From assembly GCA_947447895.1 (NCBI GenBank), contig CANFLM010000012.1, forward strand, positions 1 to 49,169: a DNA stretch of 49,169 nucleotides. The letters are read 5' to 3'. The translations under genes and the position numbers were made by a program. Shown here piece by piece: positions 1 to 49,169 of the stretch (position 1 is its first letter; every line of letters starts with the position of its first letter). The stretch comes from Hyphomicrobiales bacterium. GTDB taxonomy: Bacteria; Pseudomonadota; Alphaproteobacteria; Rhizobiales; Beijerinckiaceae. The notes under the pieces are model-generated. The model did not search any database. It had not been told where the DNA came from and saw nothing but the letters and a program-made list of their open reading frames with translations.

Positions 1-411
1 GGCTTGGGCGATGCACCGCAGATTTTTATCGGCGTGATGCTCGGTTATGTTGCGGTGGTGGTCAACACTTTGAACGGTCTGGACCGCGTGCCGCGCGTTC
101 TGCTCAAAACCGCACGGGTTCATGGCATGAATCCGATGGAAACCGCCCTCAAGATCACACTGCCTTCTGCAGCTCCCTATATTCTTACAGGTGCCAAATT
201 TGCAGTGGCCTATTCGCTGATCGGGGTGATCGGGGCTGAATTCATCATGTCGACCGGCGGAATGGGTTACGAGATCAGCTTTGCCTATAATAATTTCGAC
301 AATGCCACGATGTATCCGCTGATCATCCTGATTTTATCCGCCTCCATCAGCATCAATATGGTGATTTCACGCTGGGAAAAATCCCTGCTCAAACGGCGGG
401 GGCTGCAATGA
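1..411 (+). CDS. ABC transporter permease, 5' truncated by window edge
   Basis: This is the C-terminal part of an inner-membrane permease of the binding-protein-dependent family (SsuC/TauC/ThiX-like). The reading frame is open from base 1, so the true start lies upstream and the TTG at 4 is not a credible start. About 136 residues are visible. They include the cytoplasmic EAA loop (KTARVHGMNPMETALKITLP), which contacts the ATPase, followed by two hydrophobic segments. The stop overlaps the next permease start by 4 nt (ATGA), so the two are translationally coupled and probably form a heterodimeric channel. The ATPase and the solute-binding protein are presumably upstream, outside the window. 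The substrate cannot be read from the sequence; this family imports aromatic sulfonates, taurine, nitrate or thiamine precursors. Confidence 0.85.
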   Translation, partial: GLGDAPQIFIGVMLGYVAVVVNTLNGLDRVPRVLLKTARVHGMNPMETALKITLPSAAPYILTGAKFAVAYSLIGVIGAEFIMSTGGMGYEISFAYNNFDNATMYPLIILILSASISINMVISRWEKSLLKRRGLQ

Positions 412-1157
412 GCCCGTCAAGCCGCCGTCTGGCCGTCAATATGGGCTGGTTGACACTGGCTGTTCTCGCCCTCTGGCAGGGGCTCTACCTTGTGATCGGC
501 GATATTGCCTTGCGATCGCCTGTGGCCACATTGCAATTTACCGCCAAATTCGTGTCGACCGCCCAATTTGCCACCCATCTCACCGAGACATCAAAAGCCT
601 TTGTGCTGGCTTTGACCATTGCCGTGGTTGCGGGGTTGGCTATCGGATTTCTGTTGGGTCTCAAACGGTTTGCCAGCGATGTGTTCGAACCCTTCCTGAT
701 AGCCATCTATTCCGTGCCGAAAATTACACTCTATCCGATCCTGCTGCTGGTCTTCGGTCTGGGCCTGTCGGCAAAAGTGGCTTTCGGAGCCATTCACGGC
801 ATTATTCCGATCGCACTGTTCACGCTGAACGCCGTGCGCAATGTCAAACCGGTTCTCTTGAAAACCGCGCGTGTTATGGGTCTTTCGACAGCAGCAACCA
901 TCCGGACGGTGATTTTTCCCTCCGCTTTGCCCGAAATCTTTGCCGGGATCAGAATCGGCTTTTCGCTGACGCTGATCGGCACCTTGCTGGGTGAAATGTT
1001 CGCCTCCCAGCGCGGGCTCGGCTTTTTGCTGATGAATGCCATCGGGCTGCACAATGTCGATGTGATCGTGATGCTGACCTTCCTGCTGACCGGTTTTGCG
1101 GGCCTTGCAGGCATTATGCTGTTGCTCGTCAATCGCCGCATTACGGCCCAAACTTGA
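408..1157 (+). CDS. ABC transporter permease (SsuC/ThiX-like family)
   Basis: This is a complete 249-residue inner-membrane permease, the second of a tandem pair. It has about six hydrophobic segments: residues 10-30, 65-85, 95-120, 125-145, 185-205 and 220-240 roughly. The EAA loop (KTARVMGLSTAATIRTVIFP) lies near residue 150-175 and is clearly related to the loop of the preceding gene, so the pair arose by duplication. The ATG at 408 overlaps the upstream stop by 4 nt. It ends the operon: a hairpin with a short U-rich tail overlaps its stop codon. The substrate is unknown. A two-permease arrangement without a fused ATPase fits a nutrient importer rather than an exporter. Confidence 0.85.
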   Translation: MSPSSRRLAVNMGWLTLAVLALWQGLYLVIGDIALRSPVATLQFTAKFVSTAQFATHLTETSKAFVLALTIAVVAGLAIGFLLGLKRFASDVFEPFLIAIYSVPKITLYPILLLVFGLGLSAKVAFGAIHGIIPIALFTLNAVRNVKPVLLKTARVMGLSTAATIRTVIFPSALPEIFAGIRIGFSLTLIGTLLGEMFASQRGLGFLLMNAIGLHNVDVIVMLTFLLTGFAGLAGIMLLLVNRRITAQT

Positions 1158-1178
1158 GTTTTTGGGCTCTATTTTGTG
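1146..1178 (+). terminator. Probable intrinsic terminator of the ABC transporter operon
   Basis: The arms GCCCAAA (1146-1152) and TTTGGGC (1161-1167) form a 7-bp stem, followed by a T-rich stretch (TCTATTTTG). The permease stop codon TGA (1155-1157) lies in the loop. The stem is short, so confidence is moderate. Confidence 0.5.
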
Positions 1179-1297
1179 AAAATTGACACTGTCTGCGGTT
1201 TTTTCCAGCCATGGGCATTAACAATAAGTGAAAGGCCTCCGGCGTTAAGCTCTCTTTAAGGTTGTCAGACGGGGCAATCCGCGTTAGCTTTTCGTTA

Positions 1298-2407
1298 ATG
1301 AATAGTCGCAAAGCCTTTCTCTTGTCCGGATCCATTGCCGCTGCAGCAGCGGCGTCGCATCCTTTTGTGCGCGGTTTGGCCGTGAGCCTGATCGGTCTTT
1401 GTGTGGCCCAGTGCATGCCAGAAGCCAAGCTGACACCGGTATTGTCCGAGGTCGTGGCACCGTCATCCACCAAGGCCGAGCCAGACGCATTGCCCAAGGG
1501 CATCGGTTACGACAAGACCGGCAAACCCTATACTGTGGCCGGCAGACTCTATGTGCCCCGAGAGGAAAAGGGCTATTCGGCAACGGGTCTGGCCTCCTGG
1601 TATGGTCCGAGCTTCCATGGCAGAGAGACGGCCAATGGCGAGGTCTTCGACCGCAATTCGGTGTCGATTGCGCATCCCACCATGCCCTTGCCCAGCTATG
1701 TGCGCGTCACCAATGTGCTGAATGGTCGCTCGATTATTGCGCGCGCCAATGATCGCGGACCTTTCCATGGCAACCGTCTGGTTGATGTATCCGAACAGGT
1801 CGCCATCGGTCTGAATTTCAAACATCTTGGCACGGCACGCTTGAAGGTTGACTATATCGGTCGTGCGCCGGTGTCGACCGACGATACAGCGATGCTGATG
1901 GCCTCGTTGCGCACCGACGGATCACCGGCCCAACTGGGTCGGGCAGGGGCCTCTTCCGTTGTCGCCGCGGCCAAAGCCACTCCGGCGCAGCCCCAACCTG
2001 CTTTGCGCAAGGACACCGAAGAAGCGGCAGCACCGGTCTCGCAACCCACCAGCCAGTTTGTGGCGGGCGAAGCGGGCCTGCCTTTGCCGCCCGTTCGTCC
2101 ATTCACAATCGGCGATAGCGGTTTCCGTCCCCAATTTGCGGCTTTGAACAGCCCTAAAGCGTCTCCTCTTCTCAAGGAACCTGTTGAAGGTGAAATCACC
2201 CAGCCTGCAGCACCGCTCGTTGCAGCCGTTCCTTTGCCACCTGTTCGTCCCGATCAATTCCCGGCGACCGAAGATGCTGTCGTGACAGAGAAGCCAGGTG
2301 CATCAGCCAAAGCGGTAACACCTGTTGTAACAACTCCTGTTGCTATCCCTGCCAATGGTTTTGTGCCGGTCACCGCTCCGGTCCAGCGGTGGAACAAAGG
2401 GGCCTAA
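1298..2407 (+). CDS. rlpA: RlpA-like septal ring lytic transglycosylase
   Basis: This predicted envelope protein has 369 residues from the ATG at 1298. An in-frame TTG at 1262 would add 12 residues and looks less likely. A hydrophobic N-terminus (about residues 5-35) ends in VAQC, a poor lipobox, so it may be a lipoprotein or a secreted protein. The double-psi beta-barrel of RlpA spans roughly residues 105-195 (GLASWYGPSFHGRETANGE, then ANDRGPFHGNRLVDVS with the conserved Asp). RlpA family enzymes cleave denuded glycan strands at the septum. The C-terminal half is low-complexity and Ala/Pro-rich, with two LPPVRP repeats. I see no SPOR domain, which many RlpA proteins carry for septal targeting. 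It is followed by tmk rather than the D-Ala-D-Ala carboxypeptidase gene I would expect here in relatives. Confidence 0.85.
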   Translation: MNSRKAFLLSGSIAAAAAASHPFVRGLAVSLIGLCVAQCMPEAKLTPVLSEVVAPSSTKAEPDALPKGIGYDKTGKPYTVAGRLYVPREEKGYSATGLASWYGPSFHGRETANGEVFDRNSVSIAHPTMPLPSYVRVTNVLNGRSIIARANDRGPFHGNRLVDVSEQVAIGLNFKHLGTARLKVDYIGRAPVSTDDTAMLMASLRTDGSPAQLGRAGASSVVAAAKATPAQPQPALRKDTEEAAAPVSQPTSQFVAGEAGLPLPPVRPFTIGDSGFRPQFAALNSPKASPLLKEPVEGEITQPAAPLVAAVPLPPVRPDQFPATEDAVVTEKPGASAKAVTPVVTTPVAIPANGFVPVTAPVQRWNKGA

Positions 2408-2517
2408 GCCCTTCTTTCCCAGTTTTTTTTACGTGTTGATCGGTTGATATGATTGCCATGCCGGCTGAATGAAGGCATGGTCACGCTTCAATGATTTGCA
2501 GGGATTGAAGTGTTTCG

Positions 2518-3189
2518 ATGAAAGCCAGTTCACATTCACGCTCACGGGGGATGTTTATCACCTTTGAGGGAGGTGAAGGTTCCGGCAAATCCACCCAATG
2601 CAAACGCCTGCTGGCAAGATTATCCGCCTTGCGCATCAACGCTGTGGCCACCCGTGAACCGGGCGGATCGCCCGGTGCGGAACGGATCCGGCAACTCCTG
2701 CTCGATCACGGCAACGAACGCTTCACCGCTTTGGCGGAAGTGATGCTGTTTTATGCCGCGCGCAGCGAGCATCTGGAAAAGCTGATCCGTCCCACGCTGG
2801 CCCGCGGGGATTGGGTTGTTTGTGACCGTTTCTCGGATTCAACCCGCGCCTATCAAGGTCTTGACGGCCGCGTCAAGGAATCCGATCTGGATATGATGGA
2901 CCAGTTTGTTGTCCGCGACACCAGGCCCGATCTGACCTTCCTGCTCGATTTGCCCGCGGCCGAAGGGCTGAAACGTGCCGCCAAACGCCGTGGCGACGGC
3001 GCGGTCGATCCCTTCGAGAACCAATCTCTGGGCTATCATGTCGGCTTGCGCGGCAAATTCCGCGCTTTGGCAGGGGCCGAGCCGGACCGTTGGGTGATCA
3101 TCGATGCCACAGAGACCATGGACCAGATCGAGGAAGCCATCTGGCAGGTGGTGATTGACCGGTTCAAGGCTCGCAAGGGGCAGGTGTGA
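2518..3189 (+). CDS. tmk: Thymidylate kinase
   Basis: The enzyme phosphorylates dTMP to dTDP with ATP, an essential step of dTTP synthesis in the cytoplasm. It has 223 residues, slightly longer than the usual 205-215. The P-loop GEGSGKST is at about residues 18-25, the DR(Y/F) motif (CDRFSDSTRAYQG) at about 102-114, and an Arg-rich LID region (KRAAKRRGD) at about 155. The ATG at 2518 is used here. An alternative ATG at 2551 (MFITFEGGEG) would give the usual family length but has only a G-run directly against it. The stop overlaps the holB start, so dNTP supply and a clamp-loader subunit are translationally coupled, a common alphaproteobacterial arrangement. Confidence 0.95.
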   Translation: MKASSHSRSRGMFITFEGGEGSGKSTQCKRLLARLSALRINAVATREPGGSPGAERIRQLLLDHGNERFTALAEVMLFYAARSEHLEKLIRPTLARGDWVVCDRFSDSTRAYQGLDGRVKESDLDMMDQFVVRDTRPDLTFLLDLPAAEGLKRAAKRRGDGAVDPFENQSLGYHVGLRGKFRALAGAEPDRWVIIDATETMDQIEEAIWQVVIDRFKARKGQV

Positions 3190-4247
3190 TGCTACCGCTT
3201 GATCCGACGACCGATGATCGTCTGCCCAATGCCCCGCATCCGCGGGAATCTCGTCTCATGCTGGGAGCCGAAAAGGCTGAACTGAGCTTTCTGGAGGCCT
3301 ATAACAGCGGCCGTATGCACCATGCGTGGATTTTGTCGGGTCCCGAAGGGATCGGCAAAGCCACATTCGCCTATCGTGCTGCCCGTTTTCTGCTTTCGCG
3401 TCCGCAAGGTCAGACGATCCAGCCTGCCGCTACGCTGGATGTTCCGGCTGATGCCCCTGCCGCAAGACAGGTATTGGCGCTGTCGCATCCCGATCTGTTC
3501 GTGTTGCGGCGTCAGGCCGAAAGCGAAAAGAAACCCGTTCCCTCCATCATCAATGTCTCGCTGGCGCGCGATGCCATGCGGGTGTTTGCCTCGACATCGG
3601 GATCCGATGGCTGGCGAGTGATGATTATCGACCGGGCCGATGAACTCAACTCCAGCAGCTCCAACGCCTTGCTCAAAACCATCGAGGAGCCGCCTCCGCG
3701 GTCGGTCGTCCTGATGGTCACCCAAGCGGTCGGGCGGCTGTTGCCGACCATCCGCTCGCGGTGTCGGGTCCTGCCGTTTCTGCCATTGCAGAACAAGGAC
3801 ATCGAAGAGATCCTGCACCAATCCGGCCAGGCACCCGACGCGGCAATCAACCGCCAGGCAGCACAGACGGCCCAAGGATCGGCCCGATTGGCCTTCCAGC
3901 GGCTCAACGACCGGACTTTGGCGGTGGGAGAGCATGTGCGCGCCTTGTTGGCGGATTTGCCCCATTACAATCATGCCGATGTGATGTCGATGTCCGATGC
4001 CTTTGGCCGCAAAGAGGGGCGGGCCGATTTCGAGATCATGCGCGATACCGTGTTTGACTGGTTGAGCGAACAGATCCGCCAGCGGGCCGGCGAGGGGCCG
4101 CGCTCCCTTGCGCCTTTTGCCGAGGTATGGGAAAAGACCGACCGCGCCATGCGCGAGGTCGATGCTTATAATCTGGATCGACGGGCATTTGCCCTGACCC
4201 TATTTGTCGATCTGGCTGCCGCCATGCGTCGTTCGCTGGCAGCCTGA
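3189..4247 (+). CDS. holB: DNA polymerase III subunit delta'
   Basis: This is a clamp-loader subunit of the replicative polymerase. The protein has 352 residues from the ATG at 3189, which shares one base with the tmk TGA; an in-frame GTG at 3186 is the alternative. An AAA+ fold is visible: a Walker A-like SGPEGIGKAT near residue 48, a Walker B-like region MIIDRADELN near 145 followed by SSSSNALLKTIEEPP, and the SRC motif (TIRSRCRVL) near 190. The SRC motif carries the arginine finger that acts on a neighbouring subunit. The C-terminal helical domain follows. The gene is the second in the run tmk-holB-metG-tatD-MBL. Confidence 0.93.
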   Translation: MLPLDPTTDDRLPNAPHPRESRLMLGAEKAELSFLEAYNSGRMHHAWILSGPEGIGKATFAYRAARFLLSRPQGQTIQPAATLDVPADAPAARQVLALSHPDLFVLRRQAESEKKPVPSIINVSLARDAMRVFASTSGSDGWRVMIIDRADELNSSSSNALLKTIEEPPPRSVVLMVTQAVGRLLPTIRSRCRVLPFLPLQNKDIEEILHQSGQAPDAAINRQAAQTAQGSARLAFQRLNDRTLAVGEHVRALLADLPHYNHADVMSMSDAFGRKEGRADFEIMRDTVFDWLSEQIRQRAGEGPRSLAPFAEVWEKTDRAMREVDAYNLDRRAFALTLFVDLAAAMRRSLAA

Positions 4248-4274
4248 TCGGATGAAGGACAGCACGAGGTGGGT

Positions 4275-5843
4275 ATGAGCACGAAGCCGCAATTTTATCT
4301 GACCACGGCCATTTCCTATCCGAACGGTGCCCCTCATATCGGCCATGCCTATGAGTTGATCGCCTCGGATGCGATTGCGCGGTTCAAGCGTCTGGACGGC
4401 TATGACGTATTCTTTTTGACTGGCACGGACGAGCACGGCCAGAAAATGCTGCAAACGGCCCAGAAAGAAGGCATTGAAGTCCGCGAACTGGCCGATCGCA
4501 ATGCTGCCAATTTCAAAAGCATGGCCACGGCACTCAATGCTTCCAATGACGATTTCATCCGCACCACCGAGGAGCGGCACAGATTGTCGTGTCAGGCGAT
4601 CTGGAAACGGATGGAGGAGGCAGGCGACATCTATCTGGCCACTTATGCCGGGTGGTATTCGGTGCGCGATGAAGCCTATTACACGGAAGCCGAAACCACT
4701 GTTGGCACCGATCATGTGCGCCGTGGCCCGCAAGGCACGCCGGTGGAATGGGTCGAGGAGGAAAGCTATTTCTTCCGCCTGTCACGGTTTGAGCAGCCTT
4801 TGCTGAAGCACTATCAGGACCATCCCGATTTTATCGGCCCTGACGAACGGCGCAATGAAATCACCAGTTTCGTGAAATCGGGTCTCAAGGACCTCTCGGT
4901 CAGCCGCACGGCGTTTGATTGGGGTATTCCGGTGCCGGGCAACCCCAAACATGTGATGTATGTCTGGGTCGATGCGCTGACCAACTATCTGACCGCCACC
5001 GGCTTTCCCGATGAACAGGCCGAACGCCAGCATTTCTGGCCCGCCAATGTGCATATTATCGGCAAGGATATTGTGCGGTTCCACACCGTTTATTGGCCGG
5101 CTTTTCTGCTGTCAGCCGGTTTGCCATTACCGCAACGGGTTTTTGGCCATGGTTTCCTGTTCAACCGCGGCGAGAAAATGTCGAAATCGGTGGGCAATGT
5201 GATTGATCCTTTCGCGCTGGCCTCACATTACGGTGTCGACCAGCTCCGCTATTTCTTCCTGCGTGAGGTGCCGTTCGGACAGGATGGCAATTATTCGCAT
5301 GAGGCCATCGTCACCCGCATCAATGCCGATCTGGCCAATGATCTGGGCAATCTGGCCCAGCGTTCGCTGTCGATGATTGCCAAAAATCTCGAAGGCAAGG
5401 CTCCGCAACTGCAGAATTTGCTGCCGCAGGATGAAGCCATTCTGGCTCTGGCCGATGCACTGCCTGAAAAATGCCGGCATCTGATGCAGAATTTCGCACT
5501 CCACCAGATTTTGGCTGAAATCTGGCGCGTGGTGGCCGAAGCCAACCGCTATTTCGCAACCGAAGAGCCATGGATTATCCGCAAGACTGATCAGGCACGG
5601 TTCGAGGTGATCTTGGCGGTGACCAGCGAGGTCTTGCGTGCCGTGGCGATCATGGCCCAACCGGTGATGCCGGTGGCTTGCGCCAAATTGCTCGATCTGC
5701 TCGGCGTGCCTGACACAAGCCGTGATTTCAGCCATGTCGGTGTCAAGGGACGGCTGGACGGCGGGCGCATGTTGCCTGCGCCATCCGGCCTGTTCCCCCG
5801 CTATGTCGAAGAAGACACTTCTGCACAGGACACCACAGCCTGA
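4275..5843 (+). CDS. metG: Methionyl-tRNA synthetase
   Basis: The enzyme charges tRNA-Met for initiation and elongation. It has 522 residues from the ATG at 4275; an upstream in-frame GTG at 4269 would add two residues. It is a class I synthetase: the HIGH signature appears as PHIGHAYE at about residues 20-27, and KMSKS as [10 protein letters not shown] at about 300. It is the short form, without the C-terminal EMAP/tRNA-binding extension, and I see no Cys4 zinc knuckle in the insertion. This matches the compact type common in alphaproteobacteria. The stop shares one base with the tatD start. Confidence 0.96.
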
Positions 5844-6625
5844 TGCTTGTCGACAGCCATTGCCATCTCGATTTTCCCGAACTGGAAGAAGATCGTGCCG
5901 GTGTGCTCGCCCGCGCCAAAGCGGCGGGTGTGACCAGCATGGTCACCATTTCCACCCGTGTTGCCAAATTCGCCACCTATGCGGCTATTGCCGAGAGTGA
6001 TCCTGATATCTGGTGCACGGTCGGCACCCATCCGCTCGGCGTGTTTGAAGAACCGGATGTGCCGCTTGAGCGATTGCTTGATCTGTCGTCGCATCCAAAA
6101 TGCGTCGGGATCGGCGAGGCGGGGCTGGATTATCATTATGACACCGCCCCCCGCGATGTGGCGGAACGTGTGTTCCGCACCCATATCGAAGCCGCACGGT
6201 TGACCAAACTGCCATTGGTGATCCATGCGCGCGATTGCGATGACGATATGATCCGCATTTTGTCGGATGAAATGGGGAAGGGGGCATTTCCGGCCCTGCT
6301 CCATTGTTTCTCGTCCGGTCCCAGGCTTGCCGAGATCGGGGTCGAACTGGGCTTGAGCGTTTCGTTTTCGGGGATTGTCACCTTCAAGAAATCCGATGAC
6401 ATCCGCGCCATAGCAAAACGGGTTCCGCTGGACCGTTTGCTGGTGGAAACCGATGCGCCGTTTCTGGCCCCGCAAAAGCACCGTGGCAAACGCAACGAGC
6501 CCTCATTCGTAACCGAGACAGCCGCCATGCTGGCCGATGTGCACGGTCTGACCTACGAGCAGATGGCCGCCATCACCACGGATAATTTTTTCTCCTTGTT
6601 TTCAAAGGCTGCGCGGCCGCAATGA
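5843..6625 (+). CDS. TatD family metal-dependent hydrolase (YcfH type)
   Basis: This 260-residue protein has a predicted TIM-barrel amidohydrolase fold. The N-terminal metal-binding HxH is in [13 protein letters not shown]. Further metal-ligand segments are GEAGLDYHYD (about residue 92-101), VIHARDCDDD and LLHCFSSGP (about 130-155), and the catalytic Asp is in LLVETDAPFLAPQ (about 205). TatD proteins are 3'-5' DNA/RNA exonucleases, but this housekeeping paralogue has no firmly assigned physiological role. It overlaps metG by one base upstream and the MBL gene by 4 nt (ATGA) downstream. A metG-tatD-MBL cluster is widespread in bacteria. Confidence 0.93.
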   Translation: MLVDSHCHLDFPELEEDRAGVLARAKAAGVTSMVTISTRVAKFATYAAIAESDPDIWCTVGTHPLGVFEEPDVPLERLLDLSSHPKCVGIGEAGLDYHYDTAPRDVAERVFRTHIEAARLTKLPLVIHARDCDDDMIRILSDEMGKGAFPALLHCFSSGPRLAEIGVELGLSVSFSGIVTFKKSDDIRAIAKRVPLDRLLVETDAPFLAPQKHRGKRNEPSFVTETAAMLADVHGLTYEQMAAITTDNFFSLFSKAARPQ

Positions 6626-7416
6626 CCGGAACAATCACCATTCTTGGTTGTGGATCTTCGGGTGGTGTGCCCAGGCTGGGCTTTGGTTGGGGCTCCTGCG
6701 ACCCGCAAGAGCTAAAAAATCGCCGCAGACGTTGTTCTATTCTGATCGATCGCGTTATTGACAACAAGAAAACCACAGCAATTATAGATACTTCTCCGGA
6801 TTTGCGAGAGCAACTTCTGAGCACGAATACAACACGTCTTGATGCTGTTTTGTTCACCCATGACCATGCCGACCATGTCCATGGCATTGACGATGTGCGC
6901 CCCTACGCACTGCTGCAACGCCAACGCCTGCCGGTTTACATGGATAAAGTAACAGCCAAAGGCATCAAAAAGCGCTTTTCCTATGTGTTCGAAACTGTGG
7001 AAGGCAGTGATTATCCCCCGATTGTCGAAGAATTTCCGATCGAGATCGGTCGTGAGATCGAGATTACAGGCGAGGGTGGATCGATCAATTTTCTGCCGTT
7101 TCTTCTCCAACATGGGCCTGTTCCGGCTTTGGGTTTTCGTATCAATAACGTGGCCTACACGCCTGATGTGAATGCCATTCCGGAACATAGCTTGCAGGTC
7201 TTGCACAATCTCGATGTCTGGATTGTCGACGCCTTGCGGATACCGCCACACCCGACCCATTTCTGTTTGGATGAAACACTGCACTGGATCGAACAACTAA
7301 AACCCAATCGCGCCGTGCTGACCAACATGCACACCGACATGGATTACGCGACGCTATGCAAACAATTGCCCGACCATATCCGTCCTGCCTATGACGGGAT
7401 GAAGATCGGGTTTTGA
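6622..7416 (+). CDS. PhnP-like metallo-beta-lactamase-fold phosphodiesterase
   Basis: This 264-residue protein is related to PhnP and the tRNase Z superfamily. The N-terminus ILGCGSSGGVPRLG is typical of the group. The zinc signature HxHxDH is FTHDHADHVHGID at about residues 77-89. A further conserved region is LQHGPVPALGFRI at about 155-167, and a late His is in NMHTDMDYATL. Relatives hydrolyse cyclic phosphate or phosphodiester bonds, but no phn genes are nearby, so the substrate is open. It overlaps tatD by 4 nt. Bases around 6700-6850 are more AT-rich than the flanks and use rarer codons. It is the last gene before the accessory patch. Confidence 0.85.
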   Translation: MTGTITILGCGSSGGVPRLGFGWGSCDPQELKNRRRRCSILIDRVIDNKKTTAIIDTSPDLREQLLSTNTTRLDAVLFTHDHADHVHGIDDVRPYALLQRQRLPVYMDKVTAKGIKKRFSYVFETVEGSDYPPIVEEFPIEIGREIEITGEGGSINFLPFLLQHGPVPALGFRINNVAYTPDVNAIPEHSLQVLHNLDVWIVDALRIPPHPTHFCLDETLHWIEQLKPNRAVLTNMHTDMDYATLCKQLPDHIRPAYDGMKIGF

Positions 7417-7635
7417 AGATTGAGGGACCCAGTCTATCTGTTGGCACCACATATCCAGAACATATTAAAGGCTCTTGATCTTGGGGCTTATAAATTAAGT
7501 TCCATAATATCTCTTATGCGACAACTGTGATGCAAAAAGCGACTTAAGTCTCTGATATTTCATAATAGCCTCTCCTGTTGATCAATGTATATGCTTCAAA
7601 CGGTCAGAAATTCGTAGCCCCGAGATGTGGGCGCG
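7417..7635. other. Intergenic boundary between core operon and accessory patch
   Basis: These 219 bp are noticeably more AT-rich than the flanks. I see no open frame, tRNA, att-like repeat or U-tailed hairpin here. It separates the + strand core operon from the convergent minus-strand orphan genes. Confidence 0.5.
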
Positions 7636-7648
7636 CTAACGCGCGCCC
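7629..7648. other. GC-rich perfect hairpin spanning an orphan gene's stop codon
   Basis: The arms GGGCGCGC (7629-7636) and GCGCGCCC (7641-7648) pair perfectly over 8 bp with a 4-nt loop TAAC. The minus-strand stop codon of the 138-aa gene (7636-7638) overlaps the loop. No U-tract follows on either strand, so it is not a classical intrinsic terminator. It could stabilise the mRNA 3' end or assist Rho-dependent termination. Confidence 0.55.
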
Positions 7649-8052
7649 TTGTAGTCGACACCTCCCTTGAGTTCGCGGTTGACAGTCTGGCAGACGCAGC
7701 GCGCCCCGAGAACCTTGCCCAGGACAGGCCCGGCCTCTTCGGCAATAGCGATCAGCTCCGCTCCCAGCTGCAGCAACAAATAGCCGGACGCACTGATCTG
7801 GTCGACATTGATCAGCGGCACCGTCAACCTGGCGCAGTTGCGGCCGCCCAGAAACCGGGAGTGATAATCGTCGGCCTGCATGTGGCGACGCAACACGACC
7901 AGTGACGGATCATCTTTCACGGCTTTGGCAAAAGCCCTGCCGTTTTTGAACTTGGCCTTGGCCTGTGACGGCGTCAGCCTGTTGGTATTCACGATTTTTG
8001 ACGGATCCCATTCGATCGTCGTCAATGTCCCTGTGTCGGTGATATTTTTCAT
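7636..8052 (-). CDS. Hypothetical protein (138 aa), accessory
   Basis: I do not recognise this protein. It starts with ATG, with TAGGAC about 7 nt upstream, so translation is credible. The sequence is soluble-looking: a polar N-terminal half with KFKNGRAFAKAVKDD and RRHMQADDYHSRFLG, a hydrophobic stretch (SGYLLLQLGAELIAIAEEAG, about residues 90-109), and a Cys-containing tail (GARCVCQTVNRE). There is no signal peptide and no known catalytic motif that I can see. It lies 8 nt after the stop of the upstream small membrane protein, and its ribosome-binding site overlaps that stop, so the two are probably co-translated. It is the distal gene of a patch headed by a truncated recombinase, so it is a likely cargo gene. 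Its stop codon is next to a strong hairpin. Confidence 0.6.
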   Translation of the reverse strand: MKNITDTGTLTTIEWDPSKIVNTNRLTPSQAKAKFKNGRAFAKAVKDDPSLVVLRRHMQADDYHSRFLGGRNCARLTVPLINVDQISASGYLLLQLGAELIAIAEEAGPVLGKVLGARCVCQTVNRELKGGVDYKGAR

Positions 8053-8060
8053 TGTGTGTC

Positions 8061-8324
8061 CTATTTGAAAATGAGCGGGCCATACATGAGGACGTTAACA
8101 ACAACGAACCACCCCAAAAAAACACAACAGGCAATTCTTGGACTACGGCCGGTCGTGGCTTCTGGATCCCGGCCTGCATCAATCTCTTTTAGATACCACA
8201 CGGCAGACGACTTATCAGCACAGTTGCGATGAGTACCTGAAGGTGTGATCGCAAAGATAAGATCTCCGACGATGGTAATACAGCCGATGCTTTTCCCCTT
8301 GTAATCAATTGGTTCAATATGCAT
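8061..8324 (-). CDS. Hypothetical small membrane protein (87 aa), accessory
   Basis: I do not recognise this protein. The start is placed at the ATG at 8324, which has GGAG 8 nt upstream; a TTG two codons earlier is also in frame. The N-terminal two thirds look soluble (IDYKGKSIGCITIVGDLIFAI). The C-terminus carries one strong transmembrane segment at about residues 67-84 (CCVFLGWFVVVNVLMYGPL), so it would be a tail-anchored inner-membrane protein. It lies 15 nt after the recombinase remnant and 8 nt before the 138-aa gene, all on the minus strand. A functional pairing with the 138-aa gene is suggested only by coupling. Confidence 0.55.
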   Translation of the reverse strand: MHIEPIDYKGKSIGCITIVGDLIFAITPSGTHRNCADKSSAVWYLKEIDAGRDPEATTGRSPRIACCVFLGWFVVVNVLMYGPLIFK

Positions 8325-8339
8325 TTTCAAATCTCCATC

Positions 8340-8807
8340 TTAAAAACGGGTTTCATAATTCCTTACAGTTGACGCATGCCACGCACCACCACGCGATGTC
8401 GGGACGCCCCGCGCATTGAGCGCCTCGGCGATTTCCCGATAGGTTGTCAGGCCCCGGCGGCGCAGATCCGCGATCAGGGGGCCGACATTGTCAGCCATCC
8501 TATCAGCGCCAGCAGCCGACACAATCCCCGCTGCCTTCGCACCGCGTTCAGGTGCAGGGCTGCCAAGCACCCCGCCCCGCGCCTGGACCCGTGCCAGCGC
8601 CGCCTTGGTGCGCTCGGAGATCAGCTCGCGCTCGTTCTCGGCCACCGCCGCCAGAATGTGGATCGTCATCTTGTTGGCGTGGGGGTTGTCGACGCAGACA
8701 AACGGCGTGCCTTCGTGCATGAGCTTGGCAACGAAATAGGCGTTGCGATACAGCCGGTCGAGCTTAGCGACGACCAAGGTCGCCTTGTGCTTCTTGCAGG
8801 CCGCCAA
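8340..8807 (-). pseudogene. Serine recombinase (resolvase family), 5' truncated
   Basis: About 155 residues match the middle and end of a serine site-specific recombinase. They show VVAKLDRLYRNAYFVAKLM, then DNPHANKMTIHILAAVAENERELISERTKAAL (the E-helix region), a linker, and a C-terminal recombinase/HTH segment (YREIAEALNARGVPTSRGGAW). The N-terminal ~70 residues, with the YxRVS motif and the catalytic serine, are missing. Reading upstream in the same frame gives unrelated residues and then a stop at about 8901-8903. The break coincides with a 19-bp tandem repeat, pointing to a deletion or rearrangement. Without the catalytic serine it should be inactive. Its presence shows that this patch was once mobile or beside a mobile element. 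Confidence 0.85.
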
Positions 8808-8841
8808 TACACCTCTTGTGCACCAATACCCCTCTTGTGGA
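8804..8841. repeat. 19-bp tandem direct repeat (2 copies)
   Basis: Copy 1 is CCAATACACCTCTTGTGCA (8804-8822). Copy 2 is CCAATACCCCTCTTGTGGA (8823-8841). They are adjacent and differ at 2 of 19 positions. The first copy begins at the last codon that still resembles a serine recombinase, so the repeat marks the truncation junction of that gene. Confidence 0.85.
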
Positions 8842-8924
8842 ATGCCCCACTTGCCAGACTGAAGCCGCTTTGATGTTTTGCAAGTGCATGCTTTAACTGA
8901 TCACACTTATGCGTTGGAGGCACG

Positions 8925-9845
8925 ATGATGCAGGAACACCAGGCTAAGCATCTGAAGGATTCCGATCAGGATGATCATGCGTTCGCAACGCCACTAAAGG
9001 CCTCACAGTCCAGCATGCCATCTTCACGCTCCGTTGATGGCCTGATCGACATTATGGCGGCTCTGCGGACGCCTGTGACGGGTTGCGCCTGGGATCTGGC
9101 ACAGGACTTTAAAACGATAGCGCCCTACACCCTCGAGGAAGCCTATGAGGTGGTTGACGCGATCGATCGGGGTGACCCGGAAGATCTGTGTGACGAATTG
9201 GGAGATTTGCTGCTCCAGGTGGTCTTTCATGCCCGTATGGCCGAAGAACAGGGCCTGTTTTCCTTTGCCGATGTTTGCGAGGCCATCACAAAAAAGATGA
9301 TCCGTCGCCACCCGCATGTGTTCGGGGATGAGCGTGACCTGCCCCCCGATCAGGTCAAAGCCCTCTGGAGGCAGATAAAGGCGCAAGAAAAGGCCGAGCG
9401 AGCAGTTCGTCGGGCTGCCAGCGGACAAGCAGAGCCCGTCCTCTCCCTGCTTGACGGCGTGCCGCAAGCCCTGCCCGCGTTGACGCGCGCTGAAAAACTG
9501 CAAACGCTTGCCGGATCAGTCGGTTTTGATTGGGATGATGTCCAGCTTGTCTTGGCCAAATGCGACGAGGAACTGGCCGAAGTGCGCGAGGCCGTGGAAT
9601 CGGGCGATCATGCTGCCATCAAGGACGAGATCGGTGATCTGCTGTTTGTCGTGGTCAATATTGCGCGCCACATGAAGATTGATCCCGAGGACGCCTTGAG
9701 ACAAGGAAATCATAAATTTTACAATCGATTCAATTTTATAGAAAAGAGTTTGAAAGTAAAAAATAAAAAATGGTCCGACACCGATCTGGCCGAAATGGAA
9801 GATTTGTGGGTCAAGGCCAAGCTCGTCTTGGGGCAATCCCGCTAG
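8925..9845 (+). CDS. mazG: Nucleoside triphosphate pyrophosphohydrolase MazG
   Basis: The enzyme hydrolyses (d)NTPs to NMP plus PPi, a house-cleaning and stress role. It has 306 residues, longer than E. coli MazG (263), mostly because of an N-terminal extension of about 45 polar residues. Two MazG repeats are visible. The first has the metal-binding EEAYEVVDAI followed by DELGDLLLQVVFHARM (about residues 72-105). The second has CDEELAEVREAV and DEIGDLLFVVVNIARH (about 207-245). GGAGG lies 4 nt before the first ATG (8925) and 7 nt before a second ATG (8928); either could be used. The 3' part (about 9708-9772) is strikingly A/T-rich (KSLKVKNKKW). The gene is convergent with hflX, with a 7-bp gap. 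Confidence 0.92.
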   Translation: MMQEHQAKHLKDSDQDDHAFATPLKASQSSMPSSRSVDGLIDIMAALRTPVTGCAWDLAQDFKTIAPYTLEEAYEVVDAIDRGDPEDLCDELGDLLLQVVFHARMAEEQGLFSFADVCEAITKKMIRRHPHVFGDERDLPPDQVKALWRQIKAQEKAERAVRRAASGQAEPVLSLLDGVPQALPALTRAEKLQTLAGSVGFDWDDVQLVLAKCDEELAEVREAVESGDHAAIKDEIGDLLFVVVNIARHMKIDPEDALRQGNHKFYNRFNFIEKSLKVKNKKWSDTDLAEMEDLWVKAKLVLGQSR

Positions 9846-9852
9846 GCTTAGG

Positions 9853-11289
9853 TTACGGTTGCCAGCTCGTCGGCTCGATGGTGATTTTCGGTTTGTTGGA
9901 ACTCAGCTTCTGGGCATGCGGCACACGGCGCAACAACAGACCTTCCTTTTCCAGCGGCAGCCGAACCTGCAGGCTGATCTCGCCATTGTCCTCGTCGCGG
10001 CGTTCCAGCACTTCCCCTTCGCGATAGATCCAGGCCAGAATGGCACCGTCTTGCGGTGTCAGGACAAGCTGATAGAGACCGCGATCAGCCGATAATTTGG
10101 CCTCGATCAGGGCCAGCAGGCTCTCTGTGCCCTCGCCTGTCAATGCGGAAACCGCAATCGGCTTGAGCAAAGTCGTGGCGTTTTCGGCGCGGTTCATCGC
10201 CTGTTCGCGCGCCTCGGGTGAGAGTTGGTCGATCTTGTTCCAGACCTCGATCACTTTGTCGGGCTGGTCGGGATCAATGCCGAGATCGCGCATGATCGCG
10301 GTCACATCCTGGGCTTGCGCCTCGGTATCCTCATGCGACACATCACGGATATGCAGCACGATATCGGCCTCGATCACGTCTTCCAGTGTCGCGCGGAATG
10401 CGGCCACCAGAGTGGTGGGCAAATCCGAAATAAAGCCGACGGTATCGGACAGGATGATGGGCGCACCATGCGGCAGGCGCACGACACGGGCAGTCGGATC
10501 GAGCGTAGCAAACAGCAGGTCCTCGGCCATCACCTCCGCCGAGGTCAGGCGGTTGAACAGGGTCGATTTGCCGGCATTGGTATAGCCGACCAGCGCGATG
10601 ATCGGATAGGGCGTGCGCCGCCTGCCCTCGCGATGCAGGCCACGCGTCCGTTTGACACCGTCCAATTCACGCTGCAAGCGCACCATACGGTCGAGAATGA
10701 TCCGCCGGTCGGCCTCGATCTGGGTTTCACCCGGACCGCCCAGAAAGCCGAACCCGCCGCGCTGGCGTTCAAGATGGGTCCAGGACCGCACAAGGCGGCT
10801 CTTCTGATAGCCGAGATGGGCCAATTCGACCTGTAGACGCCCTTCGCGGGTCCGCGCCCTGCGGCCGAAAATTTCAAGGATCAGGCCCGTACGGTCGATG
10901 ACCTTGCATTGCCACGCCCGTTCAAGATTGCGCTGCTGCACGGGCGACAAAGCCGCATCCATGATCACCAGACCGATCTCGAGCTCCTCGATCTGCTGTT
11001 TGAGTTCCTCGACCTTGCCCGAACCGAGATAGGTGGCGGGCGTTGGTCGGTCCAGCACAATCAGTCGTTCAGCGCGCACTGTAAGGGTAATGGCTGCAGC
11101 CAGACCGACCGCTTCAACCAGACGGGCTGCCGGATCACGCGCATTGGGTCGCGCCTCCTGCCCCGGGCGCAAACGCAGGCGTTGGGCATAGGGCCCGACC
11201 ACCATGGTCTGCGTCCCGATCGCAATGGTGCGTTCAATGTCTGCGGTTGGTTTGCGGACATTGGCTGCGATGCGGTCGCTTTCGGTCAT
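9853..11289 (-). CDS. hflX: Ribosome-associated GTPase HflX
   Basis: HflX binds the 50S subunit and splits stalled ribosomes under stress. The protein has 478 residues. The N-terminal HflX domain precedes a Gly-rich linker (GGFGFLGGPGETQIE, about 180-195). The GTPase domain then follows, with G1 GYTNAGKST (about 232-240), G3 DTVGFI (about 280) and G4 NKID (about 350). A C-terminal extension of about 70 residues ends the protein. The ATG shares one base with the hfq TGA, so hfq and hflX are translationally coupled, as in E. coli and most alphaproteobacteria. The coding region meets mazG head-on with no visible terminator between them. Confidence 0.95.
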   Translation of the reverse strand: MTESDRIAANVRKPTADIERTIAIGTQTMVVGPYAQRLRLRPGQEARPNARDPAARLVEAVGLAAAITLTVRAERLIVLDRPTPATYLGSGKVEELKQQIEELEIGLVIMDAALSPVQQRNLERAWQCKVIDRTGLILEIFGRRARTREGRLQVELAHLGYQKSRLVRSWTHLERQRGGFGFLGGPGETQIEADRRIILDRMVRLQRELDGVKRTRGLHREGRRRTPYPIIALVGYTNAGKSTLFNRLTSAEVMAEDLLFATLDPTARVVRLPHGAPIILSDTVGFISDLPTTLVAAFRATLEDVIEADIVLHIRDVSHEDTEAQAQDVTAIMRDLGIDPDQPDKVIEVWNKIDQLSPEAREQAMNRAENATTLLKPIAVSALTGEGTESLLALIEAKLSADRGLYQLVLTPQDGAILAWIYREGEVLERRDEDNGEISLQVRLPLEKEGLLLRRVPHAQKLSSNKPKITIEPTSWQP

Positions 11290-11540
11290 CAGTTTGCGGC
11301 AGGTTCGTCAGTCGGCTCGAACAGAGCCATCGGCGCACCCGGCATGATGGTGGAAATTGCGTGTTTATAGACAAGCTGCGAATGGCCATCGCGGCGCAGC
11401 AACACGCAAAAATTGTCAAACCACGTCACGACGCCTTGCAGCTTCACGCCGTTGACGAGAAAAATCGTTAAAGGGATTTTGTGCTTGCGCACATAGTTGA
11501 GGAAAGTGTCCTGCAGATTTTGCGCCCGTTCACCGGCCAT
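11289..11540 (-). CDS. hfq: RNA chaperone Hfq
   Basis: Hfq forms a hexameric Sm-like ring that pairs small RNAs with mRNAs. The protein has 83 residues, the usual alphaproteobacterial length. Sm1 is visible as [20 protein letters not shown], and the Sm2 signature as the YKHAIS motif (about residues 60-65). The C-terminal tail is short (EPTDEPAAN). The ATG has GAGG about 7 nt upstream. It lies downstream of ntrX with a 189-bp gap, enough for its own promoter, and is coupled to hflX. In alphaproteobacteria Hfq affects nitrogen regulation, which fits its position after ntrYX. Confidence 0.97.
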
Positions 11541-11729
11541 CTCATCACCTCTTGTTCTTGCCGGACTTTTTTAGTTCCGGATTTCATTGTCAGTCATTTT
11601 GGATCTTAGACCATTAGATCGGAATTACGCTCTTTTTAGGGCTGATTGGCAAGTGGAGAGACCCGAACAATGGGAACAAATAACAGGCAAATGATGAAAG
11701 TCTGATGAAACTTATTCGTTTCCAGTGGG

Positions 11730-13097
11730 TTAATCGACACCGAGACTTTTCAGTTTGCGGTGCAGAGCCGAGCGTTCCATGCCGACAAATTCGGATGTGC
11801 GTGAAATATTGCCTCCGAACCGGCCGATCTGTGCCACAAGATACTCGCGCTCGAACAATTCGCGGGCCTCGCGCAACGGCAGGGCCATCAGCTTTTCGCC
11901 GCCCTCGCCGTTCGGCATGGCCGGCACCATGGCGCCGACATCGGGCGGCAACAATTCGGCGGTGATTTCATCATGCTCCTCGCCGGTCGACAGGATGAGC
12001 AAACGTTCCACCGTATTGCGCAACTGGCGGATATTGCCGGGCCAGTCATAGGATTGCAGCACGGCCATGGCCTCATTGGTAATGATGCGGGCGGGCAAGC
12101 CGTCGCGTGTCCCCAATTGGCTGATGAAATGCGAGATCAGTGCCGGCACATCCTCGCGCCGGTCAGCCAGCGAGGGAACGCGGACCGGCACCACATTCAG
12201 TCGATGCAGCAAATCCTCACGGAAACGGCCCACCGCGATCTCGTGCGCCAGATCGCGCGCGGTGGAGGAGATGACCCTGACATCCACCTGCACTTTGGTG
12301 CTGCCCCCTACCCGATTGAAGGTCTGCTCGACCAGAACCCGCAAAATCTTGCCTTGGGTGGCCAGCGGCATGTCACAGACTTCATCGAGATAGAGTGTGC
12401 CGCTATGGGCTTCCTCGAGTGCGCCGATCTGGCTGATGCGGCCCTGGGCATCTTCCACGCCGAACAGAGCGGCTTCGACCGTGTCCGGGTTCATTGTTGC
12501 GGCATTGATGACCAGAAATGGAGAATTGGCGCGGCTGGAATGGGCATGGATCTGACGGGCCACCAGTTCCTTGCCGGAACCGGGCGGACCGGAAATCATG
12601 ACCCGCGCATTGGTGTTTGCCACTTTTTCAATGGTCGAGCGCAGTTGGTTGGTGGCAAAGGCCTGGCCGATAATGTCGCTGGCCTGCACATTGCGGGTTT
12701 TAAGCTCGCGCACCTCGCGCTTGAGATTGGAGGTCTCGATCGCCCTGTCAGCGACCAGCAGCAGACGGTCGGCCTTGAACGGCTTTTCGATAAAATCATA
12801 GGCTCCGCGTTTGATAGCGGAGACCGCGGTTTCGATATTGCCATGGCCCGAAATCATCACCACGGGCAAATCGGGATGCTGTTCCTTGATCACGTCCAGC
12901 AATTGCAACCCGTCGAGCCGCGAGCCCTGGATCCAGATGTCGAGAAAAACCAGACTGGGACGGCGCTGGCCGATGGCGGCAAGCGCATCATCGGCATTGG
13001 CCGCCGTGCGGGCCGCATGACCCTCGTCTTCAAGAATACCGGCGACCAGATCGCGGATGTCGGCTTCGTCATCAATGATCAGAATATCTGCGCTCAT
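11730..13097 (-). CDS. ntrX: Nitrogen response regulator NtrX
   Basis: NtrX is the response regulator of the NtrY/NtrX two-component pair, linked to nitrogen, redox and envelope control in alphaproteobacteria. It has 455 residues. The receiver domain has acidic residues DDE at 9-11 and the phospho-acceptor Asp at 53 (VFLDIW). The AAA+ domain has Walker A GPPGSGKE at about 170 and Walker B TLYLDEVCDMP at about 235. A C-terminal Fis-type helix-turn-helix is present (ISRTSEFVGMERSALHRKL). The GAFTGA loop that contacts sigma-54 is absent: the segment after LFGVEDA reads GRISQIGALEEA. NtrX may therefore not act as a sigma-54 activator. The start overlaps the ntrY stop by 4 nt. Confidence 0.95.
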   Translation of the reverse strand: MSADILIIDDEADIRDLVAGILEDEGHAARTAANADDALAAIGQRRPSLVFLDIWIQGSRLDGLQLLDVIKEQHPDLPVVMISGHGNIETAVSAIKRGAYDFIEKPFKADRLLLVADRAIETSNLKREVRELKTRNVQASDIIGQAFATNQLRSTIEKVANTNARVMISGPPGSGKELVARQIHAHSSRANSPFLVINAATMNPDTVEAALFGVEDAQGRISQIGALEEAHSGTLYLDEVCDMPLATQGKILRVLVEQTFNRVGGSTKVQVDVRVISSTARDLAHEIAVGRFREDLLHRLNVVPVRVPSLADRREDVPALISHFISQLGTRDGLPARIITNEAMAVLQSYDWPGNIRQLRNTVERLLILSTGEEHDEITAELLPPDVGAMVPAMPNGEGGEKLMALPLREARELFEREYLVAQIGRFGGNISRTSEFVGMERSALHRKLKSLGVD

Positions 13098-15355
13098 GAC
13101 GGGATCTGTTCCATGCTGGGGGCTGTATCGGTTTTGGTCTCGATCGGGAACCAGAGCCTGACACAGGCTCCGCGCTGTTGGTCCGGCCTGTCGAGGAGCT
13201 CGATCCCGCCGCCGTGATCTTCGAGAATTTTGCCGACAATCGCCAGACCAAGACCGGTACCGCTGCTGCGCGTGGTCATATAGGGCTCCAGCAAGCGGGC
13301 GCGTGATTCAACCGGAAAGCCTTTGCCATTGTCGGTGACATCGATGGTGATGCGTTCGTCATCAATGTTCAGTGACACATCAATATGGCCGATAAAGGTC
13401 GTGTCCTCACATTCAAGCGAGTATGCGGCAACTGATTCCGTGGCGTTCTTGATGATGTTTGTCAAAGCCTGTGACAACAACCGCCGGTCGAAATGGGCTG
13501 TGACGATGTGGGGAGGAAGATGTTCGACAATCCTGATTTCGGGATTGCCGACCCGCATCAGAAACAGCACTTGCCTGATGGTGCTGGACAGATCATCGCT
13601 TTCAGGCAGGGGTTTCGGCATGCGGGCGAAGGACGAGAATTCATCCACCATGCGCTTGATGTCATCGACCTGACGGATGATCGTATCGGTGCATTGGTCA
13701 AAAATTTCGCGGTCCTGGACAATCACCTTGCCATATTTGCGACGGATACGTTCGGCCGACAGCTGGATCGGCGTAAGCGGATTTTTGATCTCGTGGGCAA
13801 TGCGGCGGGCCACATCGGCCCATGCAGAGCTGCGCTGTGCGGCAATGAGGTCGGAAATATCATCCAAGGTCATCACCGCGCCCTCCCCCGAATGGGAGCC
13901 GTGTTCGGATGAAATGCGCACGCTCAATACCCGTTCGCGCTTCTGGCGGTTCCAGTCGACCTCGCCAGCCGCATCCCCCGAGCGCGACGAGACGGCTTCG
14001 AGATAAAGTGGCGCGAGTTCCGGTGCGATCTCGGCAATCGAGGCGCCGATGAGTTCGTTGGGTTCACTATCCAGCAGACGCGCGGCTTCGGGATTGAGAA
14101 CCGTGATCAGACCACCGGAATCAAGACCGATCACACCGGCAGGAACCCCCGACAGGACGGCTTCTGTAAAGCGGCGGCGGCGGTCGATCAACTCATTGGC
14201 GACAATCAGGTTTTCACGTTGCAGCCGCAGTTCCGAGGTCATTTTGTTGAAGGTTTCGCCCAGATGGCCCAAATCGCCCTCGCGGCGAGAGACCTCGACC
14301 TCGACATCGTAATTGCCGGTCGCCACCGCATCGGTGGCATCGATCAGACGGCGGATCGGGGTAACCAGACGATTGGCAAAGTTCAGCCCCAACAGGGCCG
14401 CGGACAGCAAAAGGATGATCGAGACAACCGCATACATGCTGGCAAAGGCAATCTGCACATCCAGCTTGCGCTTGGTCAGCGCGTCATAATATTCGGACGC
14501 TGCTTCGGCCTGGCGTGGAAAATCGAGGGCAATTTGGTCCACACCGCGCGCGACCACCAGATAGGTGTCCTTGAACGCCGGGATTTTCAGAATGGCGCGG
14601 AAAATATTGTTGTCCTTGGGGATCAGACACCAGGCTTCCAGATCGTCGGCCGCTTTCATGTCGTCGGCCGTCGGCATCTGAAAACCTTCGGTCTCCTTCA
14701 ACTCGATTTTTTCGATAATCGTGCCATCCTCGCGGATCAGCATGGTGATGGGAAAGCCCAGAAATGCCGAACGCGAGCGCATGAATTCATGGAAAAACAC
14801 GCGGTTCTGCTCGAAAGCCGGACGAACACGCGCCAGATCGGAGGCCATCAGGTTGATTTCGCGGCCAATCGCGCGGCATTGCAACTCACGGAACGAACGG
14901 GCGACCTCGACCGAGGTGGTCAGCAATTCCTGCACATAGCGGCCGAATGAAATATCGATGCCGCGCTCCAGCGTCAGCCAGCCCATGGCGGCCACCAGTA
15001 TGGCCGGAATACCGGCGGTAAACACGAACAGGCCGACGATGCGGGAGTGAAGGCCAGCCGCCGCCTGCCCGGCCCTGCGGGCCCGAAACAGTTTGATCCC
15101 TTCCGCCAGCACAAAGATGACGAGAATGAAAATCAAAACGCCATTGGTGATGAACAGGCTGTTGACCAAATCACGGGTGACGATGATCGGCACCATGCCG
15201 GCCAGCACCATGAATGTCGCCAAGGCAGACAGCAGGGCCAAACCGACCGTGGTCACGACAGCCAAAAGCCACCAGCGCGTCGAACGGGATGATTTGTCTC
15301 CCGCTTTGGCTGTTTGAAGGTCGGGTACCGTTTTAAAATCAGGTCCGGACATCAA
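13094..15355 (-). CDS. ntrY: Sensor histidine kinase NtrY
   Basis: This 753-residue membrane-bound sensor kinase is the partner of NtrX. At least three N-terminal hydrophobic segments are visible (about residues 30-55, 65-85, 105-130), then a large extracytoplasmic region. A further transmembrane segment lies near 300-320, followed by a HAMP domain (RRLIDATDAVATGNYDVEV), a PAS domain (about 380-480), the HisKA H-box [10 protein letters not shown] (His at about 520) and an HATPase domain with DNGKGF and GTGLGLAIV boxes. This is the standard NtrY architecture. The gene is separated from ntrC by 74 bp, so ntrYX may be read from the ntrBC transcript, from its own promoter, or both. Confidence 0.95.
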   Translation of the reverse strand: MMSGPDFKTVPDLQTAKAGDKSSRSTRWWLLAVVTTVGLALLSALATFMVLAGMVPIIVTRDLVNSLFITNGVLIFILVIFVLAEGIKLFRARRAGQAAAGLHSRIVGLFVFTAGIPAILVAAMGWLTLERGIDISFGRYVQELLTTSVEVARSFRELQCRAIGREINLMASDLARVRPAFEQNRVFFHEFMRSRSAFLGFPITMLIREDGTIIEKIELKETEGFQMPTADDMKAADDLEAWCLIPKDNNIFRAILKIPAFKDTYLVVARGVDQIALDFPRQAEAASEYYDALTKRKLDVQIAFASMYAVVSIILLLSAALLGLNFANRLVTPIRRLIDATDAVATGNYDVEVEVSRREGDLGHLGETFNKMTSELRLQRENLIVANELIDRRRRFTEAVLSGVPAGVIGLDSGGLITVLNPEAARLLDSEPNELIGASIAEIAPELAPLYLEAVSSRSGDAAGEVDWNRQKRERVLSVRISSEHGSHSGEGAVMTLDDISDLIAAQRSSAWADVARRIAHEIKNPLTPIQLSAERIRRKYGKVIVQDREIFDQCTDTIIRQVDDIKRMVDEFSSFARMPKPLPESDDLSSTIRQVLFLMRVGNPEIRIVEHLPPHIVTAHFDRRLLSQALTNIIKNATESVAAYSLECEDTTFIGHIDVSLNIDDERITIDVTDNGKGFPVESRARLLEPYMTTRSSGTGLGLAIVGKILEDHGGGIELLDRPDQQRGACVRLWFPIETKTDTAPSMEQIPS

Positions 15356-15429
15356 GAATCATGCACTTTCGTCAGCAACAGTCATACGTTGCAATAAAGC
15401 AACACTGGGCCTGACGAAAGCACTAACTG

Positions 15430-16878
15430 TCAACGCAGCGTTCTGACCACCGGCAATTCGAGGTCCCTGATCTTTTTGCGCAGGGTATTGCGGTTCAGGC
15501 CCAGCATTTCGGCGGCCTTGATCTGGTTGCCGCGGGTTGCCGCCAGGGACACCGTGATCAATGGCGCTTCCAACTCGCGCAGGATGCGGTGGTAGAGGCC
15601 GGGAGGCGGGATATCATTGCCGAACTGGGCGAAATAGGTTTCGAGATGCTGTTCGATGGACTCTGCCAGTGTCAACGGCTGGCTGTGCTGTTTCGGCTCG
15701 AACCCCTCGGTCGCATAGGCTTCGGGCTCGGCCAATTCGGCTTCAATCAGCGATTCAACGATGGTTTCCTGCGGATAGAGGGCTGCCAGACGGCGGACCA
15801 GATTTTCCAGCTCGCGGATATTGCCCGGCCAGCGATGGCGTTTGAGACGGTCAAGAGCGCCGACATCGATCTGCTTGCGCGGCAGGCCTTCCTTTTCGGC
15901 GATGGTGAAGAAATGCCTCACCAGATCGGGAATGTCCTCGCTGCGCTCGCGCAAAGGCGGCAGACGGAGCGGCACCACATTCAAGCGGAAGAACAAATCC
16001 TCGCGGAACAGGCCCTGCCGGATCGCGCCGCGCAAGTCCTTGTTGGTGGCGGCGACAATCCGCACATTGGTTTTGATCGGAGTGCGCCCGCCGACGGTCG
16101 TGTATTCCCCCTGCTGCAACACCCGCAACAGCCGCGTCTGGGCATCCATCGGCATATCGCCGATCTCATCGAGAAAGAGTGTTCCACCCTCGGCCTGCTC
16201 GAAACGGCCAGAAGCGCGGTTGAGGGCGCCGGTAAACGAGCCTTTTTCATGGCCGAACAATTCGCTTTCGATCAGATCGCGCGGGATCGCCGCCATATTG
16301 ACCGGCACGAACGGACCGCGGCGGCGTTTGCCGTAATCATGCAAGGCACGGGCGACGAGTTCTTTGCCTGTCCCGGATTCTCCCATGATCATCACGGTCA
16401 GATCGGTCTGCATCAACCGCGCCAATGCCCGATAGAGTTCCTGCATGGCCGGCGAACGGCCGACCAGCGGAATATCCTCGGGATGGTCGGGGTCCTCGGC
16501 CACAGTCGATTTCGGCCGGCTCATGGCGCGGCCGACAATGGCGATCAATTCCTTGAGATCGAAGGGTTTGGGCAGATATTCATAGGCGCCGCGCTCGCTG
16601 GCGCGAATGGCGGTCATAAAGGTGTTTTGCGCACTCATCACGATAATGGGCACATCGGGACGGACTTTTTTGATGCGCGGAACAAGATCGAAGCCGTTTT
16701 CATCGGGCATGACGACATCGGTGATGATGAGATCCCCTTCACCGGCCGCCGCCCAGCGATAGAGTGTGCCCGCCTGTCCCGTGGTGCGAACCTCATAACC
16801 AGCTCGCCCCAGTGCCTGTGACAGCACGGTGCGGATGGCGGCGTCGTCGTCAGCAACCAAAATTGTGCCTTGCGGCAT
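15430..16878 (-). CDS. ntrC: Nitrogen regulator NtrC (NR-I), sigma-54 activator
   Basis: NtrC, when phosphorylated by NtrB, activates sigma-54 promoters of nitrogen-assimilation genes. It has 482 residues from the ATG at 16878; the TAG of ntrB lies one base before it, so an upstream extension is unlikely. The receiver has DDD at 10-12 and phospho-acceptor D54 ([12 protein letters not shown]). The AAA+ domain has Walker A GESGTGKE at about 165, the sigma-54 contact loop as GSFTGA (a Ser variant of GAFTGA) at about 208, and Walker [12 protein letters not shown]. The C-terminal Fis-type HTH is near the end ([19 protein letters not shown]). It is the only clear sigma-54 activator in the window, in contrast to NtrX. 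Confidence 0.96.
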
Positions 16879-16879
16879 C

Positions 16880-18007
16880 CTATATCTCCGTCTCAGCCGT
16901 GCGACCATCGCGGGCGATATGCATGGGCATCAGAATCCGGAAAGTCGTCCGTCTCGGAACCGTATCAAACTCGATCACGCCGCCATGGTCTCCAATGATC
17001 TTAGCAACCAATGCAAGACCGAGGCCACTTCCCGAATTCTTGGTCGAGAAAAACGGCTCGAACAAGTGTCGGGTCAATTCCGAAGGGATGCCCGGGCCGT
17101 TGTCACGTACGCAGATTTCAAGCGGTAAGGCCACTTTTCCGGGTCGGCCGTTCACACTCATGCGCACTCCGGGCCGAAAGGCCGAAGTCAGTTCGATCGT
17201 GCCATCCACCGTATCGCGGCCAATTGCTTCTGCCGCATTTTTCACCAGATTCAGGAAAACCTGAACGAGCTGGTCACGGTTGCCCATCATCGGAGGCAAG
17301 GAAGGATCATAGGATTCGCTGAACCGGATGTGGCGGGCGAAGCCTGACATGGCCAGTTTTTTGACGTGTTCGAGAACGGAATGAATGTTGACGGGTTCCT
17401 GCTGCACGGGCCGCCCATCGGCAAAATCCTCGAAACGGTCGACCAGTGTGACAATCCGGTCGGTTTCATCGCAAATCAGCTGGGTCAACTCACGGTCCTC
17501 GTCAGATGCCGAGAGTTCGAGCAATTGGGCAGCCCCGCGAATTCCCGAAAGCGGGTTCTTGATCTCATGGGCCAGCATCGATCCCATGGCTGAAATCGAG
17601 CGCACTGCCCCACGATGCGTCAGCTGTCTGTCTATTTTTTCAGCAATTGTCTTTTCTTGAAGCACAATGACAACCTCTTCCTGGTTGTCTCCGGTCGGCG
17701 CGATGAACACATCAACGATGCGGTCAAGCCCGATCCGGGGCGTGCCGAGATCGATCCGGTATTCGTTATAACTGCCTCCGCTGTCGCGTGCCGCCTGTAC
17801 CAATTCGAGCACGGGCGAGCCGAATGGCAGCAATTGTTTCAAAAACAACCGCTTCAACATGCTCCGGCTGGTCTGGAAGAAGGATTCCGCCGCAGAATTG
17901 GCCTCAATGACCTGATCGGACTGGTTCACAACCATCACAGGCAAAGGCAGCAAACCAATAATGGCTTCCGCACGCATGGATTGCAGAGGGGGAAGAGGCT
18001 CGCTCAT
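16880..18007 (-). CDS. ntrB: Nitrogen sensor histidine kinase NtrB (NR-II)
   Basis: NtrB is the cytoplasmic kinase/phosphatase for NtrC, controlled by PII proteins. It has 375 residues from the ATG at 18007, chosen because AAGGATG lies just upstream and the dusB stop is only 4 nt before it. The open frame continues upstream into dusB, but that part looks like read-through. It has an N-terminal PAS domain (about 15-110), a HisKA domain with H147 in [20 protein letters not shown], and an HATPase domain with RDNGPGI and [11 protein letters not shown]. No transmembrane segment is seen, as expected for NtrB. dusB-ntrB-ntrC is the classic nifR3-ntrB-ntrC operon of rhizobia and relatives. Confidence 0.95.
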
Positions 18008-18011
18008 TGGT

Positions 18012-19055
18012 TCATCCTTCGGCATGGCCCCGGTGGCTCTCGTCCATAGAAACCGGCCTTGGCTTTTCTGTGGCGAAAATAAGAGCAAGCAAGGAACGGA
18101 CCTCTTGGGGATCGGTGCTGGTCACCATGCGCAAACGATGCTCCGCCGTAAAATTGACCGGATCGGCATTGTGCTCGGCATAGGCCGCCAGATGTTTGCG
18201 GGCGTGGCGAATACCCATGGCATGCCCGTAAACCGATAGAAGGCTGTCATAATGCTCCAAAGCAGCCGCACATTTGGTTTCTGGCAGGTGGTCGGGCAAA
18301 GTGTCTATACAATCATCACGCAAACCGCGGGCGATATCGCCGACCAGCCACGGTTGGCCCATGGCCGCACGGCCGATCATCACGCCATCAGCCCCCGATT
18401 GCGCCAGCATGGCCCGCGCATCGGCTAAAGTGTGGCCATCACCATTGACCAGCACGGGAATGGATACGGCCTGCTTGACCGCTGCAACGGCTGCCCAATC
18501 GGCTTGCCCTTTGTAAAACTGGCAACGGGTGCGGCCATGCACCGTAACGAGTGCGACACCGGCCTGCTCGGCCCGTCGGGCCAGTTCGGGTGCATTGAGG
18601 GATTGATGGTCCCAACCCAGCCGCATTTTGACAGTTACAGGAATGGACACGGCACCGACGCAAGCCTCGATCAACCGCAAAGCATGGTCAAGATCACGCA
18701 TCAGAGCCGATCCGGCCTCGCCACCGGTTACCTTTTTGGCCGGACAGCCCATATTGATATCGACCACCGCCGCTCCCGAGGCCTCAGACATCCGCGCCGC
18801 CTCGCCCATCCAGCGCGGATCACAGCCGGCCAATTGCACGATATGCGGATCAACGCCCTGCCCTTCGGCCCGCAACACGGATTCGTGATCGCCCAACACC
18901 AGCTGGTCGGAGGCAACCATTTCGGATACCACCATCGACGCACCGAACCGCCGCGCGATCCGGCGAAAGCCGATATCGCTGACACCCGACATCGGCGCAA
19001 CAGCTGTGCAACCGTCAAGCTGGAGGGATCCGATTTTTATTGCAGGGAGGGCCAT
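18012..19055 (-). CDS. dusB: tRNA-dihydrouridine synthase DusB (NifR3)
   Basis: The enzyme is an FMN- and NADPH-dependent reductase of specific uridines in the tRNA D-loop. It has 347 residues from the ATG at 19055 ([15 protein letters not shown]); codons upstream in the same frame lack Dus similarity. The TIM-barrel signature VAPMSGVSD is at about residue 21-29. The catalytic cysteine lies in [20 protein letters not shown] (about 105-124), and an FMN-binding region follows ([15 protein letters not shown]). As nifR3 it is the first gene of the ntrBC operon. The 4-nt gap to ntrB suggests co-translation. It is divergent from ispDF, and about 160 bp between the starts must hold both promoters. 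Confidence 0.95.
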
Positions 19056-19216
19056 CCGGATTGTCTCGGTTCTCTCGAACAATAGGAAAATTACGTCCCT
19101 ACTCTTACCGTATTTTTTGCAGTGCGGCAAAATGAGTTGCACAAAACAGGTCAGAAAGAGGCGGTCTTTCGTTTCCCTGGTTGACCGGACCTGATTTCCG
19201 CGACATCAAACAAGGC

Positions 19217-20440
19217 ATGATGAACCAAGCAGACCATATCCGATCATCTGTGCCGCTTGTTCTGGTTGCAGCCGGGCGTGGCCATCGGGCCGGTGGAGGC
19301 TTGCCGAAACAATACCGCACATTGATGGGAATACCGGTGCTGGTGCAGACGTTGAGAGCCGTCTTGGCCGATGCCCGCATCCATCCGGTGCAATGTGTGA
19401 TCCATCCCGATGACCTCGCACTTTACCAAGGCTGCATCGACCGGCTTGACCATGCAGACCAGACACGCCTGTTGCCTGTGGTATCAGGCGGGCGAACGCG
19501 CCAGGCATCCGTCAAGGCCGGACTTGAGGCCTTGCACAGTGTTGCCGAAGCGCAGGACCACACATATCAAACCGTGCTGATCCATGATGCGGCCCGCCCG
19601 TTTGTGTCGGCCGCTCTGCTGGACCGTGCCTTGGACATGGCCGTCCATTCCCTTGCCGCGATACCGGCACTGGCCGTGACCGATACGCTGAAATGGGTGG
19701 ATGAGGCGGGACTGGTTGGCGGGACGGCAGAACGTTCTCGGCTACGGGCCGTGCAAACGCCGCAGGTTTTCAACTTTGCCGCACTGCTTGCCGCCCATCG
19801 CCAGGCCGCCTTAGCCGGACAGCATGATTTGACCGACGATGCCGCCGTCATGGAACTGGCCGGCCATCCGGTCCAGTTTTTTGAAGGTGATCCCGACAAT
19901 ATTAAACTGACGCTGGAGGATGATTTCCGTATGAGCGAGTCCCGGATGCAGATCGCACTGATCCCTGTGACCGGCTTGGGTTATGATGTCCATGCCTTCA
20001 CCACCGGTGACCATGTCTGGTTGGGTGGCGTCAGGGTGGCCCATGATCGCGGCGTGCGGGCCCATTCCGATGGAGACGTGATCCTGCATGCCCTGACCGA
20101 TGCTCTGCTTGGGGCTTTGGCGGATGGTGATATCGGCCAGCATTTTCCGCCCTCGGACGAGCAATGGCGCGGGGCTTCATCAGACCGTTTTGTGGAATTC
20201 GCCGTCGACCGTATCCGCCAGCGCGGTGGCCGCCTTGTGCATGTCGATATTACGCTTGTGTGCGAGAGCCCGCGTCTGGGGCCGCATCGCAAGGATATTC
20301 TTGCCGTCCTCAGTCGTTTATGCGGTTTGCCAATCCACAAAATTGGCTTAAAAGCAACGACATCGGAAAAGATGGGTTTTACCGGACGCGGCGAAGGCCT
20401 GGCAGCACAAGCCATTGCGACTGTTCTGTTGCCGGATTGA
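19217..20440 (+). CDS. ispDF: Bifunctional IspD/IspF enzyme of the MEP isoprenoid pathway
   Basis: This is a fusion of 2-C-methyl-D-erythritol 4-phosphate cytidylyltransferase (IspD) and 2-C-methyl-D-erythritol 2,4-cyclodiphosphate synthase (IspF). It has 407 residues from the ATG at 19217; an adjacent ATG at 19220 and a distal TTG at 19181 are alternatives. The IspD part (about 10-235) has VLVAAGRGHRAGGGLPKQY, the HDAARPF motif and EGDPDNIKLT. The IspF part (about 245-407) has GLGYDVHAF, with the DxH metal ligands, then HSDGDVILHALTDALLGA and the CMP-binding TTSEKMGFTGRGEG. The fusion is common in alphaproteobacteria. The cinA-type gene begins 12 nt later. Confidence 0.96.
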   Translation: MMNQADHIRSSVPLVLVAAGRGHRAGGGLPKQYRTLMGIPVLVQTLRAVLADARIHPVQCVIHPDDLALYQGCIDRLDHADQTRLLPVVSGGRTRQASVKAGLEALHSVAEAQDHTYQTVLIHDAARPFVSAALLDRALDMAVHSLAAIPALAVTDTLKWVDEAGLVGGTAERSRLRAVQTPQVFNFAALLAAHRQAALAGQHDLTDDAAVMELAGHPVQFFEGDPDNIKLTLEDDFRMSESRMQIALIPVTGLGYDVHAFTTGDHVWLGGVRVAHDRGVRAHSDGDVILHALTDALLGALADGDIGQHFPPSDEQWRGASSDRFVEFAVDRIRQRGGRLVHVDITLVCESPRLGPHRKDILAVLSRLCGLPIHKIGLKATTSEKMGFTGRGEGLAAQAIATVLLPD

Positions 20441-20452
20441 GTGGGAGTGACC

Positions 20453-20941
20453 ATGTTTGAAGTCGAATTGAGAAACCGCGCAGCCGTATTGCTGCAGAAA
20501 TGTCGTGAAAAAGGCGTCCGGCTTGCCACCGTGGAAAGCTGCACGGGTGGGCTTGTTTCGGCCCTCCTGACCGATATTTCCGGTTCTTCCGATGTGTTCG
20601 ACCGCGCTTTCGTCACATATTCCAACGATGCCAAGACCGCTCTGGTCGGCGTGCCTGCCGAATTGATCGCCGAACACGGTTCTGTCAGCCGTCAGGTTGC
20701 AATATCTATGGCCGAGGGTGGTTTCGCACGTTCAAAAGCGACGCTAGTTATTGCCATCACCGGCGTCGCCGGCCCGACTGGCGGAACGAAAGAAAAACCT
20801 GTTGGTCTCGTCCACTTCGCCATTGCAGCCCAAGGCAAAGAAACCGAGCACCAGCGTTGCCTGTTCGGTGATCTGGGCCGCAAATCGGTCAGACAATCCT
20901 CGATGCACCAGGCGCTGGATATGTTCGAAGCCGCTCTTTGA
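20453..20941 (+). CDS. pncC: CinA C-terminal-type nicotinamide-nucleotide amidohydrolase
   Basis: This single-domain CinA/PncC protein of 162 residues deamidates NMN to nicotinic acid mononucleotide in pyridine nucleotide salvage. The start at 20453 is preceded by GGGAG; an in-frame GTG at 20441 adds four residues. Diagnostic motifs are VESCTGGLVSALLTDI, carrying the catalytic Ser and nearby Cys (about residues 27-42), a conserved YSNDAK (about 60), SVSRQVAISMAEGG, and ITGVAGPTGGTKEKPVG (about 100-116). The N-terminal MoCF-like domain of full CinA is absent, as in many proteobacteria. It follows ispDF closely, so the two share a transcript, though no metabolic link is obvious. Confidence 0.9.
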   Translation: MFEVELRNRAAVLLQKCREKGVRLATVESCTGGLVSALLTDISGSSDVFDRAFVTYSNDAKTALVGVPAELIAEHGSVSRQVAISMAEGGFARSKATLVIAITGVAGPTGGTKEKPVGLVHFAIAAQGKETEHQRCLFGDLGRKSVRQSSMHQALDMFEAAL

Positions 20942-20982
20942 GGGCGAAAGAGCTAGAACAAGCATCTTCAGAGGATTTCGGG

Positions 20983-21013
20983 CATGGCCGGATTTATACC
21001 GGCCATCCATGAC
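20983..21013. repeat. REP-like palindromic element (single copy)
   Basis: The arms ATGGCCGG (20984-20991) and CCGGCCAT (20999-21006) pair over 8 bp around the loop ATTTATA; CC and ATGAC follow. Compared by eye, about 27 of 31 positions match the reverse complement of 30648-30678, so both belong to one dispersed family. It sits between the convergent cinA-type gene and the Coq10/RatA-like gene. Confidence 0.65.
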
Positions 21014-21035
21014 AAAAATCGGGAACTAAATGAGT

Positions 21036-21056
21036 TGACCGCCCCATGGGCGGTCA
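21036..21056. terminator. Hairpin between convergent genes, possible bidirectional terminator
   Basis: TGACCGCC (21036-21043) and GGCGGTCA (21049-21056) form a perfect 8-bp stem with loop CCATG. It lies between the ends of the + strand cinA-type gene and the minus-strand Coq10/RatA-like gene. There is no T-run after it, so termination efficiency is uncertain. Confidence 0.4.
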
Positions 21057-21091
21057 TGACAGATGAGTGCTGAAATGCACTACAGCTCCCC

Positions 21092-21538
21092 TTACCTGTA
21101 AATTTCCCCTGCCCTCTGTTCGAACGCTTCCGAAAACCTCCTGAAAGCCTTGTCGAACATGGCGCCCATCAACACGCCCAGCATGCGGCTTTTGAATTCG
21201 TAGTCGATGTAAAACGACACCTTGCAGCCTGTTTCCGACAGGGCAAAATGCCAGCGATTGTCGAGGTGGCTGAACGGGCCTTCCAGATAGCTGACCAGAA
21301 TATCCATCGTGTCAGGCACCAGTGTGACGCGGCTGGTAAAGGTTTCACGAACGGATTTATAGCCGACACTCATATCCGCCACCATCACTTCCTGCCCCGC
21401 CTCGTTGGTCAGGCGACGGCGGATGGTCAGCCCCTCGCAGAGTGGCAGGAATTGCGGATAGGCTTCGATATCGGCCACCAGATCGAACATCTGTTGCGGG
21501 GTAAAAGCGACCTCACGCGAGGATTGGAAACTGGGCAT
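21092..21538 (-). CDS. Coq10/RatA-like START-domain protein
   Basis: This 148-residue protein of the polyketide cyclase/SRPBCC family carries a START-type hydrophobic pocket. The ATG at 21538 (MPSFQSSREVAFTPQQMFDL) is chosen because it lies one base after the lipA TGA. The motif VADIEAYPQFLPLCEG (about residues 20-35) is characteristic of the COQ10/RatA group. In mitochondria Coq10 chaperones coenzyme Q for respiration. In E. coli RatA was described as a ribosome-association toxin, but linkage to lipA in alphaproteobacteria argues for a respiratory or lipid role here. It is the last gene of the lipA transcript. Confidence 0.88.
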   Translation of the reverse strand: MPSFQSSREVAFTPQQMFDLVADIEAYPQFLPLCEGLTIRRRLTNEAGQEVMVADMSVGYKSVRETFTSRVTLVPDTMDILVSYLEGPFSHLDNRWHFALSETGCKVSFYIDYEFKSRMLGVLMGAMFDKAFRRFSEAFEQRAGEIYR

Positions 21539-21539
21539 C

Positions 21540-22529
21540 TCAGCGTGCCGCAACCGCAGTGGTTTGGGCCAGACGCGCGGCTTTGAGGCGGGCGAAATCC
21601 TCGCCCGCATGATGCGACGAGCGTGTCAGCGGTGTGGAGGACACCAGCAAAAATCCCTTGGTATAGGCGACCGTTTCATAGGCCTTGAATTCGTCGGGTG
21701 TCACAAAACCCAAGACCGGATGATGCTTTTTGGTCGGTTGCAGATATTGGCCGATGGTTAGGAAATCGACGTCGGCTGATCTGAGATCGTCCATCAATTG
21801 TAGAACTTCGTTCCTTTCCTCGCCCAAGCCGACCATGATGCCGGACTTGGTGAAAATACTGGAATCCAGCTCTTTGACGCGCTGCAACAGGCGGATGGAA
21901 TGGAAATAACGCGCGCCGGGGCGCACGGTCAGATAGTTTGAGGCCACTGTTTCCAGATTGTGGTTGAACACATCGGGCCTGGCCGCCACCACAACCTCCA
22001 ATGCGCCGTCTTTGCGCAAGAAATCGGGGGTCAGAATTTCGATTGTCGTGTCGGGTGCCGCAAGCCGGATGGCACGGATGGTGCGGGCAAAGTGTTCGGC
22101 CCCGCCATCGGCCAGATCGTCGCGGTCGACCGAGGTGATGACCACATGGTGCAGCTTCAGCTTGGCGACAGCATCGGCCACATGCTCGGGCTCGAGCGCA
22201 TCAAGGCTGTTCGGCATGCCGGTTTTGACATTGCAGAACGAACAGGCCCTCGTGCAGGTGTCACCCATGATCATGAACGTGGCGTGCTTTTTCTCCCAGC
22301 ACTCGCCGATATTGGGGCAGCTGGCCTCCTCGCAGACCGTGACGAGTTTATGCTCCTTCACAATCGCATGGGTTTCGGCCCATTTGGGCGAACCCGGTGC
22401 CTTGACCCTGATCCAGTCCGGCTTTTGCATCATCGGCTGGTCGGCACGATGCGCCTTTTCGGGATGGCGCACGGAAGAAACCGCCTTTTTGCGCGGATCC
22501 TTGTTGAGCAGGTCAATCACCGTGGCCAT
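21540..22529 (-). CDS. lipA: Lipoyl synthase
   Basis: This radical-SAM enzyme inserts two sulfurs into octanoyl groups on carrier domains, making lipoyl cofactors in situ. It has 329 residues. The auxiliary cluster cysteines are in [13 protein letters not shown] (about residues 68-80), and the radical-SAM cluster CxxxCxxC is in CTRACSFC (about 95-102). A conserved SSYH-like C-terminal serine signature appears as RSSHHAGE. Its products are the lipoyl domains of PdhB and PdhC encoded just upstream, a clear functional link. Gap to lpdA: about 100 bp, holding a strong hairpin and a 17-bp direct repeat that overlaps the lipA start. Confidence 0.97.
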
Positions 22530-22592
22530 AGGTCACTCGTTTCGCTTCTAGTGCTGATCGGGTTGTCCCGATCAGATAGGTCACCCGTTTCG
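22528..22592. repeat. 17-bp direct repeat flanking a 9-bp perfect hairpin, lpdA-lipA gap
   Basis: ATAGGTCACTCGTTTCG (22528-22544) and ATAGGTCACCCGTTTCG (22576-22592) differ at one base. Between them lies a perfect hairpin with arms CTGATCGGG (22554-22562) and CCCGATCAG (22567-22575) and loop TTGT. The first repeat copy overlaps the lipA start codon (CAT on +, 22527-22529). The hairpin has no U-tract, so it is more likely an mRNA processing or stability element, or a duplication scar, than a terminator. Confidence 0.7.
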
Positions 22593-22629
22593 AAAAAGCC
22601 AGTCAGACAAAAGCCGTCTCTCCCCGCCC

Positions 22630-24075
22630 TCAGGCGTGGATCACCCGTCCATAGGCATCGAGCACACTTTCGTGCATCATTTCCGACAGGGTCGGATGCG
22701 GGAAGACCGTGTGAATCAGATCTTCTTCGGTGGTTTCCAGCGTCATGGCGACAACATAGCCCTGGATCAATTCGGTCACTTCCGCGCCAATCATATGCGC
22801 ACCCAGCAATTTGCCGGTCTTGGCATCGAAAACGGTTTTGACCATGCCTTCAGGCTCGCCCAAAGCAATCGCCTTGCCGTTGCCGATGAAGGAGAAGCGA
22901 CCCACTTTGGTGGTGTAGCCCTGCTCCTTGGCCTTGGCTTCTGTCAGGCCGACCGAGGCGACCTGCGGATGGCAATAGGTGCAGCCCGGAATTTTCAGCT
23001 TGTCCATCGGATGCACATGCAGGCCCTTGATGCCTTCGATGCAGATTACGCCCTCATGCTCGGCCTTGTGCGCCAGCATCGGCGGGCCGGCCACATCGCC
23101 GATGGCATAAATGCCGGCAATATTGGTGTGGCCCAGGCCGTCGGTGACCACGCAACCGCGATCGGTTTTGACACCCAATGCCTCAAGTCCGAGATTTTCG
23201 ATATTGCCGACAACGCCGACAGCAGAAATCAGCCGGTCGGCCGTGATCTCGGTGGTTGCGCCCTTTTCATCCTGCACGGTCGCTGTCACGCTATCCGTAC
23301 CTTTTTTGACGCCCAGCACCTTGGCTCCGGACAGGATCTTGATGCCCTGCTTTTCAAAGCTCTTGCGCGCCAGAGCGGCAATCTCGGCGTCCTCAACCGG
23401 TAGTATCTGGTTCATCACCTCGACCACGGTCACTTCCGCACCCATGGTGCGATAGAAGGAGGCGAATTCGATGCCAATGGCACCGGAACCCATCACAATC
23501 AGTGATTTCGGCATGGTTTTGGGCACCATGGCTTCGAAATAGGTCCAGATCAGGTTCTTGTCAGGCTCGATACCGGGCAGAACGCGCGGACGCGCACCGG
23601 TGGCGACAATGATATGTTTGGCCTTGTAGACACCCTCGCCCAGTACGCCTTTGGGAATCGGGTTTTGCGGCTCGACGACCGGCTTGGTGGATTTGCCGAC
23701 CGACACCTCGCCGATTTTGGTGATCCGGGCTTCACCCCAGATCACATCGACCTTGTTCTTCTTCATCAGGAAGGCCACGCCGCCATTCAGCTGTTGTGAC
23801 ACGCCACGCGAGCGCTTGACCACATCGGCAACATTGACGCTCATCGAGCCGTTCAAGGTCAGCCCGTAATCCTTGGCATGATTGGCGTAATGGAAGATTT
23901 CAGCCGAGCGCAGCAAGGCTTTGGTCGGAATACAGCCCCAGTTGAGGCAAATACCGCCCAGATGTTCGCGCTCCACCAATGCAGTCTTGAAACCCAGTTG
24001 GGCCGAACGGATCGCCGTCACATAGCCACCCGGACCACCACCGATAATCAGGACATCATAAACCGCATCAGACAT
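22630..24075 (-). CDS. lpdA: Dihydrolipoyl dehydrogenase (E3)
   Basis: E3 re-oxidises dihydrolipoamide with FAD and NAD+ for the pyruvate dehydrogenase complex. It has 481 residues. The N-terminal FAD-binding GGGPGGYV (about residues 12-19) is followed by the redox-active disulfide CLNWGC in GGICLNWGCIPTK (about 40-52). The NAD-binding GSGAIGIEFASFY is near 187, and the second FAD motif IYAIGDVAGPPMLAHKAEHEG near 318. The C-terminal dimer interface with catalytic HPHPT (VFPHPTLSE) is near 460. Being next to pdhABC marks it as the PDH E3 rather than the oxoglutarate dehydrogenase copy. Confidence 0.96.
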   Translation of the reverse strand: MSDAVYDVLIIGGGPGGYVTAIRSAQLGFKTALVEREHLGGICLNWGCIPTKALLRSAEIFHYANHAKDYGLTLNGSMSVNVADVVKRSRGVSQQLNGGVAFLMKKNKVDVIWGEARITKIGEVSVGKSTKPVVEPQNPIPKGVLGEGVYKAKHIIVATGARPRVLPGIEPDKNLIWTYFEAMVPKTMPKSLIVMGSGAIGIEFASFYRTMGAEVTVVEVMNQILPVEDAEIAALARKSFEKQGIKILSGAKVLGVKKGTDSVTATVQDEKGATTEITADRLISAVGVVGNIENLGLEALGVKTDRGCVVTDGLGHTNIAGIYAIGDVAGPPMLAHKAEHEGVICIEGIKGLHVHPMDKLKIPGCTYCHPQVASVGLTEAKAKEQGYTTKVGRFSFIGNGKAIALGEPEGMVKTVFDAKTGKLLGAHMIGAEVTELIQGYVVAMTLETTEEDLIHTVFPHPTLSEMMHESVLDAYGRVIHA

Positions 24076-24144
24076 GATCGCTGCTCCTTGAAATCACACA
24101 GCCGGAGGTCCCAACCCGAAACCGGATTGGAACCGAATAAGCCA

Positions 24145-25473
24145 TTAAACCAACAAACTCATCGGGTTTTCGATCAGCACCTTGATGGCGGCAATCAGTT
24201 CTGCCCCCAGGGCGCCGTCAACCGCACGATGGTCGCACGACAGGGTGATGCTCATCACGGTGGCAATCGCCAGAGCCCCGTTTTTGACTACAGGACGTTG
24301 CTCCCCCGCCCCGACCGCCAGAATGGTGGAATGGGGAGGATTGATCACGGCCGTGAAATCTTTGATGCCGAACATGCCGAGATTGGAAACAGCCGTCGTG
24401 CCGCCCTGATATTCTTCAGGCTTGAGCTTGCGGGATTTGGCGCGAGCGGCAAAATCCTTCATGGCCAGGGCAATGCCGGACAGAGTAACAGTATCGGCCT
24501 TGCGGATGATCGGAGTGATCAAACCGTTGCCGGGCAAAGCCACAGCCACGCCGACATCGGCATGGTGGTGCTTCAGCATCGCGCTTTCGGTCCAGGTCAC
24601 ATTGGCATCCGGCACACGCACCAATGCGAGCGCAAGTGCTTTGATCACCATGTCGTTGACCGACACTTTCCACGCCACCTTGCCCTCTTTGTCTTTCGGG
24701 GCAGAGGCATTGATCTGTTCGCGCAGCTTGAGCAGGGCATCGATTTCGCAATCCATCGTCAGATAGAATTGCGGCACGGTCTGGCGGGCCTCGGTCAGGC
24801 GGCGTGCAATGGTCTTGCGCATGCCGTCATGGGGAATCTCTTCAAAGCTGCCCGGTGTAAACAGCTTGCGGGTCTGGTCATCACTGATAGCCGGTGCAGC
24901 GGCAGGCGCCGAAACCGGAGCTGACGCCGGGGCCGATGCGGCCTTTGGTGCTGACACACCACCGGCCAGAGCCGCCCGCACGTCACGCTCGACAATGCGG
25001 CCATGCGGGCCGCTGCCGGTGACACGGGACAAATCAAGCCCGCCATCCTTGGCAATCCGCTTGGCAAGCGGTGACGCAAACACTTTGGAACCCGAACCAG
25101 CCTGCGGGACATGGGCGACTGCAACAGGTGCCGCAACAGGCGATGCAGGTGCAGCAGCTGCGACAGCAGCAGCTAGGGCCGGCGCAGCTGGGGCCGGAGC
25201 GGCTGCAGACCCTGCCGAGGATACGTCCTCGCCTTCGGCAGCAATCACGGCGATCAGCTGGTTGACGGGCACATCATTGGTGCCGGCAGGCACAACGATT
25301 TTTGCCAGAATACCTTCATCAACCGCCTCGACCTCCATGGTCGCCTTGTCGGTTTCGATTTCGGCCAGCACATCACCGGATTTGATGACGTCGCCTTCCT
25401 TCTTGAGCCATTTGGACAGATTGCCCTTTTCCATCGTGGGCGACAGGGCGGGCATCAAAACATTGACGGACAT
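24145..25473 (-). CDS. pdhC: Pyruvate dehydrogenase E2, dihydrolipoyl acetyltransferase
   Basis: E2 forms the PDH core and transfers acetyl groups from lipoyl-lysine to CoA. It has 442 residues. One lipoyl domain is at residues 1-80, with the lipoylated Lys in [17 protein letters not shown]. An Ala/Pro-rich flexible linker follows (about 85-130), then the peripheral E1/E3-binding domain ([21 protein letters not shown], about 133-165) and a second linker. The catalytic acetyltransferase domain extends to the C-terminus, with the HxxxDG active site as [13 protein letters not shown] (about 413-425). It follows pdhB by 12 nt, so translation is coupled. Confidence 0.96.
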
Positions 25474-25485
25474 GGTCGTCTCCCC

Positions 25486-26865
25486 TTAGCGATAGGTGAC
25501 AGCGCGGGCGGCTTCAACCACCTCGCCAACATTGGGTAGAGCCAGTTTTTCAAGATTGGCCGCGTAAGGCATCGGTACATCCTTGCCGGTGATGCGGATG
25601 ACCGGGGCGTCGAGATAGTCGAACGCCTTTTCCATCACCTGCGCCGAAATCTCCGAACCGATACCCGATTGCGGCCAGCCTTCTTCCACCGTGATGCAAC
25701 GACCCGTCTTGCGGACCGAGGCAATGATGGTGTCGACATCCATCGGACGGATGGTGCGAAGATCGATTACTTCCGCCTCGATACCAAGGGTTGCCAGTTC
25801 TTCGGCAGCCTTGAGCGCATAGGTCATGCCGATCGAGAACGACACAATGGTGACATCCTTGCCTGTGCGGGCAATGCGGGCCTTGCCGATAGGCAGAACG
25901 AAATCGTCCATCTTCGGCACCATGCCGGTCTGACCATAGAGAATTTCGTTTTCAAGGAATACAACCGGATTGGGGTTGCGGATCGCGGCTTTCAACAAGC
26001 CTTTGGCATCAGCGGCATTGGAGGGCGAGACCACCAGCAGGCCGGGCACGTTAGAATACCAGGCCGAATAATCCTGCGAATGTTGGGCGCCAACGCGTGC
26101 TGCAGCCCCGTTCGGACCACGGAACACGATGGGACAACCCATCTGGCCACCCGACATATAAAGGGTTTTAGCCGCCGAATTGATAATATGATCAATGGCT
26201 TGCATGGCGAAGTTGAAGGTCATGAATTCAAGGACCGGACGCAGGCCCGTCAAAGCCGCGCCCACGGCGATACCGGCAAAACCGTGCTCGGTAATTGGGG
26301 TATCGATGACGCGGCGCGGACCGAATTCCTGCAATAGGCCTTGGGTGATCTTGTAGGCCCCCTGATATTCGGCCACTTCCTCGCCCATCACAAACACGCT
26401 CTCGTTGGAACGCATTTCTTCGGCCATGGCGTCACGCAGGGCTTCGCGCATGGTTTGCGGGACCATTTCCGTGCCATGGGGAATTTCACCCGAAGCATCA
26501 TAGGCCGGAATATCGGGATGGGCCGTTGCCGGCACGCTGGCATGAACGGCAGGTGCTGCAGCAGGAGCCGCCACAGCAACCGGTGCAGCAGTAGGCGCGC
26601 TGCCCGCTTTGCTGACATCCTCGCCCTCGGCAGCAATGATGGCGATCAACTGGTTGACCGGCACATCATTGGTGCCAGCCGGCACAAGGATCTTGGCCAG
26701 CACACCTTCATCGACCGCTTCGACTTCCATCGTCGCCTTGTCGGTTTCGATTTCGGCAATCACATCACCGGGCTTAATGGCATCGCCTTCGTTTTTCAGC
26801 CATTTGGAGAGATTGCCCTTTTCCATGGTTGGCGAAAGAGCGGGCATCAGGACTTCGATTGACAT
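25486..26865 (-). CDS. pdhB: Pyruvate dehydrogenase E1 beta subunit with N-terminal lipoyl domain
   Basis: This is the beta chain of the thiamine-diphosphate E1 that decarboxylates pyruvate. It has 459 residues from the ATG at 26865, which has GGAG upstream. A longer open frame exists but its N-terminus is not protein-like. Residues 1-80 form a complete lipoyl domain ([33 protein letters not shown]), then an Ala/Pro linker. The transketolase pyrimidine-binding domain starts near 135 ([13 protein letters not shown]), and a C-terminal transketolase domain follows. A lipoyl-bearing E1-beta is typical of alphaproteobacterial PDH. The lipoyl region is close to that of pdhC at both protein and DNA level. 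Confidence 0.96.
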
Positions 26866-26920
26866 ATCTCGTGCTCCGAGGTTCGCGCCGCGCGCATCGC
26901 GCTGGCGGCGGCCAAATAAG

Positions 26921-27985
26921 TTAGCGAAGAATATCCGTGTAGAGTTCGGACGGATCGGGCTCGGGATTGGTTGTGGCAAAATCGGCTGCCGCATTCACAA
27001 TCTCGCGGACATGGGAGTCCACGGCCTTCAACTCGTCTTCACTAATCTTCCATTCCTCAATCAACCGGCGGCGGACCTGCTCGATCGGATCGTGCTCCTC
27101 GCGCATTTTCTGCACTTCATCCTTGGAGCGGTATTTGGCAGGGTCGGACATCGAATGGCCGCGATAGCGATAGGTCTGCATCTCAAGGATATACGGCCCC
27201 TTGCCGTCACGGCACCACTGGATCGCCCGTTCGGCAGCTTCCTTCACGGCGCGGACATCCATGCCGTCCACCTGTTCACCGGGAATATTGAAGGAGACAC
27301 CACGCTTGGAGAAATCGGTCTGCGCGGAGGCGCGGCTCACAGCCGTCCCCATCGCATAACGGTTGTTCTCGATCACATAGACAACCGGCAGCTTCCACAG
27401 TTCGGCCATGTTGAAACATTCATAGACCTGGCCCTGATTGGCCGCGCCGTCGCCGAAATAGGTCATCGAGACCCGGCCATCATTGCGGTAGTGGTTGGCA
27501 AAGGCCAGGCCGGTGCCGAGCGAGACCTGCGCGCCGACAATGCCGTGCCCGCCGTAAAAATTGCTTTCGACGCTGAACATGTGCATCGAACCACCCTTGC
27601 CGCGCGACAGACCGCCGGAACGACCGGTCAATTCTGCCATCACTCCTTTGGGATCCATGCCGCAGGCCAGCATATGACCGTGATCGCGGTAGCCGGTGAT
27701 CACCTGATCGCCTTTGGCCGATGCCATCTGCATCCCGACCACAACCGCTTCCTGACCGATATAGAGATGGCAGAAACCGCCGATCAGGCCCATGCCATAC
27801 ATCTGGCCGGCCTTTTCCTCGAAGCGTCTGATCATCAGCATGTCGCGATAGGCGCTGACCTCTTCATCCTTGCTCAAAGCAACGGGACCGTTGGTGCGGC
27901 GTGTCAATGACCGCGCGCCACGCGCTGCCCCTGCTTTACCCGGTGATGATTTGTTCTGACTTCCAGCCTTGGCGGCAACAGCCAT
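26921..27985 (-). CDS. pdhA: Pyruvate dehydrogenase E1 alpha subunit
   Basis: This is the alpha chain of the E1 heterotetramer that binds thiamine diphosphate and catalyses pyruvate decarboxylation. It has 354 residues. The ThDP motif [20 protein letters not shown] is visible at about residues 174-193, with ENNRYAMGT following. The phosphorylation-loop equivalent [15 protein letters not shown] is at about 272-286. The N-terminus is Lys/Arg/Gly-rich (about residues 1-30), a low-complexity leader. It is the first gene of pdhA-pdhB-pdhC, preceded by an AT-rich 170-bp region that carries a perfect 10-bp inverted repeat. Confidence 0.96.
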
Positions 27986-28110
27986 GATCGTCCCCCTCTA
28001 TAAAACTCTTTCATAAACTTTAGACGAAATTGTTTGAGATGACGAGGGCAAAAAACACGGATAAGAAAAAGATTTATATGGCTTAAACCATTGAAAACGC
28101 TATAAATATC

Positions 28111-28137
28111 ATAATGAACCTAAATGTGGTTCATTAT
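28111..28137. promoter_or_regulatory. Perfect 10-bp inverted repeat upstream of pdhA
   Basis: ATAATGAACC (28111-28120) and GGTTCATTAT (28128-28137) are perfect inverted arms separated by TAAATGT. The repeat is 126 bp upstream of the pdhA start, in an AT-rich gap and just after the ftsB stop. It could be an operator for a dimeric regulator of the pdh operon, or a hairpin that ends the eno-ftsB transcript. The A/T-rich composition and the lack of a clean U-run favour the operator reading. Confidence 0.5.
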
Positions 28138-28156
28138 AAATGCGACTTGGAACGGG

Positions 28157-28492
28157 CTAGCGAATGTCGGATTTATTGCGCGGTTGATCCATGATCACGA
28201 CATCGCCGCGCTGCACACGGCCAAGGCCGATCCGACCCCGTTCGTCAAGCAAATCACGATCGATATGCTCGTTGCGCAAGGCATCGACGCGGATCTGCCA
28301 ACGCTCGCGCTCGGCCTGCTGGGCCTGCAATTCCTTGTCCAGCACATCAAGGGCCTGGGTCAGGGCTTCTTTGGTTTCCAGACCGCGATTGCCGTTATGG
28401 GCATGATAGATGAAATAATAGGATGCCGAGCCCGCAATGCCGTAAAGGGCGAGCCATAAAACAAAACCGCGAAATCGTTTCCGAACAACCAT
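28157..28492 (-). CDS. ftsB: Septum formation initiator FtsB/DivIC family protein
   Basis: FtsB is a bitopic cell-division protein that works with FtsL and FtsQ at the septum. This one has 111 residues from the ATG at 28492; a GTG three codons earlier is in frame. A single transmembrane segment lies at about residues 10-27 (VLWLALYGIAGSASYYFIY). A coiled coil of about 40 residues follows (ALTQALDVLDKELQAQQAERERWQIRVDAL), then a conserved region (DLLDERGRIGLGRV). Its place between eno and pdhA is the standard alphaproteobacterial one. It lies about 100 bp downstream of eno, beyond an intrinsic terminator, so it may have its own promoter or depend on read-through. Confidence 0.85.
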   Translation of the reverse strand: MVVRKRFRGFVLWLALYGIAGSASYYFIYHAHNGNRGLETKEALTQALDVLDKELQAQQAERERWQIRVDALRNEHIDRDLLDERGRIGLGRVQRGDVVIMDQPRNKSDIR

Positions 28493-28536
28493 AACAGCCA
28501 CTATGCCCGGTCAATGGTTGAAAAAGTGTTATCCGA

Positions 28537-28568
28537 TATAAAAACGGGAGGCCCAACCGGACCTCCCG
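28537..28568 (-). terminator. Intrinsic terminator after eno
   Basis: On the minus strand, CGGGAGG and CCTCCCG (28568-28545) form a 7-bp stem with a 10-nt loop, followed by TTTTTATA. It lies 28 bp past the eno stop. This is a standard Rho-independent terminator. Confidence 0.85.
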
Positions 28569-28595
28569 CAAACCGTTAGGCTGAAAGCATCAGTA

Positions 28596-29909
<1,314 letters not shown>

Positions 29910-30060
29910 TCATAGGCTATTCGGACTGGTCCGCAAAGGGCGCAAAAGGTCGAGGGTTTCATTTTGCGCGTTTACGCACTCGACTTGAACGCCACCCTCA
30001 GGATAGAAAGCAAACAATCGATCACACGCGCATTACTGACAGCAAGATTGTGACAGGCTT

Positions 30061-30558
30061 ATGACCCAGATACCGCACGGCCCGACATCGCACACCACCG
30101 AGACAATCCAGCATGGCTCCCCCCTGCATCTCGGCCAAGCCTCCGCCCTGCCCGCCTCGCCCGAACAGGCGGTGCTCGACCGTGTGCCAAACCCGCATCA
30201 GGGCACATCCTATCTGGCGCGTTTTACCTGCCCCGAATTCACCTCGATCTGCCCCGTCACCGGACAGCCGGATTTCGGAATTCTGGTGATCGATTATCTG
30301 CCCGGCGCCTGGCTGGTCGAATCCAAATCTCTAAAACTCTATCTCGGTGCCTTCCGCAATCACGGGGCGTTCCACGAGGATTGCACGGTCGGCATCGGCA
30401 AGCGTCTGGTCGACCTGCTGGAACCCGAATGGTTCCGCATCGGCGGTTACTGGTATCCGCGCGGCGGCATCCCGATCGACGTGTTCTGGCAAACCGGCAA
30501 GCCGCCCGAAGGGTTGTGGCTACCGGATCAGGGCGTTGCGCCCTATCGGGGGCGGTGA
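30061..30558 (+). CDS. queF: NADPH-dependent 7-cyano-7-deazaguanine reductase
   Basis: QueF reduces preQ0 to preQ1, the last free-base step of queuosine biosynthesis. It has 165 residues, the single-domain (YkvM-like) type. The catalytic Cys64 and Asp71 are in [12 protein letters not shown]. The family QueF motif is ESKSLKLYL (about residues 88-96). A further conserved segment is [11 protein letters not shown] (about 98-108), and the C-terminus has GGIPIDVFW. The 20-30 N-terminal residues are unusually Thr/His-rich. It stands alone: no other queuosine genes are in the window. It is followed by a pair of REP-like palindromes that could end the transcript. Confidence 0.95.
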
Positions 30559-30590
30559 GCAATCAAATTCCTTATCGAAACCAACATCCT

Positions 30591-30678
30591 GTCATGCCCG
30601 CCCTTGTGGCGGATATCCATGTCTTAATTGGCCTGTTGAAAGCATATCGTGGATGGCCGGAATAAGTCCGGCCATGAC
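30591..30678. repeat. BIME-like pair of REP-type palindromes
   Basis: The right unit (30648-30678) has a perfect stem ATGGCCGGA / TCCGGCCAT (9 bp) with loop ATAAG. The left unit (30591-30623) is a degenerate copy in opposite orientation, starting GTCATGCCCG and ending ATCCATGTC. About 24 bp separate them. The right unit matches the element at 20983-21013 in reverse. Inverted pairs of short palindromes between genes are the hallmark of REP/BIME repeats. Confidence 0.65.
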
Positions 30679-30721
30679 AATCTATTGTTTTCAATGATTT
30701 AAAATAAAAACGTAGCGAAGA

Positions 30722-31564
30722 TCAGCCCTTCGCCACAGCATCAAACGCCATCAATCGCTTCAGCAAGGCTTCCATCTCGTTCAACGGCACCATATTGGGG
30801 CCATCGGAAAAAGCCTCGGCTGGATTGTCGTGGCTCTCGATGAACAGGCCAGCCACACCCACGGCCACAGCGGCGCGGGCCAGAACGGGGACATATTCGC
30901 GTTGCCCGCCCGAAGAGGCGCCCTGCCCGCCCGGTTGCTGGACCGAATGGGTGGCATCGAAAATCACCGGTGCGCCAGTTTCCTGCGCCATCAAAGGCAG
31001 ACCGCGAAAATCGGTAACCAGCGTATTATAGCCGAACGAGGCCCCGCGCTCGGTCACCATCACATGGTGGTTTCCGGTTTCGGTGATTTTGGACACGACG
31101 TTTTTCATGTCCCAAGGCGCCAGAAACTGGCCCTTTTTGACATTAATCACCCGACCGGTTTCAGCGGCAGCGATCAACAGATCGGTCTGGCGGCACAAAA
31201 AGGCGGGAATTTGCAGGATATCGACCACTTCGGCGACAGGCTTGCACTGTTCACGCTCGTGGATATCGGTGACAACCGGCAGGCCATATTTGCTTTTGAT
31301 CTCGGCAAATACATCCATGGCCTTGGACAGGCCAATCCCGCGCCGCCCTTTGGACGAGGTGCGGTTGGCCTTGTCGAACGAGGCTTTGAACACCAGCCCG
31401 ATACCGAGATTTCGGGTGATTTCATGCAAAGCGGCCGCCATGAACAGCGCATGGTCGCGGCTTTCCATGGCGCAGGGGCCAGCCATCAGCGAAAACGGCA
31501 AGTGGTTGCCGAAATTGACGGAACCGGCGGAAACAATGGCGGGGATGCTGTGTGCGTTGGTCAT
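30722..31564 (-). CDS. kdsA: 3-deoxy-D-manno-octulosonate 8-phosphate synthase
   Basis: KdsA condenses phosphoenolpyruvate with arabinose 5-phosphate to form Kdo-8-P for the LPS inner core. It has 280 residues. The motifs are [12 protein letters not shown] (about residues 28-39), [17 protein letters not shown] (about 60-76), DIHEREQC (about 97-104), [11 protein letters not shown], and [12 protein letters not shown] near 200. It is on the same strand as pyrG, 70 bp downstream, with a strong GC-rich hairpin between. The substrate PEP comes from enolase, encoded nearby on the same strand, but the two are separate transcripts. Confidence 0.97.
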
Positions 31565-31603
31565 AGACCTCTATACCCCGTTTGCGGCCCCGTCTCAATC
31601 AGA

Positions 31604-31628
31604 CTTGCGGGCAAGTGCTGCCCGCAAG
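31604..31628. other. 9-bp perfect hairpin between pyrG and kdsA
   Basis: CTTGCGGGC (31604-31612) and GCCCGCAAG (31620-31628) pair perfectly around AAGTGCT. It lies 6 bp after the pyrG stop on the minus strand. No U-run follows, so it could attenuate rather than end transcription into kdsA, or protect the pyrG mRNA end. Confidence 0.55.
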
Positions 31629-31633
31629 GGCGA

Positions 31634-33268
<1,635 letters not shown>

Positions 33269-33356
33269 TCATCCTTATCAAACTGAAATGATTCGCACAG
33301 GGGAAGTCTGCTGGACCGAGCCGCAATCCACAGCCGGATCAACATCTGTCCCACAT

Positions 33357-33382
33357 AAAAAGGGCCGGAAAAACCGGCCCTT
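33357..33382 (-). terminator. Intrinsic terminator after secG
   Basis: On the minus strand, AAGGGCCGG pairs with CCGGCCCTT (9 bp, 33382-33360) around a TTTTT loop and runs into a T-rich tail (33361-33357). It lies 16 bp past the secG stop and closes the tpiA-secG unit before pyrG. Confidence 0.88.
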
Positions 33383-33397
33383 GATGGTGGAAGGTGA

Positions 33398-33772
33398 TTA
33401 GCGTGTCGTCGGCACTTGCGGACCCGAGGCAGGAGGCGCCTTCTGGTCGATGGCCTTGAGCTGGTCGAGCACACCACCAGCCGGAGCCGACTGGGCCGGC
33501 AATTTGCTGGCCGCATCATCGATCACCGAACGGGTCTCGCGTGTGGCGCCCGAGACAATGGCCAGCGCAATGCTGGTCGCAAAGAAACAGGCGGCCAGAA
33601 TACCGGTCGCACGGGTCAGCGCATTGGCCTGGCCACGCCCCGTCATGAAGCCCGAAACGCCACCGCCGCCGCCAAGACCGCCCAAAGCGCCGGAATCGGA
33701 ACGCTGCAGCAGAATGACACCGACCAGGGCCAGAACGACCAGCAGATGAATGACGATAAGCACTTGTTGCAT
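33398..33772 (-). CDS. secG: Preprotein translocase subunit SecG
   Basis: SecG is the small third subunit of the SecYEG protein-export channel. It has 124 residues from the ATG at 33772 (MQQVLIVIHLLVVLALVGV). Two transmembrane segments lie at about residues 2-20 and 55-75. Between them is the conserved loop LLQRSDSGALGGLGGGGG, followed by GFMTGRGQANALTRAT. The C-terminal tail (about 85-124) is Ala/Pro-rich and hydrophilic, as in other rhizobial SecG proteins. It lies downstream of tpiA, the conserved tpiA-secG pair of proteobacteria, and upstream of its own terminator. Confidence 0.93.
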   Translation of the reverse strand: MQQVLIVIHLLVVLALVGVILLQRSDSGALGGLGGGGGVSGFMTGRGQANALTRATGILAACFFATSIALAIVSGATRETRSVIDDAASKLPAQSAPAGGVLDQLKAIDQKAPPASGPQVPTTR

Positions 33773-33903
33773 GATAGTTGTCACACCAAAGAGGAAGGGT
33801 TCGCTGGTTGCGAACACAAGATAACTGGCCCTTTAGCACGCTCTGACGCCGGATGAAAGCGGGAAGACAGCCCTCAGATGGCCATCCCTCACGCCCAAGC
33901 GGA

Positions 33904-34677
33904 TCAGCGATAGGTTTCGGCAATGGCCATGAAGTCGGCCGCTTTGAGGCTGGCCCCACCCACCAGAGCGCCGTTGACATTGTCGACCGACAGCAATTCC
34001 TTGGCATTGCTGGGCTTCACCGAGCCGCCATAGAGAATACGCACCATCTCGCCTTGCTGTTTGCCCAGCAGTTTTTTCAAATCCGTCCGGATGGCCAGAT
34101 GCACCTCGGCCACGTCGGCGGCAGTGGGCGTGAGGCCGGTGCCGATCGCCCAGACGGGCTCATAAGCGATCACCAGATTTTGGGCGTTGGCAGAACGGGG
34201 GATCGAGCCACGCAACTGGCGGCGTACAACAGCCAGAGCCCTGCCCGCCTCGCGCTCTGCACGCGTCTCGCCGACACAGATAATTACCACAAGGCCTGTT
34301 GCAATGGCTGCACAGGCCTTGTGTTCGATCAGAGTGTCTTTCTCATTGTGGTCGGTGCGCCGTTCGGAATGGCCCAGAATCACCATGCTACCGCCCGCAT
34401 CCAGCACCATGCTGGGCGATACATCGCCGGTATGGGCTCCCGATATTTTCTCGGACGAATCCTGCCCCCCAATGGCAATGCCGGTGCCAAGTGCGGTGGT
34501 CGCAGCTGGGTACAGCAAGGGCGATGGCGGACAGATCAGCAGATCCACATTGCGCCGCAGATCGGCGTCATAGGCCAGCCCCATCACGGTGATTTCATTC
34601 AAGGAGGCGCGCGCGCCGTTCATCTTCCAGTTGCCTGCGACCAATGGTTTGGGCTTCACGGTGGATTTGGCCGGCAT
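33904..34677 (-). CDS. tpiA: Triosephosphate isomerase
   Basis: The enzyme interconverts dihydroxyacetone phosphate and glyceraldehyde 3-phosphate. It has 257 residues from the ATG at 34677, with AGGAG about 8 nt upstream. Catalytic residues are in AGNWKMNG (Lys, about residue 18), GHSERR (His, about 105) and [11 protein letters not shown] (Glu, about 177-187). Phosphate-binding [10 protein letters not shown] is near 218. Divergent from ppiD, with 235 bp between the starts. On the minus strand TTGACG (34735-34730) could be the -35 of its promoter, though a good -10 is not obvious. Confidence 0.97.
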
Positions 34678-34912
34678 GATCGGTTCTCCTGCTGTCAACA
34701 TGGCCTGTCGATAACAGAGGGATTGGGCCCGTCAACTGTCTATAATGACAAGGCATGCCCATTTCAGCCGGAACGCAGGTTATTCCATGCAAAAAAGAGC
34801 GACAAATCTCCCGAAACTGTGCTAGCAGAACAAATCTTTTTCATAATAAGCAACACGGTGAGACCATGTAGAAGGTCGAACCCCAAGCGACAGACAACGG
34901 ACGGCACATCCC

Positions 34913-36814
34913 ATGATGCAGGGTTTTCGCAAGGCAGGACAATCTTGGCTCGGACGAATCGTCATCACGATTCTTTTCGGTACACTGATCTTCAGCTTTG
35001 CCATCTGGGGCATTGGCGACATGGTAAAAAACTATGGCACCAACAATGCCGCAACCGTCGGTTCCACCGAAATTTCGCTGGCCGAGTTCCGTTCAGCCTA
35101 TCAAACTGAAATCCAGAACATTTCCCGCCGCATCCGCCGCAATCTGACCGCGCAAGAGGCTCTCAGCTTCGGCCTGGATCGCCGCGTGCTCGAACGCCTG
35201 ATCAATGATGCCGCCCTTGACGAGCAGGTGCGCGTCTGGGGTCTGGCAATCAACAATGAAACCATTGCCAAAGCCGTGCTGGCCGATCCCAATTTTGCCG
35301 GCCCCGATGGCAAGTTCAATCGGGCGATTTTCGATGAGGCTTTGCGCAATAACGGCTTCAACGAAAGCAATTTCATTGCCTCGCAGCGTCTCGTCTATCT
35401 GCGCGGCCAGATCGCCGAAAGCCTCGCCGGCGGCATCCAGACACCCAAAGCCGGGCTTGAGGCCCTCAACCGCTATCGCAGCGAGCAGCGTGACGTGCAG
35501 TTTTTCGTGCTGGCAGCTGACCAGCTTGGCCCCATCACCGATGCCACGGACGAGCAGTTGAAAACATTCTATACCGAGCGTCAGGCGGCATTCCGTGCGC
35601 CCGATTATCGTGCGGCCAGCCTCCTGGTGCTCAAAGCCGGTGAACTGGTCGATCCTGCCAGCATAACCGATGCCGAAGCCACCGGCCTTTATGACCGCGT
35701 GAAGGCAACCCGTTTCTCGATGCCGGAACGGCGCATGCTGAAACAGATCATCCTGTCCGACAAGGACAAGGCTGCGTCTGCACTGGAAGCCCAAAAGGCC
35801 GGCAAAACCTTCGCAGAAATTGCAGCCACACTCGGCTTGAACGCCAATGATACCGACCTCGGTCTGGTCAAGCGCGAAGACATTGCCGATCAGGCCGTGC
35901 GCGATGCGGCCTTTACGGCCCAGGCCAATCAGCTTGTCGGTCCGATCGAAGGCAAATTCGGGCCGATCCTGCTTCAGGTGGTCCAGATTGTTGCGGCCGA
36001 GGAACTGCCCTTCGACAAGGTCTCGCAGACCTTGAAGTCCGAATTGGCAACGCAGAAAGGCCGTGACAAGTTGCGCGATCTGCATGACGCGGTGGAAGAC
36101 CAGCGCGCCTCCGCCAAGCCGTTGCAGGCCATTGCCAGCGAATTGAAATTGCCTTTCACCAAGGTGGAAGCGGTGGATGCCTCGGGCCGTGACAAATCTG
36201 GCGCCCTGCTCACCACTATTACCGATCCTGCTACCGTGATCCCTGCTGTCTTCGGCAGCGAAATGAATATTGACAATGAAGCGCTGGCTTTGCGCGATGG
36301 CGGCTATGTCTGGTTCAGCGTCGACGGGATTACGCCTTCGCGGGACCGCAGTTTCGATGAAGCACGCGAGCAGGTCAAAGCAGCCTGGCTCGAGGACGAA
36401 CGCAGCCGGTTGATCAGCCAGAAGGCCTCCGAACTGGTTCAGAAAATCAATCAGGGCTCGCCGATCTCTGCCGTTGCCGAAGCCGTCAATGCCCCGTTGT
36501 TGACCGTGCAGGGCGCAACCCGCGCCTCACGCGACAAGGGCTTGCCAGCAACGGCACTGGCGCAGGCCTTCCTGACACAGGTTGCCCAGGCCAGTTCGTC
36601 GCTGGGGGATGCCTCTGACCAGCGTGTGATCCTGTATGTTCAATCCGCCGTGGTTGCACCGGCCAATGACGAGACCAGCAAAGGGATGAACGGCGAATTC
36701 GCCATGGCTCTGGGGGATGACATCATCGCCCAATTCGTGGCCCAGACCCGCCAGACCCTCGGGGTCAAGACCTTTGAAGGCGCAATCCAGGCCGCGATCG
36801 GAAAGACGAATTGA
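34913..36814 (+). CDS. ppiD: PpiD-like periplasmic folding factor (SurA_N/PPIC domains)
   Basis: This 633-residue membrane-anchored protein belongs to the PpiD/SurA peptidyl-prolyl isomerase group. It has one N-terminal transmembrane segment (residues about 15-35, IVITILFGTLIFSFAIWGI), then a large periplasmic part with a SurA_N-like helical region (about 50-170). The parvulin-like domain (about 255-370) begins PERRMLKQIILSD and continues with GKTFAEIAATLGLN and VGPIEGKFGPILLQVVQI. It should assist folding of exported proteins at the Sec exit. The ATG at 34913 is followed directly by a second ATG. Its stop overlaps trpE by one base. A TATAAT at 34741-34746 might be a -10 element. Confidence 0.88.
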   Translation: MMQGFRKAGQSWLGRIVITILFGTLIFSFAIWGIGDMVKNYGTNNAATVGSTEISLAEFRSAYQTEIQNISRRIRRNLTAQEALSFGLDRRVLERLINDAALDEQVRVWGLAINNETIAKAVLADPNFAGPDGKFNRAIFDEALRNNGFNESNFIASQRLVYLRGQIAESLAGGIQTPKAGLEALNRYRSEQRDVQFFVLAADQLGPITDATDEQLKTFYTERQAAFRAPDYRAASLLVLKAGELVDPASITDAEATGLYDRVKATRFSMPERRMLKQIILSDKDKAASALEAQKAGKTFAEIAATLGLNANDTDLGLVKREDIADQAVRDAAFTAQANQLVGPIEGKFGPILLQVVQIVAAEELPFDKVSQTLKSELATQKGRDKLRDLHDAVEDQRASAKPLQAIASELKLPFTKVEAVDASGRDKSGALLTTITDPATVIPAVFGSEMNIDNEALALRDGGYVWFSVDGITPSRDRSFDEAREQVKAAWLEDERSRLISQKASELVQKINQGSPISAVAEAVNAPLLTVQGATRASRDKGLPATALAQAFLTQVAQASSSLGDASDQRVILYVQSAVVAPANDETSKGMNGEFAMALGDDIIAQFVAQTRQTLGVKTFEGAIQAAIGKTN

Positions 36815-38343
36815 TGGTTGGCACGACGCTCAGCCCGTCTTTAGCCAGTTTTACACCGTCTTACGACAAGGGCCTCCCGCAACTGGTGCATACCGTGTTG
36901 GTGGGAGACCTTGAAACTCCGGTTTCGGCCTTCATGAAACTGCGTGCGGCCTTTAATGGCCATGCCTTTTTGCTCGAATCTGTTGAAGGCGGGGCGGTGC
37001 GCGGCCGCTATTCGATGATCGGGCTTGCTCCCGATGTGGTGTGGCGGTGCTTTGCGGGCCGGGCCGAAATCAACCGCGCTGCCCTGCACGATCCGCAACA
37101 GTTCGTTGCCTGCCCAGATCAGCCACTTGTGTCCCTGCGCTCCTTGCTAAAAGAAAGCGCCCTGCCCGACCGCCCCGACCTGCCCCCGATGGCGGCTGGG
37201 ATTTTCGGCACGCTCGGCTATGACATGGTGCGCGAGATGGAACGGATGGGTCCTGCCAAATCCGATCCGTTGGACCTGCCCGATGCCCTTTTGGTCCGTC
37301 CGACCGTGATGGTCATTTTCGATGCTGTGAAAGACACAATCACCATTGTGGTGCCCTGCCGCGTCAAAGCAGCGCAAACAGCCTTGGCCTGTTATGAAAA
37401 TGCGTGTGATCTGGTCGAGCGTGTATCGCAGGCGCTGGAACAGGCCATTCCGCTGACCGTTCAAGACGAGCAGAGTGATCCACTCTCGATCACCCCGCAG
37501 TCCAATACAACCGAGGCGGACTATTTCGCCATGGTGGAAAAGGCAAAATCCTATATTGCGGCGGGCGATATTTTCCAGGTTGTCCTGTCCCAACGCTTCG
37601 AAACCGAATTCCACCTGCCCGCTTTCGCGCTGTATCGCGCTCTGCGCCGCGTCAACCCCGCGCCCTATCTGTGCTATCTCGATTTCGTCGATTTTCAGGT
37701 GGTTTGCTCCTCGCCCGAAATTCTGGTGCGGTCGCGGGCTGGAAAAGTAACCTTGCGGCCTATCGCAGGCACAAGACCGCGCGGGGCCACACCTGCTTCA
37801 GACGAAGCGATGGGACGCGAATTGCTGGCCGATCCGAAAGAACGGGCCGAACATCTGATGCTGCTCGATCTCGGTCGCAACGATGTCGGCCGTGTTGCCA
37901 AAATCGGCACGGTGGAGGTGACCGACAGTTTCTTTCTCGAGCGCTATTCGCAAGTCATGCATATCGTCTCCAATGTCGAAGGCGAACTTGATCCGCGTTT
38001 CGACGCTTTGGATGCCCTGGTGGCCGGCTTTCCGGCGGGCACGGTATCGGGCGCCCCGAAAGTGCGGGCCATGCAGATCATTGACGAGCTGGAAAAGGAC
38101 AAGCGCGGCATCTATGCCGGCTGTATCGGTTATTTCGGGGCCAATGGCGATATGGATACCTGCATCGTCCTGCGCACGGCCATCGTCAAGGACGGGCTGA
38201 TGCGGGTGCAGGCGGGTGCCGGCATTGTCTATGATTCCGTGCCGAAATCGGAACAGAACGAATGTATCAACAAGGCCAAAGCCCTGTTTCGTGCCGCAGA
38301 GGAGGCCGTCAGATTTGCCTCGCAGGGCAAGCGTGGGCAATAA
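36814..38343 (+). CDS. trpE: Anthranilate synthase component I
   Basis: TrpE makes anthranilate from chorismate, with ammonia delivered by TrpG. It has 509 residues from the ATG at 36814, sharing one base with the ppiD stop. The N-terminal regulatory domain carries the tryptophan-feedback motif LLESVEGG (about residues 50-58). The chorismate-binding domain (about 240-500) has GDIFQVVLSQRFE, PIAGTRPRG, HLMLLDLGRNDVGRVA, VMHIVSNVEG and GTVSGAPKVRAM. It is separate from TrpG, unlike the TrpE-TrpG fusion of Rhizobiaceae and Brucella. The direct overlap with ppiD leaves no space for a trpL attenuator. Confidence 0.97.
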   Translation: MVGTTLSPSLASFTPSYDKGLPQLVHTVLVGDLETPVSAFMKLRAAFNGHAFLLESVEGGAVRGRYSMIGLAPDVVWRCFAGRAEINRAALHDPQQFVACPDQPLVSLRSLLKESALPDRPDLPPMAAGIFGTLGYDMVREMERMGPAKSDPLDLPDALLVRPTVMVIFDAVKDTITIVVPCRVKAAQTALACYENACDLVERVSQALEQAIPLTVQDEQSDPLSITPQSNTTEADYFAMVEKAKSYIAAGDIFQVVLSQRFETEFHLPAFALYRALRRVNPAPYLCYLDFVDFQVVCSSPEILVRSRAGKVTLRPIAGTRPRGATPASDEAMGRELLADPKERAEHLMLLDLGRNDVGRVAKIGTVEVTDSFFLERYSQVMHIVSNVEGELDPRFDALDALVAGFPAGTVSGAPKVRAMQIIDELEKDKRGIYAGCIGYFGANGDMDTCIVLRTAIVKDGLMRVQAGAGIVYDSVPKSEQNECINKAKALFRAAEEAVRFASQGKRGQ

Positions 38344-38371
38344 TGGGCTCGTATCCAACAAGGATGTTTCG

Positions 38372-38983
38372 ATGAACATCACGCTGATCGATAATTACGA
38401 CAGCTTCACCTATAACCTGTATCACGATCTCGGCAGGCTCGAGGCGACAGTGACGGTTGTGCGCAATGATGCGATGGGCATTGATGACATCGCCGCGTCC
38501 AATCCGGATGCGATCGTTCTTTCTCCCGGTCCCTGCACCCCCAACGAGGCCGGTATCTGCCTGGATGTGATCAAGACACTGGGCAACAGAATCCCGATTT
38601 TTGGCGTCTGTCTGGGCATGCAGGCCATCGGCCAGGCCTTTGGCGGTGATGTAGTGCGCGCGCCGCAGCCCTTTCACGGCAAGATTTCGCAGATCCAGCA
38701 TCGCGGCCAGACATTGTTCCGCGGCATCAACCAGCCGTTCATGGCGACCCGCTACCATTCCCTGATTGTCGAGCGCAGCACCTTGCCGCAGGCTCTTGAT
38801 ATCACCGCGGAAACGGATGATGGTCTGGTGATGGCGGTCTCGCACAAAACCTTTCCCATGCACGCTGTGCAGTTCCATCCGGAAAGTGTGCTATCCGAAC
38901 ATGGATTGACGATTTTTGCCAATTTTCTCGATCTCGCCGCCGTCTGGAACGCCCAGCACAAACGCTCCCCGCTTGCCCATTGA
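38372..38983 (+). CDS. trpG: Anthranilate synthase component II (glutamine amidotransferase)
   Basis: TrpG hydrolyses glutamine and passes ammonia to TrpE. It has 203 residues from the ATG at 38372, preceded by AAGGATG; the open frame upstream is in the end of trpE and is not protein-like. The start MNITLIDNYDSFTYNL is diagnostic. The class I triad is Cys80 in GVCLGMQAIGQ, with HPESVLSE near 168 supplying His and Glu. The oxyanion strand SPGPCTPNEAG is at about 51-61. Such subunits may also serve p-aminobenzoate synthase (PabA), but no pabB is in the window and the trp context is unambiguous. Confidence 0.96.
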   Translation: MNITLIDNYDSFTYNLYHDLGRLEATVTVVRNDAMGIDDIAASNPDAIVLSPGPCTPNEAGICLDVIKTLGNRIPIFGVCLGMQAIGQAFGGDVVRAPQPFHGKISQIQHRGQTLFRGINQPFMATRYHSLIVERSTLPQALDITAETDDGLVMAVSHKTFPMHAVQFHPESVLSEHGLTIFANFLDLAAVWNAQHKRSPLAH

Positions 38984-38998
38984 ACCGGAACAGATCTG

Positions 38999-40015
38999 AT
39001 GGACTCCTTCAAACCGATTATTGCCAAAGTCGCCACCGGTAGCCCCCTCACCCAGACCGAGGCCGAACATGCCTTCGGGGTGATGCTGTCGGGTGAATCC
39101 ACCTTGGCTCAAACCGGTGCGTTTTTGATGGCCTTGCGGGTGCGCGGTGAAACTGTGGACGAAATCACGGGAGCCGCGATTGCCATGCGCTCTCGGATGC
39201 TGCGTGTCAACACTTTGCCTGATGCCATTGATATTGTTGGTACAGGTGGAGATAATTCGGGATCCTACAATGTCTCGACACTGGCCGCTTTGATTACGGC
39301 GGCCTGCGGTGTGCCGGTGGCCAAACACGGCAATCGGGCCGCATCATCCAAATCGGGCACGGCCGATGTGTTGACCGCGCTGGGCGTTAAAGTCGGACTT
39401 GATCCGGCAGGCGTGGCGCGTTGCGTTGCCAAGGCCAATGTCGGTTTCATGTTCGCCCCCACGCATCACGCCTCCATGCGCCATGTCGCACCAGTCAGGG
39501 TCGAACTGGGAACACGCACCATCTTCAATCTGCTTGGCCCGTTGTGCAATCCGGCCGGTGTCAAACGTCAGGTTTTGGGCGTGTTTTCCAGATCATGGGT
39601 TGAACCCCTGGCGCATGTAATGAAAACCTTGGGCTCGGAAACCGTCTGGGTCGTCCACGGCTCGGACGGACTGGACGAACTGACCACCACGGGCGAAACC
39701 TATGTCAGTGCGCTCGAGAACGGCATGGTGCGCAATTTCACCATCACACCGGAAGAATTCGGATTGAAGCGCGGCGCGCATGAAGGGTTGAAGGGGGGAG
39801 ATGCTGCCTATAATGCCCAAGCCCTGCGCGATGTGGTGGAAGGCAAGCGGACGGCCTATCGCGATATTGCCGTCATGAATGCCGCGGCAGGCCTGATGGT
39901 GGCCGGACGCGCCGACAAGCCCAAACTGGCCGCCGAACTGGCCGAAGCCGCCATTGACGATGGCCGTGTCCGCAAAACACTCGAAGCGCTGATAACCGCT
40001 TCGACGGAGGCATGA
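38999..40015 (+). CDS. trpD: Anthranilate phosphoribosyltransferase
   Basis: TrpD joins anthranilate to PRPP to make phosphoribosylanthranilate. It has 338 residues. The PRPP-binding [19 protein letters not shown] is at about residues 81-99, with [17 protein letters not shown] near 108. Further family segments are [30 protein letters not shown] (split by eye into [15 protein letters not shown] and [13 protein letters not shown]) near 155-185, and a C-terminal [10 protein letters not shown]. The start follows trpG by 15 nt. The stop overlaps the trpC start by 4 nt. Confidence 0.97.
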
Positions 40016-40824
40016 GCGTGAGCGATATTCTGGCGAAAATCGAAACCTATAAGCGTCAAGAAATTGCTGCGGCCAAAGCTGCCCGTCCGCTTGCCGATTT
40101 GAAAGCGATGGTTGCTGATTGCGCTCCCACACGCGGATTTGCCAAGGCTCTCAAACATCACCACCAGCAGAACCGTCCGGCTCTGATCGCCGAAATCAAG
40201 AAAGCCAGCCCGTCGAAAGGTCTGATCAGGGCCGATTTCGAGCCGGTCAGTCTGGCCAAGGCCTATAAGGCCGGTGGAGCATCGGCTTTGTCGGTCCTGA
40301 CCGATACGCCCTCCTTTCAGGGTGCACCCGAATTTCTGACCCGAAGCCGCGAGGCTGTCTCCCTGCCCGCTTTGCGCAAGGATTTCCTGTTCGATACCTA
40401 TCAGGTCTATGAAGCCCGTGTGTGGGGCGGGGATTGTATTCTGGTGATCATGGCCTCGGTGTCGGATGATCTGGCCCGCGAACTGGTCGAAACCGCCACA
40501 CTGCTCGGCATGGACTCGCTGATCGAAGTGCATGATCAAGCCGAACTGGAACGGGCCTTGACGCTTGAAGCCGAAATGATCGGGATCAACAACCGCGATC
40601 TGCGCAGTTTTGTCACCGATCTTGCCGTCTCTGAACGTCTTGCGCCAATGATTCCTGCCGACCGCATGATTGTCGGTGAAAGTGGCATCAACACCCATGA
40701 GGATCTGGTCCGCCTGCAGAAGGTCGGTATCAACACGTTCTTGGTCGGTGAGAGCCTGATGCGTCAAAATGATGTGACCAAGGCGACCCGGACCCTGTTG
40801 TTCGGGGCGGAGGCAACGGCCTGA
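40012..40824 (+). CDS. trpC: Indole-3-glycerol phosphate synthase
   Basis: TrpC closes the indole ring of the tryptophan pathway. It has 270 residues. The ATG at 40012 overlaps trpD (ATGA) and has CGGAGG immediately upstream. The TIM barrel shows [15 protein letters not shown] (catalytic Lys, about residue 58-72), [11 protein letters not shown] (about 88-98), [11 protein letters not shown] (about 122), [12 protein letters not shown] (about 190) and [11 protein letters not shown] (about 222). It is the single-function form, without fusion to TrpF. trpF, trpB and trpA are not in the window, as is usual for alphaproteobacteria, where they form a separate locus. Confidence 0.97.
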
Positions 40825-41318
40825 TGCCACAGAATCCAGCCCATTTGACACATCTGGACGAAACAGGCGCCGCCAATATGGTGGATGTGGCCGATAAGGC
40901 CATGACCAGCCGCGAGGCTGTGGCGATTGGCCAGGTCAGAATGGCCCCCTCCACGCTGGCTTTGATCAAGTCGGGCGACGCCAAGAAGGGTGATGTTTTA
41001 GGCACAGCACGGCTTGCTGGCATAATGGCCGCCAAGCGGACCCATGAATTGATCCCGCTCTGCCATCCCTTGCTGTTGACCAAAGTGGCTGTCGAAATCG
41101 CGCTGGATGAAGAACTGCCAGGCCTGCAGGTTCGCGCCATGGCCAAGGTGACAGGGCAGACGGGCGTGGAAATGGAAGCTTTGACAGCTGTTTCGGTCAC
41201 CTGCCTGACAATCTACGACATGGTCAAAGCGGCCGACCGCTCGATGGTGATTTCCAACATTACCTTGGTCGAGAAAAAAGGTGGCCGCTCCGGCCATTGG
41301 GTCGCTGACGGGGTGTGA
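40824..41318 (+). CDS. moaC: Cyclic pyranopterin monophosphate synthase
   Basis: MoaC converts 3',8-cyclo-7,8-dihydro-GTP to cyclic pyranopterin monophosphate in molybdenum cofactor synthesis. It has 164 residues, the normal size. Visible signatures are [16 protein letters not shown] (about residues 19-34), the active-site [13 protein letters not shown] (about 73-85), [15 protein letters not shown] (about 112-126) and the catalytic-lysine region [11 protein letters not shown] near 134. Its ATG shares one base with the trpC stop, and its stop shares one with moeA. Confidence 0.97.
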
Positions 41319-42526
41319 TGATGGCTTTGCTGTCGGTTGAGGATGCTCTGGCGCAAGTTCTTGACGGGGTCGAGGTGCTTGAGGCCGAGACTGTGCCCTT
41401 GCGTCTGGCCCATCACCGCGTGCTGGCCGAACCGGTGGCGGCTCTGCGCACCCAGCCCCCCTTTGCCGCCTCTGCCATGGATGGCTATGCCGTGCGCTCA
41501 GACGATCTGGCCATCGATCATCCGCTGCGGCTGATCGGTGAATCTGCCGCCGGTCTGGGATTTTCCGGGCAACTGGGCAATGGCGAATGTGTGCGGATTT
41601 TTACCGGCGCTCCCATTCCTGCGGGGGCCGATACGATTGTTATTCAGGAACACGTGCGCGTGGACGGAGCTTCGATTATCCCCACCCATGACACGGACCG
41701 CCTTCGCCATATCCGTCCGGCCGGACTGGATTTCAACGAGGGCGATCTTTTGCTTGCCGCCGGGCAACGCCTGTCCCCATCCTCGCTCTCTCTGGCCGCC
41801 GCAATGGGGCACCCGAACCTGCGTGTCATCCGCAAACCGCGTGTGGCGATTCTGGCGACGGGTGATGAGCTGGTGCAACCGGGTGAAATCTGCGGTCCCG
41901 ACCAGATCGTTGCCTCCAACCATTTCGCGGTCGCCGCCATGGTTGAAGCCCTTGGTGGCATTGCGCTGGATCTCGGCATCGCCAAAGACACGCATGAGGC
42001 ACTGGAAGCCGCATTCCAGAGTGCCGAGGACCAGCAAGCCGATGTGCTGGTCACTTTGGGGGGCGCGTCGGTCGGTGATCGCGATCTGGTGCAGTCAAGC
42101 CTCGCGCAACGCGGCATGACACTGGGTTTCTGGCGGATTGCCATGCGGCCGGGCAAACCCCTGATTTTCGGATCGCTCGGCCGCATGCGGATTTTGGGAC
42201 TGCCGGGCAATCCGGTGTCGTCGATCATTTGCGCCCAGATCTTTCTGTCCCCGCTGATCAAATCCCTGTCGGGGGATGTGACGGCCCGCCATGACACGAC
42301 AATTCAGGCCATGCTGGGTTGCGATCTCAAGGAGAACGACCTGCGGCAGGATTACATGCGCGCCACCATAACCGGAACCCATCAGGGGCTGCCAGTGGTC
42401 GTACCATTCCGCAGCCAGGATTCGTCGATGCTCGGCCTGATGTCGCAGGCACAGGCGTTGCTGATCCGCGCGCCCTTTGCGCCGGCCGCCAAAAAGCACG
42501 ATACCTGCCGGATCATTCTGCTTTAA
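41318..42526 (+). CDS. moeA: Molybdopterin molybdenumtransferase
   Basis: MoeA inserts molybdate into adenylylated molybdopterin, the last common step of Moco synthesis. It has 402 residues from the ATG at 41318; GTG at 41315 and ATG at 41321 are adjacent alternatives. The N-terminal region has FAASAMDGYAVRSDD (about 46-60) and RIFTGAPIPAGAD (about 90-102). The MoCF domain has ILATGDELVQPG (about 180-191), VTLGGASVGDRD (about 240) and the LPGNPVSSIIC signature (about 290). The domain-IV tail is short. It follows moaC without a gap, so two Moco steps are co-expressed with tryptophan synthesis. Confidence 0.95.
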   Translation: MMALLSVEDALAQVLDGVEVLEAETVPLRLAHHRVLAEPVAALRTQPPFAASAMDGYAVRSDDLAIDHPLRLIGESAAGLGFSGQLGNGECVRIFTGAPIPAGADTIVIQEHVRVDGASIIPTHDTDRLRHIRPAGLDFNEGDLLLAAGQRLSPSSLSLAAAMGHPNLRVIRKPRVAILATGDELVQPGEICGPDQIVASNHFAVAAMVEALGGIALDLGIAKDTHEALEAAFQSAEDQQADVLVTLGGASVGDRDLVQSSLAQRGMTLGFWRIAMRPGKPLIFGSLGRMRILGLPGNPVSSIICAQIFLSPLIKSLSGDVTARHDTTIQAMLGCDLKENDLRQDYMRATITGTHQGLPVVVPFRSQDSSMLGLMSQAQALLIRAPFAPAAKKHDTCRIILL

Positions 42527-42565
42527 CAGTTTATTGTCCTTGTCACGTTTTGGGACGAGGTTCGC

Positions 42566-42594
42566 TTGCGGAACGCAACGGGAACAGATATATG
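42566..42594 (+). promoter_or_regulatory. lexA promoter with overlapping SOS box
   Basis: A -35-like TTGCGG (42566-42571), a 17-bp spacer and a -10-like TATATG (42589-42594) lie 73 bp upstream of the lexA start. Inside is GAAC-N7-GAAC (42571-42585; GAACGCAACGGGAAC), the direct-repeat LexA box of alphaproteobacteria (GTTC-N7-GTTC on the other strand). LexA bound here would cover the promoter, so lexA is self-repressed. Confidence 0.75.
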
Positions 42595-42666
42595 TTGTTC
42601 GCCTTTTGTTTTTGCTGAGTCGCTCGCTTTGATGCCGATTTGGCCACCGTATCGAGGATGGATTGG

Positions 42667-43395
42667 ATGCTCACCCGTAAGCAACACGAGCTTTTGCGCT
42701 TTATCCAGCAACGACTGCAAGAGGATGGCGTGCCCCCTTCCTTCGACGAAATGAAGGAAGCCCTCGATTTGCGTTCAAAATCCGGTATCCACCGTTTGAT
42801 CATGGGCCTCGAGGAACGCGGCTTTATCCGCCGTCTCCCGAACCGCGCCCGTGCTCTGGAAATTGTCAAATTGCCGGAACAGGCTGTGGTGGGTGGTGTG
42901 CCGCGCGGCAAGTTCAGCCCCAGCGTGATCGAAGGATCGCTGGGCAAGGTCCGCCCAGCCGCTGCTGCTCCAGCATCACCCCATTCCCACAATGATGATG
43001 ACGCACCAGCCGAGGTCATATCCATTCCCGTGATGGGGCGGATTGCCGCTGGCACGCCGATCAGCGCTATCCAGTCGCGCAGCAATACCATTTCCATGCC
43101 CCCAGACATGCTCGGTTCGGGCGAGCATTTCGCCCTCGAAGTGCGCGGGGACTCAATGATCGAAGCCGGCATTAATGACGGTGACACGGTGGTGATCCGC
43201 CGTCAGGATACGGCCAATAACGGCGATATCATCGTGGCCCTGATCGACGACGAGGAAGCCACCTTGAAACGCCTGCGCCGTCATGGTTCATCCATTGCTC
43301 TTGAGGCGGCCAATCCGGCCTATGAGACCCGCGTTCTCGGCACCGACCGTGTGCGGATCCAGGGCCGTCTGGTCAGCCTGTTCCGGCGTTATTGA
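42667..43395 (+). CDS. lexA: SOS repressor LexA
   Basis: LexA represses DNA-damage genes and cleaves itself when RecA filaments form. It has 242 residues from the ATG at 42667 ([13 protein letters not shown]), preceded by GAGGATGG. The winged-helix domain is at residues 1-70, with the recognition region [20 protein letters not shown] variable linker of about 50 residues includes a His/Asp-rich HSHNDDDAP. The cleavage site Ala128-Gly129 is in GRIAAGTPI. The catalytic Ser163 ([10 protein letters not shown]) and Lys201 ([10 protein letters not shown]) are both present, so it should be self-cleaving. It is convergent with comEC, with a gap of only 3 bp. Confidence 0.97.
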
Positions 43396-43398
43396 GCC

Positions 43399-45831
43399 TC
43401 AGAGCGGTCGATCGGCCACCTGATTGCCTTGACCCTGCATCAATCCGGATTTCGGCGCCCATGGCCTGTTCCAACTGGCCCGATTATGGGTTGTGATGAC
43501 CATCTGGCCGTCACGTCCTGTTTTCAGCGAGATCGGCCCCTGCTGGGTAATCAAGTCCGGTGTGATGATCAGCGCATGGCAGGAGGGGGGATTCTGCCCT
43601 CCCTTTCCGTCTCTTGTGCTGGAGACTTGCAGACCCCTTTGCCTGATTGCGTCTAACTGGCTCTGATCGGACGTGATAATCACGGCGGCCGTGCGACAGA
43701 TCCTGTCCAGCCATTGCTGCTTGCGACGTTCGGCAGTTCGTTGCGAAACCTCCGTTGTAGGTTTTCTGGCTGCCTTTTCTGTTTGCGGCAACAGCAGCAC
43801 AACACTCCGGCCATCCCGCATCGGCAGTGTGCAGGCATTCAGGTCGCAAGCCGACGGCTTGAGCAGATCGGGATTGGTGATCGGTCGGCCATCGCCATCC
43901 TCGTGCAGATAGTGTTGCAGTGAAAAGCGGTTGATGCCGCGTCCGGCAAAAGCCAGGCGGTCATCGGGTCCGCGCACGGCGATAAACCGCGCCTCGCGAC
44001 CGACCAGCACATCCTCATGATGGAGCGATCCGATCAGCCATACGAGACCGACCAGCAGGCCGGCACAGCCGATCCAGCGGATCGGGCTGATCCACAAGGC
44101 AAGAAAAGCCAGTCCGGCCGTCAGCCAAAGCAGCGGCCCGGCACCAAAGCCTGCGACAATCAGGGTGGCATGGGGCCATGATGCGATCTGTCTGGAGATA
44201 TCCAGCACGCCCTGCACGCCGAAACCCATGATCTGCCAGACAGGCGCATCCCAACCGAACGGCAACAGGAACATGCCGATAAAAGCGGACGGCATCACGA
44301 TCAGCGACACGAACGGCAAGGTAATCGCGTTACCGATGATGCCATAGGTTTGCACCATGTGGAAATGGAACAGGCCGAACGGGGCTGTGGCCAGTTCGGC
44401 CATCAGGGTCGTCAGCACAATATCGACGCAAAGCGTCCAGGCCCCTTTCGTAAGGCGTTCGATCGGGCTTACCGATTTGGATTTTGGATGTTTTAGCGGG
44501 AGATCGTGTTGCGGAACATGTGAATGGTTGACCTCGAAACCGACCAGATTGGGTCTTTGTTCATAGAGGGCGATCAATGCCGCCACGGCCGCGAACGACA
44601 TCTGGAACCCGGGGTTCAACACGCCTTGCGGCTCGAGGATCACCAGCAGGATTGCAGCCACAGCCCAGTTGCGCATCGAGAGCAAACGCCTTCCGGCCAG
44701 AATGGCCCCGAAAAACACCACCGACATCAGCATCGAGCGTTCAGTGGCGATGTCCGAACCGGCAAACAGATCATAGACAACAGCGCCGCCCATGCCTGCG
44801 AAAGCCGACCAACGGCGGATATCGGTGCGCAGGGCCAGACCGGGCACCAATAACAGGACCAAACGCGCCGTTGTGAAGGCAAATCCAGCGGCAATGGCCA
44901 TGTGAAGACCGGATATCGAGATCACGTGATAAATGCCTGCAGCGCGCAAAATGTCATTGCTGCTGTCATCAATCGTTCCGCGCTTGCCGGTAACGAGGGC
45001 GGCTCCGACAGCCCCCGCCTGCCCGCCGATGGTGCTGGTGATGCGCCTGGTAATATGGTTGCGCAGATTGTCGAGATCTGTCCAGAACCGCTGGCTCAAC
45101 GACAGATCGGGCGGGCGCAGCACCGTGACCGTTCCGCTCAGCGATCCGACCGCGCCAATCTGTTTGAAAAAGGCATCAAATCGGAAATCATAGCCTCCCG
45201 GCACAACTGGTCCGGGCGGAGGCAGAAGACGCGTCGCAGCCCTGATCCGGTCGCCGGCTTTCAGAGCCACAGGACCGGAATAGGTCACGCGGATACGAAA
45301 AAGCTTGGCGGGCCGGTCGGCCGGAGCCGTCATTTTACCCACATAAAGCGTTTCAACCCGCATCATCATCCTGACGCTTCCCTCGCGCCAATCCATCTCC
45401 TCGATCCAGCCCGTCACATAGCCGAAATAGGGAGCGGTCAGCACGGGCTTGGCCGTCCGGAGGGTTTGCAGCGTTGCAATGGTGAAGCCGAACGCGATGG
45501 AGGCCAGAAACACCAACAAAAAATAGACAAAACCATGGTGATGGCGTTGCGCCCACACCAAACCCGCCAGACCACAGGTCAGAAGGGTGCCCGCCAACCA
45601 ATGCGGCTCCTGATCGGCCGAGGTGTAGAACAAAACGCCGATGATCAGCCCGAGCGGCAACCACACAAACAGCCGGCGGGCCTCGATTTCGATCGAAAAC
45701 CAGATGGACCAACGCCCACCCAACAATCCGGTTTGCAGCCGATAACCCCGCCAAAGCCGCGCAAACGGCCACTCGGCTGCTAAAGTGCCGATTTTATAAC
45801 GATCTTGCGGTTTAGTTGGCTGATCGGCCAT
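43399..45831 (-). CDS. comEC: ComEC/Rec2-family membrane protein
   Basis: This 810-residue polytopic membrane protein belongs to the family that forms the DNA-uptake channel in transformable bacteria. An N-terminal hydrophobic pair (about residues 55-120) precedes an extracytoplasmic DUF4131-like domain (about 125-260). The Competence domain has many transmembrane helices (about 270-600), with the signature IYHVISISGLHMAIAAG near 300. The C-terminal region (about 620-810) should correspond to the metallo-beta-lactamase-like domain, but I see no HxHxDH motif, as in other alphaproteobacterial forms. Other competence genes are not nearby. Divergent from gltX, 119 bp between the starts. Confidence 0.9.
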   Translation of the reverse strand: MADQPTKPQDRYKIGTLAAEWPFARLWRGYRLQTGLLGGRWSIWFSIEIEARRLFVWLPLGLIIGVLFYTSADQEPHWLAGTLLTCGLAGLVWAQRHHHGFVYFLLVFLASIAFGFTIATLQTLRTAKPVLTAPYFGYVTGWIEEMDWREGSVRMMMRVETLYVGKMTAPADRPAKLFRIRVTYSGPVALKAGDRIRAATRLLPPPGPVVPGGYDFRFDAFFKQIGAVGSLSGTVTVLRPPDLSLSQRFWTDLDNLRNHITRRITSTIGGQAGAVGAALVTGKRGTIDDSSNDILRAAGIYHVISISGLHMAIAAGFAFTTARLVLLLVPGLALRTDIRRWSAFAGMGGAVVYDLFAGSDIATERSMLMSVVFFGAILAGRRLLSMRNWAVAAILLVILEPQGVLNPGFQMSFAAVAALIALYEQRPNLVGFEVNHSHVPQHDLPLKHPKSKSVSPIERLTKGAWTLCVDIVLTTLMAELATAPFGLFHFHMVQTYGIIGNAITLPFVSLIVMPSAFIGMFLLPFGWDAPVWQIMGFGVQGVLDISRQIASWPHATLIVAGFGAGPLLWLTAGLAFLALWISPIRWIGCAGLLVGLVWLIGSLHHEDVLVGREARFIAVRGPDDRLAFAGRGINRFSLQHYLHEDGDGRPITNPDLLKPSACDLNACTLPMRDGRSVVLLLPQTEKAARKPTTEVSQRTAERRKQQWLDRICRTAAVIITSDQSQLDAIRQRGLQVSSTRDGKGGQNPPSCHALIITPDLITQQGPISLKTGRDGQMVITTHNRASWNRPWAPKSGLMQGQGNQVADRPL

Positions 45832-45950
45832 GCTCTGCTCTTAACCTACGCGCAGCAAGATGCTAATGCACTGGGATGAGACGGCTACAGTCTGCCCCGT
45901 GCAGTCTGCCGGTCGCGCAACTTCAAATTGAATTTGGTTCAGGAATTCTG

Positions 45951-47372
45951 ATGACACGTCCCGTGATTACCCGCTTTGCGCCCTCCCCGACCGGATTTCT
46001 CCATATTGGCGGAGCCCGCACAGCGCTGTTCAATTGGCTCTATGCCCGCCATCTCGGCGGCAAAATGCTGCTGCGGATCGAGGACACAGACCGCGAACGC
46101 TCGACCGAGCCCGCCATTCAGGCGATCATGGACGGATTGAAATGGCTCGGCATCGGCTGGGACGACGAGGTGGTCTACCAGTATTCCCGCGCCAAGCGGC
46201 ATCAGGAAGTCGCCTTGCAAATGCTTGCCGACGGCAAGGCCTATTATTGCTATGCCTCGCCCGAGGAACTGACCGCCATGCGCGAGCAAGCCCGCGCCGA
46301 AGGCAAGCCGATGCGCTATGATGGCCGCTGGCGCGACCGCCCCGCCTCGGATGCGCCGGAAGGCGTCAAACCCGTCGTGCGCCTCAAAGCACCGCTCGAA
46401 GGCGAAACCATTGTCGAGGATCAGGTGCAGGGACGCGTGTCCTGGCAGAACAAGGATCTCGACGATCTGGTTCTGTTGCGTTCGGATGGCGGCCCGACCT
46501 ATATGCTGGCCGTCGTAGTGGACGATCATGATATGGGCGTGACCCATATCATTCGCGGGGATGACCATTTGACCAATGCCGCCCGCCAGACCCAGATCTA
46601 TCAGGCCTGTGGCTGGGAAGTCCCGATCATGGCGCATATTCCGCTGATCCACGGCCCCGACGGAGCCAAATTGTCGAAACGCCACGGGGCTTTGGGTGTC
46701 GAGGCCTATCAGGCTCTGGGCTACCTGCCAGCCGCTCTGCGCAACTATCTGGTCCGTCTGGGCTGGAGCCACGGCGATCAGGAGTTTTTCTCGACCGAGG
46801 AAATGGCCTCCCTGTTCGATCTTCCGGCCATTGGCCGTTCGGCCGCGCGCTTCGACTTTGCCAAGCTCGAACATATCAACGGCCATTACATGCGCGCATC
46901 CAGTGATGCCGAACTGGTGGATGCGATTGCCGATCTGCTCGAGGTCAACAAGGGTGATCGCGGATGGCCTGCGGCGATGACACCGGTTTTGCGCGACCAG
47001 TTGATGACTGCCATGCCAGGCTTGAAGGAGCGGGCCAAAACTTTGGTCGAGCTGGTGGATCAAGCCTATTATCTCTATGCCGTCAGGCCCCTGACATTCG
47101 AGGCCAAGGCGACACAATTGATCGAGGCCGGTCGCGAGATCATGTCAGCCTGCCGCCCGCGCCTTGCCGCCCTTGATGACTGGACGGTTGATACGATCGA
47201 GGCAGCCATCCGGCATGAAGTCGACGAAAAGGGCATCAAACTGGGCCAAATTGCCCAGCCTTTGCGCGCCACTTTGACAGGTCGCTCGACCTCGCCTGGC
47301 CTGTTCGATGTCATGGCGGTGCTGGGTCAGGCGGAGTGTCTGGCGCGGATCGATGACCAGATCGGCAGCTGA
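45951..47372 (+). CDS. gltX: Glutamyl-tRNA synthetase
   Basis: The enzyme charges tRNA-Glu, and in many alphaproteobacteria also tRNA-Gln as the first step to Gln-tRNA. It has 473 residues from the ATG at 45951, with AGGA upstream; 25 extra residues of open frame upstream are not protein-like. The HIGH motif appears as [15 protein letters not shown] (about residues 16-30), and KMSKS as AKLSKRHGA (about 240). No zinc-binding Cys cluster stands out. The anticodon-binding domain fills the C-terminal third. Many Hyphomicrobiales carry two gltX copies; from this window alone I cannot say which this is. Confidence 0.96.
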
Positions 47373-47669
47373 ACTGTCAAGCGGTGGCGGGTGTTTGAAC
47401 CAATAGCAGTCCACCTCAGGCGGTTTCACCAAACTGTCATACCAATTTCGCATGCCGATGTTGATCATTGGTCTGGTTGATCAGGGCAGGAAATTGCGTT
47501 AGGGAGCAATGGTTGTTCTCTTCTTCGGCCTTGGGGATAGTCATCTGTGATGATCTCGAGAGGTGATTGATACAATCCTCGCAATCTCCCACAGATGTCG
47601 AGGGGTTAAAGTGGGTGGTTCCTCCTAAAGGAGCTGATGAGATCGGAACATGTAATTGGGGGTACCGCT
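47373..47669 (+). promoter_or_regulatory. gltA upstream region with structured leader candidate
   Basis: These 297 bp hold no credible gene. An outer 8-bp inverted repeat CATCTGTG (47542-47549) / CACAGATG (47590-47597) encloses an inner hairpin GATTG/CAATC. Downstream lie a strong AAAGGAG (47626-47632) before an ATG at 47637 and a GGGGG before the preferred ATG at 47670. It is likely a promoter plus 5' leader. I see no known riboswitch. Confidence 0.4.
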
Positions 47670-48953
47670 ATGAGCGTTTCCGCGAAATTTGAGTTGAACG
47701 AGCATCAGGTCGATATGCCAGTCAAAGACGGCACCATCGGACCGAGTGTTGTTGATATTGCCAAGCTCTATGGCCAAACGGGGATGTTTACTTTCGACCC
47801 CGGCTTTACCTCGACAGCCAGCTGTGAATCCAAAATCACCTATATCGACGGTGACGAAGGTATCCTGCTGCATCGCGGTTATCCAATCGAGCAGCTGGCC
47901 GAAAACGGTGACTTCCTCGAGACCTGCTATCTGTTGCTGTATGGCGAATTGCCAACCTCCGCCCAGAAAGCCGATTTTGTGCACCACATCACGCGCCATA
48001 CCATGGTGCATGAGCAGATGATGCGCTTTTTCCAGGGTTTCCGCCGCGATGCGCATCCGATGGCAGTGATGGTGGCGTCGGTCGGCGCTTTGTCGGCTTT
48101 CTACCATGATTCGACCGACATTTCCGACCCGACACAGCGGATGATTGCATCCATGCGCATGGTCGCCAAAATGCCGACACTGGCTGCAATGGCCTATAAA
48201 TATTCGATCGGCCAGCCTTTCGTCTATCCGCAGAACGATCTGGACTATACCTCCAACTTCCTGCGCATGTGCTTTGCCGTGCCTTGCGAGGATTACAAGG
48301 TCAATCCTGTGCTGTCCAAAGCACTGGACCGGATTTTCATCCTGCATGCCGACCACGAGCAGAACGCCTCGACCTCGACCGTCCGTCTGGCCGGTTCGTC
48401 GGGTGCCAATCCGTTCGCCTGTATTGCCGCCGGCATTGCCTGCCTGTGGGGCCCGGCCCATGGCGGTGCCAATGAAGCCGCATTGAAGATGCTGGAAGAA
48501 ATTGGCACAGTCGACCGTATTCCACAGTTCATCGCCCGCGCCAAGGACAAGAACGATCCGTTCCGTCTGATGGGCTTCGGCCATCGCGTGTACAAGAACT
48601 ACGATCCCCGCGCCAAAATCATGCAAAAAACCACGCATGATGTGCTGAAAGCCGTCGGCAGCAAAGATCCGTTGCTGGATGTGGCCGTCGAGCTGGAACG
48701 GATCGCTTTGACCGACGAATATTTTGTCGAACGCAAGCTGTATCCGAATATCGACTTCTATTCGGGCATCACGCTGAAGGCGATGGGCTTCCCGACCTCG
48801 ATGTTTACCGTGTTGTTCGCCCTGGCCCGCACTGTGGGCTGGATCGCACAATGGAAAGAAATGATCGAAGATCCGGGCCAGAAGATCGGCCGTCCGCGCC
48901 AGCTCTATACCGGCTACGCCAAGCGCGAATATGTGCCGACCGCCAAGCGGTAA
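47670..48953 (+). CDS. gltA: Citrate synthase
   Basis: The enzyme condenses acetyl-CoA, the PDH product, with oxaloacetate to begin the TCA cycle. It has 427 residues from the ATG at 47670 ([20 protein letters not shown]), which fits the family N-terminus. An ATG at 47637 with a close AAAGGAG would add 11 residues and cannot be excluded. It is the hexameric type II (Gram-negative) form. Catalytic residues are in [20 protein letters not shown] (about residues 235-250), [15 protein letters not shown] (His, about 265-280), [16 protein letters not shown] (His, about 305-322), and a late Asp/Arg region ([13 protein letters not shown]). A clear terminator follows. Confidence 0.97.
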
Positions 48954-48980
48954 GCACTGTTTTGACGAAGAACGAGATCA

Positions 48981-49009
48981 GGGCGGGAGCAATCCCGCCC
49001 TTTCTTTTT
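48981..49009 (+). terminator. Intrinsic terminator after gltA
   Basis: GGGCGGGA (48981-48988) and TCCCGCCC (48993-49000) form a perfect 8-bp stem with loop GCAA, followed by TTTCTTTTT. It lies 27 bp past the gltA stop, between gltA and the convergent lpxB. Confidence 0.92.
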
Positions 49010-49020
49010 GGGACAAGCCG

Positions 49021-49169
49021 TTAGCGTGTGATGAGCGTGTCGATGATCCGCGCCGCGCCCGTACTTGGCGGCACAGGGACCGCCATCCGCTGGTCAAGCT
49101 CGCGCATGGCATCCAGTTGCGCCTGACGTTGCGGCGTATCCGTCAACAACGGCAACAAGGCCGTGGCCA
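49021..49169 (-). CDS. lpxB: Lipid-A-disaccharide synthase, C-terminal fragment (cut by window edge)
   Basis: Only the last 48 codons and the TAA are visible; the gene continues beyond the right edge. The translated end includes ALLPLLTDTPQRQAQLDAM and AARIIDTLITR, which matches the LpxB C-terminus, where a helix after the glycosyltransferase fold closes the protein. LpxB joins UDP-diacyl-glucosamine and lipid X to make the lipid A disaccharide at the inner membrane. lpxB beside gltA is the usual order in Hyphomicrobiales, which supports the call. It is convergent with gltA across the terminator. Identity rests on a short fragment plus context. Confidence 0.7.
   Translation of the reverse strand, partial: ATALLPLLTDTPQRQAQLDAMRELDQRMAVPVPPSTGAARIIDTLITR

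Follow-up and report, generated by a model that had tools for sequence, protein, structure and literature searches.

A gene cluster beside the chromosomal dif site of a Hyphomicrobiales bacterium as the probable scar of a dif-integrated prophage

Several mobile elements, known as IMEX, exploit the Xer recombination system, and CTXphi, VGJphi, TLCphi and the gonococcal genomic island are among those treated in a review of the subject (PMC5357621). As far as the accessible part of that review goes, its examples are vibriophages, filamentous where their type is named, and genomic islands (PMC5357621). Integration at dif motifs by means of the host XerCD has also been proposed for Jorvik and Ebor, which belong to Rhodobacter capsulatus, and for NO16-like vibriophages (PMC10589892, PMC11980548, PMC9966536). 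The available portions of the first two reports describe alphaproteobacterial phages at dif motifs that are either membrane-containing or ssDNA phages (PMC10589892, PMC11980548), and that of the third describes non-tailed vibriophages at dif (PMC9966536). In mycobacteriophages such as BPs, immunity is integration-dependent and turns, according to the abstracted text, on the location of the attachment site (PMC4557955), and podoviral pelagiphages that integrate into host genomes are the topic of a paper cited in PMC8024684, as its available text indicates. Among the matches listed in the open-licence literature, as far as titles and abstract openings tell, no tailed phage integrated at dif was found, and one may exist in print.

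The locus described here lies in a stretch of 49,169 bp from a Hyphomicrobiales bacterium (hereafter, the window), and it resembles the IMEX in two respects. Two viral contigs from IMG/VR (L002 and L005) carry a dif-like attP, and integration at the host dif is found in a prophage of another genome of the same family (G299) and, apparently, at the junction in the window. In attP the XerC arm and the centre are conserved and the XerD arm has diverged, a combination that the review text consulted describes for TLCphi and the gonococcal island (PMC5357621). It differs from the IMEX in that the element is a 35-kb tailed phage that carries, in G299, a XerC-like recombinase gene of its own. It also differs from Jorvik, Ebor and the NO16-like phages, which comprise, in the accessible descriptions, a microvirus and dsDNA phages that contain a membrane or lack a tail; for Jorvik no predicted integrase gene is described.

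Three minus-strand frames occupy the space between the MBL-fold gene, present in 60 of 60 family genomes, and mazG (Table 1), at the positions of the original prediction, and they are more than chance open reading frames, since IMG/VR phage contigs contain a relative of each of them, arranged in the order of the window. The recombinase had been described as decapitated, and it is: the Pfam family Resolvase is matched from profile position 57 onward, together with part of Recombinase, and alignment with intact relatives reveals that about 70 N-terminal residues are missing, including the serine of YxRVS, which we take to be the catalytic residue. The intact recombinase with its catalytic serine that is expected of a mobile serine-recombinase cassette was not found in the window. 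The membrane protein (mem) has one strong hydrophobic stretch, at residues 64-82, with a mean Kyte-Doolittle value of 2.15. Its gene is separated by 8 nt from that of the 138-residue protein (p138), and the ribosome-binding sequence TAGGA overlaps the mem stop codon, just as had been noted. A GC-rich palindrome without a T-run, seen by eye over the p138 stop codon (about 7628-7650), was considered as a terminator. The original prediction did not include the dif site, the 22-codon stump of an open reading frame or a tandem duplication of period 19 near the end of its interval, at 8841.

Table 1. Features of the locus between the MBL-fold gene and mazG, in window coordinates
Feature	Position	Strand	Remarks
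Host MBL-fold gene	6622-7416	+	Pfam Lactamase_B_2; left neighbour of dif
Stump of the ORF that would span attP	7495-7563	-	22 codons, MKYQRLKSLFASQLSHKRYYGT; AGGAGAGG just upstream; homologous spacer up to the att core
dif site, putative prophage attR	7497-7524	-	Single match in the window
XerD-type arm of dif	7497-7507		Host side, towards the MBL-fold gene
Centre of dif	7508-7513		
XerC-type arm of dif	7514-7524		Phage side
Phage-derived spacer between p138 and att	7525-7635	-	Aligns with the p137-attP spacer of L002
p138, phage protein	7636-8052	-	138 aa; last complete gene before attP
mem, single-pass membrane protein	8061-8324	-	87 aa from ATG; 89 from TTG at 8330
3' remnant of serine recombinase	8340-8807	-	About residues 71-225 of the intact form; Pfam Resolvase
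Phage/host deletion junction	8806-8843	.	Tandem duplication, period 19
Host DNA upstream of mazG	8825-8924	+	Aligns colinearly with the empty sites of G385 and G357
Host mazG	8925-9845	+	Pfam MazG; right-hand neighbour

The DNA 3' of the MBL-fold gene carries in many relatives a common motif, TTCCATAATNNNNNTTATGCGA, made of two 11-bp arms around 6 bp, to which the arms in Table 1 were assigned by analogy with the 11-6-11 dif given in the review (PMC5357621). The motif was not seen in the stretch inspected 3' of this gene at five loci (L014, L015, L016, L020 and L028), and a sixth, L017, ended too soon. With up to 3 mismatches allowed, the draft genome to which the window belongs (2.54 Mb) has one match, which is perfect, and at this threshold the control pattern read backward also finds one match. 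At up to 1 mismatch, the pattern occurs in 115 of 119 family genomes and the backward-read control in 0 of 119; one copy is present in 85 of the genomes, more than one in 30 and none in 4. The distance between the MBL-fold gene and dif, taken in 49 of the 60 family genomes that bear the gene, is at most 300 bp in 30 and at most 5 kb in 48, with the site always on the 3' side; G347, at 25 kb, is the one genome beyond 5 kb. The 11 genomes left out comprise G322 and G337, with no dif match, G321, G330, G300 and G324, with the site on another contig, G311, G319 and G348, with positions missing, and G309 and G344, where both lie on the same contig about 126 kb apart; a dif within 5 kb was therefore not seen or not measurable in 12 of 60. 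The switch in sequence polarity was tested in one relative, G312, which is a single contig. There, the KOPS octamer GGGNAGGG, whose motif is that of E. coli, and its complement occur 59:8 over 200 kb on the left of the site and 6:72 over 200 kb on its right. Of 10 bins on each side, 9 on the left have a negative GC skew and 8 on the right a positive one. The GC skew across the window gives no clear switch at 7.5 kb. The genome of the window encodes two Xer-type recombinases. The KOPS and skew switch in G312 and the mostly single site per genome identify the motif at 7497-7524 as the chromosomal dif.

Variation at this place is also seen elsewhere in the family. In genus g133 (L029/G342 and L030/G306), dif is inverted relative to the MBL-fold gene, and a gene that reads by eye like a phosphopantetheinyl transferase stands between the latter and mazG. 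The large genomes of g136 (G309, G344, G374 and G398) have 2-3 dif-like sites on different contigs and mostly with different centres, the pattern that one dif per replicon would produce.

Two contigs of IMG/VR, retrieved as L002 and as L003, L004 and L005, carry an intact recombinase of 225 residues, mem (88 residues) and a 137-residue form of p138 (p137) in the order of the window. Between the window and L002/L003, identity is 84% for the recombinase (to L002), 47% for mem and 66% for p138. These contigs are fragments, and the order recombinase, mem, p137, dif-like attP, YqaJ is seen in one piece in L002 and L005, with attP cores at 1893-1914 and from 6798, respectively, each with 3 mismatches to the host pattern. 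The YqaJ exonuclease (PF09588) follows attP; L003-L005 end within it, and L002 continues beyond it with genes that read by eye like lysis genes. An exact dif-like site is carried by 22 other IMG/VR contigs (L043-L064). One of these, L046, encodes a weakly similar capsid protein (26%) and another, L064, a YqaJ homologue (33%), so that more dif-using tailed phages may be present.

At the same place, G299, which belongs to another genus of the family, has a p138 homologue, also found by local tblastn, and the recombinase directly 3' of the MBL-fold gene. They stand at one end of a prophage that lies between two dif-like sites, C36:63503 (3 mismatches) and 98830 (0 mismatches), about 35.3 kb apart, and that is apparently complete in the sense of being complete at both ends. 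The site at 63503 (attL') has a good XerC arm and a diverged XerD arm. From the mazG side, the prophage presents attL', the YqaJ exonuclease (60% identical to the L002 copy), a XerC-like recombinase, major head and tail genes, endolysin and primase/helicase, and it ends with an intact small serine recombinase, an 87-residue membrane protein, the p138 homologue and a perfect dif next to the MBL-fold gene. Relative to the unintegrated order of L002 and L005, the prophage is circularly permuted at the dif-like site, which is what integration at this point would produce. The p138 copies of G299 and the window share 41% identity; the membrane protein, with 18-20% identity to mem, is a positional counterpart only. 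The phage tyrosine recombinase (304 residues) scores best against XerC, at 268 bits where the equivalog cut-off is 335, and the G299 genome has two further Xer-type genes. No homologue of this XerC-like gene was found in IMG/VR viral contigs, and a search of phage genomes gave 24 records, all below 60% identity and at 28-35% among the matches listed. A third XerC-like gene was seen in a genome of the G299 genus with an empty dif (G336:C19:376488-377378), and it could belong to another element. The G299 prophage matches head and tail families of PHROGs, and its capsid protein is 69% identical to the major capsid protein of the Methylophilales phage MEP301. Homology of virion proteins to MEP301 was found for the G299 prophage only, and the window retains no virion gene; the phage of the window was most likely of the same short-tailed, MEP301-like type, to judge from G299.

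Comparison of the junction between the MBL-fold gene and mazG in relatives, which had been suggested together with the original prediction, reveals an empty site in two genomes of the same genus as the window and the 35.3-kb prophage in G299. The two same-genus genomes, G385 and G357, have the order MBL, dif, mazG; in a third, G321, mazG has dif next to it and the MBL-fold gene is on another contig. G357 (L066) has by eye two extra small genes between the MBL-fold gene and dif, and this pair reads by eye like a HigB/RelE-type toxin and a HigA-type antitoxin. Alignment with L065 and L066 shows that the mazG flank of the window matches G385 and G357 clearly from about 8850 and plausibly from about 8825, and on the other side the match to G385 takes in dif and the adjoining bases in the direction of the MBL-fold gene. 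The 111-bp spacer between p138 and dif, compared with that of the L002 phage with dif left out, scores 46, where shuffled sequences average 16 and 0 of 300 reach that score, and its comparison with the G299 spacer gives no detectable similarity (score 17, with 29% of shuffles as high). As the spacer is homologous to phage and the mazG flank to host, host DNA yields to phage DNA inside the dif core. A later deletion fused the recombinase at about codon 71 to host DNA beside mazG, and the joint carries a tandem duplication (8806-8820 and 8825-8839, period 19 bp). The sequence CTTATGCG at 8904-8911 was considered as a second att site and rejected, because in the empty-site alignment this is the host mazG leader. 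The place and boundaries of the insertion, the permutation, the empty site and the deletion are shown by the aligned sequences, and integration in the window is read from one end, the second att site being gone.

The att core of L002 and L005 lies within an open reading frame of 64 codons (L002 1851-2045) for a predicted membrane protein with a hydrophobic stretch of 2.59, in which the core encodes SHKTY. In G299 this frame is split over the two prophage ends: its start and Shine-Dalgarno sequence are found at attR (L027 14810), and SHKTY with a hydrophobic C-terminus, with a stretch of 2.61, at the attL' end (L038 18504). In the window, the start, AGGAGAGG and 22 codons are left, running into host DNA and a stop. 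The C-termini of L002 and G299, compared without the SHKTY that att encodes, have a modest similarity (12 of 1000 shuffles were as high). Among the 22 IMG/VR contigs with a dif-like site, frames of at least 40 residues cross the site in 13, and their strongest hydrophobic stretch is 1.62 versus 2.6 in L002 and G299; a location of attP within such a frame is therefore documented for the L002 and G299 lineages only. Integration would, in these phages, cut the small membrane-protein frame that spans attP. In BPs-type phages attP lies within the repressor gene, which is altered by integration. The interrupted frame is here a small single-pass membrane protein instead.

It had been proposed to look for co-occurrence of the two small genes elsewhere, and they do occur together in both IMG/VR contigs; in G299 the homology is clear for p138, and the membrane protein corresponds in position only. 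The two contigs were the same with three p138 queries and with a mem query. Apart from them, p138 is rare: matches were obtained in 1 of 297 genomes of the order (its own), 2 of 397 of the family (its own and G299) and 1 of 385 of the class (its own), samples that overlap and whose counts are not additive. No relatives of p138 were found in the genome contig collection or among phages, nor, with the window copy as query, among plasmids. None of the four other genomes of the genus that were searched contains it, and two of these have the empty site. Neither mem nor p138 has a usable match in Pfam, PHROGs or NCBIfam, the best for p138 being a PHROG of unknown function (E 0.33), and PADLOC matched neither. 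When the relatives were compared with Pfam, only DUF1391 appeared, for the G299 membrane protein, with an E value of 0.027 that misses the cut-off. No relative of p138 was found among PDB sequences, and an AlphaFold model from a three-sequence alignment has a mean pLDDT of 54, too poor for a fold search.

The intact frames and ribosome-binding sites of the two genes had been taken as a sign of possible selection, an argument that loses its force because the dead recombinase fragment is equally intact and is not clearly evolving faster, so that intactness is uninformative. Against L002, dN/dS is 0.142/1.619 for the recombinase and 0.271/1.645 for p138, with synonymous sites near saturation, and the dS of mem is not computable; these low ratios mostly reflect history in the phage. 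When G299 serves as the outgroup, the changes found solely in the window and solely in L002 number, respectively, 8 and 6 in the recombinase (155 sites), 6 and 12 in p138 (112 sites) and 5 and 3 in mem (72 sites, on a weak alignment). The dead fragment thus has no clear excess of amino-acid changes, and either the scar is young or the test is too weak.

Taken together, these comparisons make it highly probable (about 0.93) that the window genes are the scar of a prophage integrated at dif. The locus had been regarded as a decaying mobile cassette, and that it is debris of a mobile element is supported; the part of the claim that gives way is the recombinase-driven cassette, in favour of one end of a prophage in dif. 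A self-contained cassette that carried mem and p138, owed its mobility to the small serine recombinase and had the dif region as a chance target would agree with the recombinase standing upstream of both genes in the window, in L002/L003 and in G299. This explanation is very improbable, as the genes of L002/L003 and G299 stand in phage gene order, the G299 boundaries are dif-like sites and MEP301 has the recombinase (33%) with neither gene annotated between it and YqaJ. Selection in the host for mem and p138 as a functional pair, serving as effector and immunity, superinfection exclusion or defence, would fit their intact frames and ribosome-binding sites and their conservation in two IMG/VR phage contigs; genes beside att are, moreover, often expressed in lysogeny. 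It is nevertheless improbable, given the equally intact and not clearly accelerated recombinase fragment, the lack of any match to defence or toxin-antitoxin models and the presence of p138 in 2 of 397 family genomes and in 0 of 4 other genomes of the genus. The effector/immunity module suggested earlier, or a role in defence, likewise drew no support from PADLOC, Pfam or NCBIfam, nor p138 from PDB sequences.

Another role, for p138 and perhaps mem, would be that of a phage factor for integration and excision at dif, comparable to an Xer-activating or directionality factor. In every copy seen p138 is the last complete gene before att, its distance to the 28-bp site being 111 bp in the window, 114 bp in L002 and 138 bp in G299; nothing lies between the recombinase and exonuclease genes of MEP301, and the attP is of the type of TLCphi, which according to the review text consulted is processed without FtsK (PMC5357621). 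Against this, p138 has no fold or family assignment (pLDDT 54, no PDB sequence relative), the G299 phage brings its own XerC-like enzyme, and position alone does not establish function; such a role is possible, if unlikely. In this genome, the two orphan genes are probably ordinary remnants, and mem and p138 of the window are most likely passengers of the dif-integrated prophage.

How the phage lineage may have come by these genes is suggested by MEP301, in which a gap of 3 bp separates the small serine recombinase gene (33%) from that of YqaJ (33%) and neither mem nor p138 is annotated in it. This neighbourhood, like the capsid protein, relates MEP301 to the phages described here, and the 3-bp gap without mem and p138 sets it apart. 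The core CGCATAA-N6-TTATG was not found at up to 2 mismatches in the whole MEP301 record, scanned in two overlapping pieces; the pattern is alphaproteobacterial, and the dif of the MEP301 host may differ. The same search finds a chance match in L002 and in L005 besides attP. The gene order is a firmer point than the missing core. The 3-bp gap makes mem, p138 and attP look like one insertion, an added lysogeny module, or like one loss in MEP301. On a speculative and rather unlikely view, mem, p138 and the attP-spanning frame would form a compact dif-lysogeny module, which on its insertion between the recombinase and exonuclease genes made a MEP301-like podovirus an Xer-using temperate phage, with p138 controlling Xer recombination at dif and integration switching the phage by cutting the frame.

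The current model for the locus proposes that a temperate phage integrated into the host dif between the MBL-fold gene and mazG. Its integration would have been carried out by Xer recombinases, the host XerC and XerD and possibly a phage XerC-like enzyme, rather than by the small serine recombinase, which was probably not the integrase. Integration would have split the small membrane-protein frame across attP, and a later deletion, from the interior of the recombinase to just upstream of mazG, removed the rest of the phage together with the other att site. The genes mem and p138 may belong to a lysogeny or dif module gained by the phage lineage between its recombinase and exonuclease genes. 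Xer catalysis, the split frame as a switch and any role of mem or p138 are inferred.

As far as the accessible literature goes, the elements so far described as users of dif are filamentous phages, islands and some phages that are non-tailed or have ssDNA. The case presented here is a tailed lineage of podovirus type that uses dif in Alphaproteobacteria, with one member bearing its own XerC-like enzyme, and an attP inside a gene that integration would split. It offers a route, open to testing, by which a phage genome of this kind may become temperate, and it would account for small orphan phage genes next to dif.
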